Positions 1 to 64,000 of a stretch of 64,000 bases of DNA are shown here, in pieces. Below the pieces are notes generated by a model. That model was given only the letters and a program-made list of their open reading frames with translations, had not been told where the DNA came from and did not search any database. This stretch comes from Aquibium microcysteis. GTDB lineage: Bacteria; Pseudomonadota; Alphaproteobacteria; Rhizobiales; Rhizobiaceae. The stretch spans positions 1,601,001-1,665,000 of the forward strand of contig NZ_CP061080.1 of NCBI RefSeq assembly GCF_014495845.1, read 5' to 3'. Numbering within the stretch: position 1 is the first letter of the stretch; each line of letters opens with the position of its first letter. The translations under genes and the position numbers were made by a program.

Positions 1-2
1 TG

Positions 3-326
3 TCGTCGGGCGCGCGTGCCGGCCTGACCGCCTTCCTCGCCGGCATCGCCCGCACGGTGGCGGACCGCAACGTCACCATCAACGCCATCCTGCCCGGCAA
101 GTTCGACACCGACCGCATCCGCAAGACCGTCGTCTACGCGGCCGAGAAATCGGGCCTGAGCCTCGAGGAGCAGACGAAGCGCACCGCGCAGGCCATCCCC
201 GCCGGCCGGCTCGGACGGCCCGAGGAATTCGGCCGCACTTGCGCCTTCCTGTGCTCCGCCCATGCCGGCTACATCACCGGCCAGAACGTCATCCTGGACG
301 GCGGCCTGTTCAACAGCGCCTTCTGA
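3..326 (+). CDS. SDR-family oxidoreductase, C-terminal part (5' end outside window)
   Basis: The reading frame is open from base 3 and stops at 326, so only the C-terminal 107 residues are present. The Rossmann-fold part with the cofactor motif lies off the window. Visible are the helix after the active site (GARAGLTAFLAGIAR), the VTINAILPG segment that follows the active site in short-chain dehydrogenases, and the usual C-terminus ending in the GQN..LDGG motif. At the place where SDRs carry Tyr-x3-Lys this protein reads Ser-Ser-Gly-Ala-Arg, so both catalytic residues appear replaced. I recall SDR subgroups with this same SxGARxGLT pattern, so it may be a family trait. It ends 31 bases before an FAH-family hydrolase and is probably co-transcribed with it. 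Substrate unknown. Confidence 0.85.
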   Translation, partial: SSGARAGLTAFLAGIARTVADRNVTINAILPGKFDTDRIRKTVVYAAEKSGLSLEEQTKRTAQAIPAGRLGRPEEFGRTCAFLCSAHAGYITGQNVILDGGLFNSAF

Positions 327-357
327 ATCCCTGTCGCACCCTTCCCCGGAGGAACCC

Positions 358-1200
358 TTGAAGCTCGTCAGATTCGGCCCCGCGGGCCACGAGAAGCCCG
401 GCATCGTCGATGCCGGCGGCATTATCCGCGACGTCTCCTCCATCGTGGCCGATTTCGGCCCGGAGACGATCTCGCCTGCCCTGAAGGACAAGCTCGCCGG
501 GATCGACCCGGCGTCGCTGCCGGCCGCGCCCGAAGGTGCGCGCATCGGCGCGCCGGTGAGCCGCATCGGCCACTTCATCGCCATCGGTCTCAACTATGCC
601 GATCACGCCGCCGAAACAGGCGCGCCGATCCCCAAGGAGCCGATCGTCTTCTCCAAGGCGCCGAGCTGCCTGTCGGGGCCCAACGACGACGTCCTGATGC
701 CGAAGGGCTCGGTCAAGCTCGACTGGGAGGTCGAACTGGCCATCGTCATCGGCGAGCGCTGCGACTACGTCTCGAAGGAGGATGCGCTGTCGAAGGTGTT
801 CGGCTACGCGCTCTGCAACGACGTGTCGGAGCGCGAATACCAGGCCGAGCGCGGCGGCCAGTGGATCAAGGGCAAGAGCGCGCCGACCTTCGGCCCGCTC
901 GGCCCCTGGATCGTCACCGCCGACGAGATCCCCGATCCGCAGGCGCTGTCGATGTTCCTCGACGTGAACGGGCAGCGCGCCCAGACCGGCTCGACGGCGA
1001 CGATGATCTTCACTTGCGCCGAGATCGTCTCCTACCTCTCGGAATTCATGGTGCTGGAACCCGGCGACGTCATCACCACCGGCACGCCGCCCGGCGTCGG
1101 CCTCGGCATGAAGCCGCCGCGCTTCCTGAAGGCCGGCGACACGATGCATCTCGGCATCGAGGGGCTGGGCGAGCAGCGCCAGACGGTCATCACGCGGTAG
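358..1200 (+). CDS. Fumarylacetoacetate hydrolase (FAH) family protein
   Basis: 280 residues with a TTG start, chosen because a strong GGAGGAA ribosome site (348-354) lies just upstream and the product then begins MKLVRFGP, the usual start of this family. Members are Mg2+-dependent enzymes that cleave or isomerise 2,4-diketo acids or related oxo-acids. The metal-binding E-x-E is at about residues 124-126 (DWEVELAIVIG), the conserved NDVSERE segment at about 155-161, and the C-terminal GTPPGVG loop at about 241-247. The family includes 2,4-diketo-3-deoxyfuconate hydrolases, homoprotocatechuate isomerases and proteins annotated as ureidoglycolate lyase; sequence alone does not decide. Its SDR neighbour would fit a sugar-acid or aromatic catabolic pathway, but that is inference. 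Confidence 0.88.
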   Translation: MKLVRFGPAGHEKPGIVDAGGIIRDVSSIVADFGPETISPALKDKLAGIDPASLPAAPEGARIGAPVSRIGHFIAIGLNYADHAAETGAPIPKEPIVFSKAPSCLSGPNDDVLMPKGSVKLDWEVELAIVIGERCDYVSKEDALSKVFGYALCNDVSEREYQAERGGQWIKGKSAPTFGPLGPWIVTADEIPDPQALSMFLDVNGQRAQTGSTATMIFTCAEIVSYLSEFMVLEPGDVITTGTPPGVGLGMKPPRFLKAGDTMHLGIEGLGEQRQTVITR

Positions 1201-1293
1201 GCGGCGCCGGCCGCGTCGCGAGCGCTCCCGGCGGTCTCGACGCGGCATCTCGGCCGGTCTAGGCTCGCGCATCCTCTCCTGCGCGAGGCTGCG

Positions 1294-2454
1294 ATGACGC
1301 TCCATCCGCCGACGAAGCCATCCTGGAACGGCCTCACCGAAACGCGGCCGACGCTGCCGTCGAGCGCCTATCTCTCCGACGAAGCCTTCCGCCGCGATCT
1401 CGACGCCATCTGGTACAGGCACTGGATCCACGTCTGCCGGTCGAGCGACCTCGCCGAGCCGCGCGCGTTCCGCCTCACCCGCATCGGCGACCAGGAGATC
1501 CTCCTCCTGCGCCACGAGGACGGCGGCCTGCGCGCCTTCCACAACAGCTGCCGGCATCGGGGTGCGGCACTGAAGAGCGAGGAATGCGGGCGGCTCGCCG
1601 GCCGGCTGATCGTCTGCCCCTACCATGCCTGGTCCTATTCGATGGACGGCGCGCTGGTGCGCACGTCGAGCAAGGTCCTCCCCGCGGGTTTCGACAAGGC
1701 GGCGCACGGGCTTTACCCGGTGGCGGTCTCCGAATGGCGCGGCTTCGTCTTCGTCAACCTCGCCGCCGGACCGGGCGCGGCCGTCGACGGCTTCGACGGC
1801 GATCCGGGGACGCTTGCCAGCTGGCCACTGGAGCGGCTGGAGCGCGGCCCCGTCTACCGCAAGGAGATCGCCTGCAACTGGAAGGTCTTCTGGGAGAACT
1901 TCAACGAGTGCCTGCACTGCCCGGGCGTCCACCCGGAGCTCTCGGCGCTGGTGCCGATCTACGGCCGCGGCCTGATGGAGCGGCGCGACGATCCCGCCTG
2001 GCAGGCGCATGCCGACGACGACGCACCGCAATTTTCCGGCCGGCTGCGCGACGGTGCCGAGACGTGGTCGCGCGACGGCAGCGCGCAGGGCCGCGCCTTC
2101 GCCGGCCTGACGGAAGCGGACCGGCGGGCCGGGCAGAGCTACGTCACCCACCTGCCCTCCTTCTTCGTCGTCGGCCATGCCGACTATGTCCGCAGCGTCA
2201 GCCTGCGCCCGCTCGGGCCATCGCGCACCGAACTCACCGCCGAATGGTACTTCGCCGAGGAGACCCGGCCCGAAACGGCCGAGGCGCTCGACAACGTCGT
2301 CGCCTTCGGCACGCTGGTGCTCGACCAGGACGCCGCGATCTGCGAGGTCAACCAGCGCGGGCTTTCCGCCCTGCCGCACCGGCACGGCACGCTGATGCCG
2401 GAGGAATACGAGATCGCCCGCTTCCACGGCTGGGTGGCGGCGCGGACGGGCTGA
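1294..2454 (+). CDS. Rieske non-heme iron oxygenase, alpha subunit
   Basis: 386 residues. The N-terminal Rieske [2Fe-2S] domain has C-x-H (CRHRG, about residue 86) and C-x2-H (CPYHAW, about residue 108). The C-terminal catalytic domain has the ferrous-iron motif ENFNECLHCPGVHPE (about 201-215), with the bridging acidic residue and two histidines. Such proteins form the oxygenase part of aromatic-ring dioxygenases or of choline/glycine-betaine/carnitine monooxygenases; length and Rieske spacing fit the latter single-component group at least as well. No ferredoxin, reductase or beta subunit gene is adjacent, so electrons must come from a partner encoded elsewhere. Start is the ATG at 1294; the ribosome site is weak. 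Substrate not assignable from sequence. Confidence 0.88.
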   Translation: MTLHPPTKPSWNGLTETRPTLPSSAYLSDEAFRRDLDAIWYRHWIHVCRSSDLAEPRAFRLTRIGDQEILLLRHEDGGLRAFHNSCRHRGAALKSEECGRLAGRLIVCPYHAWSYSMDGALVRTSSKVLPAGFDKAAHGLYPVAVSEWRGFVFVNLAAGPGAAVDGFDGDPGTLASWPLERLERGPVYRKEIACNWKVFWENFNECLHCPGVHPELSALVPIYGRGLMERRDDPAWQAHADDDAPQFSGRLRDGAETWSRDGSAQGRAFAGLTEADRRAGQSYVTHLPSFFVVGHADYVRSVSLRPLGPSRTELTAEWYFAEETRPETAEALDNVVAFGTLVLDQDAAICEVNQRGLSALPHRHGTLMPEEYEIARFHGWVAARTG

Positions 2455-2549
2455 GGCGCGAATCGGCTGCGCCAAAACCCGGTTCTTCGAGGATTTGCGC
2501 GGCGCCTCGCCGGTGCTATCCTGGCGCCGTCACACGGAGCGCCCCCCCG

Positions 2550-2882
2550 ATGCGTTACGCCCTCGTCGCCTTCGTCCTTGCCGTCTCCTCGGCTCCCGCA
2601 GGCGCCGGCTGCTTCGAGGATCTCGGCGGAACCGGCTGCACCAACGATTCTCTGTTCTCCGAAGCGGAACTTCGCCGCCTCTCCTGCGAGAACCTCTGGT
2701 ACGTCCGGAATTCGGTCTACGACGACAACGGCTTCTGCTTCCGCACGAAGAGGGCGCAGTCGGTGTTCGAGAACGCCGACTGCTACGTGCAGGAGATGGG
2801 CCGGGTGAAGCTCAATTCCTACGAGCGCCAGAACGTCGCCCGCATCCAGAAGGTCGAGCGCCAGAAATCCTGCCCGCGCTGA
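2550..2882 (+). CDS. Small secreted YARHG-like protein
   Basis: 110 residues. Residues 1-20 form a signal peptide (MRYALVAFVLAVSSAPAGAG) and the rest is a Cys-containing soluble domain. The central LWYVRNSVYDDNGFCF resembles the YARHG domain of short periplasmic proteins common in Rhizobiales, whose function is unknown. Six cysteines remain after the signal peptide, so disulfides are likely. The ATG at 2550 is chosen because it places the signal peptide at the N-terminus; the frame is open far upstream only because it runs antiparallel to the oxygenase frame. The gene stops 3 bases before the end of the convergent MFS gene. Confidence 0.75.
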   Translation: MRYALVAFVLAVSSAPAGAGCFEDLGGTGCTNDSLFSEAELRRLSCENLWYVRNSVYDDNGFCFRTKRAQSVFENADCYVQEMGRVKLNSYERQNVARIQKVERQKSCPR

Positions 2883-2885
2883 GGC

Positions 2886-4085
2886 TCACATCCGTTTCGG
2901 CAGGTAGACGAAGGTCACCACGCCGCACGACGCCACGAAGAGGCCGAGCGTGACGAAGACCGAGCCGAGGCCGAAGAAGGCGAGCGTGACCGAATAGACC
3001 AGCGGCGGCAGGAGTTCCGACAGGTCGAGATAGGTGCGGTAGACAGCCGTCATCCGGGCTCGTTCCCACACGCGGACGCTGCGCATGAAGGCGGTCGAGC
3101 CGAGCGCGTCGAGCGCGATGCAGAAGAAGGCGGCGAGCAGCAGGAACACGGCCGCGGCGATCGGCGCCTCGCTCCCGGCGGTACCGGCCGCGACCAGCAT
3201 GGCGCCGGTGACGAAGAAGGCCATCGACATCACCTTGCGCGCGCCGAAGCGGCGGCCGGCCCAGCCCCAGATCAGCGCCGAGAACAAGAGCGCGTTGCCG
3301 GCCGACACGATCATCCCGCCGGCCAGTTCGCCCTGGCCGGAGGTGACCATCAGGATCGGCGCATAGACGAAGAAAGTGGTCCAGAAGCACGAACGGCCGA
3401 AGGCGATCAGCCAGGCGAGGCGCAGCCGCGGCTGGCGGATGAAGCGGCCGATGTTGGCCAGCGGGCTCGCCGGCCGGGTCGTGCCGGGACGGATCATCGC
3501 ATTGTCGCTCAGGCGGAAGAACCAGAACAGGCAGAGCAGCACCAGCCCGGTCACGATCGGCACCGCCTGCGCGGCGAGGATGCCGTGGTTGACGTAAAGC
3601 ACGACGCCGAGCGTCGGCCCGCCGGTCCAGGCGAAGGTCGACCAGGCCATCCGCAGCGATTCGGAGCGCATGAACTGCGTCTTGCGGATGTGGTCCATGA
3701 TGTAGAGGTTGAGCGTGATCGACAGCGCGCTGGCGCCCATCACGCGGCAGAGCATGCCGGCCATCTGGCTCCACAGCCATGGCGTCAGGAAGAGCAGCGC
3801 GCCCAGGATCAGCCCGCCGACGCCCGCCGTGTAGACCCAGCGCCGCGCGAACCGCTCGATGAGCAGCGGCATGAACAGCGTGACCGAGATGCCGGCCAGC
3901 GCCACCGCGGTGTAGACGAGCGACACCGCCTGCTCGTCGCGCAGAACGTCGTAGACCTGGATCGGGATGACGCTCGACACCGAGGCGCGGGCGAAGGACT
4001 CCACCGCGTAGAGGATCGCGAAAGTGTGTGCGCCCGGCGTCTTCAGCGCCGGAAGCCAGATTGGATGCCGGACCTGAGTCGCCAT
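2886..4085 (-). CDS. MFS transporter
   Basis: 399 residues and strongly hydrophobic, with about ten to twelve predicted membrane helices and the short basic loops expected of major facilitator transporters (for example LIERFARRW after helix 2 and WGWAGRRFGARK after helix 7). The protein begins MATQVRHPIWLPAL; this ATG is chosen because the hydrophobic core starts soon after it and the upstream in-frame sequence is non-hydrophobic and unlike a transporter. No substrate-specific motif is recognised; drug or metabolite efflux is the default guess. It is transcribed away from the acyltransferase-like gene at 4293, leaving a 207-base shared promoter region, and ends almost in contact with the YARHG-like gene. 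Confidence 0.85.
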   Translation of the reverse strand: MATQVRHPIWLPALKTPGAHTFAILYAVESFARASVSSVIPIQVYDVLRDEQAVSLVYTAVALAGISVTLFMPLLIERFARRWVYTAGVGGLILGALLFLTPWLWSQMAGMLCRVMGASALSITLNLYIMDHIRKTQFMRSESLRMAWSTFAWTGGPTLGVVLYVNHGILAAQAVPIVTGLVLLCLFWFFRLSDNAMIRPGTTRPASPLANIGRFIRQPRLRLAWLIAFGRSCFWTTFFVYAPILMVTSGQGELAGGMIVSAGNALLFSALIWGWAGRRFGARKVMSMAFFVTGAMLVAAGTAGSEAPIAAAVFLLLAAFFCIALDALGSTAFMRSVRVWERARMTAVYRTYLDLSELLPPLVYSVTLAFFGLGSVFVTLGLFVASCGVVTFVYLPKRM

Positions 4086-4292
4086 GATGTCCCGAAGTTT
4101 CGCCAGAGCGACATCTGGCAGGCGCCCCGTCGCCGCCGATGACAGGAATGCGACGCGTCCATGACGCAAAACCGGTCGGCCCACGCAAAGCCCGCCACTG
4201 GCCCAGCGTGTGGGGTTCGCCCAAAACGTCGGCCCCGTCTGCGTCGGATACCGGCCTTGCGCGTTTCCTGCTATCGCATCGACGGAAACGCC

Positions 4293-5291
4293 ATGACCGA
4301 GCCCGACACACCCATGCCATCTCCTGTCCGCCACCGGCGAATCGAAGCGATCGACCTCGCCCGCGGCGTGGCGCTGATCGCGATGGCGATCTATCATTTC
4401 ACCTGGGACCTCGAATTCTTCGGCTATGTCGAACCGGGCCTGACGACGGTCGGCGGGTGGAAGCTGTTTGCCCGCTCGATCGCCTCGTCCTTCCTGTTCC
4501 TCGTCGGCGCCAGCCTGTTCCTGGCGCATGCGCAGGGCGTGCGCTGGCGCGGTTTCGGCATCCGCATCGCGATGGTGGCGGGTGCGGCGCTGGCCATCAG
4601 CGTCGCGACCTATGTCGCCATGCCCGAGACCTTCATCTTCTTCGGCATCCTGCACCAGATCGCGCTGGCGAGCCTGCTCGGGCTCGCCTTCCTGCGGCTT
4701 CCCTGGTGGCTCGTGCTCGTGCTGGCCGCCGGCGTCATCGCCGCGCCGGCCTGGCTCACCTCGCCCGTCTTCGATCCCGCCTGGTGGTGGTGGACGGGCT
4801 TGTCCGAGACGCGGCCGCGCTCCAACGATTTCGTGCCGCTGTTTCCGTGGTTCGGTGCGGTGCTGGGCGGCATTGCCGCAGCCATGATCGCCGAGCGCAT
4901 CGGCCTCTTCGACAGGCTGTCGCGCCTGACAGTGCCGGCCTGGACCGCGCCGCTCGGCTTCCTCGGCCGGCACAGCCTTGCCTTCTACCTGATCCACCAG
5001 CCGGTGCTGATCGGCTGCGTCTTCCTGTTCGCACAGGTGGTTCCGCCGCAGGTCGAGACGCCGCAGGTGCAGTTCCGCCAGGCCTGCGAGCGCACATGCT
5101 CGGCCGAGCGCGACGAGGAATTCTGCAGCGCCTACTGCGTCTGCGTGCTCGATGCGCTGGAGAGCGAGAACATGCTCGACGGACTGTTCTCGGGTCGCCA
5201 GAATGAATCCGAGCGGCAGACGGTGGCCGCAGTCGCCGCCATCTGCACGGACGAGACCGAGACCGCGCCTGCGACGGGAGGGAACCAGTGA
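4293..5291 (+). CDS. DUF1624 (heparan-alpha-glucosaminide N-acetyltransferase-like) membrane protein
   Basis: 332 residues. It opens with RRIEAIDLARGVALIAMAIYHF, the hallmark start of the DUF1624/HGSNAT-like acyltransferase family, and has about eight membrane helices. The histidine at the end of that motif and GILHQIALASLLGL and HSLAFYLIHQPVLI (also seen in acyltransferase-3 proteins) support transmembrane acyl transfer to a glycan or lipid head group. After the last helix there is an extra soluble tail of about 85 residues containing five cysteines spaced C-x3-C-x8-C-x3-C-x-C, then an acidic end. The next gene starts with GTG overlapping this stop by 4 bases, so the two are translationally coupled. 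Actual acceptor unknown. Confidence 0.82.
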   Translation: MTEPDTPMPSPVRHRRIEAIDLARGVALIAMAIYHFTWDLEFFGYVEPGLTTVGGWKLFARSIASSFLFLVGASLFLAHAQGVRWRGFGIRIAMVAGAALAISVATYVAMPETFIFFGILHQIALASLLGLAFLRLPWWLVLVLAAGVIAAPAWLTSPVFDPAWWWWTGLSETRPRSNDFVPLFPWFGAVLGGIAAAMIAERIGLFDRLSRLTVPAWTAPLGFLGRHSLAFYLIHQPVLIGCVFLFAQVVPPQVETPQVQFRQACERTCSAERDEEFCSAYCVCVLDALESENMLDGLFSGRQNESERQTVAAVAAICTDETETAPATGGNQ

Positions 5292-5764
5292 ACGCCTACG
5301 AAGCACGTCCGAACCGGCTGCCCTGGCCGCCGATGATCTATGTTTTCGCGATCGTGCTCGCTGCCCTGCTCTCCTGGACGGTCCCCCTGCCCTGGATCCC
5401 GCGCCCGCTGTCGGACATCCTGTTCGCCGTCGGAATCGTCATGATCGCAGGTGTCGTGGCCATCGACGTTTCCGCCATGCGCACCCTGCACAGGGCGCGA
5501 ACCACGATCATGCCGCATCGCGGCTCCGAGCACCTGGTCTCTTCGGGTCCGTTCTCCTTCTCGCGCAACCCGATCTATCTCGCCAACACGATGCTCACCT
5601 TCGGCATCGGGCTCATCGCGGGCAGCGTCTGGTTCCTGCTGCTCGGGCTCACGGCGGCCTTCGCGACCCAGAAACTCGCCATCGAGCGCGAGGAGAAGCA
5701 TCTCGAGGCGCGCTTCGGAAAGAAGTACCGGGACTATCGCAAGAAGGTGCGGCGCTGGATCTGA
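5288..5764 (+). CDS. Isoprenylcysteine carboxyl methyltransferase-family membrane protein
   Basis: 158 residues with four or five membrane helices. The C-terminal half has the family signature: FSFSRNPIYLANTM followed by an ExxHLEARFGKKYRDYRKKVRRW tail. This is the ICMT/PEMT fold, which uses S-adenosylmethionine to methylate small lipids or other substrates at the membrane. Bacteria lack the eukaryotic prenyl-CAAX substrates, so the real substrate is unknown. GTG start, with the GTGA overlap on the upstream acyltransferase gene; the pair probably forms a two-gene operon modifying an envelope lipid or glycan (inference). Confidence 0.85.
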   Translation: MNAYEARPNRLPWPPMIYVFAIVLAALLSWTVPLPWIPRPLSDILFAVGIVMIAGVVAIDVSAMRTLHRARTTIMPHRGSEHLVSSGPFSFSRNPIYLANTMLTFGIGLIAGSVWFLLLGLTAAFATQKLAIEREEKHLEARFGKKYRDYRKKVRRWI

Positions 5765-5792
5765 GCGGCACCCGGCGAGGAGGCCCGCCCGC

Positions 5793-6179
5793 TCAGGTGT
5801 TGACGCCGAGTTCCACGAGCCGCTCGACGCAGGATTCCTCGGCCTGGTCCAGCTCTGCCAGCGTCTCTTCCAGGTCGCGGCGCTTCTGGCGCAGGTCGGA
5901 ACGCTTCTCCTCGATGCGCTTGATCATCAGCTTCAGCTGGCCGACCTCGCCGGGCGGCGTCTTGTACATCTGGATGATCTCGCGGATCTCCGAGATCGAG
6001 AAGCCGAGCCGCTTGCCGCGCATGATCTGCTTGACGAGATGTCGGTCGGAAGGACGGAACAGCCGGGTGCGACCGCGCCGGACCGGCTGGATCAGCCCCT
6101 CGTCCTCGTAGAAGCGCAGGGTGCGGGTGGAGATCTCGAACTCCCGGGTCAGCTCCGTGATCGTGTAGTATTCCCGCAT
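5793..6179 (-). CDS. liuR: MerR-family transcriptional regulator, LiuR-like
   Basis: 128 residues. The N-terminal winged HTH reads YYTITELTREFEISTRTLRFYEDEGLI, the MerR signature. It is followed by the second HTH half and a coiled-coil dimerisation helix (about residues 75-118). There is no metal-binding cysteine cluster, only one Cys near the C-terminus. Length and DNA-binding residues match the LiuR-type regulators that control branched-chain amino-acid and acyl-CoA degradation in proteobacteria. A sequence very like the LiuR operator lies 49-64 bases upstream, supporting both the identification and autoregulation. No liu/ivd catabolic genes are in the window. The symbol is given on this combined evidence, not on a search. 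Confidence 0.75.
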   Translation of the reverse strand: MREYYTITELTREFEISTRTLRFYEDEGLIQPVRRGRTRLFRPSDRHLVKQIMRGKRLGFSISEIREIIQMYKTPPGEVGQLKLMIKRIEEKRSDLRQKRRDLEETLAELDQAEESCVERLVELGVNT

Positions 6180-6197
6180 GCCATGCCCGCCTAAAGC

Positions 6198-6215
6198 GAT
6201 TTCAGTGCTGAAATC
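6198..6215. promoter_or_regulatory. Near-perfect 18-bp inverted repeat in front of merR
   Basis: GATTTCAG-TG-CTGAAATC: two perfect 8-base arms around a 2-base centre, 19-36 bases upstream of the merR start codon. It could be an operator near the transcription start, or a hairpin in the leader. It differs in sequence from the LiuR-like box nearby. Confidence 0.5.
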
Positions 6216-6227
6216 CTTGGCACGGCA

Positions 6228-6243
6228 TTTACGTAAAAGTCAA
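6228..6243 (-). promoter_or_regulatory. LiuR-like operator (TTTACGTAAAAGTCAA)
   Basis: Read on the merR strand this is TTGACTTTTACGTAAA, close to the LiuR consensus as I remember it (TTGACGTTTACGTAAA). MerR-family regulators bind the long spacer between the -35 and -10 boxes, and the position 49 bases upstream of the merR start fits an autoregulated promoter. The TTGAC half may itself serve as the -35 element. Confidence 0.6.
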
Positions 6244-6300
6244 TTCCGCAGGCCATGGCCGGGCAGGCGATGCTGATCGCCGCGAGGATCGCTGCAGCGC

Positions 6301-7044
6301 TCATGCCGCCGGAAGCGGCCCGAACCTGATCCTGAAGCGGCGGTTCTCTCGCCCCTTCTTCTCGATCTTGGCGATGTGGATCGCGCCGACTTCCTGCGTC
6401 TCCGAGACATGGGTGCCGCCGCAGGGCTGGCTGTCGACCGACGAGTCCTCGCCGATGCAGACGAGGCGGATGCGGCCGGCACCCGTGGGCGGGCGAACGT
6501 TCTTCGACTTCACGAGGCCGGGATTGGCGGCGAGTTCCTCGGCGCTGATCCAGCGGTTGAAGATCGGATGGTTCGCGTCGACGAGGTCCATCATCGCCTG
6601 CGTGATGCCCTCGCGGGTCACGCCCGCGTCGGGAATGTCGAGATCGACGCGCGATTCCTCCTCGCCGACCGAGGCGCCGGTGATCGGAAAGGGACAGACG
6701 ACGCTGAGCAGGTGGCAGGCCGTGTGCATGCGCATCAGCCTGTAGCGGCGGTCCCAGTCGATGTGGAGCACGAGAATCTCGCCGACCGAGGGTACCGGCT
6801 GGTCGGGCGCAGGGACATGGATGATCTCCTCCTTCGTCTCGCCGGTCACGGTGCCGGCGATGACGATCCGCGAGCCGTCGGCGCGCTCGAAGAAGCCCGT
6901 GTCGCCGGGCTGGCCGCCGGAGGTGGCATAGAAGTTGGTCCGGTCCAGGACGATGCCGCCGCGCTCGTCGACGGCCACGACCGTCCCCTCGGCGGTGGAC
7001 AGATACGCGTCCTCGCGAAACAGGATCTCGGTGGAGTGGCCCAT
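6301..7044 (-). CDS. AlaX-type alanyl-tRNA editing protein
   Basis: 247 residues. This is the free-standing editing domain that hydrolyses mischarged Ser-tRNA(Ala) or Gly-tRNA(Ala). The N-terminal barrel contains FYATSGGQPGDTG, as in the editing region of AlaRS. The zinc site is visible as HTACHLLS (about residue 105) and the later C-x3-H in SQPCGGTHVSE (about residue 210). Its ATG shares one base with the stop of the upstream cysteine synthase gene (TGATG), so the two are coupled. It is 121 bases upstream of merR. The C-terminus ends RFRIRFGPL, typical of the family. Confidence 0.9.
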   Translation of the reverse strand: MGHSTEILFREDAYLSTAEGTVVAVDERGGIVLDRTNFYATSGGQPGDTGFFERADGSRIVIAGTVTGETKEEIIHVPAPDQPVPSVGEILVLHIDWDRRYRLMRMHTACHLLSVVCPFPITGASVGEEESRVDLDIPDAGVTREGITQAMMDLVDANHPIFNRWISAEELAANPGLVKSKNVRPPTGAGRIRLVCIGEDSSVDSQPCGGTHVSETQEVGAIHIAKIEKKGRENRRFRIRFGPLPAA

Positions 7045-8081
7045 CAGGCGTCGACCTTCTCGTAGGGGACCGGAATGTCGACCGCCTTCTCCATCCATCC
7101 GGGCACAGGCAGGTTCTTGCCCCGCAGGAAGGCGGGGTTGAAGAGCTTGGACTGGTAGCGGGTGCCGTAGTCGCACAGGATGGTCACGATGGTGTGGCCC
7201 GGACCCATCTCCTTCGCCAGGCGGATCGCGCCGGCGATGTTGATGCCTGACGAGCCGCCGAGGCAGAGCCCCTCTTCCTGCACGAGGTCGAAGACGATCG
7301 GCAGCGCCTCCTCGTCCGGCACCTGGAAGGAGAAGTCGGGCGTGAAGCCGTCCAGATTGGCGGTGATGCGGCCCTGGCCGATGCCCTCGGTGATCGACGA
7401 GCCCTCCGACTTCAGCACGCCGTCGGTGTAGAAGGAATGCAGCGCCGCGCCGAGCGGATCGGCGAGCGCGATCTTCACGTCCCGGCCCCTGCCCTGCAGG
7501 CCCATGGCGGTGCCGGCTAGCGTTCCGCCGGTGCCGACCGCCGAGACGAAGCCGTCGACCTTGCCGTCGGTCTGGCGCCAGATCTCCTGCGCCGTCGTCT
7601 CGATGTGGCCCTCGCGGTTGGCGGTGTTGTCGAACTGGTTGGCCCAGATCGCGCCGTTCGGCTCGGTGCGGGCAAGCTCTTCGGCCAGCCGGCCCGACAG
7701 CTTCACGTAGTTGTTGGGGTTCTTGTAGGGCACGGCCGGAACCTCGATCAGTTCGGCCCCGAGCAGCCGGAGAGCGTCCTTCTTCTCCTGGCTCTGCGTG
7801 TCGGGAATGACGATGACGGTCCGGTAGCCGAGCGCCTTGGCGACGACGGTCAGGCCGATGCCGGTGTTGCCCGCCGTGCCCTCGACGATCACGCCCCCCG
7901 GCCGCAGCAGGCCCTTCTTCTCGGCGTCGCGGATGATGAACAGGCCGGCACGATCCTTCACCGACTGGCCGGGGTTCATGAATTCGGCCTTGCCGAGAAT
8001 CTCGCAGCCGGTTTCCTCCGACGCGCGCCGCAGGCGGATCAGTGGCGTGTTTCCGATCGCCTCGATGACGGAACGATACAT
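7044..8081 (-). CDS. cysK: Cysteine synthase (O-acetylserine sulfhydrylase), long Rhizobium-type
   Basis: 345 residues, fold-type II PLP enzyme making cysteine from O-acetylserine and sulfide. The PLP lysine is in NPGQSVKDRAG (about residue 42), the substrate loop is GTAGNTGIGL, the phosphate-binding loop is SAVGTGGTLAG, and SSGIN follows near the C-terminal third. It is longer than E. coli CysK (323) owing to an extended C-terminus (after YGTRYQSKLFNP) typical of alphaproteobacterial members. Transcribed first in cysK-alaX. PLP enzymes of this branch include cystathionine beta-synthases, but the lack of CBS domains and overall length favour cysteine synthase. Confidence 0.87.
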   Translation of the reverse strand: MYRSVIEAIGNTPLIRLRRASEETGCEILGKAEFMNPGQSVKDRAGLFIIRDAEKKGLLRPGGVIVEGTAGNTGIGLTVVAKALGYRTVIVIPDTQSQEKKDALRLLGAELIEVPAVPYKNPNNYVKLSGRLAEELARTEPNGAIWANQFDNTANREGHIETTAQEIWRQTDGKVDGFVSAVGTGGTLAGTAMGLQGRGRDVKIALADPLGAALHSFYTDGVLKSEGSSITEGIGQGRITANLDGFTPDFSFQVPDEEALPIVFDLVQEEGLCLGGSSGINIAGAIRLAKEMGPGHTIVTILCDYGTRYQSKLFNPAFLRGKNLPVPGWMEKAVDIPVPYEKVDA

Positions 8082-8256
8082 GGGGTGTCTTCCTTCCTGT
8101 CGGGTTCGCGTCCAGAATTCCGAGCTTTGGGCCGTCCGCGGATTTGTTTTCTGGTCTACGAAGCACGACAGGCGCTTTCAAGAAGGGATTTTTCGCCGAG
8201 CCGGGGATCGACGCGATATTCGTCCGGCGGTCCGCCGGAGCGGGAAAAACCTTCGA

Positions 8257-8286
8257 TGATCCAGTCGCGCGCCGCGGTCGTATGTG
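8257..8286 (+). promoter_or_regulatory. Candidate ECF11 (RpoE/ChrR-type) promoter upstream of the ChrR-like gene
   Basis: TGATCC (8257-8262), exactly 18 bases, then TATGTG (8281-8286), 68 bases before the ChrR-like start. I recall RpoE-ChrR promoters of Rhodobacter having a TGATC(C) -35 element with an 18-base spacer. The -10 half here matches only partly, so the call is tentative. Confidence 0.35.
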
Positions 8287-8353
8287 GCGCAAGGACGAAA
8301 AACCGAATAGATTGCAGAGCAGAAGGGCGATGGCACAACAGAGACGAGGCGAG

Positions 8354-9001
8354 ATGACATCGGACGCCACCGACACGATCGACACGCTGATCGCGCGCTA
8401 CGTCGCGGGCAACCTGCCCACGCCCGCGCGCGTGCTCGTCGCCTCGCACCTGGAGCTGAAGCCGCGCAGCCGTGCGCTGGCGCGCGGCCTCGAGGTCATG
8501 GCGGGCGAGGAGCTCGAGCATGAACAGCCAAGGCCGCTGTCCGATCGCGCCAGCCGGCTCGCGGCCATCCTCGACAGCGATGCTCCCGCTCCGATCGTGC
8601 TGCCGCAGCAGCCCCGCAATGCGGTGTTTCCGCGCGCCCTGCGCGATTTCGTCGGTTTCGACGCCGACGAGACCCCCTGGCGCACCAAGATGCCCGGCTT
8701 CCGCGAGCACGAGCTCGGCGACATCGAAGGTTTTCACGTCTCCCTGTTCTGGATCAGGCCGGGTCGCCGGATCCCCACCCACACGCATGGCGGCGTTGAA
8801 CTCTCGCTGGTTCTGGACGGCGCCTTCACCGACGTCCATGGCCGCTACGGCCGCGGCGACATCTCCATCGCCGACGAGACCGTGGAGCATCGTCCGACGG
8901 CCGAGATGGATCGCCCGTGCATCGGCATGGCGATCACCGACGCGCCGCTGAGGCTGACGGGCTCCATCCCCCGCCGCCTGATGGACATCATCGGCGGCTG
9001 A
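8354..9001 (+). CDS. ChrR-like cupin protein (anti-sigma factor homologue without N-terminal zinc site)
   Basis: 215 residues with the two-domain layout of ChrR, the zinc anti-sigma factor that holds the singlet-oxygen sigma factor RpoE. The N-terminal helical domain is recognisable (LIARYVAGNLP..RVLVASHL), but of the zinc ligands H6, H31, C35 and C38 of ChrR only the second His (H32 here) remains; the cysteine positions are Lys36 and Ser39. The C-terminal cupin keeps its metal ligands: THTHGGVE gives H143, H145 and E149, and H179 follows, offset by two from the published ChrR residues. No sigma-factor gene is adjacent. The ATG at 8354 has GAGG 4 bases upstream; an in-frame ATG at 8330 is an alternative adding eight residues. 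Confidence 0.82.
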   Translation: MTSDATDTIDTLIARYVAGNLPTPARVLVASHLELKPRSRALARGLEVMAGEELEHEQPRPLSDRASRLAAILDSDAPAPIVLPQQPRNAVFPRALRDFVGFDADETPWRTKMPGFREHELGDIEGFHVSLFWIRPGRRIPTHTHGGVELSLVLDGAFTDVHGRYGRGDISIADETVEHRPTAEMDRPCIGMAITDAPLRLTGSIPRRLMDIIGG

Positions 9002-9055
9002 CGGCGCGCCGGGTCGGCCCGGCGCCCCCTTTCTCCCTTCGACGGAGCACGAAGC

Positions 9056-9856
9056 ATGACGCTCTACCGCGCCAAGCCGTCTGACGGTATTGCCTGGATC
9101 ACGGGAGCGAGCACCGGGATCGGCCGGGCACTGGCGCTCGAGCTCGTTCGGCGCGGCTGGGTCGTGGCGGCGACCGCGCGCGGCGAGGACAAGCTCGCCT
9201 CCCTCGCCGGCGAGGCAGCCGCACGCGGCGGCCGCGTGGTGCCGTTTCCGTGCGACGTCACCGACCAGACGCGCATGGCGGCCACCGTGGCGGCGATCGA
9301 AGCGGAGCTCGGTCCCATCGCGCTCGCCGTGTTCAATGCCGGCAACTACTTCCCCACCAAGGGCGAGCGGCTGTCGGTCGACAACTTCGTCAAGACCTAC
9401 GAGATCAACCTTTTCGGCGTGGTCAACGGCCTCGTGCCGGCGGTCGACGCGATGAAGCCACGCGGCTTCGGCCAGGTGGCCATCGTCGGCTCGGTGTCCG
9501 GCTATGGCGGGCTGCCGCTCGCCTCGGCCTACGGCGCATCGAAGGCGGCCGTGAACAACATGGCGCAGGCGCTGAAGTTCGACTTCGACAAGATGAACAT
9601 CCGCATCCAGGTCATCAATCCCGGCTTCGTCGACACCCCGCTGACCGAGAAGAACACCTTTCCGATGCCCGGGCTGATGAAGGTCGAGGACGCGACGCGC
9701 CGGCTGGCCGACGGTCTGGCGAACGGCGGCTTCGAGGTCTGCTTCCCGCGCCGGCTGGCCTGGACGCTGAAGCTCGTGAACCTCCTGCCGCACGCGCTCT
9801 ATTTCCCGCTGATGAAGCGGGCGATGGGCTGGGACAAGCGGCCCCTCAGGCCCTGA
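9056..9856 (+). CDS. SDR-family NAD(P)-dependent oxidoreductase
   Basis: 266 residues, classical short-chain dehydrogenase. The cofactor motif is TGASTGIG (about residues 16-23), NAG at about 98-100, the active-site Ser in GSVSGYGG (about 147), and Tyr-x3-Lys as YGASK (about 160-164). The C-terminal extension (RRLAWTLKLVNLLPHALYFPLMKR) is hydrophobic and may associate with the membrane. I recall an SDR of this kind in RpoE/ChrR-controlled operons, which fits the ChrR-like gene 54 bases upstream; this link is inference. Its last 11 bases overlap the 3' end of the convergent transporter gene. Substrate unknown. Confidence 0.88.
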   Translation: MTLYRAKPSDGIAWITGASTGIGRALALELVRRGWVVAATARGEDKLASLAGEAAARGGRVVPFPCDVTDQTRMAATVAAIEAELGPIALAVFNAGNYFPTKGERLSVDNFVKTYEINLFGVVNGLVPAVDAMKPRGFGQVAIVGSVSGYGGLPLASAYGASKAAVNNMAQALKFDFDKMNIRIQVINPGFVDTPLTEKNTFPMPGLMKVEDATRRLADGLANGGFEVCFPRRLAWTLKLVNLLPHALYFPLMKRAMGWDKRPLRP

Positions 9857-11171
9857 GCGCGGACGAGCGCTCCTCGATCGTCCGCCGCAGCGAAGCCTGC
9901 TCGAGCCGGTCCAGCGGAAAACCCCACATCAGAGCGATCGCTGCCAGCTTGAGCGCGACCGGCGGCCAGACGTAGAGCGCCACCAGTGCGCCGATCGATG
10001 CCTCGTCGTTCGCCGCGCCCGCCGCCGCATTGAAGCCGGCGAGACCCAGCAGCGGAAAGACCATGCCGACGCCTGCCGCCAGCGAAAGCTTGGTGGCGAG
10101 GCTCCAGGCGGCGAAATAGGCGCCCGAGCGCTGCTCTCCCGAGGTCGCCGTATCGACGTCGATCACGTCGGCCTGGATCGCCGGCGGCAGCGACAGGTCG
10201 AAGCCGAGCAGCAGGCCGGTCGCCACGCAGATCGCCGCGAACCCCGCCACGTCGCCGGTGCCGAGCAGCGGCACGAGCGAGAAGATCGCGCAGTTCGCGA
10301 GCATGGCGACGCACCAGGCGCGATGCTTGCTCGTCCGCCGCGCCGCCCAGAGCGCCAGCGGCACGCCGCCGATGCCCGCGAGGAAATAGAGGAAGAGCAG
10401 CGGCCCGCGCATGTCGGGCTCGCCGATGCGGGCGGCGACGAAATAGAGGAAAAGTGTCGCCGGGATGCCGTTGGCCAGTCCGTTGAGGAAATAGGCCGCG
10501 ATGAGGCGGCGGAACGGGGCGTTGCCCGCCATCCGGGCGAGACCGGCCCCGAGCGGGATGCTCGACACGGTGTGGTCGACCGGTTCGGGGACGAGGCGCA
10601 CGGCGAGCGCACCGAAGAGGGCGAGGCCGGCCGCGACCGACAATCCGAGCACCGCCAGTCCCCCCAGCCCGCCGGCCTGCCCGAAGCCGATCGCGAAGGG
10701 CAGCGCGATGGCGATCAGTGTGCCGGCGAGCGTGAGACTCTCGCGCATGCCGGCAATTCGCGCCCGCTCGGCATAGTCGCCGGCGAGTTCGGCACCCCAG
10801 GCGGTATAGGACAGCATCGCGCCGGTGAAGCCGAGCGACAGGACCATCCCCCAGCCGGCGAGGTGGACGACCCCGGCGTCGGCCGACGGCCAGAACAGCA
10901 TCAGCGCCGCCAGTCCGCACACGGGCAGCGACAGCGCGAAGACGGCGCGCCGGCGCCCCATCGCCGGCCGCCAGCGGTCGGCGAGCCAGCCGACCAGCGG
11001 GTCGTTCACCGCGTCGAAGATGCGCACGACGAGCAGGGCTGCGCCGACCGCACCGAGCGAAAGTCCAAGCGTTTCCGTGTAATAGGTCGGGACGATGATG
11101 TAGAGCGGCAGGGTGAGCGCGGCGAGCGGGACGGCCGGGAGGGCATAGAAGAGAAGCAGGCGGATGGGCAT
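9846..11171 (-). CDS. MFS transporter, GPH (glycoside-pentoside-hexuronide:cation symporter) type
   Basis: 441 residues, about twelve helices. The GPH/MelB-like subfamily is indicated by FDAVNDPLVGWLADRW in the 2-3 loop, with the paired acidic residues that bind cation and sugar in MelB, followed by GRRR, and by DVIDVDTATSGEQRSGAYF in the central loop. GPH proteins import sugars with Na+ or H+, but this branch, with a homologue that I recall in RpoE/ChrR regulons, may carry something else. ATG at 11171. It converges on and overlaps the SDR gene, so neither has room for a conventional intrinsic terminator between them. Confidence 0.85.
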   Translation of the reverse strand: MPIRLLLFYALPAVPLAALTLPLYIIVPTYYTETLGLSLGAVGAALLVVRIFDAVNDPLVGWLADRWRPAMGRRRAVFALSLPVCGLAALMLFWPSADAGVVHLAGWGMVLSLGFTGAMLSYTAWGAELAGDYAERARIAGMRESLTLAGTLIAIALPFAIGFGQAGGLGGLAVLGLSVAAGLALFGALAVRLVPEPVDHTVSSIPLGAGLARMAGNAPFRRLIAAYFLNGLANGIPATLFLYFVAARIGEPDMRGPLLFLYFLAGIGGVPLALWAARRTSKHRAWCVAMLANCAIFSLVPLLGTGDVAGFAAICVATGLLLGFDLSLPPAIQADVIDVDTATSGEQRSGAYFAAWSLATKLSLAAGVGMVFPLLGLAGFNAAAGAANDEASIGALVALYVWPPVALKLAAIALMWGFPLDRLEQASLRRTIEERSSALRA

Positions 11172-11347
11172 GGCGGTTCCGGCGCATGTGGACGTGCCTG
11201 ACCTGTACGCAGGACAGTGCGGATCGGTTGCGCCGACGGCGGCAGGCCTCTGGGCCGTGCGGCCCGCCGCCGCCGATCGGCCGTTTGCCCGTTCCAACGC
11301 GGCAGCCGAGGCGCTAAGGCAGACGCAGAGGGACGAGGACCGAATCC

Positions 11348-12328
11348 GTGCGGCGCATGATGCTTTTCCTGGGACTGGCGGCGGTGCTGATCGCCGCCGC
11401 TGCAATCGTCTGGTACACGGGGCCGCGCGTCGCCCGCGACACGACCCTCACCTTCGATCCTGCGACGATCGGAACGGATCTCGACACCTGGCTCGCCGAA
11501 CGGGAGGCTCGCGTTCCGGGCATCCGGCCGGGACTGGAGAAGGAGATCGTCTGGGCCTTCCCCGCCTCCAAGGCGCGGACGCCGCTGGCTATCGTCTACG
11601 TCCACGGCTTCTCCGCCTCCAAGCAGGAGATCCGGCCGCTGCCCGACCAGGTCGCCGAGGCGCTCGGCGCCAACCTGTTCTACACGCGCCTGACAGGCCA
11701 CGGACAGGACGGCGCGGCGATGGCGACCGCCACCGTGAATGCCTGGGTCAACGATTTCGCCGAAGCGATCGCCGTCGGCGAGCGGCTGGGCGAAAGGGTG
11801 GTGGTCGTCGCCACGTCCACCGGCGCTTCCATCGCCAGCTGGGCGGCCACCGAACCCGGCTTCGCCGAGCGGATGGCCGGCGTGGTGCTGGTGTCGCCCA
11901 ACTACGGCGTCCAGGCCGGCGGGGCGGGCCTGCTCGCCGGCCCGTGGGGCCTGCAGATCGCGCGCCTGGTGGCCGGCGACGAGCGCAGCTTCGAGCCCGC
12001 CAACGAAAGCCAGGGCCGGTTCTGGACGACGCGCTATCCGATCGAGGCAGTGATGCCGATGAGCGCCGTGGTGGCGATGGCCGCCGAGGCGCCGGTGGAA
12101 CGCGCCGCGGTGCCGGCGCTGTTCGTGTTCTCGGATGCCGACGCGGTGGTTCGTCCGGATCTGACGCGGGCGGTCGCTGCGCGCTGGGGCGCGCCGCATG
12201 CGCTGGTCGCCGTGGAGGACTCCGGAGATACGTCGAACCACGTCATCGCCGGCGACGCGCTGTCGCCCGGCACCACCGACCGCCTCGCCGCAGCGGTCAC
12301 CGAATGGATCCATGCCCTGCCGCAGTGA
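11348..12328 (+). CDS. Membrane-anchored or exported alpha/beta hydrolase
   Basis: 326 residues. Residues 1-23 form a hydrophobic segment (MLFLGLAAVLIAAAAIVWY), a signal anchor. The hydrolase fold shows the oxyanion loop YVHGFSASKQE (about residue 85), the nucleophile elbow ATSTGAS (about residue 158, with Ala in place of the first Gly of G-x-S-x-G), an acidic residue in FSDADAVV (about 265) and the catalytic His in SNHVIAG (about 297). Lipase or esterase activity is likely; substrate unknown. GTG at 11348 is used; an ATG three codons downstream would remove only MRR. Transcribed divergently from the GPH transporter across 176 bases. Confidence 0.83.
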   Translation: MRRMMLFLGLAAVLIAAAAIVWYTGPRVARDTTLTFDPATIGTDLDTWLAEREARVPGIRPGLEKEIVWAFPASKARTPLAIVYVHGFSASKQEIRPLPDQVAEALGANLFYTRLTGHGQDGAAMATATVNAWVNDFAEAIAVGERLGERVVVVATSTGASIASWAATEPGFAERMAGVVLVSPNYGVQAGGAGLLAGPWGLQIARLVAGDERSFEPANESQGRFWTTRYPIEAVMPMSAVVAMAAEAPVERAAVPALFVFSDADAVVRPDLTRAVAARWGAPHALVAVEDSGDTSNHVIAGDALSPGTTDRLAAAVTEWIHALPQ

Positions 12329-12374
12329 CCACGACGACCGCCGCCGACCCTCGCAGCGGCGGTCCGCCCTTTCC

Positions 12375-13196
12375 TCAGCGCGCCATCAGCGTCAGGCAGG
12401 GCGGGTTCTCGATGATGGAACGCGTCGTGCCGCCGAAGATCATCTCGCGCAGCCGCGAATGGCTGAAGGCGCCGAGGACCAGAAGGTCGGCGTTCTTGCC
12501 GCGCACGGTCCGCTCCATCACCTGCGCACGTGACCAGTCTCCCGAGGTCGCCGCCTCGACCGCGACCCGGACGCCATGGCGCGCCAGGGCGGCCGCTATA
12601 TCCGCGCCGGGAAGCGGTACGCCCTCGCCCGCGATGGGATCGATGGTGAGCAGCGTCGTCTCCTCGGCCGCGACCAGGAAGGGAAGCGCGTCGAAGGCGG
12701 CGCGGGCAGCTTCGCGCGAGCCGTTCCAGGCCACGACCGCGCGCTTCACCTCGGCCCGGATGGGCCGCTCCCTGGGGAGCAGCAGCACCGGCCGCCCGGC
12801 ACCCTGGATCAGGGTATCGATGTCGGGCGAGCCTCCCTCCCCGCCCGACCCGGTCACGACGACGTCGCCGCAGCGCGCGCTTTCCAGCGCCGACAGCGCG
12901 CTGTCGCCCGAGAAACTGCGCAGCGGTCGCCACTCGAAGGACAGGTCGGTCGCGGCCATCCGTGCAGAAAACAGGTCGCCGAGCCGCTTCTCGCGGGCGC
13001 GGTTGATGTCCTCGCTGGCGCCGATCAGCGTGGCATCCGGAAAGCCCATCGGCGAAGCGATCGGCATCGGCAGGGCCTCGGCATGCACGCCGACGAGCAC
13101 CGCGCCGAAACGCGTTGCGAGCGCCACGGCGGCATCGAGCGCGGCCGGCGCTCCGGCCTCGTCCTGCAGCACGGCGACGATGGTCTTGTAGGTCAT
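12375..13196 (-). CDS. Universal stress protein with two UspA domains
   Basis: 273 residues made of two Usp folds in tandem. The second domain has AWNGSREAARA and the ATP-binding signature LGAFSHSRLREMIFGGTTRSI (G-x2-G-x9-G-S/T type, about residues 243-263). The first domain lacks that signature and is degenerate, which is usual for tandem Usp proteins. These proteins bind ATP and promote survival in stress. The gene is convergent with the upstream hydrolase, with 46 bases between. Confidence 0.9.
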   Translation of the reverse strand: MTYKTIVAVLQDEAGAPAALDAAVALATRFGAVLVGVHAEALPMPIASPMGFPDATLIGASEDINRAREKRLGDLFSARMAATDLSFEWRPLRSFSGDSALSALESARCGDVVVTGSGGEGGSPDIDTLIQGAGRPVLLLPRERPIRAEVKRAVVAWNGSREAARAAFDALPFLVAAEETTLLTIDPIAGEGVPLPGADIAAALARHGVRVAVEAATSGDWSRAQVMERTVRGKNADLLVLGAFSHSRLREMIFGGTTRSIIENPPCLTLMAR

Positions 13197-13292
13197 GGGA
13201 CCGCTCCTCTCCCGAATGGACGGCGGGAGACTAGCACAGCCGGAGCGAACGGTGCTGCGCTTTCGCTGCGGTCCGCGCGGTCCGCGGATGCC

Positions 13293-14042
13293 TCAGCCCG
13301 GATGCGCGGCCTGCGCCTTTCCGGCGACCATGGCTTCGACGGCGGCGACGGCCGGCGCGAGTGCCGCCTCCGAGCGGGCGCGCACGACGAGCTCGGTCCA
13401 GAACCTGCCGTCGAGATATTTCGGATAGGAACCGATGATCGTGTCGGGATGCGCCTTCTGGATGGCGCCCAGCGCATCGCCGATCGTGCCTTCGCCAAAG
13501 GGACACTGGACGGTGGCGGAGATCAGCTTCGTGCCGGTCTTCAGCGTCGGCACGACGTTGTCGAGCATGGCCTGGAAGATCGACGGCACGCCCGCCATGA
13601 CGTGCACGTTGCCGATGCGGAAGCCCGGCGCCATCGAGATCGGGTTGTCGATGTGGTCGGCGCCCCGCGGCATCCGCGCCATCCGCTTGCGCGCTTCGGT
13701 GAACTCCATCTCGCGGGCCGCGTAATGTGCCTCGAGCATGGCATAGGCGCGCGCGTCGTAGCCGCAGGGAACGCCGAAGGCCTTCGAGACCGAATCGGCG
13801 GTGATGTCGTCATGCGTCGGACCGATGCCCCCGGTGGTGAAGACGTAGGTGTATCGCGCGCGAACCGCGTTGATGGCCGCCACGATCTCGTCCTCCTCGT
13901 CGGGGACGATCCGGACTTCCTTCAGGTCGATGCCGATCGCCGTCATGATGTCGGCGAGGTGGCCGATGTTCCTGTCCTTGGTCCGGCCGGAGAGGATTTC
14001 GTCGCCGATGACGACCATGGCGGCAGTGACGATTTCTGGCAT
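13293..14042 (-). CDS. CinA-like molybdopterin-binding domain protein
   Basis: 249 residues corresponding to the N-terminal MoCF-biosynthesis domain of CinA (competence/damage-inducible protein A), without the C-terminal deamidase domain. Conserved are VIGDEILSGRTKDRN near the N-terminus and TTGGIGPTHDDITADSVSKAFG (about residues 69-90). In this family the domain acts as an ADP-ribose or nucleotide pyrophosphatase, or is of uncertain role. Transcribed from the 197-base region it shares with wrbA. Confidence 0.88.
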   Translation of the reverse strand: MPEIVTAAMVVIGDEILSGRTKDRNIGHLADIMTAIGIDLKEVRIVPDEEDEIVAAINAVRARYTYVFTTGGIGPTHDDITADSVSKAFGVPCGYDARAYAMLEAHYAAREMEFTEARKRMARMPRGADHIDNPISMAPGFRIGNVHVMAGVPSIFQAMLDNVVPTLKTGTKLISATVQCPFGEGTIGDALGAIQKAHPDTIIGSYPKYLDGRFWTELVVRARSEAALAPAVAAVEAMVAGKAQAAHPG

Positions 14043-14239
14043 CGGGGCTCTCCGGCAAACGTGAAATCGACATAGCGCCCGGCCGGGTCCGCAGCAATGG
14101 CGTTGTATCGGTGAACGAACCGTGCTGCGATCCGGCTGTTCCGTAGACGATGACTGCGCCCTAGATTGAGAGGAGACCGGGATGAGGCTGCAACCGACGG
14201 ATGCGGGGAGCCCGGCAGGCGAAACCGAAGGAGACAGAC

Positions 14240-14839
14240 ATGGCGAAGGTACTCGTCCTCTATTATTCGAGCTGGGGCCACATGGAAGCGATGGCGAAGG
14301 CCGCCGCCGAGGGTGCGGCGGAAGCCGGCGCGACCGTGACCGTGAAGCGCGTTCCCGAACTCGTTCCCGAGGAGGTCGCCAAGGCCGCCTACTACAAGCT
14401 CGACCAGGAGGCGCCGATCGCCGATCCGCTGGAGCTCGAGAACTATGACGCCATCATCTTCGGCATCTCGACGCGCTATGGCGCGATGTCCTCGCAGATG
14501 AAGAACTTCATCGACCAGACCGGTCCGCTCTGGGCCAAGGGCGCGCTGATCAACAAGGTCGCCTCGGTCATGGTGTCGACCGCCACGCAGCATGGCGGCG
14601 CCGAGTTCGCCATCATCTCCACCCAGGTCTCGCTGCAGCACCACGGCATGATCATCGTGCCGCTCTCCTATGCCTACCAGGGCCAGTCCGGCAACGACGT
14701 CGTCCGCGGCGGCGCGCCCTACGGCATGACCACGACGTCGAACACCGACGGCTCGCGCATGCCCTCCGAGCAGGAGATCGAAGGCGCGAAGTTCCAGGGC
14801 AAGCGCGTCGCGGAGATCGCGGCGAAGCTGCACGGCTGA
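14240..14839 (+). CDS. wrbA: NAD(P)H:quinone oxidoreductase WrbA
   Basis: 199 residues, flavodoxin-like FMN enzyme performing two-electron reduction of quinones, protecting against oxidative stress. The FMN loop is YYSSWGHME near the N-terminus, with [17 protein letters not shown] and [10 protein letters not shown] in the middle and YGMTTTS toward the C-terminus, all WrbA-specific. Length is normal (about 198). The ATG at 14240 has AAGGAG 7 bases upstream. A partly palindromic stretch at 14116-14142 in the upstream region may hold a stress promoter for this gene or for the divergent cinA-like gene. Confidence 0.95.
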
Positions 14840-14931
14840 GTCCGCGGCGCGGCTTCGCTCGCCGCGCTGCCGTGCGGCCGCGTCGCGCTGCACGGCCCGG
14901 CCGGAGCGCGTCCCTCCATCACGCATCGCCG

Positions 14932-15037
14932 GCGGGGCGGCCTTCGGGTCGCCCCGCTTCGCATGGCACGGCGGGCAGGCCCATTGATCTCCGCCGCGCG
15001 GCGGGGCAGACCTTCGTCTGCCGACGCCCTCCGGGCG
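14932..15037. terminator. Three consecutive hairpins after wrbA
   Basis: Hairpin 1 (14932-14957): an 11-base-pair GC stem closed by a TTCG loop. Hairpin 2 (15005-15022): GGCAGAC and GTCTGCC around CTTC. Hairpin 3 (15025-15037): CGCCC and GGGCG around TCC. The first is strong enough to end wrbA transcription, although no T-run follows. All lie in the 229-base gap before the next hydrolase gene, which otherwise shows no coding signal. Confidence 0.5.
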
Positions 15038-15068
15038 ACACGGCCCCAACGAAACGGGAGACCCGCCG

Positions 15069-16028
15069 ATGGCCGTGCTGATCTGGATCGTCGCCCTCGC
15101 GCTTCTCGTACCCGCCGGCTGGCTCGGCTGGAACGCGCTCGTCACCCGCCGCCTCGCCGCCGACGCCGAGCGGCGCATTCCGCGGGTCGGCAGGACGATC
15201 GGGGTCGGCGGCGATACGATCCATTACGTCGACCAGGGATCCGGCCGGCCGATCCTCTTCGTGCATGGTCTCGGCGGCCAGCTGCACCATTTCCGCCAGA
15301 CGCTGTTCCCCGCCATGGGCGACGGCTTCCGCCTCGTGGCGATGGATCGCCCGGGGTCGGGCTATTCCACCCGCGTGTCGAGCGGCGCGCGTCTGCCGGA
15401 GCAGGCCGAAGCGATCGCGCGCTTCATCGACGCGGTCGGACTGGAGAAGCCGCTGCTCGTCGGCCATTCGCTGGGCGGCGCCATCGCGCTGCGCGTCGCG
15501 CTCGACCACCCCGAGAAGATTTCAGGCCTGGCGCTGATCTCCCCCCTCACCCACCACGTGCCGGCGGCGCCGAAGGAGTTCGGCGGCCTCTACATCCGTT
15601 CGCCGCTGATGCGGCGCATCGTCGCCTCGACGCTTGCCGTGCCCGCCGGGCTGAAGACGGCGCAGCAGACGCTCGACTTCGTCTTCGGTCCGCAGCCGGT
15701 GCCGGAAGACTATGCGATCGGCGGCGGCGGCTATCTCGGCCTGCGCCCCAGCCATTTCTACGCCACCTCCTCCGACATCGTGGCGGTCGAACAGGACCTG
15801 CCCGCCCAGATGGAGCGCTATGGCGAGATCGCGATGCCCGTCGGCATCCTCTTCGGCAGCCGCGACCGCGTGCTGCACCACACCCGCCACGGCCTGGCGA
15901 TGGAGGGCAAGGTGGAGGGCATCGACATCGAGATCCTCGAAGGCATCGGCCACATGCCGCAATTCGTCGAAGCCGGAAAAGTCGCCGGCTTCGTGAAGCG
16001 CATGGCGGCCAAGGCGTTCGGCGGCTGA
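15069..16028 (+). CDS. Alpha/beta hydrolase
   Basis: 319 residues. An N-terminal hydrophobic segment (IWIVALALLVPAGWLGWNALV) anchors it in the membrane. The oxyanion loop is FVHGLGGQLHHF (about residues 65-76), the nucleophile elbow GHSLGG (about 136-141), an Asp follows in GSRDRV (about 264) and the catalytic His in GIGHMPQF (about 296). Looks like an esterase or lipase of the epoxide-hydrolase-like group; substrate unknown. ATG at 15069 preceded by GGGAG. Unlike the hydrolase at 11348, its nucleophile elbow is canonical. Confidence 0.88.
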   Translation: MAVLIWIVALALLVPAGWLGWNALVTRRLAADAERRIPRVGRTIGVGGDTIHYVDQGSGRPILFVHGLGGQLHHFRQTLFPAMGDGFRLVAMDRPGSGYSTRVSSGARLPEQAEAIARFIDAVGLEKPLLVGHSLGGAIALRVALDHPEKISGLALISPLTHHVPAAPKEFGGLYIRSPLMRRIVASTLAVPAGLKTAQQTLDFVFGPQPVPEDYAIGGGGYLGLRPSHFYATSSDIVAVEQDLPAQMERYGEIAMPVGILFGSRDRVLHHTRHGLAMEGKVEGIDIEILEGIGHMPQFVEAGKVAGFVKRMAAKAFGG

Positions 16029-16141
16029 GGCGCGCCCCCGCGGCCGATCCGGACGCGCCGGGCACGACCCGCCGCGCCCATCGCCTGCACGCGTTTCGCC
16101 GCTTGATCCGGCTCCGTCGACCCGCTACCCCTGAACCGGCT

Positions 16142-16226
16142 GCCCCCTTGGCGGAACAGGTAGACGCAAGGGACTTAAAATCCCTCGGCTTCGGCCATGC
16201 CGGTTCGATCCCGGCAGGGGGCACCA
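16142..16226 (+). tRNA. tRNA-Leu (anticodon UAA)
   Basis: 85 bases folding as a class II tRNA. The acceptor stem is GCCCCCT with AGGGGGC, the anticodon arm AGGGA-CTTAAAA-TCCCT gives anticodon TAA (16176-16178), there is a long variable arm, and the T arm is GCCGGTTCGATCCCGGC. The 3' CCA is encoded. No integrase or duplicated 3' end nearby suggests use as a phage attachment site. Confidence 0.97.
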
Positions 16227-16263
16227 TCGACCGTCGTCAAGTCCGCTCTTTGTCCCGTCATCA

Positions 16264-16285
16264 TGAGCGGCTTTGATACCGCTCA
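16264..16285. terminator. Short hairpin downstream of tRNA-Leu
   Basis: TGAGCGG and CCGCTCA arms with an 8-base loop, 38 bases after the tRNA. Between the tRNA and the convergent diguanylate cyclase gene, so it could serve either. No clear T-run. Confidence 0.35.
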
Positions 16286-16341
16286 GGTTCGATAGCCCCT
16301 GCCGCGCGCATGCGGACGCTCTTTCGCATCCCTCGGCTCGA

Positions 16342-17244
16342 TCAGTCCTGCCCGATCCCCACCGGTCCTGCATGCTCGAGGCCCGTCTCCGCATCGTCGT
16401 CCAGCGCGGGCGCGTGAATGCGTCGGCGGTCGCGCGGTTCGGCGGACCGCTCGATCCGGTTGCGGCCGGCCCGCTTGGCCCGGTACATCGCGCCGTCGGC
16501 GCGGGCGAGATCGGCGGCGATGTCGTCGGTGCGGCCGGCGACGCCGGCCGAGAAGCTCACGATGCGGTCGCGCAGGACCGGTGCGGCCGCGAGTGCTGAG
16601 CGGGCCTGCTCGATCAGCCGCACCGCCTCCTCGGGTGTGGCGGCGGGCAGGAGGATGCCGAACTCCTCGCCGCCCAGCCGCGCCGCGCAGCCGGACTCTC
16701 CCACGGCGTCGCGCAGGATGCCGGCGACTGCCCTCAGCACGTCGTCGCCCGCCTGATGGCCGTGGGTGTCGTTGATCGCCTTGAACTTATCGACGTCGAC
16801 GATGGCGACGCTGCCGCCGGGAGAACGCTCAGCCCTTTCGAGGAAGGCGCGCCGGTTGGCGAGGCCGGTGAGGCCATCGGTGCGCGCCTGGCGTTCCGTC
16901 TCCCGCAGCAGGTGATCGGCGGTCTCGATGGCCCAGGCGGCGGAGCGCGCAAGCGCGCCGATCTCGTCCGGCGCGACATGCTCGATCGGCACGATCTCGC
17001 GCCGATCGGCGAAGCTTTCGAGCGCATGGGAGATGCGCAGGACGGGCGCCATCTCGCGCCGCAGCAGCAAAAGGGTCCCGGCGGTCGCGACCAGGGTGGC
17101 CGCCAGCACCGCGCCGAGGGCGATCCAGTCGACGTGCTCGTCGGTCATCAGCCACAGCACGAGGATGCCGATCAGCGGCGTGTGGATGCCGACGAAGCAG
17201 GTGAGCATGATCCTGACGAGAAATCTTCCGCGGATGAGGTTCAA
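16342..17244 (-). CDS. Membrane diguanylate cyclase (GGDEF domain)
   Basis: 300 residues. Two N-terminal membrane helices (about residues 10-30 and 38-58) are followed by a HAMP-like linker and a GGDEF domain starting at RTDGLTGLANRR. The active-site motif is GGEEF (in RLGGEEFGILL), so it should make cyclic-di-GMP from two GTP. The RxxD inhibitory site expected five residues before the motif is absent, so product inhibition at that site is not expected. TTG at 17244 is chosen because AAGGG lies 6 bases upstream and the product then starts MNLIRGRFLVRIML. No partner phosphodiesterase in the window. Confidence 0.88.
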   Translation of the reverse strand: MNLIRGRFLVRIMLTCFVGIHTPLIGILVLWLMTDEHVDWIALGAVLAATLVATAGTLLLLRREMAPVLRISHALESFADRREIVPIEHVAPDEIGALARSAAWAIETADHLLRETERQARTDGLTGLANRRAFLERAERSPGGSVAIVDVDKFKAINDTHGHQAGDDVLRAVAGILRDAVGESGCAARLGGEEFGILLPAATPEEAVRLIEQARSALAAAPVLRDRIVSFSAGVAGRTDDIAADLARADGAMYRAKRAGRNRIERSAEPRDRRRIHAPALDDDAETGLEHAGPVGIGQD

Positions 17245-17628
17245 GACGATCCCTTTCGTTTCGAAACGCTGCCGCCCCGGCCGCCGCCCGGCGGGAGCCT
17301 GCATCGCAGGAAGCCGTGAAGGACTTCTAAATTAGTGATATACAATATTTCTCCGCGCCGGGCGGACCGGGACGGAACAACCGCCGGCTCCGGCCGTTCG
17401 TCTCCCCGAGGATGGCCGGGCCGCGACAACCGGGCTCGGCGGCAAGGACGTACAGGGCTGATTTTCCCGGTTTCTGGCCCTGGGCAGCGAAACGCCACGC
17501 GCACGTCTGTCCCGCCCGGCCCGGCCATCCCTTCGCTTCGACGTCGCCTCGATCGTGTGCCGCAGGTTACGGAACGAAGGCACGCCCCCGGCGTTTCCCG
17601 TGCATTCAACGCAATGACGGGGACTCCC
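17245..17628. other. 384-base gene-free region between divergent dgc and a small membrane-protein gene
   Basis: No credible coding sequence on either strand. It contains the EcfG-type promoter at 17571-17595 serving the rightward gene. An unusually AT-rich patch at about 17325-17352 in otherwise GC-rich DNA probably marks a promoter or protein-binding site for the leftward diguanylate cyclase gene. Confidence 0.6.
17571..17595 (+). promoter_or_regulatory. EcfG (general stress sigma factor) promoter
   Basis: GGAAC (17571-17575), 16 bases, CGTT (17592-17595): an exact match to the GGAAC-N16/17-CGTT promoter of the alphaproteobacterial general stress sigma factor EcfG/RpoE2/SigT as I recall it. 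Transcription would begin about 25-27 bases before the ATG at 17629, an ordinary leader length. Confidence 0.7.
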
Positions 17629-17970
17629 ATGGCCTTTTCCTTCAGCCGCACGCGCGACGACGCGATCGACGATCTCGAGCGCCAGATGACGGCGCTCAGG
17701 CGCGAACTGTCGGGGCTGCGGCGCACCGCCGCCGCGCAGGGCTCGCATCTCTATGGCGAAGTCGCCGAGCGCGGCGCACATGCCTATGACGACGTCGCCG
17801 ACATCGTCTCGGATCTCGTCGCACGCCTGTCGAAGCGCCGCCCGAGCCGCCGCGACATCGAACGCCAGGCCCGCATGGCCGGCGCGGTCGTCAGCGACCA
17901 CCCCAAGACCGTCGCGCTCGTCGGCCTCGCTGCGCTCGGCCTGGCGGCCGTTCTCCTGATGCGGCGCTGA
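17629..17970 (+). CDS. Small tail-anchored membrane protein, DUF883/ElaB-like, stress-regulated
   Basis: 113 residues. The first 90 are charged and helical (DDLERQMTALRRELSGLRR begins a coiled coil), followed by one C-terminal membrane helix (KTVALVGLAALGLAAVLLM) and a short RR end. This layout resembles DUF883/ElaB-YqjD proteins, which anchor to the inner membrane and bind ribosomes in stationary phase in E. coli; family assignment is tentative. ATG at 17629 is preferred over ATG 17614 because GGGGA lies 6 bases before it and the EcfG promoter is correctly placed. Predicted role: envelope protein of the general stress response. Confidence 0.75.
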   Translation: MAFSFSRTRDDAIDDLERQMTALRRELSGLRRTAAAQGSHLYGEVAERGAHAYDDVADIVSDLVARLSKRRPSRRDIERQARMAGAVVSDHPKTVALVGLAALGLAAVLLMRR

Positions 17971-18054
17971 GCGCGTTCCACGGGATTCGTGCGCTCTCAA
18001 CTGGTCAAAGCGCCCCGGTCTTGGCATGGTCGGCCCAAGACCGGAGACCCGACC

Positions 18055-19869
18055 ATGACCGCCACGCCATCCCCTTTCCGCAAGCCGAAGACCTGGACGG
18101 AGGCGGCACCCGCACTCGTCGACGTCGCGATGGGCCGGCGCCCCGCCGATCTCGTCGTGCGCGATGGGCGCTGGGTCAACGTCCATTCGGGCGAGATCAT
18201 CCCCGGAACGGATATCGCCGTCGTCGAGGGCCGGTTCGCCTATTGCGGACCGGATGCCGGCCACTGCATCGGCGGCAACACCGTCGTGGTGGAGGCCGGC
18301 GGCCGCTATCTCGTCCCCGGCCTCTGCGATGCGCACATGCATGTCGAGAGCGGCATGGTGACGGTGACCGAGTTCTGCCGCGCGGTCATCCCGCACGGCA
18401 CCACCGCGATGTTCATCGATCCGCACGAGATCGCCAACGTGCTGGGACTGGAGGGCGTGCGGCTGATGCATGACGAGGCCCTCGAGATGCCGGTCAGCGT
18501 GCACGTGCAGATGCCGTCCTGCGTCCCCTCCGCGCCGGGGCTCGAGACCCCCGGGGCGCTGATCGGCCCGGCCGAGGTGGCCGAGGCGATGGGCTGGGAG
18601 AACATCGTCGGGCTCGGCGAGGTGATGAATTTCCCCGGCGTCGCAGCCAACGACGCCAAGATGCGCGGCGAGATCGACGCCACCGTCGCCGCCGGCAAGA
18701 CCGTCGGCGGACACTATGCCTCGCCCGACCTCGGCCTGCCCTTCCACGGCTACGTCGCCGGCGGACCGGAGGACGATCACGAGGGCACGCGCGTCGAGGA
18801 CGCCGTGGCCCGCGTGCGGCAGGGCATGAAGGCGATGCTCCGGCTCGGCTCGGCCTGGTACGACGTCGCCACCCAGATCAAGGCGGTGACGGAGCGCGGG
18901 CTCGATCCGCGCAACTTCATCCTGTGCACCGACGACAGCCATTCCGGCACGCTGGTCAACGAGGGCCACATGAACCGCGTCGTGCGCCACGCGATCGCGC
19001 AGGGGCTGAAGCCGGTGACCGCGATCCAGATGGCCACCATCAACCCGGCCCAGCATTTCCGGCTGGAGCGGGAACTGGGGTCGATCGCGCCGGGGCGGCT
19101 CGCCGACTTCCTGATCGTGTCGGATCTGGCCGCGCTCGAAATCGACGAGGTCTGGGCGCGCGGCGTGCGTCTCGCCACCGGCGGGCGCCTGGAGGCCGAC
19201 ATCCCGGCCCGCGACTACCCGGCGAGTGCCCGGCAGACCGTGCGGCTGGGCAAGGTGCTCGCGGCACGGGATTTCGACATCGCGGCGCCGGCCGGAGCCA
19301 ACGAGGTCCGCGCGCGCGTCATCGGCGTCATCGAGAACCAGGCGCCGACGCGGGCGCTGGAGGCCGATCTGGCGGTCGAGGACGGGCTGGTGGCGATGGA
19401 CCGCACCGCCGACGTCTGCCAGATCGCGCTGGTCGAGCGGCACCGCGGAACCGGCGCGGTGGTCAACGGCTTCGTCTCGGGCTTCGGCTATCTGGAGGAC
19501 TGCGCGATCGCCTCGACGGTGGCCCATGACTCCCACCACATGATCGTCGTGGGCACCAGCAAGGCCGACATGGCGGCGGCGGCCAACCGGCTGGGCGAAG
19601 TGGGCGGCGGCGTCGTGATCTTCTCCAAGGGCAAGGAACTCGCCATCGTCGAGATGCCGATTGCCGGGCTGATGTCGGACGAACGGGCCGAGATCGTCGC
19701 CGCAAAGGCCGAGAAGCTGACGGCGGCGATGCGCGCCATGGGCTGCTCGCTCAACAACGCCTACATGCAGCATTCCCTGCTGGCGCTGGTGGTGATCCCC
19801 GAACTGCGGATCTCCGACCAGGGCCTGATCGACGTGCGAACGTTCGAGAAGGTTGATCTGTTCGTCTGA
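18055..19869 (+). CDS. ade: Adenine deaminase
   Basis: 604 residues, amidohydrolase converting adenine to hypoxanthine in purine salvage. Metal ligands are in LCDAHMHVESGM (about residue 91), GHYASPDL and CTDDSHSGTLVNEGH. The C-terminal domain with VVGTSKADMAAAANRL and KVDLFV at the end is specific to the Ade family rather than to adenosine deaminases. Length is normal (about 590). The ATG at 18055 has GGAG 8 bases upstream. Converges on trkH with 13 bases between the stops. Confidence 0.92.
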   Translation: MTATPSPFRKPKTWTEAAPALVDVAMGRRPADLVVRDGRWVNVHSGEIIPGTDIAVVEGRFAYCGPDAGHCIGGNTVVVEAGGRYLVPGLCDAHMHVESGMVTVTEFCRAVIPHGTTAMFIDPHEIANVLGLEGVRLMHDEALEMPVSVHVQMPSCVPSAPGLETPGALIGPAEVAEAMGWENIVGLGEVMNFPGVAANDAKMRGEIDATVAAGKTVGGHYASPDLGLPFHGYVAGGPEDDHEGTRVEDAVARVRQGMKAMLRLGSAWYDVATQIKAVTERGLDPRNFILCTDDSHSGTLVNEGHMNRVVRHAIAQGLKPVTAIQMATINPAQHFRLERELGSIAPGRLADFLIVSDLAALEIDEVWARGVRLATGGRLEADIPARDYPASARQTVRLGKVLAARDFDIAAPAGANEVRARVIGVIENQAPTRALEADLAVEDGLVAMDRTADVCQIALVERHRGTGAVVNGFVSGFGYLEDCAIASTVAHDSHHMIVVGTSKADMAAAANRLGEVGGGVVIFSKGKELAIVEMPIAGLMSDERAEIVAAKAEKLTAAMRAMGCSLNNAYMQHSLLALVVIPELRISDQGLIDVRTFEKVDLFV

Positions 19870-19882
19870 GCGCGGTCACGGC

Positions 19883-21340
19883 TCAGCGGCGCCAGAAGAA
19901 CGGCGTGAAGATGACGAGCACGGTCAGGATCTCCATCCGGCCAAGCAGCATGGCCAGCGACAGGATCCATTTCGCCGAGTCGGGGAGCGGCGCGAAGTTT
20001 CCGGCCGGCCCGATCACGTCGCCGAGGCCGGGACCCACATTGGTCATGGCGGTCAGAACACCTGTCATCGACGTCACGAAGTCCAGGCCCGTTCCGGCCA
20101 GCAGCACCGTTCCTGCACCCCAGATGACGAAGAACGAGGCGATGAACAGCACGACGGCGCGCTGCATGGCATCGTCGACCGGCCGGTCGCCGTAACGAAC
20201 CGTGTGGACGGAATTGGGGTAGACCAGCCGGCGCAGGCCGTTGGCCATCAGGGCGAACAGGATGATGAAGCGGTAGGCCTTGATGCCGCCGGCCGTCGAG
20301 CCCGAACAGCCGCCGAGGAACGTCGCGATGAAGGCGCAGGCCACGACGAAAGGTCCCCAGGTCGAGTAGTCCTGGCTGGCGAAACCGGTCGTCGTGATGA
20401 TTGAAACGAAATTGAACGTGGAGTGCGTGAACGCGCTGAGGAACGGCCGCCCGGTGTTCACCGTCACGTAGATCGCCGTCGCCAGCGCGAAGAACAGCAC
20501 GTAGAGCGCGAAGACACGGATCTGTGGGTCGCGGGCGGCGTCGATCCGGCCGCGGAAGGCGAGCAGCGCCAGGATCGAGAACGGCAAGGCGCCGACGAAC
20601 ATGAAGAAGGAAGAGACCCACAGGAGCGGCAGGTTCTCGCCCCAGAAGCCGAACGAAGCGTCATGGGTTGAGAAGCCGCCGGTCGCCAGCGTCGCCATGG
20701 CATGGTTGATCGCGTCGAAGCCCGACATGCCGGCCGCCGCATAGGACAGGGCGCAGGCGAAGGTCAGCGAAGAATAGATGCCGAGAATGCTCAGGAGGAA
20801 GATCGACAGCCGCTCGAAGGGCCGATCCTCGATGTCGGAGGATTCGAGCTTGAAGTAGGACACGCCGCCGATGTTCAGATAGGGCAGGATGAGCAGGCCG
20901 AGCACGATGACGCCCATCCCGCCGATCCAGTTGAGCAGCGAGCGCCACAGCAGGATCCCGGGCGGCAGCGAGTCGAGTCCGACGATGACGGTCGAGCCGG
21001 TGGTGGTGAGCGCCGAGGTCGATTCGAAGATCGCGTCGGCGATGGTCAGATCGATCGATGAGGCGATTAGCGGCACCGCGCCGACGACCACCGTGGTCGC
21101 CCACAGGAGATTGACGATCAGGAAGCCGAAGCGTGGGGTCGCTACGACCCTCGGGCCCTGTGTGGCGAGCGCGGTGGCTAGCGACAGTCCGCCCGTGAAG
21201 AAGGCCGAGAGTGCGAACACCTGCCAGTCGGCGTTGCCGTGGTAGAAGTCGAAGAAGGCCGGGAACAGCATTGCCAGCGACAGGTAGATGGCGAAGATCG
21301 CGGCGATGTGGATGGCGGCGCGGACGGACTGGCTGTTCAA
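19883..21340 (-). CDS. trkH: TrkH-family potassium transporter subunit, copy 1
   Basis: 485 residues, membrane channel subunit of Trk K+ uptake, with four M1-P-M2 units. Filter-region segments are STSALTTTGST, LATGGFSTHD, SIITTTGFASQDY and AMTNVGPGLGD; the GGCSGSTAGGIKAYR stretch between units is diagnostic. No ATG fits; a TTG at 21340 gives MNSQSVRAAIHI, matching the start of copy 2. It lies downstream of a closely related gene of identical length, so the pair is a tandem duplication. The cytosolic partner TrkA is not in the window. Confidence 0.9.
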   Translation of the reverse strand: MNSQSVRAAIHIAAIFAIYLSLAMLFPAFFDFYHGNADWQVFALSAFFTGGLSLATALATQGPRVVATPRFGFLIVNLLWATTVVVGAVPLIASSIDLTIADAIFESTSALTTTGSTVIVGLDSLPPGILLWRSLLNWIGGMGVIVLGLLILPYLNIGGVSYFKLESSDIEDRPFERLSIFLLSILGIYSSLTFACALSYAAAGMSGFDAINHAMATLATGGFSTHDASFGFWGENLPLLWVSSFFMFVGALPFSILALLAFRGRIDAARDPQIRVFALYVLFFALATAIYVTVNTGRPFLSAFTHSTFNFVSIITTTGFASQDYSTWGPFVVACAFIATFLGGCSGSTAGGIKAYRFIILFALMANGLRRLVYPNSVHTVRYGDRPVDDAMQRAVVLFIASFFVIWGAGTVLLAGTGLDFVTSMTGVLTAMTNVGPGLGDVIGPAGNFAPLPDSAKWILSLAMLLGRMEILTVLVIFTPFFWRR

Positions 21341-21473
21341 GGAGTGTTACCCGGTTCGCCCGGCGGCGGGGCTCGGCTTCGGCCGCTCGGGTCCCGTCCG
21401 GCGCGGCGCTGCATTTAGCCGACCCCGGGTCCGCGCGCAATCCTGCGCGACCTTCCTCGCAAAGACTGCCAGT

Positions 21474-22931
21474 TCAGCGGCGCCAGAACACCGGCGTGAA
21501 GATCACCAGAACGGCCAGAATCTCCAGGCGGCCGAACAACATGGCCAGTGCCATCACCCACTTGGCGAAGTCGGGCACCAGAGCGAAGCTGCCCTTCGGG
21601 CCGATGAAGTCGCCGAGACCGGGGCCGACATTCGTCAGCGCGGTCAGCGCGCCGGTCAGTGCCGTCACCAGATCGAGCCCGGTGGCGGCCAGCAGCAGGG
21701 TCGCGATTGCCCAGAGCACGAAGAACGAAGCGATGAACAGCACCACGGCGCGCTGCATGTCGTCGTCGACCGGCCGGTCGCCATAGCGCACGGGCTGCAC
21801 CGAACTCGGATAGACCAGCCTGCGCAGGCCGTTGGCCATCAGTTCGAACAGGATGATGAAGCGGTAGGCCTTGATGCCGCCGGTGGTCGACCCCGAGCAT
21901 CCGCCGGGAAAGGTGGCGATGAAGGCGAGCGCGACCGCGAAGGGTCCCCAGGCCGAGTAGTCGTGGGTGGCAAAGCCCGTGGTGGTGATCAGCGAGACGA
22001 AGTTGAAGGTCGCGTGCGTCAGCGCGTCGAAGAAGGCCATCTCGGTCTCGATGCGCAGGTAGATGGTGGTCACGGCGCAGAAGGCGAAGGTGTAGCCCAG
22101 GAAGGCGCGCAGTTGCGGATCGCGCAGCGCATCGATGCGGCCGCGCACGGCGAGCAGGATCAGGATCGAGAACGGCAGCGCGCCGATGCACATGAACACG
22201 ATCGCGATCCACAGGATCGCCGGCGTGTCGACGTAGTGGCCGAAGGAATCGTCGTGGGTCGAGAAGCCGGCCGTGGCGATGGTCGTCATCGCATGGTTGA
22301 TCGCGTCGAAGCCGGACATGCCGGCCGCGGCATAGGCGATGGCGCAGGTGAGCGTGAGCAGGCCGTAGATCGCGACCATGCTGATCGTGAAGGTCGACAG
22401 CCGCGCGAAGGGCCGATCCTCGATGTCGGTCGACTCGATCTTGAAGTAGGAGACGCCGCCCACGTTCAGGAACGGCAGGATGAAGAGCCCGAGCGCGATG
22501 ACGCCGAGGCCGCCCATCCACTGCAGCAGCGACCGCCACAGGAGCATCCCCGGCGGCAGCGAATCCAGCCCGACGATGGCCGTCGCCCCCGTCGTGGTGA
22601 TGGCCGAGACCGATTCGAAGACGGCATCGGAGACGGTCATGTCGAGCGACGAGGCCAGGAACGGGATCGTGCCGGTCGCCGCCGTCGTCAGCCACAGCAG
22701 GTTGACCAGCAGGAAGGCGAAGCGGGAGGAGACGCCGGGCGGCCGGCCCTGCGTGGCCAGCGCCACGGCCAGCGCCAGACCGCCGGTGAAGAAGGCCGAC
22801 AGCGCGAAGATGCGCCAGTCGCTGTTGCCGTAGTAGAGGTCGACGAAGGCCGGGATCAGCATCGCGAGCGACATGTAGACGGCGAAGATCGCGGAGATGT
22901 GGATCGCGGCGCGAAGCGAAAATGTCTGCAC
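21474..22931 (-). CDS. trkH: TrkH-family potassium transporter subunit, copy 2
   Basis: 485 residues, the same architecture as copy 1 and closely similar throughout. Filter segments are SVSAITTTGAT, TIATAGFSTHD, SLITTTGFATHDY and ALTNVGPGLGD; the second filter reads TAGF where copy 1 has TGGF. A GTG at 22931 is used because GGAGG lies just upstream (only 3 bases of spacing), giving MQTFSLRAAIHI. Transcribed first, with 133 bases before copy 1, so copy 1 may have its own promoter. Divergent from ilvA. Confidence 0.9.
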   Translation of the reverse strand: MQTFSLRAAIHISAIFAVYMSLAMLIPAFVDLYYGNSDWRIFALSAFFTGGLALAVALATQGRPPGVSSRFAFLLVNLLWLTTAATGTIPFLASSLDMTVSDAVFESVSAITTTGATAIVGLDSLPPGMLLWRSLLQWMGGLGVIALGLFILPFLNVGGVSYFKIESTDIEDRPFARLSTFTISMVAIYGLLTLTCAIAYAAAGMSGFDAINHAMTTIATAGFSTHDDSFGHYVDTPAILWIAIVFMCIGALPFSILILLAVRGRIDALRDPQLRAFLGYTFAFCAVTTIYLRIETEMAFFDALTHATFNFVSLITTTGFATHDYSAWGPFAVALAFIATFPGGCSGSTTGGIKAYRFIILFELMANGLRRLVYPSSVQPVRYGDRPVDDDMQRAVVLFIASFFVLWAIATLLLAATGLDLVTALTGALTALTNVGPGLGDFIGPKGSFALVPDFAKWVMALAMLFGRLEILAVLVIFTPVFWRR

Positions 22932-23067
22932 GATCCTCCGCCCCGGCTCTTCGACCCCGACGCGGGAGCCAAGGCCGCCCGGCCCGTCCCGCGGCCGGAC
23001 AGTGGCGGCAGGCGGCCGATTGTGCAATAGGCCGGGCCGCGGCAATCACGCCCAGCGGGAGACATCC

Positions 23068-24342
23068 ATGTCCGTCACGTCCCCGGCCCCAGGCTTCATC
23101 GAACGCGTCGACGCGGCCGCGCTTGCCCTTCGCGACCTGTTCGCCGAGACGCCGCTGCAGCTCAACGATCATCTGTCGCGCCGCTATGGCGCGCGCATCT
23201 GGCTGAAGCGGGAGGACCTGTCGCCGGTGCGCTCCTACAAGATCCGCGGCGCCTACACCTTCTTCCGCAAGGCGCTGAAGGCGAAGACGCCGGCGAAGAG
23301 CTTCGTCTGCGCCTCGGCCGGAAACCATGCGCAGGGCTTCGCCTTCGCCTGTCGCAATCTCGGCCAGCGCGGCGTGATCTTCATGCCCGTCACGACGCCG
23401 CAGCAGAAGATCGACAAGACCGTGACCTTCGGCGGAAAATATGTCGAGATCCGACTGACGGGCGACTTCTTCGATGCCTGCCTGGAGGCAGCCCTCGCCT
23501 ATGCCGAGGAGACGGGCGCGCTGATGGTGCCGCCCTTCGACCACCGCGACATCATCGACGGCCAGGCGACGGTTGCCGCCGAACTCGTGTCGCAGATGCC
23601 CGACGGCGTCGTGCCAGACCTGACGATCCTGCCGGTCGGCGGCGGCGGGCTTGCCGCGGGCGTGACGCAATATCTGACGGCGAAGGGCTGGCCGACGCGC
23701 TTCGCCTTCGCCGAGCCCGTCGGTGCGCCGAGCCTGAGGCAGAGCCTCGCCGAAGGCCGGCGGGTGAAGCTCGCGAAGGTCGACAATTTCGTCGACGGCG
23801 CGGCCGTGGCGGAGATCGGCCGCGAGCCGCTGCGCCACCTGAAGGCATTCCGGCCGGAGGACGTCCACCTCGTCCCCGAGAACCGGCTCTGCGCGACCAT
23901 GATCGAGATGCTCAACGTCGAGGGAGTCGTGCTGGAGCCCGCCGGCGCGCTGGCGATCGACGCGCTCAAGGACTTTCCCAAATCCGAACTGAAGGGCAGG
24001 ACGATCGTGCTCGTCGTCTCGGGCGGCAATTTCGACTTCGAGCGCCTGCCCGACGTCAAGGAGCGGGCGCTGCGCTTCGAGCGGCTGAAGAAGTACTTCG
24101 TCTTCCGCTTCCCGCAGCGTCCCGGCGCGCTGCGCGACTTCCTCGACCTGCTCGGCCCGGAGGACGACATCGCCCGCTTCGAATATCTGAAGAAGTCAGC
24201 GCGCAATTTCGGCTCCGTCCTGATCGGCATCGAGACGAAGAGCGCCAGGAACTTCGACCGGCTGGAGAAGAAGTTCCGCGAAGCCGGCTGGTCCTATCAG
24301 GACATCACCGACAACGACGTGCTGGCCGGACTGATCATCTGA
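23068..24342 (+). CDS. ilvA: Threonine ammonia-lyase (threonine dehydratase), single ACT-like domain
   Basis: 424 residues. PLP enzyme converting threonine to 2-oxobutyrate, first step of isoleucine synthesis. The PLP lysine is K58 in RSYKIRGAY, substrate loop SAGNHAQG, phosphate loop PVGGGGLAAG. After about residue 330 comes one ACT-like regulatory domain (FVFRFPQRPGALRDFLDLL), against two in E. coli IlvA; this short form is common in Rhizobiales. ATG at 23068 with GGGAG 6 bases upstream. Serine is a possible alternative substrate. Confidence 0.93.
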   Translation: MSVTSPAPGFIERVDAAALALRDLFAETPLQLNDHLSRRYGARIWLKREDLSPVRSYKIRGAYTFFRKALKAKTPAKSFVCASAGNHAQGFAFACRNLGQRGVIFMPVTTPQQKIDKTVTFGGKYVEIRLTGDFFDACLEAALAYAEETGALMVPPFDHRDIIDGQATVAAELVSQMPDGVVPDLTILPVGGGGLAAGVTQYLTAKGWPTRFAFAEPVGAPSLRQSLAEGRRVKLAKVDNFVDGAAVAEIGREPLRHLKAFRPEDVHLVPENRLCATMIEMLNVEGVVLEPAGALAIDALKDFPKSELKGRTIVLVVSGGNFDFERLPDVKERALRFERLKKYFVFRFPQRPGALRDFLDLLGPEDDIARFEYLKKSARNFGSVLIGIETKSARNFDRLEKKFREAGWSYQDITDNDVLAGLII

Positions 24343-24377
24343 CCGCCCGGGAGGCGGCCGAATTGCGCGTCGTGGCG

Positions 24378-24415
24378 TCAGCCCTTCCGCTTGGCCTCAG
24401 CCTTTCCGCTTGGCC
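24378..24415. repeat. Tandem 19-bp duplication across the kdsA stop codon
   Basis: TCAGCCCTTCCGCTTGGCC (24378-24396) is followed directly by TCAGCCTTTCCGCTTGGCC (24397-24415), 18 of 19 bases identical. The second copy encodes the last kdsA codons and its stop; the first is a non-coding copy just downstream. A slippage-type duplication. Confidence 0.9.
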
Positions 24416-25233
24416 ACCGCATCGAAGGCCATCAGCGTCCCGAGGAGCCGCGGCATGTCTGCCAGCGGCACCATGTTCGGTCCGTCCGATGGCGCATTGT
24501 CGGGATCCTCGTGCGTCTCGATGAACACACCGGCGATGCCCACGGCGACGGCCGCCCGCGACAGCGTCTCCACGAAGCGCCGCTCGCCGCCGCTCGATGC
24601 GCCCTGCCCGCCGGGCTGCTGGACCGAATGCGTGGCGTCGAAGATCACCGGGGCGCCGGTCTCGGCCATCACCGGCAGCGCGCGCATGTCGGAGACGAGC
24701 GTGTTGTAGCCGAAGGACGCGCCGCGCTCGGTCACCAGCACGTTGGCGTTGCCCGAGCCCGTGATCTTGGCGACCACGTTCTTCATGTCCCAGGGCGCGA
24801 GGAACTGCCCCTTCTTGACGTTGACGACCCTGCCGGTCTTCGCCGCCGCGACGAGCAGGTCTGTCTGGCGGCAGAGGAAGGCCGGGATCTGCAGGATGTC
24901 GACCGCTTCCGCCACGATGCCGCACTGTTCCTCGGTGTGGACGTCGGTCAGGACCGGCAGGCCGAGCTGGCTGCGGATGTCGGCGAAGATCGGCAGCGCC
25001 TCGTCCAGGCCGGCGCCGCGCTTGCCGGAGAGCGAGGTGCGGTTGGCCTTGTCGAAGCTGGTCTTGTACACGAGCCCGATTCCGAGCGCCTCCGTCATCT
25101 CCTTCAGCGCGCCGGCCATGTCGAAGGCGTGGCCCCGCGATTCGAGCTGGCACGGCCCGGCGATCAGCGTCAGCGGCGCGTCATTGGAAAACACCGCGCT
25201 GCCGGCGGTGACGGTGGTGTTCGGCTGGGTCAT
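24397..25233 (-). CDS. kdsA: 3-deoxy-8-phosphooctulonate synthase (KDO-8-P synthase)
   Basis: 278 residues. Condenses phosphoenolpyruvate with arabinose-5-phosphate to make the KDO-8-phosphate of lipopolysaccharide core. Recognised by [10 protein letters not shown] at the N-terminus, [46 protein letters not shown] and [18 protein letters not shown], in the right order and spacing. The Cys in AGPC suggests the metal-dependent class. Its ATG overlaps the stop of the upstream VOC gene (ATGA). The 3' end carries a 19-bp tandem duplication. Converges on ilvA. Confidence 0.96.
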
Positions 25234-26099
25234 GCCCGTTCCTCGAAGATGAAGCCTGCGCCCTGTCCCGGTGCGGGGGGCACGGTGATGCGCTGGTCGG
25301 TGGTTTCGAAAGCGATGCCGTTCGCAGACAGCACGCGCCGCGTGGCGGACAGGTCGGATACGCCGAAGGTCACGGCGCGGAAGTCGAACAGCCCGGTCGG
25401 CAACGCTCCGTCGCCGGAGGTGGCCGGACGCACCAGGATGTCGCCATTGGCCAGGGCATAGCGGGTGGCCGTTGCGCCCGCCTCGCCGGCAACGCCGGTC
25501 ACGGTCGCGAAGAAGCGGGATGCAGCGGCCGGATCGGCCGCCACGACCATGATCGACAAAAGACGCGTCACGCCGTTCGCATGGTGCTGCAGCGCGCTGC
25601 GGTCGACCGCCGGCGCGTTCAAGCGCTGACACGAGAAGACGAAGGGCAGCGTGCGAGGTGCCGCAGCGAAGGCGAGTTTGAAGGATGCCGTGTCGCTGCG
25701 GCCGGACGCGTCCTGAAAGGGACGCGAAAAGGACAGGACGTCGCCGGCCGACAGCCCTGCTCCGACGAACGTCCCATGATCGGCATCGGCGTCGTCGCTG
25801 GCCAGCACGATGGCCGAAAACCCTTCGTGGCGCCCGGTGGAGCGGAAGGCGCGGTCGCGGCCGACGAAGACGTTGCCAGCGGCGGCGGCCGCAGCACAGG
25901 CATCGGCATCGGCGATGGCAAGGGGTTCGAGAAACGTGCCGTCCGCCATGTAGACGCAGCAATTGGCCGTTCCGAAGGGGTGCACGCCCGTGGGCGCCAC
26001 CGTAAAGCCGAGTGCGCCGAGACGACCGCGCGCGGTCTCCAGCGAGGCCGTCGGCAGGACGAGGTGGTCGAGGGCTGCGTTCGGGAGGGTGTTCGACAT
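25230..26099 (-). CDS. VOC-fold (glyoxalase-like) protein upstream of kdsA
   Basis: 289 residues with two vicinal-oxygen-chelate-like halves: [18 protein letters not shown] at the start and [20 protein letters not shown] near residue 170. This resembles the glyoxalase-like domain family of large VOC proteins. The metal-binding pattern is not complete enough to predict an activity. Translationally coupled to kdsA by a 4-base overlap. Start is the ATG at 26099; an ATG three codons earlier (26108) is possible, and neither has a clear ribosome site. Function unknown. Confidence 0.75.
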
Positions 26100-26270
26100 G
26101 GTGCCCATGTGCCGCAAGACGTCCGGCCGCGCAAGCACCGCGCCGGTGGTCGCGACGGCCGGACCTGGGGCGGTTGCATTCGCGACTTGCTTGGATAGGC
26201 TCCCGGCCTCCGGCGATGCGGGCGGCACGAGGCGCTTCCGGACGGCCGGGCGGACCACGGGCGGAGACCT

Positions 26271-27191
26271 ATGTCATTCAGTTCATTGTCGAAAGACCGC
26301 GCGGCGCCGGCGGAGGCGCGGCCGCGAATCAGCAGCGGTGCCCGGTCGGGCCTGGTCAGGAGCATCCTTTGCCTGCTGATCGCGGCCTTCGTGACGGCGT
26401 GCAGCACGTCGGACGTGCTGCGCAGCACGTCCCGCCCCATTCCCACCTCCGCATCAGCCAAATATGCCGCCATCGTGGTCGATGCGAACACCGGGCGCGT
26501 GCTGCATGCCGATCAGGCCGATGCGCGCCGATTTCCCGCCTCGCTGACCAAGATGATGACGGTCTACATGCTGCTCGAGGCGCTGCAGCAGGGCCGGACC
26601 GGTCCCGCCACGCAGATTCCCGTCTCCGCCTATGCGGCCGGCCGGCCGCCGACGAAGCTGCATTTCAAGGCCGGCCAGACGATCGACGTCGACACGGCGA
26701 TCCGGGCGCTGGTGACGAAATCGGCCAACGACGTCGCGACCGCTGTGGCAGAGCATCTCGGCGGCAGCGAGGAGCGGTTCGCGTCGATGATGACCGCCAG
26801 GGCGCGGCAGCTCGGCATGGGATCGACCGTCTTCAGGAACGCATCCGGCCTGCCCGATGCCGGCCAGGTGACGACGGCGCGCGACATGGCGACGCTGAGC
26901 CTTGCGCTGCGGAGGCAGTTTCCGGCGCAGTACGGCTATTTCGGTCGCACGAGCTTCGCCTTCCGCGGCCGGACGGTGAAGGGCCACAACAAGGTGCTGG
27001 AGACCGTGCGCGGCGCCGACGGCATCAAGACCGGCTACACGCGCGCGTCCGGCTTCAACCTGGCGACGTCCGTGCGGCGTGACGGCAAGTCCATTGTCGC
27101 CGTGGTGATGGGCGGCGACAGTGCCGGCCAGCGCGACGCGCTGATGGCCCAGCTGATCGAGACCTTCCTGCCCAAGGCGTCGGGCCGCTGA
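26271..27191 (+). CDS. Lipoprotein-type D-alanyl-D-alanine carboxypeptidase (peptidase S11)
   Basis: 306 residues. Penicillin-binding serine peptidase trimming the terminal D-Ala of peptidoglycan stem peptides. The three motifs are in order: S91-L-T-K94, SAN (in VTKSANDVA, about residue 158) and KTG (in GIKTGYTRA, about 250). The N-terminus has a hydrophobic stretch ending VTAC at residue 44, a plausible lipobox, so it may be lipid-anchored. The C-terminal beta domain and amphipathic anchor helix of PBP5 are absent. Divergent from the VOC-kdsA operon, convergent with the TMEM43-family gene. Confidence 0.88.
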   Translation: MSFSSLSKDRAAPAEARPRISSGARSGLVRSILCLLIAAFVTACSTSDVLRSTSRPIPTSASAKYAAIVVDANTGRVLHADQADARRFPASLTKMMTVYMLLEALQQGRTGPATQIPVSAYAAGRPPTKLHFKAGQTIDVDTAIRALVTKSANDVATAVAEHLGGSEERFASMMTARARQLGMGSTVFRNASGLPDAGQVTTARDMATLSLALRRQFPAQYGYFGRTSFAFRGRTVKGHNKVLETVRGADGIKTGYTRASGFNLATSVRRDGKSIVAVVMGGDSAGQRDALMAQLIETFLPKASGR

Positions 27192-27237
27192 GAGGCGGCC
27201 GGGCCGCTTCCGCACGAGGACCCGGACGCGCCGCCGC

Positions 27238-28419
27238 TCAGGCGGCGGGCGCTGGCGTGCTGGGCTCGGCTGCCGCCTTCCGGCCGAAGCGGCTGACCAG
27301 AACGGCGATGGCGACGGCTGCGACGACGATGCCGATGGCCAGCAGCGGCCGGTACCAGAACCAGGCGAGAGCGATCGTCACGCTGCCGACGAGTACCGCC
27401 AGCACGAAGGCGATGGCGCCCGTGCCCAGCCGCACCAGGCTGCCGAGGAAGGGGATCACGTCGGCCAGCACGCCCACCGGTCCCATGATCATCGAGAAAG
27501 CGAACATCAGCAGCAGCAGGCCGCCGGCGCGCAGCGCCCAGGTCAGGATCGTGTTGCCGGTCATGGCGTCCGCGAACATCTGATCCGCCGCGACGACGCC
27601 GCTCTCGACCATCAGCAGCCGGTTGCCGGCGACCGTCTGGTAGGCCGCGAAGCCGTCACCGGTCTGCCGGCCGACAACGCTCACCGGGCCGAGCGGCACG
27701 ACCTGCCAGCTCAGGCGGTAGTCGCCGATGCGCGGCGAGGACGGGTCGAAGCCCATGTAGGCACCGCTGGACGCGACGTGCAGGCCGCGCGGGCCGGTGT
27801 AGCTCGCCTTTACGGCATCGATCATTCCCTGGTCGAGCGACAGCTTTTCGGCGCCGCCGATCCTGTCGAGCACCGGCGTGTCCAGCCGGAACGCGCCCAG
27901 CGAGGCCTGCGGGATCTGGAAGCTCTCACTGGAATAGTTCATTCCGGGATTGGCATGGCCCTCCGGCTGCTTGAAACGTCCGGAATCGATCGCGTCCGTG
28001 GACCACGCCTTCTCGTAGGAATAGGTGGTGACCGTCTCCTCGCCGCCGCCGAGCTTGGTTTTCGTCTCCGACTTCTGGCGCTCGACCCACTGGTACATCT
28101 CGACGGAGCGCTCCAGCCGGATACCGGCCGCAACGACGCCGAACAGGTCGTCCCGAGGTTCCGCGGTCGCCGCCACAGGACCGGCGACGTGCACGAGGCG
28201 ACCCTCGAGCGCCGGATCGATCCGGTCGGACGGAACGGTCTGGACGAGCCCGGCGCCCTCTTCGAGCGAGCGGGCGGTGGTCACCGCCCTGCCCTCGTTC
28301 CAGAACAGCCCGATGACCATCGCCACGAGAAGCAGAAGGCCGAAGACGATGCCGCCGGCCGACCGTGTCAGACGGCCGAACCAGGAGACGGACGTGACTT
28401 CGCGAATGCTGTCGCTCAT
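27238..28419 (-). CDS. TMEM43-family membrane protein
   Basis: 393 residues. One N-terminal helix (GGIVFGLLLLVAMVIGLFW, ending WNEGRAV), a large extracytoplasmic region (about residues 50-280), then a group of about four helices (from about 283 to 380). WNEGRAVTTARSLEEG and the FSMIMGPVGVLADVIPFLG segment match the TMEM43/LUMA family, known from animal nuclear-envelope proteins and scattered bacteria. Bacterial function unknown. It sits between pyrG and the carboxypeptidase gene; a 9-bp stem hairpin lies 19 bases upstream of its start. Confidence 0.82.
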   Translation of the reverse strand: MSDSIREVTSVSWFGRLTRSAGGIVFGLLLLVAMVIGLFWNEGRAVTTARSLEEGAGLVQTVPSDRIDPALEGRLVHVAGPVAATAEPRDDLFGVVAAGIRLERSVEMYQWVERQKSETKTKLGGGEETVTTYSYEKAWSTDAIDSGRFKQPEGHANPGMNYSSESFQIPQASLGAFRLDTPVLDRIGGAEKLSLDQGMIDAVKASYTGPRGLHVASSGAYMGFDPSSPRIGDYRLSWQVVPLGPVSVVGRQTGDGFAAYQTVAGNRLLMVESGVVAADQMFADAMTGNTILTWALRAGGLLLLMFAFSMIMGPVGVLADVIPFLGSLVRLGTGAIAFVLAVLVGSVTIALAWFWYRPLLAIGIVVAAVAIAVLVSRFGRKAAAEPSTPAPAA

Positions 28420-28437
28420 TGCCGAACCCTCTCACGC

Positions 28438-28460
28438 ACCCGCGGAACGGCTCCGCGGGT
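28438..28460 (-). terminator. Hairpin between pyrG and the TMEM43-family gene
   Basis: ACCCGCGGA and TCCGCGGGT, a perfect 9-bp stem with a 5-base loop, 65 bases after the pyrG stop and 19 before the next start on the same strand. It could end pyrG transcription or sit in the leader of the downstream gene. No T-run. Confidence 0.45.
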
Positions 28461-28524
28461 CGACGCCCCGCGAAATTGTATTGGCGATTTGCCTGAGTCC
28501 CGCAACGGACCAGTGGCCGGTGGA

Positions 28525-30165
<1,641 letters not shown>

Positions 30166-30373
30166 TTATCGCCGCCGGTCCGATTCCGCCAGCGAAAAAG
30201 CACCCGCGGCTGCGCGTTATCCCCCGGCGCGCCATGACGCAGGGTGAGGCGAACGCGGAAGGGCAGCCGCCGACCGAACCGGTTGCGGTCCGTCCGTCCT
30301 CTGGTCCACAACGCTCGTAGGAGGGTCCGCCCCGCCCCGCAGGCGGCGGGCGGATCGAAACCGGAGGATCGCC

Positions 30374-32023
30374 ATGACCGCCCTGCCCGCCTTCAAGACG
30401 CACGAAGTGCTGAACCAGCCGCCGGCGCTGGAGGATTTCAACCTGTTCTCCACGGACCGGGCGCTGACCAATGCCGCAGCCGCCATGGGCGCCGGGCATG
30501 CGACCGACAGGCTGACCGCCTACGGCGCCGAGCTCGGGCGCGCGGAAACGATCGAAGCCGGACGGCTGGCGCACCGGTTCCCGCCGGAGCTGAAGAGCTT
30601 CGACCGCTTCGGCAACCGGGTGGACCAGGTCGAGTTCCACCCGTCCTGGCACCGGATCATGAGCCTCATCGTCGGCGAAGGCCTCCATTCCGGTCCGTGG
30701 GCGCAACCCGGACCCGGCGCCCATACGGCGCGCGCCGCGGCCTACATCATGCATGCGCAGGTGGAGCCCGGCAGCCAGTGCCCGACGACCATGACCTATG
30801 GCAGCGTGCCGGCCCTGCGCGGCCAGGGCGGCCTCGCCGAAACAATTCTCGACCGTATCGGCACCCGCAGCTACGACCCGCGCGACATCGCGGTCGCCGA
30901 CAAGACGGGCGCGCTGGTCGGCATGGGCATGACCGAGAAGCAGGGCGGATCGGACGTGCGCTCCAACACCACAATCGCCGTGGCCGCAGGCACGGACGGC
31001 GGCTTCCTGCTCACCGGCCACAAATGGTTCTTCTCCTGCCCGCAGATCGACGCGCATCTCGTGCTCGCGCAGGCGCCGGGCGGGCTGTCCTGCTTCCTCG
31101 TGCCGCGCCGGCTGCCGGACGGGACGAAGAACGCGGTGCGCATCCAGCGCCTGAAGGACAAGGTCGGCAACAGGTCGAACGCCTCGTCCGAGGTCGAATT
31201 CCAGAACGCCCATGGCTGGCTCGTCGGCGAGGAAGGCCGCGGCATCCCGACCATCCTCGAGATGGGCACCTTCACGCGGCTCGACTGCGCGCTGGGCTCG
31301 GCCGGCCTGCTGCGCGGTGCCGTGGCGCAGGCGCTGCATCACGTCTTCCACCGCCGCGCCTTCCAGCGCCACCTGATCGACCAGCCGCTGATGACCAACG
31401 TCGTCGCCGACCTCGCCGTCGAATCGGAGGCGGCGACGCTGCTTGCGCTGCGGCTCGCCCGCGCCTTCGACGGCATGGCGGCAGGCAGCGCCGAGGACGC
31501 CGCCTTCGTGCGGCTGTGCACCCCGGCGGTGAAGTACTGGGTCTGCAAGCGCGCGCCGAACGGCGTCGTCGAGGCGATGGAGGTGCTGGGCGGCAACGGC
31601 TATGTCGAAGAGGGGCCGCTCGGTCTCCTCTACAAGGAGATCCCGCTCAACTCGATCTGGGAAGGCTCCGGCAACGTCATGTGCCTCGACGTGCTGCGGG
31701 CGCTGCAGAAATCCCCCGACACCTTCGGCGCCTATCTGGCCGAGATCCGAGCCGTGCGCGGCGCCGACAGCCGTCTCGACGCCGCGGCGCGCGCGCTCGA
31801 GGCGGATTTCGCGCAGAAGGGCGGCATGGAGCATCGCGCGCGGCGGCTGGTGGAGCGGATGATGACGGTGCTCCAGGGCGCGCTGCTCGTCCGCCATGCG
31901 CCGGCGGCCGTGGCCGACGCCTTCTGCGCCAGCCGTCTCGCCGGCGACTGGGGCCATGCCTTCGGCACGCTGCCGGCCGGCGTCGACGCGCGGGCGATCG
32001 TCGACCGGGCGCGGCCGGCATAG
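30374..32023 (+). CDS. aidB: AidB-like acyl-CoA dehydrogenase-family protein
   Basis: 549 residues, FAD-containing, larger than ordinary acyl-CoA dehydrogenases (about 380) because of an N-terminal extension and a longer C-terminal helical domain, as in AidB of the alkylation response. Conserved AidB stretches are QPPALEDFNLF at the N-terminus, MTEKQGGSDVRSNTT (about residue 192, FAD contact) and EVLGGNGYVEEGPL (about 407). In E. coli AidB binds DNA and limits alkylation damage. ATG at 30374 with GGAGG 6 bases upstream. No convincing Ada box is visible upstream. Confidence 0.88.
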   Translation: MTALPAFKTHEVLNQPPALEDFNLFSTDRALTNAAAAMGAGHATDRLTAYGAELGRAETIEAGRLAHRFPPELKSFDRFGNRVDQVEFHPSWHRIMSLIVGEGLHSGPWAQPGPGAHTARAAAYIMHAQVEPGSQCPTTMTYGSVPALRGQGGLAETILDRIGTRSYDPRDIAVADKTGALVGMGMTEKQGGSDVRSNTTIAVAAGTDGGFLLTGHKWFFSCPQIDAHLVLAQAPGGLSCFLVPRRLPDGTKNAVRIQRLKDKVGNRSNASSEVEFQNAHGWLVGEEGRGIPTILEMGTFTRLDCALGSAGLLRGAVAQALHHVFHRRAFQRHLIDQPLMTNVVADLAVESEAATLLALRLARAFDGMAAGSAEDAAFVRLCTPAVKYWVCKRAPNGVVEAMEVLGGNGYVEEGPLGLLYKEIPLNSIWEGSGNVMCLDVLRALQKSPDTFGAYLAEIRAVRGADSRLDAAARALEADFAQKGGMEHRARRLVERMMTVLQGALLVRHAPAAVADAFCASRLAGDWGHAFGTLPAGVDARAIVDRARPA

Positions 32024-32059
32024 TCCCCGGACGCCGCCGCGCCGTCCCCCTCAAAGCAC

Positions 32060-32091
32060 GAAGGCCCGCGAGCGCAGCTTCGCGGGCCTTC
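32060..32091. terminator. Bidirectional terminator between aidB and the L,D-transpeptidase gene
   Basis: GAAGGCCCGCGA and TCGCGGGCCTTC, a perfect 12-bp stem with an 8-base loop, followed on the + strand by TTCGTT. It lies between two convergent genes (stops at 32023 and 32117) and can serve both. Confidence 0.85.
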
Positions 32092-32116
32092 TTCGTTCAG
32101 GTCATCGGGACGTTCG

Positions 32117-32944
32117 TCAGAGCACGACGACGTTGGCGCCCATCGGCACGCGACCGTAGAGGTCCATGACGTGTTCGTTGATCATCCGGAAGCAGCCGTT
32201 CGACGAGTTGGTGCCGATGGTCTGGGGCGCGTTCGTCCCGTGGATGCGGATATGCGTGTCCTTGTTGTTCTGGTGCAGGTAGATGGCGCGGGCGCCGAGC
32301 GGATTGTCGGGGCCGCCGGGCATGCCGTCCTTGTACTGGCCGTACTTCTTCGGCTCACGCTTCTGCATGTCGAGCGTCGGGATCCAGCGCGGCCATTCCT
32401 GCTTGTCGCCGACCTTGGCCGTGCCCTTGAACTCCAGTCCCTCGCGGCCGACCGCGATAGCGTAGCGGCGTGCGCTGTTGGAGGATTCCACGAGATAGAG
32501 GAAACGCTCGGACGTGTTGATGACGATGGTGCCGCGCGGATAGCCGGAGAAGGGCACGGTCTGCGGCACGAACTCGTTCTTCACCGCGAAGGTCCTGCCC
32601 TTCTGGCGCTTCTCCAGCACCGAGTCGAGCGCCTGGGTCTGCGGCAGAAGCTTCGACGACTGGGCGCCGAACAGGCTGAAGACCGGATCCGCCGGCCGCG
32701 TTTCGGAGCGGAGTTCGCCATTGTTGCCTGCGGCGATCACCTCGGAGACGGTGGGCGGCTGCGGCTTCTCGGCTGCCTTGGCGGTCTTCGTCTTCGTCTT
32801 CACGTCCGCGCGCGGCTTCTGCGTCCCCTTGATCGTCTCCGCCGCACCAGGGTCGGCGCGATCCCGCTCCGCCGCGGCCGGCGATGCGATTCCCAGAGAG
32901 ATGGCGACGCCGAGCGCCGCGACGAGGAGACGTGTGATCCGCAT
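32117..32944 (-). CDS. L,D-transpeptidase (YkuD domain)
   Basis: 275 residues. Signal peptide at about 1-25 (ends SPAAAE), a Lys/Thr-rich linker (about 30-65), then the YkuD catalytic domain from about 140. The active site is HGTN followed by SNGCFRM with nucleophile C251. These enzymes form 3-3 cross-links in peptidoglycan or attach outer-membrane proteins to it; Rhizobiales carry many paralogues. Start at 32944 places the signal peptide correctly. It lies between the pyrG/aidB block and secG. Confidence 0.92.
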   Translation of the reverse strand: MRITRLLVAALGVAISLGIASPAAAERDRADPGAAETIKGTQKPRADVKTKTKTAKAAEKPQPPTVSEVIAAGNNGELRSETRPADPVFSLFGAQSSKLLPQTQALDSVLEKRQKGRTFAVKNEFVPQTVPFSGYPRGTIVINTSERFLYLVESSNSARRYAIAVGREGLEFKGTAKVGDKQEWPRWIPTLDMQKREPKKYGQYKDGMPGGPDNPLGARAIYLHQNNKDTHIRIHGTNAPQTIGTNSSNGCFRMINEHVMDLYGRVPMGANVVVL

Positions 32945-33207
32945 GGTGTTCCGCGACCTGCCGTGATGTTGTGCGAGAGCTCCGGGGTTTCATCCCTCCA
33001 AAGCCGGCCAACAATACCGCATCGCAGCACGAACGCTCAAGTGCAATCGTCTGGCTGTTCGAGCACTTCACGCCGTTCGACCAGTGCGGTTGCAGATCGA
33101 CCACAGTGCGGTCTGAACGCGCGACGAGAGGACGGCCGCAGAAGCGGCCGCCTGGCGTGCATGGACGAAGTCTTGACGGACGGCTTTGCTGCCGGCCGCG
33201 CTGCCCG

Positions 33208-33594
33208 TTACTGGCCGCTCGGAACCTGCGGACCCGCCGGAGCCGGCGCCGGAGCCGGTGCGGCGGGCGTATCGCTTCCGCCGAGCTGGTCCAGCACGCC
33301 GCCGCCGCCCGTGCCGGTGCCCTCGCCCTGCTGCTGTCCGGCCGGCAGGCGATCGAGAATGTCGATCGGCTGCTCGCCGTAGCGGGCGATCAGCGACAGG
33401 CCGAGCGAGGTGACGAAGAAGGCCGCCGCCAGGATGGCGGTGGCACGCGTCAGCGCGTTGGCCGCGCCGCGGGCCGTCATGAAGCCGGAGCCGCCACCGA
33501 TGCCGAGGCCGCCGCCCTCCGAGCGCTGAAGCAGCACGACGCCGACCAGCGCGAGCACGATCATCAGGTGAATGACGATGAGGACGGTTTCCAT
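33208..33594 (-). CDS. secG: Preprotein translocase subunit SecG
   Basis: 128 residues, two membrane helices (METVLIVIHLMIVLALVGVVLL and ATAILAAAFFVTSLGLSLI) separated by the conserved QRSEGGGLGIGGGSGFM loop. SecG assists SecYEG in protein export. The C-terminus is a long Pro/Ala/Gly-rich tail (about 50 residues), typical of alphaproteobacterial SecG and absent from the E. coli protein. Between tpiA upstream and the L,D-transpeptidase gene downstream; 263 bases without a gene follow it. Confidence 0.93.
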   Translation of the reverse strand: METVLIVIHLMIVLALVGVVLLQRSEGGGLGIGGGSGFMTARGAANALTRATAILAAAFFVTSLGLSLIARYGEQPIDILDRLPAGQQQGEGTGTGGGGVLDQLGGSDTPAAPAPAPAPAGPQVPSGQ

Positions 33595-33761
33595 TGAACA
33601 ATTCCGCGGGTGTGTCCGGGCATGCGGTGCCCTGGGAAGGAGACGCGGCTCATTACACGCCTTTGCCGACGTTTCCAAGCCCGAACGCCGCCGATGTGAC
33701 GTCTGGCCCCGATATGGGGACCGAACGCGGGAATGCAAACGGTTCCGGGCGCTGCGATCCG

Positions 33762-34526
33762 TCAGATCGCGCGATAGGCCTCGGCGATGCCGAGGAAGTC
33801 GGCGGCCTTGAGGCTGGCGCCGCCGACGAGGGCGCCGTCGACATTGTCGATGCCGAGCAGTTCGACCGCGTTCGACGGCTTCACCGAGCCGCCATAGAGA
33901 ATGCGCATGGTCGCTGCCGCATCGCCGACGATCCGGTGCAGTTCGGCACGGATATGCGCATGGGCGGCTGCAACGTCCTGCGGCGACGGGGTAAGTCCGG
34001 TGCCGATCGCCCAGACCGGCTCGTAGGCGACGATCATGGTTCTGGCGCTGGCGCCGTCGGGGATCGATCCCGCCAGCTGGCGCGAGAGCACGGCCAGCGT
34101 CTCGCCCGCGTCGCGCTCGGCACGCGTCTCGCCCACGCAGACGATGGCCACGAGACCCGCCGACCATGCGGCCTGCGCCTTCGCCCGCACCGTCGCATCG
34201 TCTTCGCCGTGATCCGCACGGCGCTCGGAATGGCCGACGATGACGTGGCTCGCGCCGGCGTCCTTCAGCATCTCCGCCGAGACGTCGCCGGTGTGGGCGC
34301 CGCTGGCGCGGACGTGGCAGTCCTGCCCGCCGGCCTTGACCGGCGTCGAAGCGAGAAGCTGCTGCGCCCGCCAGAGCAGCGTGGAGGGAAAGCACAGAAG
34401 CGCGTCACACTCCGCGTCCAGCCCCCGCATGAAGCCGTTGGCAATGGCGCGCACCTCGGGCAGCGAAGCGCTGGTGCCGTTCATCTTCCAGTTGCCCGCG
34501 ACGAGCGGCTTGATGCCCTTGGTCAT
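33762..34526 (-). CDS. tpiA: Triosephosphate isomerase
   Basis: 254 residues. Interconverts dihydroxyacetone phosphate and glyceraldehyde-3-phosphate. The catalytic Lys is in GNWKMNG (about residue 13), His in IVGHSERR (about 98), Glu in [12 protein letters not shown] (about 170), and phosphate loops in LYGGSV and [13 protein letters not shown] at 34526 is preferred because GGAGA lies 8 bases before it; an in-frame ATG five codons upstream is possible. Divergent from ppiD. Confidence 0.97.
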
Positions 34527-34679
34527 GTCGAAATTCTCCATCGAAGGCGATGTGATGCGGGCGTTTCCTACCAAACCGCACCCATAAAGCAATCGACACC
34601 CGCCATGAAGGAGTCTATTTGCTGTGCTGCGTGGCCCCACCGCACAGGGGCGGGGCAAATGGCAAATTCTGGGTAGGAC

Positions 34680-36569
34680 ATGCTCGATTCATTGCGTTCG
34701 GCGGCCGGCACGTGGGTAGCGAAGCTGCTGCTTCTGCTCCTTGTCCTGAGCTTCGCCGTCTGGGGGATTTCCGGACAGATCGCCAACGGATTCGGCGGCA
34801 ATGCCGTCATCACCGCGGGCGAGACGACCGTGACGCCGATCGAGTACCGGCTGGCCTATGACCGTCAGATCTCCGTGCTGTCGCAGCGCTTCGGCACGCG
34901 CGTGACGCGCGAGCAGGCGGTTGCGCTGGGCGTGGACCAGCAGGTGCTGTCGCAGCTCGTCGCCGGCGCCGTCCTCGACGAGCAGGCGCGCGTCATGAAC
35001 CTCGGCGTCTCCAAGGACAGGGTGGCCGTGCTGACTGCGGAGGATCCCGCATTCCAGGGACCCGGCGGCAGCTTCGACCGCCGCCAGTTCGAGTTCGTGC
35101 TGCGCCAGATCGGGATGCGTCCCGAAGACTATCTGAAGAACCGCGAGCAGGTCGCGATCCGCCAGCAGATCGTCGAGGCGATCTCGGACGGGATGTCCGT
35201 GCCGGACACCTTCCTGCGCGCCGTCGCCCTCTACCAGGGCGAGGACCGCACGGTGGAGTATCTCGTCCTGCCGCCGGCCCTCGTCGAGCCGGTCGAGGCG
35301 CCGACGGACGCGCAGCTCGGGACCTATTTCGAGGAGAACAAGGCGCGCTACGCGGCTCCCGAGTATCGCAAGATCGACTATGTGAGGCTGCAGCCGGAGG
35401 ACATCGCCGATCCGGCGGCCATCACCGACGAGCAGGTCGCGGAGGATTATCAGCGCTCGATCGCAGCCTTCACGACCCCCGAGCGCCGCACCATCGACCA
35501 GATCGTCTTCCTCAACGAGGACGCGGCCAAGATCGCCGCCGACCGTCTGCTGGGAGGCGCGACCTTCGAGCAGATGGTGGAAGCCGACGGCCGCAGCATG
35601 GACGACGTGCGGCTCGGTACGGTCGAAAAGTCGCGGGTGCCCGATCCGGCGATCGCGGAGGCCGCCTTCGGTCTCGCCAAGGACGAGGTCAGCGGCATCG
35701 TGCAGGGCGCCTTCGGCCCCGCCATCGTGCGCGTGACCGAGATCATTCCCGAGACGGTCAAGCCGCTGGCGGACGTGCAGGAGCAGATCCGCCGCGACCT
35801 GGCGCTGGCGGAAGCCAACCGCATCCTTCTCGACGTGCACGACCGCTACGAGGACGCGCGCGCTGCCGGCAGCACGATTCAGGAAGCGGCGGCGTCGCTC
35901 GGACTGACCGTCACGACCGTCGAGTCCGTCAGTCGCGCCGGCCAGGACCCCTCTGGTGCGGTTCTGCGCGACATCCCCGAGACGGCCGAGCTCCTGCGCC
36001 AGGCGTTCGAGACCGAGATCGACGTGGAGAACCCGCCGATCAGCATCGGCTCCGATGGCTTCGTCTACTATGAGGTTCGCAGCGTGACGCCCGCGCGCGA
36101 CCGAACGCTGGACGAGGTCCGCGACCGTGTCGTCGCGGACTGGACGGCCGCGCAGGTCGCCGCGCGGCTCGCCGAGCGTGCCGGCGCGATCGAGAAGCGG
36201 CTGAAGGACGGCGCGACGCTCGACGAGATCGCCGCCGAACTCGGCTACGAGAAGCAGGTCAAGCGCGGCGTGCGCCGCGGCGCGACCGACCCCGACCTCG
36301 GCGAGGCGGGCGTGGCAGCCGTCTACGGCGTCACCGAAGGCGGGACCGGCCTCGTGCCGACGCCGTCGGGCGACGGCCGGATCGTGTTCGAGGTGACGGA
36401 GGTCTTCGAGCCGGCCGGTGCCAGCGCCGAGTCCGTCGCCCCCGACATGCGCCAGGCCTTCCGGTCCGGCTGGTCCGACGATCTGCTCGACCAGCTGGTC
36501 GCCGAACTGCAGCAGCGATACGAGGTGACCGTCAACCGGACGGCCATCGACCAGGCCCTGAGCTTCTGA
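34680..36569 (+). CDS. ppiD: Periplasmic folding chaperone PpiD-like (SurA_N / peptidyl-prolyl isomerase)
   Basis: 629 residues. One N-terminal membrane anchor (about 15-32, [15 protein letters not shown]) with the rest periplasmic. The SurA-like N-terminal chaperone region is followed by a parvulin-type domain at about 265-360 ([21 protein letters not shown] and [20 protein letters not shown]). Helps fold outer-membrane proteins near the Sec translocon, consistent with its position beside secG and tpiA. Parvulin catalytic residues are not all obvious, so it may act mainly as a chaperone. Twelve bases separate it from trpD. Confidence 0.9.
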
Positions 36570-36580
36570 CGGAACCGGCG

Positions 36581-37603
36581 ATGAGCGACTTCAAACCCTT
36601 CATCGCCAGGGTCGCGTCAGGCCAGTCGCTGAGCTTCGAGGAAGCGCGCCAAGCCTTCGACATCGTGATGTCCGGCGAGGCGACGCCTGCGCAGATCGGC
36701 GGCTTCCTGATGGCCATGCGGGTACGCGGCGAGACGGTGGACGAGATCTCCGGCGCCGTCGCGACCATGCGGGCCAAGATGCTGCCGGTGGAGGCGCCCG
36801 CCGACGCGATCGACATCGTCGGCACGGGCGGCGACGTCTCGGGCTCCTACAACATCTCCACCTGCTCCGCCTTCGTGCTGGCGGGTGCCGGCGTGCCGGT
36901 GGCCAAGCACGGCAACCGGGCGCTCTCGTCGAAGTCGGGTGCGGCCGACACGCTGATGGCGCTGGGCATCGACATCGACATCGGCCCGAAGGAGATCGCA
37001 ACCTGCATCCGGGAGGCCGGCGTCGGCTTCATGTTCGCGCCGCGTCATCACTCGGCGATGAAACATGTCGGCCCGGCGCGGGTGGAACTCGGAACCCGCA
37101 CGATCTTCAATCTGCTCGGCCCGCTGTCCAACCCGGCCGGCGTGAAGCGGCTGATGGTCGGCGTCTTCTCGCCCGAATGGGTCGAGCCGGTCGCCCGCGT
37201 GCTGAAGGCTCTCGGTGCGGAAGCGGCCTGGGTCGTGCATGGCGACGGGCTGGACGAGGTGACGACCGCCGGCAGCACCAAGGTCGCGCAGCTCCGCGAC
37301 GGCGACATCGAGCTCTTCACCGTCACGCCCGAAGAAGCCGGGCTGTCACGCGCCGATTTCGCCGACCTGCGCGGCGGCGATGCGGCGCACAACGCGCTCG
37401 CGCTGCGCTCGGTGCTGGCCGGGGAGAGATCGCCCTACCGCGACATCGTGCTGATGAATGCGGCGGCCGCCCTGCTGGTCGCCAGCCGTGTCACGTCGCT
37501 CGCCGACGGTGTGGACATCGCTGCCCGGTCGATCGACGGCGGCAAGGCGGAACGGGCGCTCGAGCGCCTCGTCGAGGTCTCGAACCGCAAGGCGGGCGCA
37601 TGA
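36581..37603 (+). CDS. trpD: Anthranilate phosphoribosyltransferase
   Basis: 340 residues. Second step of tryptophan synthesis: joins anthranilate to PRPP. Recognised by [16 protein letters not shown] (PRPP loop, about residues 82-97), [17 protein letters not shown] (about 108-124), the anthranilate-site [16 protein letters not shown], and GDGLDEVT. The stop overlaps the trpC start (ATGA). First of the tightly packed trpD-trpC-moaC-moeA group. Confidence 0.97.
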
Positions 37604-38418
37604 GCGACATCCTGAAGACCATCGAGGCCTACAAGCGCAGGGAGATCGCCGCCGCCAAGGCCGCGGTGTCCTTCGAGGAGATGAGGGCGCGGGCCAAGGA
37701 TGCCGACCGGCCGCGCGGCTTTGCCGCCGCCCTGCGCCGGAAGCGCGAGGCCGGTTCCTTCGCCCTGATCGCCGAGATCAAGAAGGCGAGCCCGTCCAAG
37801 GGCCTGATCCGCGCCGATTTCGATCCGCCGGCGCTCGCCGCCGCCTACGAGGCGGGCGGTGCCGCCTGCCTGTCGGTGCTGACCGATGCGCCCTCCTTCC
37901 AGGGGGCGCCCGAATTCCTGACCGCCGCGCGTGCCGCCTGCGCGCTGCCCGCGCTGCGCAAGGATTTCCTGTTCGAGCCCTATCAGGTCTTCGAGGCGCG
38001 CAGCTGGGGCGCCGACGCCGTCCTCGTCATCATGGCGAGCCTCTCCGACGACGAGGCGAAGGCGCTGGAGGACGCCGCCTTCGAGACCGGCATGGACGTG
38101 CTGGTCGAGGTGCACGACGAAGCCGAGATGGAGCGGGCGCTGCGGCTCGCCTCGCCGCTGGTCGGCGTCAACAACCGCAACCTGCGCAGCTTCGAGGTCG
38201 ACCTCGCGACCTCCGAGCGGCTGGCGGCGATGGTGCCGGACGACCGGCTGCTGGTCGGCGAGAGCGGCATCTTCACGCATGCCGACTGCCTGCGCCTTGC
38301 CGAACACGGCATCGGCACCTTCCTCGTCGGCGAGAGCCTGATGCGGCAGGCCGACGTCGCCGCCGCCACACGCGCTCTCCTCTCGGGCGAGGCCGAGGGC
38401 CTGCGCCGGACGGCCTGA
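37600..38418 (+). CDS. trpC: Indole-3-glycerol phosphate synthase
   Basis: 272 residues, (beta/alpha)8 barrel. Catalytic motifs: [12 protein letters not shown] (Lys, about residue 60), [12 protein letters not shown] (Lys, about 121), [14 protein letters not shown] (Asn, about 193) and LVGESGIF (Glu, Ser). Not fused to TrpF. Overlaps trpD by 4 bases; moaC begins 3 bases after its stop, so translational coupling through the operon is likely. Confidence 0.97.
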
Positions 38419-38421
38419 GCC

Positions 38422-38907
38422 ATGGCCGGCGCCCTCACCCACATCAAGGCCTCCGGCGAGGCCCATATGGTCGACGTCGGCGCCAAGGACGAGACGAAGC
38501 GCATCGCCGTCGCCGAGGGGGTCGTCGTCATGAAGCCGGAGACGCTGACGATGATCCTCGAGGGCAATGCGAAGAAGGGCGACGTGCTCGCCACAGCGCG
38601 CATCGCCGGCATCATGGCGGCCAAGAAGACGCACGAGCTGATCCCGCTCTGCCATCCGCTGATGCTGAACAAGGTCGCCGTCGAGATCGAGCCCGACGAG
38701 GCGCTGCCGGGCCTGCGTGTCACCGCGACGGTCTCGGTCGCCGGCCGGACCGGTGTCGAGATGGAGGCGCTGACGGCGGCCTCCGTCGCCTGCCTGACGA
38801 TCTACGACATGGCCAAGGCCGTCGACCGCGGCATGACGATCACCGGCATCCGCGTTCTGGAGAAATCCGGCGGCAAGTCGGGCGACTGGCGCGTCGCGGG
38901 CCGGTGA
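38422..38907 (+). CDS. moaC: Cyclic pyranopterin monophosphate synthase
   Basis: 161 residues. Acts after MoaA in molybdenum-cofactor synthesis to give cyclic pyranopterin monophosphate. Signature segments are [23 protein letters not shown], the active-site [10 protein letters not shown] (about residues 74-83), [10 protein letters not shown] and the C-terminal KSGGKSGDW. The stop shares a base with the moeA ATG (TGATG). Confidence 0.97.
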
Positions 38908-40118
38908 TGGCAGCTGGGCTGCTCCCCATCGAGGAGGCGCTTTCGCGTCTGCTGGCGGGTGTCGCGCCGCTCGGCTCCGAACGCGTCGGAATCGACGAGG
39001 CGGGGGGCCGGATCCTCGCCCGTCCCGTCCGGGCGCTGCGCACGCAGCCGCCCTTCGATGCCTCCGCCATGGACGGCTACGCCATCCGCGGCGAGGATGT
39101 CGCCGCCCCCCCTGCCCGGCTCGCCGTGGTCGGCATCGCCCCCGCCGGCAGGCCGTTTGCGGGCGCCATCGGTCCGGGCGAAGCCGTGCGCATCTTCACC
39201 GGCGCGCCGGTGCCGGCGGGCGCCGACAGCGTGCTGATCCAGGAAAACACGCGCATCGTCGCGCCCGGCGTCGTCGAGGCGCTGGAGCCGGTGCGCACGG
39301 GCGCCAATATCCGCCGCCGCGGCCTCGACTTCACCGAGGGCGAGCCGCTGCTCGAGGCGGGCCGGCTCGTCGACGCCTCGGCGCTGGCGCTCGCCGCTTC
39401 CGCCAATCACGCCGAACTCGACGTGGTGCGCCGTCCGCTCGTGGCCGTGCTGGCCACCGGCGACGAGCTGCTGGCACCGGGGAGCGCCGTCGGCGAAGGT
39501 CAGATCGTCTCGTCCAACACCTTCGGCGTCGCGCTGATCGCGCGCCAGGCCGGCGCCCGCACGCTCGACCTCGGCATCGCGCCCGACGACCGCGAGGCGA
39601 TCGGGGCCGCCATCGACCGCGCGCTCGACGCCGGCGCCGAAATCATCGTCACGTCGGGTGGAGCCTCGGTCGGCGACCATGATCTCGTCCGCGACGTGCT
39701 TTCGGCGAAGGGCGGCGAACTCGATTTCTGGAAGATCGCGATGCGGCCCGGCAAGCCGCTGATGGCGGGGACGCTCGCCGGCCGCCGCATCCTCGGCCTG
39801 CCCGGCAATCCGGTCGCCAGCCTCGTGTGCAGCCACGTGTTCCTGAAGCCTCTGGTGGCAAGGCTCGCCGGCCGCGCCCATGTCGCCGACGTGCGCACCG
39901 GCGTCTTCGGCGGACCTGTCGCGGCCAACGACCTGCGGCAGGACTATATGCGCGCCCGCGTGGTCGAGACCGACGGCGTGCTCGTCGCCACGCCCTCCCC
40001 GGTCCAGGACTCATCGATGCTGCGCATCCTGGCAGAGGCCGGCGCGCTCGTCATCCGCGAACCCTTCGCGCCTGCGGCCGTCGCCGGAGATCCCTGCCGG
40101 CTCCTGATGCTGCGTTGA
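38907..40118 (+). CDS. moeA: Molybdopterin molybdotransferase
   Basis: 403 residues. Inserts molybdate into adenylated molybdopterin. Domains in order: N-terminal MoeA_N (PPFDASAMDGYAIRGEDV, about residues 50-67), the MoCF binding domain (VLATGDELLAPGS, about 183; TSGGASVGDHD, about 250; MRPGKPLMAG, about 280; GLPGNPVASLV) and the small C-terminal beta domain. Last gene of the trpD-trpC-moaC-moeA operon. In relatives I remember lexA directly downstream; here an 8.5-kb block intervenes. Confidence 0.96.
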   Translation: MAAGLLPIEEALSRLLAGVAPLGSERVGIDEAGGRILARPVRALRTQPPFDASAMDGYAIRGEDVAAPPARLAVVGIAPAGRPFAGAIGPGEAVRIFTGAPVPAGADSVLIQENTRIVAPGVVEALEPVRTGANIRRRGLDFTEGEPLLEAGRLVDASALALAASANHAELDVVRRPLVAVLATGDELLAPGSAVGEGQIVSSNTFGVALIARQAGARTLDLGIAPDDREAIGAAIDRALDAGAEIIVTSGGASVGDHDLVRDVLSAKGGELDFWKIAMRPGKPLMAGTLAGRRILGLPGNPVASLVCSHVFLKPLVARLAGRAHVADVRTGVFGGPVAANDLRQDYMRARVVETDGVLVATPSPVQDSSMLRILAEAGALVIREPFAPAAVAGDPCRLLMLR

Positions 40119-40162
40119 CGCGCCGCCGATCCCGGCGGAGAGCAGATCCGATCCTGTCGATG

Positions 40163-40198
40163 CATGAAGGCCGGAACCGCAGGGCTCCGGCCTTCATG
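40163..40198. terminator. Bidirectional terminator between moeA and the autotransporter gene
   Basis: CATGAAGGCCGGA and TCCGGCCTTCATG, a perfect 13-bp stem with a 10-base loop, between two convergent stops (40118 and 40244). No long T-run on either side, but stem strength and position make it the likely end of both transcripts. Confidence 0.75.
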
Positions 40199-40243
40199 TG
40201 AGCTGTGTCGACACGGACAGGCCGGGATTGACCGGACCTGCCT

Positions 40244-43200
40244 CTACCAGGCGACGGTGAGGCGCGCCTGGCCCTGGTAGCCCTTGAGTTCGATCTCCTG
40301 GACGCCGTATCGGCCCGAGACGCTCGACGACAGGCTGACATTGTCGTTCAGGGCGGTTTCGATGCCGAGTGCCAGTTCGAGTGCGGTTCCGCCGGTGCCG
40401 GTGGTGTAGGCGAAGTTGTCGACGGTCACCGTCTCGTCCGCGGTCAGGTCGTGTGCCACGGCGACATTGGCGAAGGTCGAGACGCTTTCGAAATGCCCCT
40501 CGGCGCGCAGGCCGCCGCGGACGCTCATCGCGTCGCCCGTCCCGAAGCGGACCTGGTCGACCCAGTCGCTCGAGAGATCGCTCACGGTCGTGTTCTGATA
40601 GGCGAACTGACCCCATGGCGTGACCCGGATGGTCTCGCTGCCGAAGGTGACGCCGGCTTCGACCACCATGGTCGCGGTCTGGGCGTCGACGGTGGTGGCG
40701 CTCGCCGCCGTCGGATTGAACGTCCAGTTGCTCGCGCCGTACTGGGCGACGGCGTCGACATAGGCCCGCTCGTTCGACCAGTTCGCCGTGACGCCTGCGG
40801 CATAGAGGTTGCCGCTGAGATCGGCGATGCCTGTCTCGGTGGTCACGTCGCTCACGGACCGGCCGTAGGAGGCGACGAAGCCGGCGCGGAAGTTGCCGCT
40901 GCCGATCACGTCGGTGCCGAACTGCGTGTAGTAGGTCTGCTGCGTATGCGAGGTGGCGTCCTTAATCTCGGTGCGGCTGCCGCCGGCCCGCATGAAGGAC
41001 GTCTGCATGTCGTCACCGGTGCCGAGGCCACGGCGATCCACCTTGCTGCCCAGGATGTCGAGCGATGCTGCACGAATGCTCTTCTCCAGCACCGAGAGGC
41101 CGTAGGTCTCGTCCTGGATGATCGAGCCGACACCGTAGACGATCACGTCGCCGGCCCCGAAGAGCTGTTCCTCGGTCCAGCCGCCCGTGCCTTCGACCGT
41201 CGCGACCGCGTTGGCGGTGCGGACCGACCGGGTCAGCACGACCTCGCGGCCGTTCTGCGTGAAACGCTCGGCCCGGTAGACGTTGGCGGCGGTATCGCTG
41301 CCGCCGATGCGGATCAGTTCGATGGTGCTGAGGTCGCCGAGCGCATCGCCGCGGTTGGAGTTGTGCCGCGCCAGCGTCACCGCCAGCGAGCCCGTGGCGT
41401 CGCCGCCGATGTTGGTCTGGTCGTAGTCGACGGCGGCCGCGTAGGTTCCCTGTCCGTAGACGATCTCGAAGAGCGAATCGGCCGTGTCGAGATTTAGATT
41501 GCCGCTGACGTTGACCACGCCCGGCGAATAGCCCGGGGACAGAAGGCCGCTGAAGGCGAGATCGCCGATGATGAAGACGTTGCCCGTGATGGTGCCATTG
41601 GTGATCACGGCGTCGCCGGTCACCTGAAGCTGTCCGCCGAGCGTTCCGCCGAGCACGGTCGAGCCGGCTTCGGCCGTCAGGCCGCCGACGATCGTCGAGC
41701 CGTTGGCGAAGTCGGCGTTCGCGCCTTGCTGGATGTAGAAACCGGCACCGGTGGTGAGGCCCGACCAGCTGGTGCCAGCCGCCACGGTCACCTTCGTGGC
41801 GCCCGACCCGGTCTTGGTGTCGTTGTCGAAGATGTTGCCGACGACGACCGTGTCGCTGTCGATGACGAAGTTGACGATGCCGTCGGATCCCGCGCCGTCG
41901 CGTTCGACCAGAAGCAGCGTTCCGTCGTTGCCGGTGATCGTCGTGCCGGCGCCGAGCGTGATGTTGGCGATGCCGCCGCTCTGGTCGAAATAGGCGTAGG
42001 CCAGCGACTTGTCCGTGGACAGGCTGACTCCCTTGGTGGTGATCGAGCCGCCGTTGACGACCGAGAGCGCGGAGAGATTGGCTCCGCCCGCGATCGAGCC
42101 GCCTTCCACCTCGATCGTCCCGCCGTTCGAAGCGATCACGCCGGTCTGCGAAGCGACGCCGTCGAGCGTGAGGCTGCCGCCGGCCACTTCGAAGCCGCCC
42201 GAACCGTTGATGGCACCCGAGAAGGTGGTCGAGGCGTTGGTGAGCTTCAGGCGGTTCGTGCCCAGTTCCACCGCGCCGGCGCCCGACAGCGTCACGACGT
42301 CGATGCCCGCCAGCGCCGATGCGATGTCGAAGGTGCCCGCCACGTCGATCGACGAGGATGCGGCGATCGATCCGCCCGCGGCGATGAACAGCGTCGTTCC
42401 CCCGTCGATGGTCGTCGCACCGGTATAGATGTTCACGCCCGACAGCGTCTGCGAGCCGCTCGCAACCTTCAGTCCGCCATTGCCGGCGATGACGCCCGAG
42501 AAGGTGGTCGAGGCCTGCGTGAGGATGAGGTCGTTGGCGCCGAGCGTCACGGTGCCGCCACCTGCGAGCGTGACGATCGAGGCGTCGGCGTCGTTGCCGG
42601 CGATATCGAGTTCGCCATCGACGGTGACCACCGCGGATGCCCCAATGCTGCCTGCGCCGTCGAGCACGAGCTTGGCGCCCGAGGAGACGCTGGTCCCGCC
42701 GGTGTAGCTGTTGGCGCCCGACAGCGTCTGCGTACCGCCCTCGACCGTGAAGCCGCCGCTGCCGGCGATCACGCCCGAAAACCCGGTCGAGCCGTTGGAG
42801 ACGACGAGGGTTCGGGTGCCGAGGGTCACGTCGCCGCCGCCGGACAGGGTGACGACCCGGGCGCCTGACGTCGTCGCGGCGATGTCGAACTCGCCCTCGA
42901 CCTTCACCTCCGCCGAGTTCTCGATGCTGCCGGCACCCGACAGGACCAGTTCGGCGCCGTCCGCAATCGACGTGGCGCCCGAGTAGGTGTTGATGCCCGT
43001 GAGCGTCTGGATGCCGCCGTCGACCGTGAAGCCGCCGCTTCCGGCGATGACGCCGGAGAAGGTCGTGGAGCCGTCGGAGATCACGAGCGTCTGTGCCCCG
43101 AGCGTGACGTTGCCGCTCCCCGACAGCGTGACGATCGTGGCGCCCGCCGTCGTGGCGGCGATGTCGAATTCGCCGGCGACCTTCACCTCGGCCGAATCCT

Positions 43201-45529
43201 CGATGCTGCCGTTGCCCGACAGCGCCAGCTCGGCCCCCGCATTGATCGTGGTGTCGCCGGTGTAGGTGTTGGTTCCCGACAGCGTCTGCGTTCCGGCCGC
43301 GACCGTCAGCCCGCCCGATCCGGTGATGACGCCGGCAAAGGTCGTCGAACCGTTCGAGACCGTGATCGTGTTGGCACCCAGCGCGAGGTCGCCGGCGCCC
43401 GCCAGCGTCGTCAGGCTGCGGTCGCCATTGGCGCCCGAAAGGTCGAGCTTTCCGTCGATCGTCACCTGGGACGATTCCGAGATGTCGGCGGCGCCCTTGA
43501 GCACGAGCGTCGTCCCGTCCTTCACCTCGGTGGTGCCGGCATAGCCGTTGTCGGCCGTCATGGTGATCGTGCCGACGGTCGTGCCGTCGCCGAGGATCAC
43601 GGAGCCGTTCGTCAGCGCGCCGTCCAGATAGGCGACGTTCTCGCCGAGGGCCCCGCCATTGGCGATGATGGTCCGCGTGCCGCCGGCCAGGTTGATGGCG
43701 TTCTTGAAGTGGACGTCGGAATCGGCACTGTCGGAGCCGAACAGCAGCGCGGATCCGTCGGTGACGAAGCTCGCCGACGCCCAGGTCACGGTCTGGCCAT
43801 TGTTAAGGCGCACCGTCAGGTCGCCGTCGACAGCGGCGAAGCCGCCCGAGCCGGTCCACTGGACGCGGCCGGACGCCGTGCCGAGGTGGCGGTCGAAGGT
43901 GCCGTTGGTCTGCAGCACGCCGCCGGCCAGGTTGATGTTGCTGTCATCGTGGATGCCGGTGCCGTCGTCGGCGTCCAGCACCCCGCCGGAGATCTTCGTC
44001 TGGCCGGTATAGGTGTTGACGCCGTTGAAGACGACGAGGCCGCTGCGGATGTCGATGCCGGCGCCCTTGCCGCTGGCGATCGAGGTGCCGGAGATGCTGC
44101 CGGCACTGTCGTCGGCGATCGTGCCGTTGAAGGTGATCGTCTTGCCGTCGCCCGGATCGAGCGTCACGGACGACCCCTTCATCATGAACAGGTCGGTACC
44201 GGCCGCCTGTCCTGCCTCGCCGCCGTTCTGGCTGGAGCCGGCATAGACGTTGTTGCCATCGAAGGTCGCGTTGCCGGTGATGGTGAGACTGCCGCCCGAC
44301 TGCACGAAGATCGCGCCGCCATAGGCCGAGCCGCCGCCGCCGCCCGTGCCGTTGGGGGTTCCGTCGGCGGTGGAGCCCACGCCGCCGCCGAAACCGGCCG
44401 CGCCGCCGGAACCGCCGGAACCTTCATTCGGGCCGTGATTGGCAGCCCCGCCATCATCGCCGTCGTCGCCGCCATTGCCGCCGATGCCGCCACCAGCGCC
44501 GAATCCACCGGAACCGCCGCTGCCGCCGCTGCCGCCGCTGCCTCCGGCTGCGGCGGAAATGGCGACGGCATTGCCACCGTCACCGCCATCGCCGCCGGCA
44601 CCGCCGCCATAGCCGAAGCTGCCGCCGCCGCCCGCGCCGCCGCTTGCGCCGCTGCCGCCGGCACCCGAAACGCCCGTCCCATAGGCGGTCACTTCGATGG
44701 CGAGCAGGAAGGCTCCCTCGGCAGCGGCCTTCGTCACCGCTGCGGCGGCGTCGCCCGTCTTGTCCGTGGTCAGCGCCGTGAATGCAGCCGCCGCCGCCGT
44801 CAGCTGCGCCGTCAGTGCGGCGTCGAGCGGCTGCGCGGAAGCGGTGGCCGCGGCCGTGAACGCGGCGGCCAGCGCCGTAAGCTGCGTCACCTCGACGGAT
44901 TCGGAGCCGGACGTATAGATGGCGTAGACCTGATCGGCCAGCGCCTTCACCGTCTGCACGGTCGACGCGGCGCCCGAAGCACCATCGCCGCCCTTGCCGC
45001 CGGCGCCTCCGACACCATCGCTCCCGTCGCCGCCGTTGAAGCCGTTCTGGCCACCGACGCCGTTGCCGTTGCCGGCGAAATAGGAGGACTCCGTCGGTCC
45101 ATCCCGGCCGTCGGCACCCGTCGAACCCGCGGTCCCGGTCCCCCGCCCGTTCAGCCCGCCGCCCGTCGCGCCCACGCCGCCATCGCCGCCGATCGCGGTG
45201 TTGCCGATGAAATCGACCGAATCGATGGTCACGGTGGCGCCGCTGCCGACGAAGATGCCGCCGCCCATGCCCGCGCCGCCGCCGCTGCCGTCGCTGCCCT
45301 GCGCCGTCTGGCCGGTGATCGTGGTGCTGGTGACGGTGTTGGTGCCGGCGAGGAATTCCGTTGCCCCCGCATGTCCGGCATAGCCGGCGACGACAAGCGT
45401 CATCGCCATCATCGAGGTGGTGGCGAGCGCCCGCTGGCGGAAGCGTCGCCTGGTCGTCGAAGGGCCTGTCGTCGAAGAAACCTGGGCGCCGCTGATCGGA
45501 TTCCGGCGGTTTTCGGTGGAACGGTTCAT
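40244..45529 (-). CDS. Giant autotransporter adhesin with glycine-rich and repeat passenger (type Va secretion)
   Basis: 1761 residues. In order: an extended signal peptide (about 1-58, basic TTRRRFRQR then a hydrophobic core ending AGATE); two glycine-rich tracts (about 80-185 and 285-405) separated by an Ala/Thr-rich helical segment; a beta-helix passenger with Gly-Asn-rich motifs; five passenger repeats with FSGVI cores at residues 731, 824, 917, 1010 and 1103; further beta-helix; and a C-terminal beta-barrel of about 270 residues ending in the aromatic RLTVAW. It should export and display its passenger on the cell surface for adhesion or aggregation; no protease or catalytic motif is seen. 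The ATG at 45529 has AGGAG upstream; a TTG seven codons earlier is an alternative. Downstream of a sensor-kinase/regulator pair on the same strand. Confidence 0.9.
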   Translation of the reverse strand: MNRSTENRRNPISGAQVSSTTGPSTTRRRFRQRALATTSMMAMTLVVAGYAGHAGATEFLAGTNTVTSTTITGQTAQGSDGSGGGAGMGGGIFVGSGATVTIDSVDFIGNTAIGGDGGVGATGGGLNGRGTGTAGSTGADGRDGPTESSYFAGNGNGVGGQNGFNGGDGSDGVGGAGGKGGDGASGAASTVQTVKALADQVYAIYTSGSESVEVTQLTALAAAFTAAATASAQPLDAALTAQLTAAAAAFTALTTDKTGDAAAAVTKAAAEGAFLLAIEVTAYGTGVSGAGGSGASGGAGGGGSFGYGGGAGGDGGDGGNAVAISAAAGGSGGSGGSGGSGGFGAGGGIGGNGGDDGDDGGAANHGPNEGSGGSGGAAGFGGGVGSTADGTPNGTGGGGGSAYGGAIFVQSGGSLTITGNATFDGNNVYAGSSQNGGEAGQAAGTDLFMMKGSSVTLDPGDGKTITFNGTIADDSAGSISGTSIASGKGAGIDIRSGLVVFNGVNTYTGQTKISGGVLDADDGTGIHDDSNINLAGGVLQTNGTFDRHLGTASGRVQWTGSGGFAAVDGDLTVRLNNGQTVTWASASFVTDGSALLFGSDSADSDVHFKNAINLAGGTRTIIANGGALGENVAYLDGALTNGSVILGDGTTVGTITMTADNGYAGTTEVKDGTTLVLKGAADISESSQVTIDGKLDLSGANGDRSLTTLAGAGDLALGANTITVSNGSTTFAGVITGSGGLTVAAGTQTLSGTNTYTGDTTINAGAELALSGNGSIEDSAEVKVAGEFDIAATTAGATIVTLSGSGNVTLGAQTLVISDGSTTFSGVIAGSGGFTVDGGIQTLTGINTYSGATSIADGAELVLSGAGSIENSAEVKVEGEFDIAATTSGARVVTLSGGGDVTLGTRTLVVSNGSTGFSGVIAGSGGFTVEGGTQTLSGANSYTGGTSVSSGAKLVLDGAGSIGASAVVTVDGELDIAGNDADASIVTLAGGGTVTLGANDLILTQASTTFSGVIAGNGGLKVASGSQTLSGVNIYTGATTIDGGTTLFIAAGGSIAASSSIDVAGTFDIASALAGIDVVTLSGAGAVELGTNRLKLTNASTTFSGAINGSGGFEVAGGSLTLDGVASQTGVIASNGGTIEVEGGSIAGGANLSALSVVNGGSITTKGVSLSTDKSLAYAYFDQSGGIANITLGAGTTITGNDGTLLLVERDGAGSDGIVNFVIDSDTVVVGNIFDNDTKTGSGATKVTVAAGTSWSGLTTGAGFYIQQGANADFANGSTIVGGLTAEAGSTVLGGTLGGQLQVTGDAVITNGTITGNVFIIGDLAFSGLLSPGYSPGVVNVSGNLNLDTADSLFEIVYGQGTYAAAVDYDQTNIGGDATGSLAVTLARHNSNRGDALGDLSTIELIRIGGSDTAANVYRAERFTQNGREVVLTRSVRTANAVATVEGTGGWTEEQLFGAGDVIVYGVGSIIQDETYGLSVLEKSIRAASLDILGSKVDRRGLGTGDDMQTSFMRAGGSRTEIKDATSHTQQTYYTQFGTDVIGSGNFRAGFVASYGRSVSDVTTETGIADLSGNLYAAGVTANWSNERAYVDAVAQYGASNWTFNPTAASATTVDAQTATMVVEAGVTFGSETIRVTPWGQFAYQNTTVSDLSSDWVDQVRFGTGDAMSVRGGLRAEGHFESVSTFANVAVAHDLTADETVTVDNFAYTTGTGGTALELALGIETALNDNVSLSSSVSGRYGVQEIELKGYQGQARLTVAW
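42223..43339 (-). repeat. Exact 279-bp periodic repeats encoding autotransporter passenger units
   Basis: Four full units of exactly 279 bp (93 codons) with no insertion or deletion: the Phe codon of the FSGVI/FAGVI/FSGAI motif ends at 43339, 43060, 42781, 42502 and 42223. Each unit carries FSGVI-GSGG, QTLSG-N-YTG, GSI--SA-V-V-GE-DIA and VTLSG-G-VTLG blocks, the pattern of passenger-associated transport repeats. Partial copies flank both ends. Confidence 0.9.
44320..45190 (-). repeat. Glycine-rich low-complexity coding region, with 9-bp tandem repeats
   Basis: Two GGxGG-rich stretches (44320-44665 and 44975-45190) encode runs of Gly with Ser, Ala, Asp and Asn, recalling PGRS-type sequence. 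Within them the 9-mer CCGCCGCTG (+ strand) occurs three times perfectly at 44514-44540. Because units are multiples of three, length changes would keep the frame. Confidence 0.85.
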
Positions 45530-45623
45530 GGACCGGAAGTCTCCTGGCAACTCTACTTTCCGGCGTTCGGAATCATCACGGCCGGCGAATCTCGCACATC
45601 GCTACCACTCGCTCCTTACGGAA

Positions 45624-45637
45624 AATTAACGTTAATT
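45624..45637. promoter_or_regulatory. Perfect 14-bp palindrome upstream of the autotransporter gene
   Basis: AATTAACGTTAATT is its own reverse complement and stands out as AT-rich in GC-rich DNA. It lies 95 bases before the adhesin start and 32 bases after the response-regulator stop, in a 139-base gap. A plausible operator for the adjacent regulator or another dimeric protein; TTAA halves also recall CtrA sites, but the spacing is wrong. Confidence 0.6.
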
Positions 45638-45668
45638 ACATCGGCGTGACCGCCGCGACGGGCGGGCG

Positions 45669-46349
45669 TCAGCCGTCGATGCCGAAAGGGATCGTCAGCT
45701 CGTAGCCCCAGTTGCGGATGGCGCGGATGCCGCGCTCCCCGGCGCCGGCTTCCTTGATCTTCTGGTTGATCCGGAAGATCGTCACGTTGATCGTGTTCCG
45801 GCTGGCGATGCTTTCGTCGCCGCCGAGCACCGCACCGATCTGCCAGGCTTCGAACCGGCGCTCCGGGGCGCGCGCCAGAGCCACGAGCACCGCGAGTTCG
45901 GACGCGGTCAGGGGAAGACTGCGCTCGGGACCGTGCAGCTGCCGGGTGTTGAGGTCGACGCGGAAGTCGGGAACGGATGCCGCGGGCGCCGCGACCCGGC
46001 GGCGCAGCGCGCCCACGACCGCGGTCAGTTCGTCCGCGGCGACCGGCGTGGTGAGATAGATGTCCGCCCCCATCTCGTAGCCGTCGCGCCGGTCCGACGG
46101 TCTGTCGCGTTCGGACAGGAGGATGATGCCGATGCGCGGCTGCAGTCGGCGCATGCGCGCGGTCAGGCTCAAGCCGCTCTCGCCGGGCAGATTCACGTCG
46201 ACGAGCAGCATGTCCGGGTTGATCGGGCGGGTTGCCTCGATGAAATCCTCGGCACAGCCGAAGGCGCTGACGCGATAGCCGACGTCGGAGAGGGAGCGCG
46301 TGAAGGCGCGGCGCAGGCCGTCATCGCTCTGGATCACGACGATGTTCAT
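45669..46349 (-). CDS. OmpR-type response regulator with atypical receiver (conserved Lys replaced by Thr)
   Basis: 226 residues. The receiver domain (1-115) has the acidic pair D9-D10, phosphoacceptor D51 in LLVDVNLPGESG, and S79 at the Thr/Ser position. The lysine that normally precedes Pro in the fifth-strand loop is T101 (YLTTPV in place of LTKPF). The C-terminal winged-helix DNA-binding domain (about 130-222) includes LPLTASELAVLVAL and a recognition region SRNTINVTIFRINQKI. It overlaps the upstream histidine-kinase gene by 4 bases (ATGA), so they are a pair. The likely target is the adhesin gene directly downstream. Confidence 0.9.
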   Translation of the reverse strand: MNIVVIQSDDGLRRAFTRSLSDVGYRVSAFGCAEDFIEATRPINPDMLLVDVNLPGESGLSLTARMRRLQPRIGIILLSERDRPSDRRDGYEMGADIYLTTPVAADELTAVVGALRRRVAAPAASVPDFRVDLNTRQLHGPERSLPLTASELAVLVALARAPERRFEAWQIGAVLGGDESIASRNTINVTIFRINQKIKEAGAGERGIRAIRNWGYELTIPFGIDG

Positions 46350-48355
46350 CGACGGCCCGGCCTCTCCCGCAGCCGATCGGCCTCTCCGGAAAGCGCGTGC
46401 CGCGGGTCGCGGTCCGGCGGAACGGCCGGAAGCCAGAACTCGAGACGAATTCGTCCCTGGGCCACCGTGCAGCCGACCCGGCCGGCGAGCATCTCGGTGA
46501 CGCCCTGAACGATGTAGAGACCGAGGCCGGAACCGGGCACCCCGCGCGAGCCGGGCGCGCGGTAGAACTTGTCGAACACGCGCGCGGGGTCGGGTGCCAT
46601 GTCGGGCAGCAACGCGTTCTCGATGGTGACGACCGCTCCGTCGGCGCCACCGCGCGCGAGCCTTCGGCATGCGAGGACGATCCGCGAACCCGCCGGCGCA
46701 TGTTTGATGGCATTCTCGACGAGGTTCGACAGGACCATGTCGACCATCTGCCGGTCGCTTGCGACCAGGACCGGCTCCCGTGCCTGCATTTCCAGCGGAT
46801 TGACCGGCGAGTGGCTTGCCACGACCCCGCGCAGCGCTTCGGCGAGGTCGAAGCGTGTCGCCCCCCCTTTGGGATCGGCCTCCTCCGGCTGACTGCTGCG
46901 CCGCACGATGGCGTCGATCTCGCACAGTGCCGCGCGGATGTCGCGGTATCGCTCCGGACCGAGGCGGGCGGGATCGATCGAGAGCTGGATGGCGGCGAGC
47001 GGATTGCGGATCTCGTGCACCAGCATGGCGGCGAAGCGGTCCTGGACGTCGCGCTGCCGCCGCGCGGCGTCCAGCGCCTGGGTCACCAGGTCCAGCCGCG
47101 CACGGTTCTCGGCGGCGCGTGCATCTCTCTCCCGCGCCCGGCGCTGGATCAGGAAGAACATCTGCGCCCCGTACATCAGGACGAGGATGTAGGGATAATG
47201 GTAGGTCCACTCGCCGAGATTGCCGATCCCCAGCAGCGGGACCACCGTCACGGCGAATGCGACGGCCTGAACCCCGTAGAGCGTGCGCAGCAGCGGTGAC
47301 CGGACCCCGTCCCTCCATGGCCAGACCGCCATCGCGAAATAGAACGCGGAACTGGCGAAGAGGAGCATGGAATTCAACCGAAGCGCGAATTGCGCATGCC
47401 CCGCCATCAGAATCGCAATCAGGACGGCCGAGCAGCCCAACATCATCCAGCTGACGGTGGAGACGAGCGTTGCGGGGGCGTAGAGCAGGAAGACCTGGCG
47501 ATGCAGCATCACTCCGAGGGCAGGCGCCAGACAGACCAGGGCGCTGGTCAGACCGCTCACCCGGCCGGCCGGTGCTTCGGGCATCAGGGCGGCGATATAG
47601 CCCATCACCGCCAGCATCGAGACGATGTAGCAGAGTTGCGAAGCGATGAAGAGGACGGTGATCGGCGCCGGCCGGCGCACGAAATCGCCGATCGACCAGA
47701 ACAGGATGCACGCCGCGATGGCCAGGAAGAGGACGAGCAGGGCGTCCGAGGCCAGTTCGGCCTGGCGTACGTCGCGCCAGTCGATCGCCTCCACCCCGAA
47801 GAGCGATGAACTGGTCGTCTCCAGCCGCAGGAAGTAGACGGTGTCGGGCGCGGCCGGACGGATCTCGAAGGTCAGGGCCACCGTGGCGGCCTCGCGCTGC
47901 CGGAAAGGCAGAAGATCGCCGGTTTCCCGTCGCTGCCAGCCCGCTCCGGAGGAATCCGGCTCGAACAGCGTGACCCTGTCGAGAAAGGTCGGCCTGATGT
48001 AGAGGACGAGCGGCCGGCCATCGGCCTGCGGTCGCACGCGCAGGCGGAACCAGTGAGCCGACGGCGTGAAGCCTTCCGAGAAGAGCTTCTTCACCGGCGC
48101 GAACTGCATCCCGACCACATCCTCGACGCCCAGCCGCGCCGACGGGTCCTCGAGCACCGCTCGCTCGACGACGTGGTCGGACCCCGGATGCAGCGAGACG
48201 AGCGAGGCGGCACCCAGGATGGTGATGACGATCCCGATGACCGCGAGCAATGGCAGCAGCAACTCGCTTCCATAGTCGGCGACACGCGAGCGAATGCTCG
48301 CCGTCTTCAGATGAGATGCGACCGGCTCGGCAGCCCGCCTCGGTGAGAATTCCAT
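46346..48355 (-). CDS. 7TM sensor histidine kinase (7TMR-DISM type) with altered G1 box
   Basis: 669 residues. One N-terminal helix (about 33-55), an extracytoplasmic domain of about 165 residues resembling 7TMR-DISMED2 (FSEGFTPSAHWFRLRV..LVLYIRP), seven membrane helices (about 225-420), a short coiled coil, then the kinase. The phosphoacceptor is H447 in LVHEIRNPLAAI. The ATP lid has a normal N box (NLVENAIKHA) and G2 box (GVPGSGLGLYIV), but at the G1 position, normally DxGxG, it reads IENALLPD. DISMED2 domains are predicted to bind carbohydrates. The ATG at 48355 is used; a GTG at 48424 would add 23 residues. Confidence 0.87.
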   Translation of the reverse strand: MEFSPRRAAEPVASHLKTASIRSRVADYGSELLLPLLAVIGIVITILGAASLVSLHPGSDHVVERAVLEDPSARLGVEDVVGMQFAPVKKLFSEGFTPSAHWFRLRVRPQADGRPLVLYIRPTFLDRVTLFEPDSSGAGWQRRETGDLLPFRQREAATVALTFEIRPAAPDTVYFLRLETTSSSLFGVEAIDWRDVRQAELASDALLVLFLAIAACILFWSIGDFVRRPAPITVLFIASQLCYIVSMLAVMGYIAALMPEAPAGRVSGLTSALVCLAPALGVMLHRQVFLLYAPATLVSTVSWMMLGCSAVLIAILMAGHAQFALRLNSMLLFASSAFYFAMAVWPWRDGVRSPLLRTLYGVQAVAFAVTVVPLLGIGNLGEWTYHYPYILVLMYGAQMFFLIQRRARERDARAAENRARLDLVTQALDAARRQRDVQDRFAAMLVHEIRNPLAAIQLSIDPARLGPERYRDIRAALCEIDAIVRRSSQPEEADPKGGATRFDLAEALRGVVASHSPVNPLEMQAREPVLVASDRQMVDMVLSNLVENAIKHAPAGSRIVLACRRLARGGADGAVVTIENALLPDMAPDPARVFDKFYRAPGSRGVPGSGLGLYIVQGVTEMLAGRVGCTVAQGRIRLEFWLPAVPPDRDPRHALSGEADRLRERPGRR

Positions 48356-48620
48356 GAGCCCCGACAGACGCCCCTCTCGTAAGAGCCGGGCGACACCGGA
48401 ATTCCCCTGCGACTTCCACGCCACGCCCCGCCTGCCAACCTATGCAACGCACGCGGAGAATTTACCAGCGGTTGACCGACCTTCGTCCCCAGCCGTCGGC
48501 GCTTCCATCCCCGGCGCCGCGGCTCGCCCATCGCGCCGGTCAGGCGGGCGTGGCAGCGGGAAGCGGCGCTGGCCGGTTTCTGCGCATGCGCGGTGACCGG
48601 ATCCGAACAAAGCGATTGCG

Positions 48621-48635
48621 GAACAAGACTGGAAC
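48621..48635. promoter_or_regulatory. LexA (SOS) box of lexA
   Basis: GAAC-AAGACTG-GAAC is the reverse complement of the alphaproteobacterial SOS box GTTC-N7-GTTC, 54 bases before the lexA ATG. It indicates that LexA represses its own gene, as known in Rhizobiales. Confidence 0.85.
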
Positions 48636-48645
48636 AGATAGGTTT

Positions 48646-48660
48646 GTTCCGGTTTTGTTT
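48646..48660. promoter_or_regulatory. Second, imperfect LexA box
   Basis: GTTC-CGGTTTT-GTTT differs from GTTC-N7-GTTC by one base and lies 10 bases after the first box in the opposite orientation. A weaker second operator is plausible. Confidence 0.5.
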
Positions 48661-48689
48661 TTCGCACGATTCCTTCCGGGGGTGGACCC

Positions 48690-49403
48690 ATGCTGACCCG
48701 CAAGCAACACGAACTGCTGCTCTATATCCACGAGCGTCTGAAGGAGACGGGCATACCGCCGTCCTTCGACGAGATGAAGGAGGCGCTCGATCTCGCCTCC
48801 AAGTCGGGCATCCACCGCCTGATCACGGCGCTGGAGGAACGCGGTTTCATCCGGCGGCTGCCCAACCGCGCCCGCGCGCTGGAAGTGCTGCGGCTGCCCG
48901 ATTCGATTGCGCCCGGCCTCGGCGCGCCGCGGAAGTTCTCGCCCAGCGTCGTGGAGGGCGGACTAGGCAGGAAGCCGGAAGCGAGTCCCGCGCGCACGGC
49001 CAGCAACGACGACAACGCGAACGGTGTTTCGATCCCGGTGATGGGCCGCATCGCCGCCGGCGTTCCGATCGACGCCATCCAGCACCAGACCCATTCGGTC
49101 GTGGTGCCGCCGGACATGCTGGCGGGCGGCGACCACTACGCGCTGGAGGTGAAGGGCGATTCGATGATCGAGGCCGGCATCCTCGACGGCGATACGGTCA
49201 TCATCCGCAATACTTCCAGTGCCACGCCCGGGGACATCGTGGTGGCGCTCGTCGACGGCGAAGAGGCGACGCTGAAGCGCTTCCGCCGCAAGGGCGCGTC
49301 GATTGCGCTCGAAGCGGCCAACCCCGCCTACGAGACGCGGATCTTCGGACCCGACCGCGTCAGCGTCCAGGGCAAACTGGTCGGCCTCATCCGGCGTTAC
49401 TGA
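48690..49403 (+). CDS. lexA: LexA repressor
   Basis: 237 residues. The winged-helix DNA-binding domain (1-70, [17 protein letters not shown] and [22 protein letters not shown]) is followed by a linker and the S24 autoprotease domain. The cleavage site Ala-Gly is in [10 protein letters not shown]; the catalytic Ser is in KGDSMIEAG and Lys in EATLKRF. Self-cleaves with RecA filaments to open the SOS regulon. Has its own SOS box. The stop overlaps the convergent comEC stop by 7 bases. Confidence 0.97.
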
Positions 49404-51835
49404 GCCGGCGCGTCCGGGCTCCTGCCGGCCGGAGCACCTGCGCTGCTTTCGTCCGGCTTCCGCCTTTCGGGCTCATAGGGCGGCATGCCGCGCGCCTCGC
49501 GCGAAAAGCTCCGGTGCGCATGCCAGGGTCTGAAGGGTTCGCGTATGGCGCGGCGGAGCGCGACGTTTGCTCCCCTCCCCTCGCCGGCCGCCGTGAATCG
49601 TCCTTCCGCACTGCCGCGGCGGGCGAGATCGCGCCTCGTGAGCACGGTCGTGGAACTGCCGGCGGGACAGGGGGCAGCGACCGTCGCATCCTCGATCACC
49701 ATGAGGGCGGCGGTACCGCAATGCCCTGATGCCGACACCCCCTCGCTCACCCAGACGACCAACGCGCCGCTGGCATGGCGGGCAGCACAGGCTCCGCCGG
49801 TGCAGGTGAACGGCGTGTCGGGCTCCGGCGGCGAGAACGGCTGCGGCACGCCGGATGCCTGCTCGGCTCCGCCCGAAGTCATCACCGGCCGGACGACTGC
49901 GCCGGCCATGGCCGCATCCATCCATATCCCGGTGACGAAGTCGCTCGGTCGCGGCCGACTGACGGAGAGGTCGCCGTTGCCCATGCGCATGGCGACCAGG
50001 CGGCCGTCGTCCGATACGAACAGATCCGGCAGGTCGCGGCCCGCGATGATGGCGAGGCCGGCGACGAGCAGCGGCAGGGCGAGCAGGCGCAGCCATGTGG
50101 TCAGCACGGTCGCCAGCACGAGGGCCACCGTCAGCGTCAGCACTGCTGCCGCCGGGATGGCGCCGACGGCGTCGATCGGCGTCAGCTCCGCCAGCCGGCG
50201 CGCGACCGCCAGCATCACGCCGATGCCCCAGCCCATCAGGTCGAGCGCCGGCCCGTCGAGCCCGAACGGCATCAGCACGCCGGCGAGCACCGCCGACGGC
50301 ATGACGACGAGCGACACCACGGGCATGGCGAGCAGGTTCGCCACGAGACCGAGCGGCGAGGCCCGGTGGAAGTGCCACACGCCGTAGAGCGCCGTCGCCG
50401 TCCCGGCGATCAGCGAGGTCGCCGCGATGCCGCCGGCATAGGCGAGGCCCTTCCCGAGCAGGGCCCGCGGCAGCGCGCGGTCGTGGTTCCGCCCGCCGCC
50501 CGGCGGGTGGCGAAGGCGCCGCTCCGACCAGGCGGCATAGGCGGCGATCAGGGCTCCCGTCGCGGCGAAGGACATCTGGAAACTCGGTCCCACCACCTCG
50601 TGCGGGGCGACGGCGACGACGATCAGCGCCGAGATCGCCAGGTTGCGCATCGTCAGCGCGGCGCGATCGAACAGCAGCGCCACCAGCATCACCGCGATCA
50701 TGATGAAGGATCGCTGCGCCGCCACCGCCGCGCCGCAGATCACGAGATAGTAGGACGCGGCCAGGAGCGCGGCGACGGCGGCGTATTTCTTGACGGGCCG
50801 GCGCGATGCGAAACCGGGTGCCAGCGCGAAGAGGAAACGCAGCGTCAGCATCACCGTGCCCGCCACCAGGGCCATGTGCAGGCCGGAGATCGACAGCACA
50901 TGCGCGAGACCGGTCTTGCGCAGGTCCTCGTTGACCTCTTCGGGAATGCCGGCGCGCGTCCCGGCGATCAGGGCCGCGGCGATGGCGCCTTCCGCCCCAC
51001 CGACACGCTCGACGATGCGCGCCGAAATCGCCTCGCGCATGCGGCCGACGCGGGCGAGCAGCTCCTGCCGCCACCCCGCCGCCGCCGGGAGGTCCGTCTC
51101 CACCGGGTTGGTCAGGAAGAAGCCGGTCGCGCCGATCCCGTCCATGTAGCTTTCGAAGGCGAAGTCGTAGCCATGCGGACGCGCGGGGCCCGACGGGGGA
51201 AACAGCCGGGCATAGCCGGAAACGCCGTCTCCGGGCACGAGCGTCGCGGGGATCGCGCGGGCCGAGAGCCGGACGCGGCGAGGCGCATGGCGCAATGTCG
51301 GCCGCGCCGTGGCCGACACGTCGATCGTCAGCCGCACCCGCCCGCTCGCCTGCCGCTCGATGGCGGCGACGCGTCCGGTCACCATGGTGGGGATCTCGGC
51401 GCCCAGCATCGGCGTGCTCGCGCGCCAGGTCTCGGCCTTGCCGGCCAGCGCACCCAGCGCCACCATCAGCGCCGCGGTCGCGGCCAGCCTTGCCATGCCG
51501 CCCTCCGCCGCCGCGAGGCGCAGCGCGATCGCAGCCCCCACCAGCGACCCGAGGAGAGGAAAGCCGGGCTCGAACGGGAGCGTCCAGTAGAGCGCAGCCC
51601 CTGCGGCGAGGAGAACCGGCAGGGACAGGAACCCCGCGCCGCGATCGCGCTCCACGGCGACGGCGTCGCGGGCGGCGCGCCGGATCCGTCCCGCCATGCC
51701 CGATGATGCCGGCAGCGCGAAGCCGGCGCGTGATGCTCGCCCGATCCCATCCGCGCGGTCGGGCAGAGACGCCCCCGCCGGGGCGGGCAGCATGCGCCGC
51801 TCGTCGGCGTCCGGCTCACCCGTCGCCATCGCCAT
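49397..51835 (-). CDS. comEC: ComEC/Rec2-family DNA-uptake membrane channel
   Basis: 812 residues. N-terminal helices, the DUF4131-type soluble domain (about 125-260, [18 protein letters not shown]), then the multi-helix Competence domain with [15 protein letters not shown] (about 320) and [13 protein letters not shown] (about 378). The C-terminal metallo-beta-lactamase domain of Bacillus ComEC is absent, as usual in alphaproteobacteria; the last 200 residues are variable and low-complexity. Moves single-stranded DNA across the inner membrane. ATG at 51835 (or 51829) with a long hydrophilic N-terminus. Divergent from gltX. Confidence 0.9.
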
Positions 51836-51973
51836 CGTCCCCGCCCGGAGCTTCCAAGCCGACGCCCTTCCCCGAAACGCTTGCGCCCGAATGAGCCTAT
51901 GCTACATGAACGCGACCCAAAACACCCGCGCGACATGCAGACCCTGCGCACGCGCCAGTCCCCTGGATCCGCC

Positions 51974-53395
51974 ATGACCGCACCCGTCGTCACGCGCTTC
52001 GCGCCTTCGCCCACCGGATTCCTCCACATCGGCGGTGCGCGCACCGCCTTGTTCAACTGGCTCTACGCGAAGCACACCGGCGGCACGATGCTGCTGCGCA
52101 TCGAGGACACGGATCGCGAGCGGTCGACGGAGGAGGCGACGGTCGCCATCCTCGAGGGCCTCGCCTGGCTCGGGCTCACCTGGGACGGCGACCCGATCTC
52201 GCAGGCCTCGCGTGCCGAGCGGCACCGGGAGGTGGCCGAGGAACTCGTCCGCATCGGGCAGGCCTACTATGCCTACGAAACCGCCGAGGAACTGGACGCC
52301 ATGCGCGAGAAGGCCCGGGCCGAGGGCCGGCCGCCGCGCTACGACGGAAGCTGGCGCGATCGCGACGCCTCCCAGGCGCCGGCGGGCGTGCGGCCGGTGA
52401 TCCGCATCAAGGCGCCGCGGGACGGCGAGACGGTGGTGCAGGATCGCGTACAGGGCGAGGTGCGCTTTCCCAACAAGGACCTCGATGATTTCATCATCCT
52501 GCGGTCCGACGGCACGCCAACCTACATGCACGCGGTCGTGGTCGACGATCACGACATGGGCGTGACCCACATCATCCGCGGCGACGACCATCTCACCAAT
52601 GCGGCGCGCCAGACGGTGATCTACAGGGCGATGGGATGGGACGTGCCGGTGATGGCGCATATCCCGCTGATCCATGGGGCGGACGGCGCGAAGCTGTCGA
52701 AGCGCCACGGCGCCCTCGGCGTCGAGGCCTACCGCGCCATGGGCTATCTGCCCGCGGCGCTGCGCAACTACCTCGCCCGTCTCGGCTGGAGCCATGGCGA
52801 CGACGAGGTGATGTCGACGGCCGACATGGTCTCCTGGTTCGAGATCGAGGACGTCAACAAGGGCGCGGCCCGCTTCGACTTCCAGAAGCTCGAGGCGCTG
52901 AACGGCGTCCACATGCGCAACACGCCCGACGAGGAGCTGCTCGGCATCCTCGTGGATACCCTGCCCTACATCGAGAACGGCAAGTCCCTTCTGGACTCGC
53001 TCGACGAGAGGCGCCGCGCCATGCTGCTCGCCGCCATGCCGGGGCTGAAGGAACGCGCCAGGACGCTGGTGGAACTCGCCGACAGCGCCGGCTACCTCTT
53101 CGCCACGCGCCCTCTGGCGCTCGACGAGAAGGCCACGCAACTGGTGGGCGAACCGCCCCGGGCCATTCTGGCCGGTGCGAGAGCGGCGCTCGGCGCCATC
53201 GACGGCGACTGGACCGCCGCATCGACGGAGGCGGCCATCCGCGCCCACGTCGCTGCCTCGGGCCTGAAACTCGGCGCCGTGGCGCAGCCGCTGCGCGCCG
53301 CGCTCACCGGTCGTGCTACGTCTCCGGGCGTCTTCGACGTTCTGGCGGTGCTCGGCCGCGACGAAAGTCTGGGCCGCATCGACGACCTGCTCTGA
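51974..53395 (+). CDS. gltX: Glutamate--tRNA ligase
   Basis: 473 residues, class I synthetase. The HIGH motif is in [14 protein letters not shown] (about residues 10-23) and the KMSKS motif is KLSKR (about 240). ATG at 51974 starts [13 protein letters not shown], the usual N-terminus. Alphaproteobacteria often hold two GltX copies; this one sits in the lexA-comEC-gltX-gltA neighbourhood. Confidence 0.96.
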
Positions 53396-53599
53396 GCGTT
53401 CCGGCTGCGGCAGCCCACCTAAATCGATCCAATCGGCGGATGGCGATCCCCGCCCTCCGCGCGGCTGGTGCAACGCAACATTCCCCCTGTGGCAACTTGG
53501 CATCGGGGGGGAAATAGGATAGCTACAAGGCCGTTCTTGCTCGCGATTTCCCGTCGTCGAGCCCCTCCCCACGCTGCCATTCCGACGAAGGAGCCCGCG

Positions 53600-54889
53600 A
53601 TGACCGATTCAACCGCAAAACTCGATTTTGGCGGCAAGACGATCGATCTGGCCGTGCGAAAGGGTTCCGTGGGACCCGACGTGATCGACATCGGCAAGCT
53701 CTACGCCCAGACCGGCGCCTTCACGTATGATCCCGGTTTCACCTCCACCGCCAGTTGCGAGTCCGAGATCACCTTCATCGATGGTGACCAGGGCGTGCTC
53801 CTGCACCGCGGCTACCCGATCGAGCAGCTGGCCGAGCATGGCGACTTCCTCGAGGTCTGCTACCTGCTGCTGTACGGGGAACTGCCGACCAAGTCGCAGA
53901 AGGAGGACTTCGACTACCGCGTGACGCGCCACACCATGGTGCACGAGCAGATGTCGCGCTTCTTCACCGGCTTCCGTCGCGACGCGCATCCGATGGCCGT
54001 CATGTGCGGCGTGGTCGGCGCGCTCTCGGCCTTCTACCACGACTCGACCGACATCTCCGACCCCTACCAGCGCATGGTCGCGTCGATGCGGCTGATCGCC
54101 AAGACCCCGACGATCGCGGCCATGGCCTACAAGTACCACATCGGCCAGCCCTTCGTTTACCCGAAGAACGACCTCGACTACGCGGCCAACTTCCTCAACA
54201 TGTGCTTCGCGGTGCCCTGCGAGGAGTACAAGGTCAATCCGGTGCTTGCCCGCGCCATGGACCGCATCTTCATCCTGCACGCCGACCACGAGCAGAACGC
54301 GTCGACCTCGACGGTCCGCCTCGCCGGCTCGTCGGGCGCCAACCCCTTCGCCTGCATCGCGGCCGGCATCGCCTGCCTGTGGGGTCCCGCGCATGGCGGC
54401 GCCAACGAGGCGGCGCTCAACATGCTGTCGGAGATCGGCTCGGTCGACCGTATCCCCGAGTTCATCGCCCGCGCCAAGGACAAGAACGATCCGTTCCGCC
54501 TGATGGGCTTCGGCCACCGCGTCTACAAGAACTACGACCCGCGCGCCAAGATCATGCAGAAGACCACGCATGAGGTGCTGGGCGAACTCGGCATCAAGGA
54601 CGATCCGCTGCTCGACGTGGCGATGGAACTCGAGAAGATCGCGCTGACCGACGAATACTTCATCGAGAAGAAGCTCTACCCGAACATCGACTTCTATTCC
54701 GGCATCACGCTGAAGGCGCTCGGCTTCCCCACCACCATGTTCACCGTGCTGTTCGCCGTTGCGCGCACGGTCGGCTGGGTGGCGCAGTGGAAGGAGATGA
54801 TCGAGGACCCGCACCAGAAGATCGGCCGCCCGCGCCAGCTCTACACGGGCGCGCCCGCACGCGACTATCTGCCGATCGCCAAGCGCTGA
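53600..54889 (+). CDS. gltA: Citrate synthase
   Basis: 429 residues, type II (hexameric, NADH-sensitive) citrate synthase of the TCA cycle. N-terminal small domain with [20 protein letters not shown], then catalytic His in [12 protein letters not shown], His in [15 protein letters not shown] and Asp in [11 protein letters not shown] at 53600 with AAGGAG 6 bases upstream. Its promoter must lie in the 204 bases after gltX. A GC hairpin follows at 54925-54946, shared with lpxB. Confidence 0.97.
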
Positions 54890-54924
54890 CGCGCGGCGGT
54901 CGCTCCCACATCATGAGACGGATC

Positions 54925-54946
54925 GGCGGCGCCTTCGGGCGCCGTC
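54925..54946. terminator. Terminator between gltA and lpxB
   Basis: A 9-base-pair stem (GGCGGCGCC with GGCGCCGTC) closed by a TTCG loop, 36 bases after the gltA stop. It overlaps the lpxB stop codon. No T-run, but the TTCG-capped GC stem is strong. Confidence 0.6.
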
Positions 54947-56120
54947 AGCCGTTTCGACGGGCCTCGATGGTGGAGAGAACCGCTTCGGCGGCGATGACAC
55001 CCGATGGCCTGTCCGTCGCCATGGCGTGGGCGATCCTGTCGAAGCCGGCGAGCTGGGCCGCCCGTGCCGGCGTTTCGGCCAGCAGAAGCTCGAGATGGCG
55101 CGCCAGCATGCCCGGCCGCACGAAGTGATCGTAGAACTCCGGCACCACCGGACCGTCCGCGACGAGATTCGGCAGCGACGCCGTCCAGATGCCGATCATC
55201 GAATAGGCCGCCCGCATCAGGCGGTCGGCCTTGTAGCAGGCGAGCGTCGGCACCCGCCCGAGCGCCAGCTCCAGCGTCACCGTGCCGGAGGCGGCGAGTG
55301 CCGCATCCGCTTCGCCGAAGGCCTTATACTTGGCGTCGACGGTCGTCAGGATCTCCGGCGCCACCCTCCAGCCCGCGGTCGCGGCGCGGACCGTCGCCTC
55401 GACATGCGAAACGGTCGGCAGGAGGATCCGCGCCGCCGTGCCGCGGGCAGCCAGGATGTCGATCGTCTCGCGAAACGGCTCGAGCAGGCGCGAAACCTCG
55501 CCGCGACGCGAGCCGGGCAGGACGAGAAGCGTCGCCGGTGCGGCGGGATCGCGCGGCGGCCTCGTCCTCTGGCGCGCGGCCGCTTCGATCAGGCGCGGCT
55601 CGTGCGAGAGGCGGTGGCCGACATAGGTGGCCGGCGGCCCGCTCAGCCGCGCGAGTTCGCCCACCTCGAAGGGCAGCAGGCAGAGCACGTGGTCGATAGA
55701 GGAGGCCATGCGCGGCGCGCGCTCCGGCCGCCAGGCCCAGACGCTCGGACAGACATAGTGGATGGTCGGCAGGTCCGGCGCGACGTCGCGGACCTTTCGG
55801 GCGACCCGGAGACTGAAATCGGGCACGTCGATGGTGATCAGGCAGTCGGGGCGCGCCGCCACCACGGCCGCCGCCGCCTGGCCGATGCGACGGAAGAGCT
55901 GCGGCAGCCGCGTCACCACGGCGGCGATGCCCATCAGCGAGATCTCGCCGGGGTCGAACAGCGTCTTCAGCCCGAGCGCCTGGAGATGCGGCCCGCCGAC
56001 ACCCACCAGCTCGACTGCGCGCCCGGTCGCGGCCCGCAGCGCGGCAACGAGATCGGCCCCGAGCAGATCGCCGGACTCCTCTCCTGCCACGATGGCGATG
56101 CGCAGCGGGCGATCCGTCAC
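54945..56120 (-). CDS. lpxB: Lipid-A-disaccharide synthase
   Basis: 391 residues, GT19 glycosyltransferase joining UDP-2,3-diacylglucosamine to lipid X. Recognised by IVAGEESGDLLGADLV at the N-terminus, VPDFSLRVARKVR (about 95), YVCPSVWAWRPER (about 120), LLPGSRRGEV and ASGTVTLELAL near the C-terminal third. GTG start overlapping the lpxI stop by 4 bases. Last gene of the leftward lipid A operon. Confidence 0.96.
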   Translation of the reverse strand: MTDRPLRIAIVAGEESGDLLGADLVAALRAATGRAVELVGVGGPHLQALGLKTLFDPGEISLMGIAAVVTRLPQLFRRIGQAAAAVVAARPDCLITIDVPDFSLRVARKVRDVAPDLPTIHYVCPSVWAWRPERAPRMASSIDHVLCLLPFEVGELARLSGPPATYVGHRLSHEPRLIEAAARQRTRPPRDPAAPATLLVLPGSRRGEVSRLLEPFRETIDILAARGTAARILLPTVSHVEATVRAATAGWRVAPEILTTVDAKYKAFGEADAALAASGTVTLELALGRVPTLACYKADRLMRAAYSMIGIWTASLPNLVADGPVVPEFYDHFVRPGMLARHLELLLAETPARAAQLAGFDRIAHAMATDRPSGVIAAEAVLSTIEARRNG

Positions 56121-56998
56121 GACGCCGGCCCGTCGATGCCGACGACGAACAGTCCGAGGCGGTCGGCTGTCGCGATCACGTCGGCCTGACGCAGCACGAT
56201 CGCACGGCCGGCCTCCACCGCGATGCCGGCAAGTCCCGCCTCGTGCACCTGCGCGACCGTGTCTGGACCGATGGCGGGCAGATCGGCGCGCAGTTCCTGC
56301 CCCGGCTTGGCGCATTTCACCAGAACGCCGCCCGGCATCGAAATGCGGCCGGACGCGCGCAGGTCGCGCACCCGCGCCAGCATGCCGGCGGTGCCCTCCA
56401 CGCCCTCCACTGCCACGACCCTCCGGCCCACGGCCACCGCCGCCTGGCCGATGTCGAGCGCACCGATCGCGCGGGCCGCCGCCAGGCCGGCGGCGATGCC
56501 GGCCTGATGCGCGGCGGCAGGCCTGGTGCGCGTGAGCGCGCCAGGCCCAGCCAGGATGTCGGGCAGGATCTGGTGCGAACCGACGACCTTGATGCCGGCC
56601 GCCTCGATGTGGCTGACCACGACCCTCAGCAGCGCGTCGTCGCCGCGTCCGAGACCCCGGACGATGCCGGGCAGCAGCTTCAGCAGGCCGAGGCTGAACC
56701 GGATGGCGCGCAGCCGCGGCCGCCGCGACACGCTGCCTGCCATCACCACATGGGTGGCGCGGGCGGCGCGCAGCACCGGCAGGAGGCGTCCGTATTCCTC
56801 GAGTTCGAGCACCGTGTGGTCGCCGTCCGTCAGCCCGGCGCGGTCCTCGCCGCCCACGACGATCACGAAGGGCGGGCGACCGGCGGCCGTGAGACCGCGG
56901 ACGAGCTCGCGCGGGAGGTCTCCCCCGCCGGCGATCACCGCGATGCGATCGGTCGGAGCGAGGTCGATCGAGAGCGGGCGGTCAGCCGTCGCTGCCAT
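56117..56998 (-). CDS. lpxI: UDP-2,3-diacylglucosamine pyrophosphatase LpxI
   Basis: 293 residues (DUF1009 family). Hydrolyses UDP-2,3-diacylglucosamine to lipid X, replacing LpxH in alphaproteobacteria. Features are IAVIAGGGDLPRELVRGL at the N-terminus, THVVMAGSVSRRP (about 85), DDALLRVVVSHIEAAG (about 118) and EGVEGTAGMLARV in the C-terminal domain. The ATG at 56998 has GGAGA 8 bases before it and overlaps the lpxA end by 17 bases. Position between lpxA and lpxB fits. Confidence 0.94.
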   Translation of the reverse strand: MAATADRPLSIDLAPTDRIAVIAGGGDLPRELVRGLTAAGRPPFVIVVGGEDRAGLTDGDHTVLELEEYGRLLPVLRAARATHVVMAGSVSRRPRLRAIRFSLGLLKLLPGIVRGLGRGDDALLRVVVSHIEAAGIKVVGSHQILPDILAGPGALTRTRPAAAHQAGIAAGLAAARAIGALDIGQAAVAVGRRVVAVEGVEGTAGMLARVRDLRASGRISMPGGVLVKCAKPGQELRADLPAIGPDTVAQVHEAGLAGIAVEAGRAIVLRQADVIATADRLGLFVVGIDGPAS

Positions 56999-57812
56999 CG
57001 CCGGCGTCTCCGGCATCGGCATAAGGCGGCACGCACATGTGCCGCTTGCCACGCTTGGTCATGAAGTCGACGATCTCCATCACCTCCGGCGTCGCCGCGA
57101 AGTCGACGGCGACGCTTTCGAGGTTCTGCGCCACGGTTCGGGCCGGATCGAAGATGCGGCGATAGGCCTCCCGCATCGCCAGCACCTGCGCACGGGCCAT
57201 GCCCGCGCGGCGCATGCCGATCAGGTTGAAGCCCCGCAGGCGCGCGCGGTTGCCCACCGCCATCGCGAAGGGAATCACGTCGCCCACCACGGCCGAACCG
57301 CCGCCGAGAAAGGCGCGCCGGCCGATGCGCACGTTCTGGTGCACGGCCGTCAGGCCACCGATGATGACGTGGTCGCCCACTTCGCAATGGCCCCCGAGAG
57401 TGGCCTGATTCGTGAGGGTGACGTTGTTGCCGACGATGCAGTCATGCGCGACATGGGCGGCAACGAGGAAGAAGCCGTTGTTTCCGACCACGGTCGCGCC
57501 CCGCCCGCCGTCCGTCCCGGTGTGCATCGTGACGTATTCGCGGATGGTGCAGTTGCTGCCGATCGTCAGCGTGGTACGGCCGCCCTTGTGCTTCATGTCC
57601 TGCGGCGGTCCGCCAAGCACCGCGTGGGGATAGACCTTCGTTCCGGCGCCGACCGAGGTCACGCCGATGACGCTGACGTGGCTGACGAGTTCGACGCCGT
57701 CCCCGAGCACGGCGTCCGGGCCGACGTGGCAGAAGGGACCGACGCGCACGCCCGCGCCGACCACGGCCCCCGCCTCGACCACGGCCGCCGGGTGAATGAA
57801 GGAATCGCTCAT
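56982..57812 (-). CDS. lpxA: UDP-N-acetylglucosamine O-acyltransferase
   Basis: 276 residues, left-handed parallel beta-helix made of hexapeptide repeats, the first enzyme of lipid A synthesis. Catalytic His in VAAHVAHDCIVG (about residue 130), HPAAVVEAGAVVGAG at the N-terminus, and the helical C-terminal part (REAYRRIFDPARTVAQ). Six bases after the fabZ stop. Confidence 0.97.
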   Translation of the reverse strand: MSDSFIHPAAVVEAGAVVGAGVRVGPFCHVGPDAVLGDGVELVSHVSVIGVTSVGAGTKVYPHAVLGGPPQDMKHKGGRTTLTIGSNCTIREYVTMHTGTDGGRGATVVGNNGFFLVAAHVAHDCIVGNNVTLTNQATLGGHCEVGDHVIIGGLTAVHQNVRIGRRAFLGGGSAVVGDVIPFAMAVGNRARLRGFNLIGMRRAGMARAQVLAMREAYRRIFDPARTVAQNLESVAVDFAATPEVMEIVDFMTKRGKRHMCVPPYADAGDAGDGSDG

Positions 57813-57818
57813 TGCGGG

Positions 57819-58289
57819 TCAGCCGGGCTGCTTGGGCGTCATCATCGCCGTCAGCTGGGCTTCGGCGACCTTGACGCCGTCCACCGTCGCCTCGCAGGCA
57901 TAGCGGAAGATGCCGCCGCGTTCCTTCTCCTTGCGGACATGGATGCGCAGCTGGTCCCCCGGGGTCACGGGCTTGCGGAACTTGGCGCCGTCGATGGCCA
58001 TGAAATAGACGAGGCTCGGCGTCTCCATGCCGCTCTTGCGGATGCAGATGGCGCCGGCCGTCTGCGCCATGGCTTCGACGATCAGCACGCCCGGCATCAC
58101 CGGCTGCCCCGGAAAATGGCCCTGGAAGTGCGGCTCGTTCATCGAGACGTTCTTGATGCCGACGGCCGAATCATTGCCGGCGATCTCGACCAGCCGATCC
58201 ACGAGGAGGAACGGATAGCGATGCGGCAGGAGCTTCAGGAGCGCGACGATGTCGACGGCATCCAGAGTCGATCCAGCACCCTCAGCCAT
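57819..58289 (-). CDS. fabZ: 3-hydroxyacyl-ACP dehydratase FabZ
   Basis: 156 residues, hot-dog fold. [14 protein letters not shown] followed by the active-site [19 protein letters not shown] (His about residue 57, Glu about 71). Competes with LpxA/LpxD for 3-hydroxyacyl-ACP, directing it to fatty acids. Overlaps the end of lpxD by 8 bases. Confidence 0.97.
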
Positions 58290-59343
58290 TCCCGGTTCCC
58301 TTTCGTTTCCTGTCGCCCGCGAGCTTCTTCACCGCATAGACCTCGCGGAAGAACTCCGCTGCCACCTTGGCCGGGAAGCCGGCCCATCTCTCGCCTGCCG
58401 GAACGTCGTGCATCAGGCCGCTGCCCGCCGCGATCTGGGCGCCGTCGCCGATGGTGACATGGTCGGAGATGCCCGCCCGGCCACCCAGGAGCACGCCGTC
58501 GCCGATGATCACCGAGCCGGAGATCCCCGCCTGCGCCGCAATGGCGCAATGCCTGCCGATGCGCACGTTGTGACCGATCTGGACGAGATTGTCGATCTTG
58601 CTGCCCTCGCCCACCACGGTATCGTCGAGGGCGCCGCGATCGATGGTGGTGTTGGCGCCGATCTCGACGTCGTCCTGGATCACGACGCGGCCGATCTGCG
58701 GGATCTTCTCCAGCCCGGCCTGACCGGGATGGAAACCGAAACCGTCCTGGCCGATGCGTGCGCCGCCATGGATGGTCACGCGATTGCCGATCAGGGCGGC
58801 CAGGATGGTCGCGCCGGGGCCGACGTAACAGTCCCGGCCGATGCGGCAGTCGGCGCCGATGACCGCATTGGGCGCGATGATGCTGCCCCGGCCGATCTCG
58901 GCACCGTCGCCCACGACGACACCCGAGCCGATCGACACGCCGTCTTCGATGCTGGCGAGCGGCGAGACGATGGCGCTCCCGGCGATCGCCGGCGGAACGG
59001 CGGCCAGCCGCATGCTGCGGACGGCGTCGGGATAGAGTGCGCGGCCGATGCGCGCGAAGGCCACGGCCGGATGGCGCGCGACGATGACGGCGATGCCGTC
59101 CGGAACGCGATCGGCCAGGTCCTCGGGACAGAGCACGGCGGCTGCGACCAGGCCATCGAGGAGAGCCGCGTTCTTGCGCCCGTCGACGAAGACGAGGCGG
59201 CCTTCGCCGCCCTGCGCGGCGGCGGCCAGTCCGTGGATCTCGATGCCTGCCGTCGAAGGATACCGAAGTGTGCCGCCCGCCATCGCGGCAGCCTCGCCGA
59301 CGGTCAGACGCCGCGCCGGCGGAAAGAAAACGGGATCACCCAT
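58282..59343 (-). CDS. lpxD: UDP-3-O-acylglucosamine N-acyltransferase
   Basis: 353 residues. N-terminal substrate-binding domain (about 1-105) followed by hexapeptide-repeat beta-helix; catalytic His region [18 protein letters not shown] (about 250) and C-terminal helix ending with [15 protein letters not shown]. Adds the second acyl chain to lipid A. Separated from bamA by 63 bases. Confidence 0.96.
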
Positions 59344-59406
59344 CGCGTGAAAGGATCCTTGAATCCCGGACCGGGCGGGAAAGACCCGCCCGGCGAGCCG
59401 CTCCGA

Positions 59407-61779
59407 TCAGAAGCGGGTCGAAATGCCGATGTTGAAGTGCTGGACCTGGTCGGTCTCCTCCTTCACGACCGGCACGGCGTAGTCGACGCGCAGCGGACCG
59501 AAAGGCGACGCCCACAGCAGCGAAGCGCCGACCGACGCACGCCAGTTCATGGCGTCCGAGCCCGCCGCGACCTGCGTCAGCGAGTTGCCGTAGAGCGTGG
59601 CGGCATCGGCGAAGACCGCACCCTTCAGGCCAAGGCTGTCAGGCACCAGCGGCAGCGGGAACTGGGCTTCAGCGGTGGCGTTGAAATAGGTCGTGCCGCC
59701 CAGATGATCCTTGCCATTCGCCGAATCCACCGGACCGATGCCGCTCGATTCGAAGCCGCGGATGATGCGCGTGCTGTTCTGGAAGTAGTCGAACAGCCGG
59801 AGCGGCGCACCGGTCTCGATGATGTGTCCGCCGCCGACCGACAGCAGCGCCACCACGTCCTGCTCCTCGAGCAGCGTATGGTAGTAAGTCGCACGGCCGG
59901 TCAGCTTCACCCACTCCGCGTCGCCGCCGAGGCCGGCATACTCGCCGGTGAAGGTGGCATAGATGCCGGAGCGCGGGTTGTTCATGTTGTCGATGGTGTT
60001 GAACAGCAGCGTGCCGCTCACCGACGACTTCGTCCAGGCGCCCTGGGCGATGGCGTCGATATAGGCCGAGCCGATATCGCAGCCGGGATCGGCGACACCG
60101 TTGCCGTCTTCGTCGCACCTGCTGGAGAAGGAATATTCCTGGACCGAGTAGTTGTAGGCGACCTGCGTCGACAGCGCGCGCGTGATCGGCAGACCCAGGC
60201 GAACGGTCGCTCCGGTCTCTTCCGAATTGTAGTTGGTGTAGTTGCGCGTGCGGCGGAACACGTCGAAGCCCGCCGAGATGCGACGCCCGAGGAAGTAGGG
60301 TTCGGTGAAGGACAGTCCGTAATCGCGCGAGTTCTTTCCGCCGCCGGCCGACACCTTGATGTACTGGCCACGTCCGAGGAAGTTGCGCTCGCTGATCGAA
60401 CCTTCGACGGAGATGCCGCCGGTTGCGCTCGTTTCGCCGGACGTCGAGTAGCCGGCGCCGATCGAGAACTCGCCCGTCGACTTCTCCACCACGTCGATGA
60501 CGAGGTAGACCTGGTCGGGCTGCGAGCCGGGCACCGTCGAGACGTTCACCGAGGTGAAGTAGTTCAGACCTTCGAGACGGCGCTTCGCCCGCTGCACCAT
60601 GACCTGGTTGAAGGCATCGCCCTCGCTGATGTCGAACTCGCGGCGGATCACGTAGTCGCGGGTCCGGGAGTTGCCGCGGATCTCGATGCGCTCGATGTAG
60701 GTGCGCGCACCCTGGTCGATCGAATAGGTGACCGAGATCGTGCGGTTCTCGAAATCGCGATCGCCGCGCGGCGTCACCTGGGCGAAGGCATAGCCCTTGT
60801 CCACCACGGTCTCGGTCAGCGCGATGATGGTGTCCTCGACGGCCTTGGCGCTGTAGACTTCGCCCTTCTCGCTCTCGATGAGCCTGCCGACGGACGCCGT
60901 GTCGATGCCGTCGAGCGTGCTCTCGATGGTGACGTCGCCGAAGGTGTAGCGTTCGCCTTCCTCGATGGTGAAGGACACCGTGTACTCGTTGCGGGTCTCG
61001 TCGAGCTCGGCATAGGACGAGATGACGCGGAAATCGGCATAGCCGCGATTGTAGTAGAAGCGGCGCAGCGCCTCTTCGTCCGCGCGCAGGCGATCCTCGC
61101 TGTAGAGGTCGTCCCGGAACAGGAAGGACAGAACGTTCGACGACTTCGTCGTGATGACTTCCTTCAGGCGGCGGGCATTGAAGGCGTTGTTGCCGACGAA
61201 GTTGATCGCAGCGATCTTGGTGCGGTCGCCCTCGTTGATCTCGAAGACGACGTTGACCCGGTTGTCGCCGAGATCGATCGTGCGCCCGCTCACCGTCGCA
61301 TCGTCGCGGCCGATGGCGCTGTACGCCTGCCGGATCGATTCGGAGTCAGCCTCGAGCGCGGCGTCGGAATAGGTGCCGCGCGGCTTGAGCTGCACGGCCT
61401 GCGACAGGTTCGCGTCCTTGATCTTCTTGTTGCCCTGGAAGATCACCTGGTTGACGATGGCATATTCGTCGACCTCGACCACGAGCGTCGATCCGACCTG
61501 GTTGATGCGCACGTCGGCGAAAAGCCCGGTCCCGAAGAGGCGCTTCACGCCCTCGTCGATGTCGACGGGTCCGAAATTGCGGCCGGGCTGGATCCCGACA
61601 TACTCGCGGATGGTCGCGTCGTCGACCCTGCGATTGCCCCGCACGTCGATGCTGCTCACCACCGCCGCCTCGGCCGCGGCGACCGCCGCGAACTGGACGG
61701 CGAACGCACCGGACGCGACCAAGCCGGTCGAAAGGGCGAGTGCCGAAACGGCGCTCACGAAATGTCTGCCTGCCTTCAT
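59407..61779 (-). CDS. bamA: Outer membrane protein assembly factor BamA
   Basis: 790 residues. Signal peptide (1 to about 35), five POTRA domains (from IDVRGNRRVDDATIREYVG through about residue 420), then the Omp85 barrel with IRGFESSGIGP (the VRGF-type L6 motif, about 655) and a C-terminal NIGISTRF ending in Phe. Inserts outer-membrane barrel proteins, presumably including the autotransporter in this window. The ATG at 61779 begins MKAGRHFVSAV with a proper signal peptide. 211 bases separate it from rseP, enough for an additional promoter. Confidence 0.97.
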   Translation of the reverse strand: MKAGRHFVSAVSALALSTGLVASGAFAVQFAAVAAAEAAVVSSIDVRGNRRVDDATIREYVGIQPGRNFGPVDIDEGVKRLFGTGLFADVRINQVGSTLVVEVDEYAIVNQVIFQGNKKIKDANLSQAVQLKPRGTYSDAALEADSESIRQAYSAIGRDDATVSGRTIDLGDNRVNVVFEINEGDRTKIAAINFVGNNAFNARRLKEVITTKSSNVLSFLFRDDLYSEDRLRADEEALRRFYYNRGYADFRVISSYAELDETRNEYTVSFTIEEGERYTFGDVTIESTLDGIDTASVGRLIESEKGEVYSAKAVEDTIIALTETVVDKGYAFAQVTPRGDRDFENRTISVTYSIDQGARTYIERIEIRGNSRTRDYVIRREFDISEGDAFNQVMVQRAKRRLEGLNYFTSVNVSTVPGSQPDQVYLVIDVVEKSTGEFSIGAGYSTSGETSATGGISVEGSISERNFLGRGQYIKVSAGGGKNSRDYGLSFTEPYFLGRRISAGFDVFRRTRNYTNYNSEETGATVRLGLPITRALSTQVAYNYSVQEYSFSSRCDEDGNGVADPGCDIGSAYIDAIAQGAWTKSSVSGTLLFNTIDNMNNPRSGIYATFTGEYAGLGGDAEWVKLTGRATYYHTLLEEQDVVALLSVGGGHIIETGAPLRLFDYFQNSTRIIRGFESSGIGPVDSANGKDHLGGTTYFNATAEAQFPLPLVPDSLGLKGAVFADAATLYGNSLTQVAAGSDAMNWRASVGASLLWASPFGPLRVDYAVPVVKEETDQVQHFNIGISTRF

Positions 61780-61990
61780 CGGGCTTGTATACCTTGCTCT
61801 CGTAGTCCCCACGTCGAGATACCGGACGGCCGGTCGAAACCGCATACCGTATGACCCGTATTTCCCATACACGCAAGGCTCCTGGTTAATTTGTGTTTAC
61901 TAATCCCGGCGGCGTGTCGTTCGGGTCACGTAAATCCCACCGCATGGTGAATCAACCGTGAATTTCCGTCCCCCAAAAGCCCTCGCCCGC

Positions 61991-63133
61991 TCAGCACCCA
62001 AACAGGTCGTTCCAGAACACGAACCCCATAAAGGCAAGCACCAGAAGCACCCCGGCGCGGTAGACCAGGTCCATGACTCGCTCGGACACCGGTCGGCCAC
62101 TCGCCGCTTCAATGGCATAGAAGAGAAGATGCCCGCCGTCCAGCGGTGGCACCGGCAGAAGGTTGAGGACGCCGATGCCGACCGACAGCATGGCGACGAG
62201 CTGGATCAGCCATTCGAAGCCCTTTGCGGCCGCCTTTCCGGCCATGTCCGCGATCTTCACCGGTCCCCCGAGCTGACACTTGTCTTCACGACCTGCGACA
62301 AAACGTTTCAAGAATTGACCGGTTCGGAGGATGACGTCGCCTGTCTCTGCGACCGCCTGACCCAGCGCCTCGAGCGGCCCGTATTCGACGACTCGCGGCT
62401 GCCCGACCTCCTGATTGTTCACCACCCCGATCACGCCCACGCGGATCGTGTTGCCGAGCGCATCGGTCTGCTCGCTCAGTTCGGGCGTCGCGACGAGTTC
62501 GATCTCCCGATCGCCGCGCAGCATCACGAAGGTCAGGGAATCGCCGGCGCGACCGGTGACGTGGCGCTGGACGTCGGAGAAGGTCTCGACCCGGTTGCCG
62601 TCGACCATCAGGAACCGGTCCCCGGGCTGGAAGCCGGCCGCCTCGGCGGGACTCCCCGGACGCACCTCCGCCACCATCGGATCGGAGACGAAGCGGCCGT
62701 AGAGGCCGAACATCACGGCGAAGACGGCGATCGTGAGCAGGAAGTTGAAGAGCGGGCCGGCGACGACGGTCGCCGCGCGCTTCCAGACCGGCTGGACGTG
62801 GAAGGCGCGTCTTCGGTCGGCCTCGGAGAGCCCGGCCATCTCCTCCGCCCCGGGCGGCGTGCTCGTCGCGTTCATGTCGCCGACGAACTTGACGTAGCCG
62901 CCGAGCGGGATCAGCGACAGCTTCCAGCGCGTGCCGTGGCGGTCGTCGAAGCCGAAGAGTTCCGGCCCGAAGCCGATCGAGAAGGCCTGCACGCCGATGC
63001 CGCACAGGCGGCCGACGAGGTAGTGGCCCATCTCGTGCACGAAGACGACGATCGTGAGCACGAACAGGAAAGGCACGATCGTGCCGATGAGCAGTCCGTC
63101 CGTCCCGAAGATGGATAGTGCGATCTCGCCCAA
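61991..63133 (-). CDS. rseP: Site-2 zinc metalloprotease RseP
   Basis: 380 residues. Zinc motif HEMGH in VVFVHEMGHYLVG (about residue 28), one PDZ domain (about 125-205, VRPGSPAEAAGFQPGDRFL) and the second metal ligand segment NLLPVPPLDGGH near the C-terminus. Cleaves membrane-embedded anti-sigma factors and signal-peptide remnants. The start is a TTG at 63133 (MGEIALSIFGTDG), which matches the usual N-terminus; no better ATG exists. Only one PDZ, where E. coli RseP has two. Confidence 0.94.
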   Translation of the reverse strand: MGEIALSIFGTDGLLIGTIVPFLFVLTIVVFVHEMGHYLVGRLCGIGVQAFSIGFGPELFGFDDRHGTRWKLSLIPLGGYVKFVGDMNATSTPPGAEEMAGLSEADRRRAFHVQPVWKRAATVVAGPLFNFLLTIAVFAVMFGLYGRFVSDPMVAEVRPGSPAEAAGFQPGDRFLMVDGNRVETFSDVQRHVTGRAGDSLTFVMLRGDREIELVATPELSEQTDALGNTIRVGVIGVVNNQEVGQPRVVEYGPLEALGQAVAETGDVILRTGQFLKRFVAGREDKCQLGGPVKIADMAGKAAAKGFEWLIQLVAMLSVGIGVLNLLPVPPLDGGHLLFYAIEAASGRPVSERVMDLVYRAGVLLVLAFMGFVFWNDLFGC

Positions 63134-63221
63134 GCTCGATTCTCGCCTCTTGTTTGGCCCCGTGTCGCGGGAAGATGGATGGACAATCCGGGCGACAGGA
63201 TGACGGCGCCGCCCGGGCGGA

Positions 63222-64000
63222 TCAGAAAGCGAACAGACCGGCCGCCGGTCTCGCCGCGCCCGACATGAGCCACCCGACGACGTACAGGGCCGTTGCGGCA
63301 GCGACAAGCCCGTCGACCCGGTCCATGACGCCGCCATGGCCGGGGATGAGGCGCGAGGAGTCCTTGGCGCCGAAGCGCCGCTTGATCCAGGATTCGAACA
63401 GGTCGCCGATCTGGGAGGCGACCGACAGGAACAGCGCGGCGACCGCGAGCACCTGCCAGTGAGCCGCTCCCAGGGCGATCGCGAGGGCGAGGCCGGCAGC
63501 CACCCCGAAGACCGCGCCGCCCACCGCTCCGCTCCAGGTCTTGCCCGGCGATATCGCGGGAGCGAGCTTGGGACCGCCGATCGAGCGGCCGACGAAATAG
63601 GCGAACACGTCGGTCGCCCAGACCACGGCGAAGAGAAAGCCGATCGCCGCCAGCCCCGCCGCACCCGTGCCGCGCAGGGCCGCGAAGGCGATGCAGGGAA
63701 TTGCCGCATAGGCGATGCCCGACGCGCCCCATGCCCCGTGCCCGGCGAAGGAGCCGACCGCCAGGGCGGCGAGCAGGACCGGCAGGGTCGCCACCAGCGC
63801 AACGTCCGCCGGCACGCCGGCTGCGGTCATTCCGAGGGGCACGGCCAGCAGCAGCACATAGGCCGCCCATGCCAGCCGCCGCCGCCCGAGACCGGCCATG
63901 CGTGCCCATTCGTAGAAGATCGCGAAACCCGCGACCGTCACCAGCAGACGGAACGGCAGGCCGCCGAGCCACGTCAGCACCAGGACCACGGGCGCCATCA
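63222..64000 (-). CDS. cdsA: Phosphatidate cytidylyltransferase (5' end outside window)
   Basis: The C-terminal 259 codons or so of CDP-diglyceride synthase, which makes CDP-diacylglycerol for phospholipid synthesis. About seven membrane helices and the family signature [25 protein letters not shown] (catalytic Lys-Asp and Gly-His-Gly-Gly) near residue 210 of the visible part. A Met codon at 63998 lies inside the first helix region and is probably not the true start; the reading frame continues past the window edge. Confidence 0.93.

What the first reader, a model, noticed from the sequence alone, without database searches (positions are those of the whole stretch)
40119..48689. Sensor kinase + regulator + giant autotransporter block between moeA and lexA
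In the sequence, moeA (ending 40118) and lexA (starting 48690) are separated by exactly three leftward genes: a 7TM sensor kinase, an overlapping OmpR-type regulator and a 1761-residue autotransporter. From memory, trpD-trpC-moaC-moeA-lexA-comEC is a conserved run in Rhizobiales, so this looks like an accessory insertion. The kinase has a DISMED2-like domain predicted to bind carbohydrates. I infer a self-contained module in which a surface glycan cue controls display of an adhesin. No transposase, integrase or flanking repeat was seen.
Basis: partly seen in the sequence, partly recalled or inferred. Interest (0 to 1): 0.75.

Follow-up and report, generated by a model that had tools for sequence, protein, structure and literature searches.

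The report
Travelling adhesin operon, altered regulator
Three genes (a membrane sensor, a DNA-binding regulator and a giant surface protein that is probably an adhesin) sit together between two housekeeping genes and recur as the same unit in other bacteria, but in this strain the regulator has lost residues it would need to be switched by phosphate, so the usual signalling story probably does not hold here.

Summary
Three leftward genes lie between moeA and lexA: a 7TMR-DISMED2 histidine kinase (HK), an OmpR-type regulator (RR; 4-nt overlap) and a 1761-residue PATR/PF03797 autotransporter (AT). It is an accessory unit: moeA and lexA are 105-239 bp apart in 6 of 20 relatives, and the unit fills the gap in two genus-mates. 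The same HK-RR-AT order occurs at other places in Oricola, Kaistia and Prosthecomicrobium, and the three gene trees are compatible, so the genes travel together. A 23-bp sequence upstream of AT, shared by three Aquibium-group genomes and unique in this 6.1-Mb genome, is the likely RR operator; weaker matches sit at the same place in the other three genera. The glycan-cue phosphorelay is not supported for this strain: its RR lost both metal-binding acidic residues and the conserved lysine and has Glu at the normally small T+1 position. 22 of 22 comparable relatives keep these features; one further relative shares the loss. The kinase family lacks DxGxG, which 30 of 30 other HATPase domains sampled in this genome have. 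Best reading: a dedicated surface-protein control operon whose regulator here has become a non-orphan pseudo-receiver. Ligand and adhesion are untested.

The parts
38907..40118 (+). moeA, left neighbour (not part of the unit)
   Evidence: MoeA_N 3.9e-41, MoCF_biosynth, MoeA_C; frame checked
40162..40199 (.). strong hairpin between the convergent moeA and AT ends; possible two-way terminator
   Evidence: -30.5 and -31.8 kcal/mol, z -5.1 and -7.0 on the two strands, 0 of 200 shuffles as good; not listed by the terminator scan, which wants a T-run
40244..45529 (-). AT: 1761-aa autotransporter. N-terminal Gly-rich region with a helical stretch, PATR repeats, C-terminal beta-domain
   Evidence: PATR 5.9e-9, autotrns_rpt 6e-13, PF03797 2.4e-24 on residues 1300-1761; 87% identical over the full length in G004
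45618..45640 (-). 23-bp conserved upstream element TGTAATTAACGTTAATTTTCCGT, candidate RR operator (two TAAT boxes 10 bp apart)
   Evidence: alignment of three Aquibium-group loci; only site in the genome at up to 2 mismatches of the 21-base pattern; best-scoring sites of the Kaistia, Prosthecomicrobium and Oricola loci lie in their RR-AT gaps
45669..46349 (-). RR: OmpR-type regulator, 226 aa, with degenerate receiver (Q7, S8, E80, T101; D51 and S79 kept)
   Evidence: Response_reg 1.2e-18, Trans_reg_C 1.1e-9; active-site table
46346..48424 (-). HK: 7TMR-DISMED2 sensor histidine kinase, 692 aa from GTG (probable start ATG at 48355); H470 kept, no DxGxG in the G1 box
48621..48635 (-). LexA-box-like GTTCN7GTTC in the HK-lexA gap, close to lexA; not necessarily part of the unit
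   Evidence: 3 in the window, chance mean 1.3; the stretch is conserved in the three Aquibium-group loci; consensus recalled
48690..49403 (+). lexA, right neighbour (not part of the unit)
   Evidence: LexA_DNA_bind 2.8e-16, Peptidase_S24 9.4e-33

Best explanation
The block is a dedicated surface-protein control operon, HK-RR-AT, that has been inherited or transferred as one unit and sits at different places in different Hyphomicrobiales. In the ancestral form the DISMED2 sensor controls the regulator, which binds a tandem TAAT operator just upstream of AT and sets production of the autotransporter, most likely an adhesin. In this genome's lineage the receiver has lost the metal-binding and lysine residues, so the regulator most likely works without Asp phosphorylation: it is either always active or controlled through protein contact with the retained kinase or by its own amount. 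Shown by sequence: unit, order, co-inheritance, conserved upstream element, receiver residue loss, kinase box change. Inferred: operator binding, adhesion, phosphate-independent control.
For: Unit: HK and RR directly precede AT in 6 of 6 genomes whose AT beta-domain region matched at 46% or more over about 460 aa (G000, G004, G003 across two contigs, G734, G665, G620). HK, RR and AT trees do not conflict. Element: near-identical in three loci whose surroundings have diverged, unique in 6.1 Mb, and matched in the RR-AT gap of three other genera. Receiver: Q7, S8, E80 and T101. Of the 23 other rows besides P0028, 22 of 22 with data have E and D at 7 and 8, 23 of 23 have K at 101 and 23 of 23 have Ala or Gly at 80. 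P0028 (89% identical, from a separate contig) shares Q7, S8 and E80 and has A101. The window receiver evolves fast (dN 0.106 and 0.135 to G004 and G003, against 0.029 between those two), yet 34 of 36 residues of the recognition-helix stretch match P0028 and 31 of 36 match G004. No second close copy of the RR was listed: the next match in this genome is 31%.
Against: No expression, binding or adhesion data. The upstream element could be the AT promoter itself rather than the RR site. The weight matrix also finds sites of score 16 or more somewhere in 2 of 20 loci without the unit. D51 is kept, so weak phosphorylation is not excluded. The fast RR branch, and a longer HK branch too (0.44 against 0.14 for G004), could also mean early decay, although the RR reading frame is intact in two diverged strains.
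Confidence: 0.6

Rival explanations
1. Canonical phosphorelay: a glycan binds DISMED2, the kinase phosphorylates D51 of RR, and RR-P changes AT transcription.
For: H470 and D51 are intact; the receivers of G003, G004, Oricola, Kaistia and Prosthecomicrobium are canonical; [quoted passage not shown]
Against: In this strain DD1, DD2 and K are lost and T+1 is Glu; the HK family lacks DxGxG. In the one DISMED2 peptidoglycan-binding test whose passage I saw, the domain mostly stayed soluble (RgsP, PMC6107284). The phosphorelay may hold in G003 and G004.
Confidence: 0.2
2. The control genes are decaying here: RR is on its way to a pseudogene and AT is now constitutive or regulated by something else.
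For: Long RR branch (0.36 against 0 for G004) and longer HK branch (0.44 against 0.14); loss of catalytic residues.
Against: Intact overlapping ORFs; recognition-helix stretch conserved 31 of 36 with G004; the changed state is shared with P0028 after 11% divergence; the element upstream of AT is intact; HK is about as distant from the Kaistia, Prosthecomicrobium and MAG kinases as that of G004 (32.4, 33.4 and 33.8% against 34.2, 32.1 and 34.8%).
Confidence: 0.15
3. The block is a chance neighbourhood of an ordinary kinase-regulator pair and an unrelated autotransporter.
For: Kinase-regulator pairs and autotransporters are each common.
Against: Same order in four genera in different surroundings with compatible trees; 6 of 6 testable genomes.
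Confidence: 0.02

Closest known systems
RetS / LadS 7TMR-DISMED2 sensor kinases of Pseudomonas
   Different: No attached receiver domain was found here; encoded beside its own regulator and target; the G1 box lacks DxGxG.
Pseudo-receiver / atypical response regulators (CmrT, FrzS, NblR, WhiI, ChxR; PMC12632262)
   Same: Lacks DD1, DD2 and K and has a bulky T+1, which meets that review's definition (sections read).
   Different: Not an orphan: it overlaps its kinase gene, and close relatives are canonical. [quoted passage not shown]
Type Va autotransporters with PATR repeats
   Same: PATR repeats and a PF03797 beta-domain.
   Different: Carries a conserved Gly-rich N-terminus with a helical insert of unknown role (low-confidence model); comes with its own regulators. 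The name fibronectin-binding in a source record (P0120) was not tested.
Adhesin genes controlled by a neighbouring two-component pair (general kind, recalled)
   Same: Regulators lie directly upstream of the surface-protein gene.
   Different: No description of a system with these three families was seen in the search listings made; most subscription papers are not in that library.

Membership tests
Type Va (classical) autotransporter | C-terminal beta-domain | tested here: met
   PF03797 2.4e-24 on the last 462 aa; not listed when the full length was scanned
Type Va (classical) autotransporter | Passenger with PATR-type repeats | tested here: met
   PF12951, 6 stretches; TIGR02601, 5 stretches
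Type Va (classical) autotransporter | Adhesive function | not testable with these tools
   needs a binding or biofilm assay
7TMR-DISM histidine kinase (RetS/LadS-like) | DISMED2 extracytoplasmic domain | tested here: met
7TMR-DISM histidine kinase (RetS/LadS-like) | Seven-helix membrane domain | tested here: inconclusive
   a run of helices follows the domain in the model, but PF07695 was not listed for the window protein and is below cut-off in two homologues
7TMR-DISM histidine kinase (RetS/LadS-like) | Attached receiver domain(s), as in hybrid RetS and LadS (called hybrid in the title and abstract start of PMC4866733) | tested here: not met
   no Response_reg match in HK
Canonical histidine kinase | Phospho-acceptor His | tested here: met
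   H470 invariant in 7 of 7 and in 16 of 16 rows
Canonical histidine kinase | G1 box DxGxG contacting ATP (role recalled) | tested here: not met
   no DxGxG in 7 of 7; Asn in the D column in 7 of 7 by MAFFT, 5 of 7 by HMM (Kaistia gapped, Prosthecomicrobium may keep a D), against D in 30 of 30 other domains
Canonical OmpR/PhoB response regulator | Receiver and winged-helix domains | tested here: met
   PF00072, PF00486
Canonical OmpR/PhoB response regulator | Five receiver active-site residues | tested here: not met
   DD1 Q, DD2 S, K T; D and S/T kept
[quoted passage not shown]
   three of five lost; definition from PMC12632262
Pseudo-receiver (PsR) | Works without Asp phosphorylation | not testable with these tools
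   needs biochemistry
Mobile genetic element or genomic island | Own integrase or transposase, flanking repeats, odd composition | tested here: not met
   only three genes in the block; no border repeat above chance; GC equal to the rest; no tRNA beside it

The most novel reading that the evidence does not exclude
A natural before-and-after pair for the birth of a pseudo-receiver: in one genus, the same kinase, regulator, operator and target exist with a canonical receiver (G003, G004) and with one that has lost phosphate chemistry (this genome, and P0028 by its sequence). The kinase is kept, and its whole family already carries an altered ATP box. The signal would pass by contact between kinase and regulator rather than by phosphate.
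Probability: 0.27. Interest if true: 0.75.

Novelty: new variant of a known kind. Interest (0 to 1): 0.52.

Why it matters
How bacterial pseudo-receivers are activated and inactivated is described as a mystery, and nearly all of the characterised ones in that review are orphans (PMC12632262). Here the kinase, the likely operator and the target gene are all adjacent, and close relatives keep the canonical form, so side-by-side tests are possible. The unit also gives a clear example of a giant surface protein that travels with its own regulators.

Tried and rejected
Mobile-element origin with its own transfer genes: no integrase, border repeat or GC shift seen. Rfam families in 40000-49000: none at gathering score. 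Promoter scan: none found. LexA control of HK: the box lies near lexA and about 200 bp or more from HK; left open. AT N-terminal structure: AlphaFold mean pLDDT 46.3, too low to search. HK structure: mean pLDDT 68.9, used only for the sensor and kinase domains; the Foldseek list shows kinase-domain matches. dN/dS by YN00 failed for most pairs; only NG86 values are used, and dS is substantial. Literature: Aquibium with autotransporter, 0 papers; Kaistia with autotransporter and histidine kinase, 0; 7TMR-DISM with histidine kinase, response regulator and adhesin, 1 review (listing only); searches on G1-box terms, adhesins in Rhizobiales (12 of 24 listed), pseudo-histidine kinases and DISM ligands were seen as listings only. 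In one search the moeA query was in the wrong frame; one search replaces it. In some searches the strand of some control kinase loci was wrong; one search replaces the DxGxG counts (28 and 19 of 30 became 30 of 30). In one search tblastn did not list AT in the Kaistia locus although the frame is there; with composition statistics off it matches at 54% over 1749 columns. Rows left out: of 26 HK protein hits 16 were aligned, leaving out P0016 (381-aa fragment) and the weak P0017, P0018 and P0020-P0026; of 81 RR hits 23 were aligned with two locus sequences, leaving out the fragment P0040 and P0051-P0107; of 52 HATPase matches in this genome the 30 best were given loci and tested.

Full report
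What is there. Between moeA (38907-40118, +) and lexA (48690-49403, +) lie exactly three leftward genes: HK 46346-48424, RR 45669-46349 (4-nt overlap with HK) and AT 40244-45529. HK matches DISMED2, HATPase_c and HisKA (just under its cut-off); RR matches Response_reg and Trans_reg_C. AT matches PATR, and its last 462 residues match the Autotransporter beta-domain at 2.4e-24. Orthologous records suggest that HK starts at the ATG at 48355. A strong hairpin lies between the convergent moeA and AT ends.

Which organism. The window lies in a 6.1-Mb single-contig genome. No tool named the species of the window itself. Oricola sp. (G734), Kaistia defluvii (G665) and Prosthecomicrobium (G620; the source name is cut short) are inferred from equal contig lengths (110227, 2785797, 171297).

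Is it an insertion? One search found a lexA-like match in 60 of 61 genomes, own included; in four of the relatives (G035, G038, G042, G044) the best match is weak (E 1e-6, 8e-5, 6e-8 and 2e-4) and probably another S24-type protein. The 20 best lexA rows after the window's own were fetched with flanks and compared with the window's genes in the right frames. In 6 of 20, moeA and lexA are adjacent, 105-239 bp apart. In G004 the gap is 9435 bp and holds HK, RR, AT and a ParD/ParE-like pair. In G003 a contig ends inside AT; the missing AT end sits next to moeA on another contig end, so the arrangement fits but is not on one contig. In G029 the gap is 9192 bp of other genes. In the remaining 11 of 20, including genus-mate G001, moeA was not found in the stretch fetched. 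The conserved run is thus real in only part of the family, and the unit is an addition to it. G002, an incomplete genome, was not among the 20.

Does it travel as a unit? Full-length HK was found in 3 of 61 genomes of the first sample (G000, G003, G004). Searches with AT at E 0.001 or less gave matches in 44 of 297, 42 of 394, 12 of 397 and 3 of 28 genomes, most of them to repeats or to beta-domains of other autotransporters; only the best 2 to 4 candidates per genome were scored, so absences are not firm. At 46% identity or more over about 460 C-terminal residues the hits are G000, G003, G004 and G734 and G665 and G620; the samples overlap. G287 has a 206-residue piece on a 3-kb contig that could not be tested. 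In G734, G665 and G620 the order is HK, RR, AT in the same direction, with HK at 33-36% and RR at 42-51% identity and AT at 58, 54 and 42% over nearly the full length; none of the window's flanking genes searched (ppiD, trpD, trpC, moaC, moeA, lexA, comEC, gltX) matches those three loci. Every genome that could be tested, 6 of 6, has the whole unit. A metagenome-assembled genome has HK (35%) followed by the start of RR (44%) at a contig end. Maximum-likelihood trees of HK, RR and AT are compatible: the Aquibium group with Oricola apart from Kaistia with Prosthecomicrobium. The AT tree leaves the three Aquibium-group sequences unresolved, and the RR tree groups the window with G004 only weakly (82/88). 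This is what joint inheritance predicts. Patchiness plus different sites suggests transfer or repeated loss; I cannot separate the two.

Candidate operator. In the RR-AT gap of the three Aquibium-group loci a 23-bp stretch, TGTAAT, three free bases, then CNTTAATTTT, is kept while the surroundings have changed. It is at 45618-45640, 89 bp before the AT start. A 21-base version of the pattern occurs once in the whole genome with up to 2 mismatches, and 0 times in the reversed control. A weight matrix from the three sites has its best site within the RR-AT gap in the Kaistia (score 18.4), Prosthecomicrobium (16.0) and Oricola (25.4) loci. In resampled gaps the score was reached in 1 of 1000 (Kaistia) and 4 of 1000 (Prosthecomicrobium). 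Against this, 2 of 20 loci without the unit also have a site of 16 or more somewhere, up to 22.5 (a third high one among the 21 scanned, L094, is the G003 locus itself). TAAT boxes ten bases apart fit tandem binding by OmpR-type regulators (recalled), but an AT promoter element would look similar.

The regulator is altered in this strain. In an alignment of 25 RR sequences (table) the window has Q7 and S8 where 22 of 22 rows with data among the 23 besides P0028 have E and D (one row is truncated); T101 where 23 of 23 have K; and E80 where 23 of 23 have Ala or Gly. D51 and S79 are kept. P0028, an 89% identical protein from another contig, shares Q7, S8 and E80 and has Ala at 101. A sequencing error is therefore unlikely, and the state probably predates the split of the two. 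By the definition in PMC12632262 (sections 4-7, 18 and 19 read) this is a pseudo-receiver. That review also reports that non-acidic DD2 and fewer small residues at T+1 mark pseudo-receivers, and that only CmrT and FrzS among the 20 atypical regulators it describes are not orphans. The window receiver has changed fast: NG86 dN is 0.106 to G004 and 0.135 to G003, against 0.029 between these two, at similar dS. Its identity to outgroup receivers is lower, for example 63 and 59% to P0039 and P0042, against 71 and 68% for G004. AT shows no such effect; the HK branch is longer too (0.44 against 0.14 for G004). The recognition-helix stretch is conserved, 31 of 36 with G004. No second close copy was listed in the genome; the next match is 31%.

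How it most likely works. Shown: a co-inherited HK-RR-AT unit, a conserved element before AT, a receiver lacking phosphate-chemistry residues in this lineage, and a kinase family with a changed ATP box. Inferred: RR binds the element and controls AT; AT is an adhesin; in this lineage control is by regulator amount or by contact with HK. The glycan cue is only a prediction for the domain class (passage in PMC6107284).

Verdict. The simple phosphorelay is unlikely in this strain. The unit is a new variant of a known kind, with one interesting twist: a recent, non-orphan pseudo-receiver next to its kinase and target, with canonical relatives for comparison.

Noticed in passing
L172:15624-16148; L152:16017-16607: An IalB-family gene (PF06776) directly follows, and overlaps the end of, AT in Oricola and Prosthecomicrobium. 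No match to it was found in the window, the G003 and G004 loci or the Kaistia locus (best E 0.67), so the unit may once have had a fourth gene.
   Followed up: partly
L152:16726-19503: A second autotransporter-like reading frame follows the IalB gene in Prosthecomicrobium (weak AT matches).
   Followed up: no
L063:12427-13163: A ParD/ParE-like pair sits between AT and moeA in Aquibium sp. ELW1220; it is absent in the window.
   Followed up: partly
L068:3875-12999: In G029 the moeA-lexA gap holds about 9.2 kb of other, mostly metabolic-looking genes (judged by eye), so the gap seems to accept insertions.
   Followed up: no
L095:3-4057: A metagenome-assembled alphaproteobacterium has the HK-RR pair beside a periplasmic glucan gene (MdoG, PF04349), perhaps a hint at the sensed ligand.
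   Followed up: no
window 48621-48635: LexA-box-like GTTCN7GTTC lies in the divergent gap between HK and lexA; whether it affects HK is open.
   Followed up: no
window 44670-44980 (AT residues about 186-287): A helical stretch inside the Gly-rich N-terminal part of AT, also present in Kaistia; low-confidence model, role unknown.
   Followed up: partly
L151:16284-17000: A LuxR-type quorum-sensing regulator gene lies downstream of AT in the Kaistia locus.
   Followed up: no
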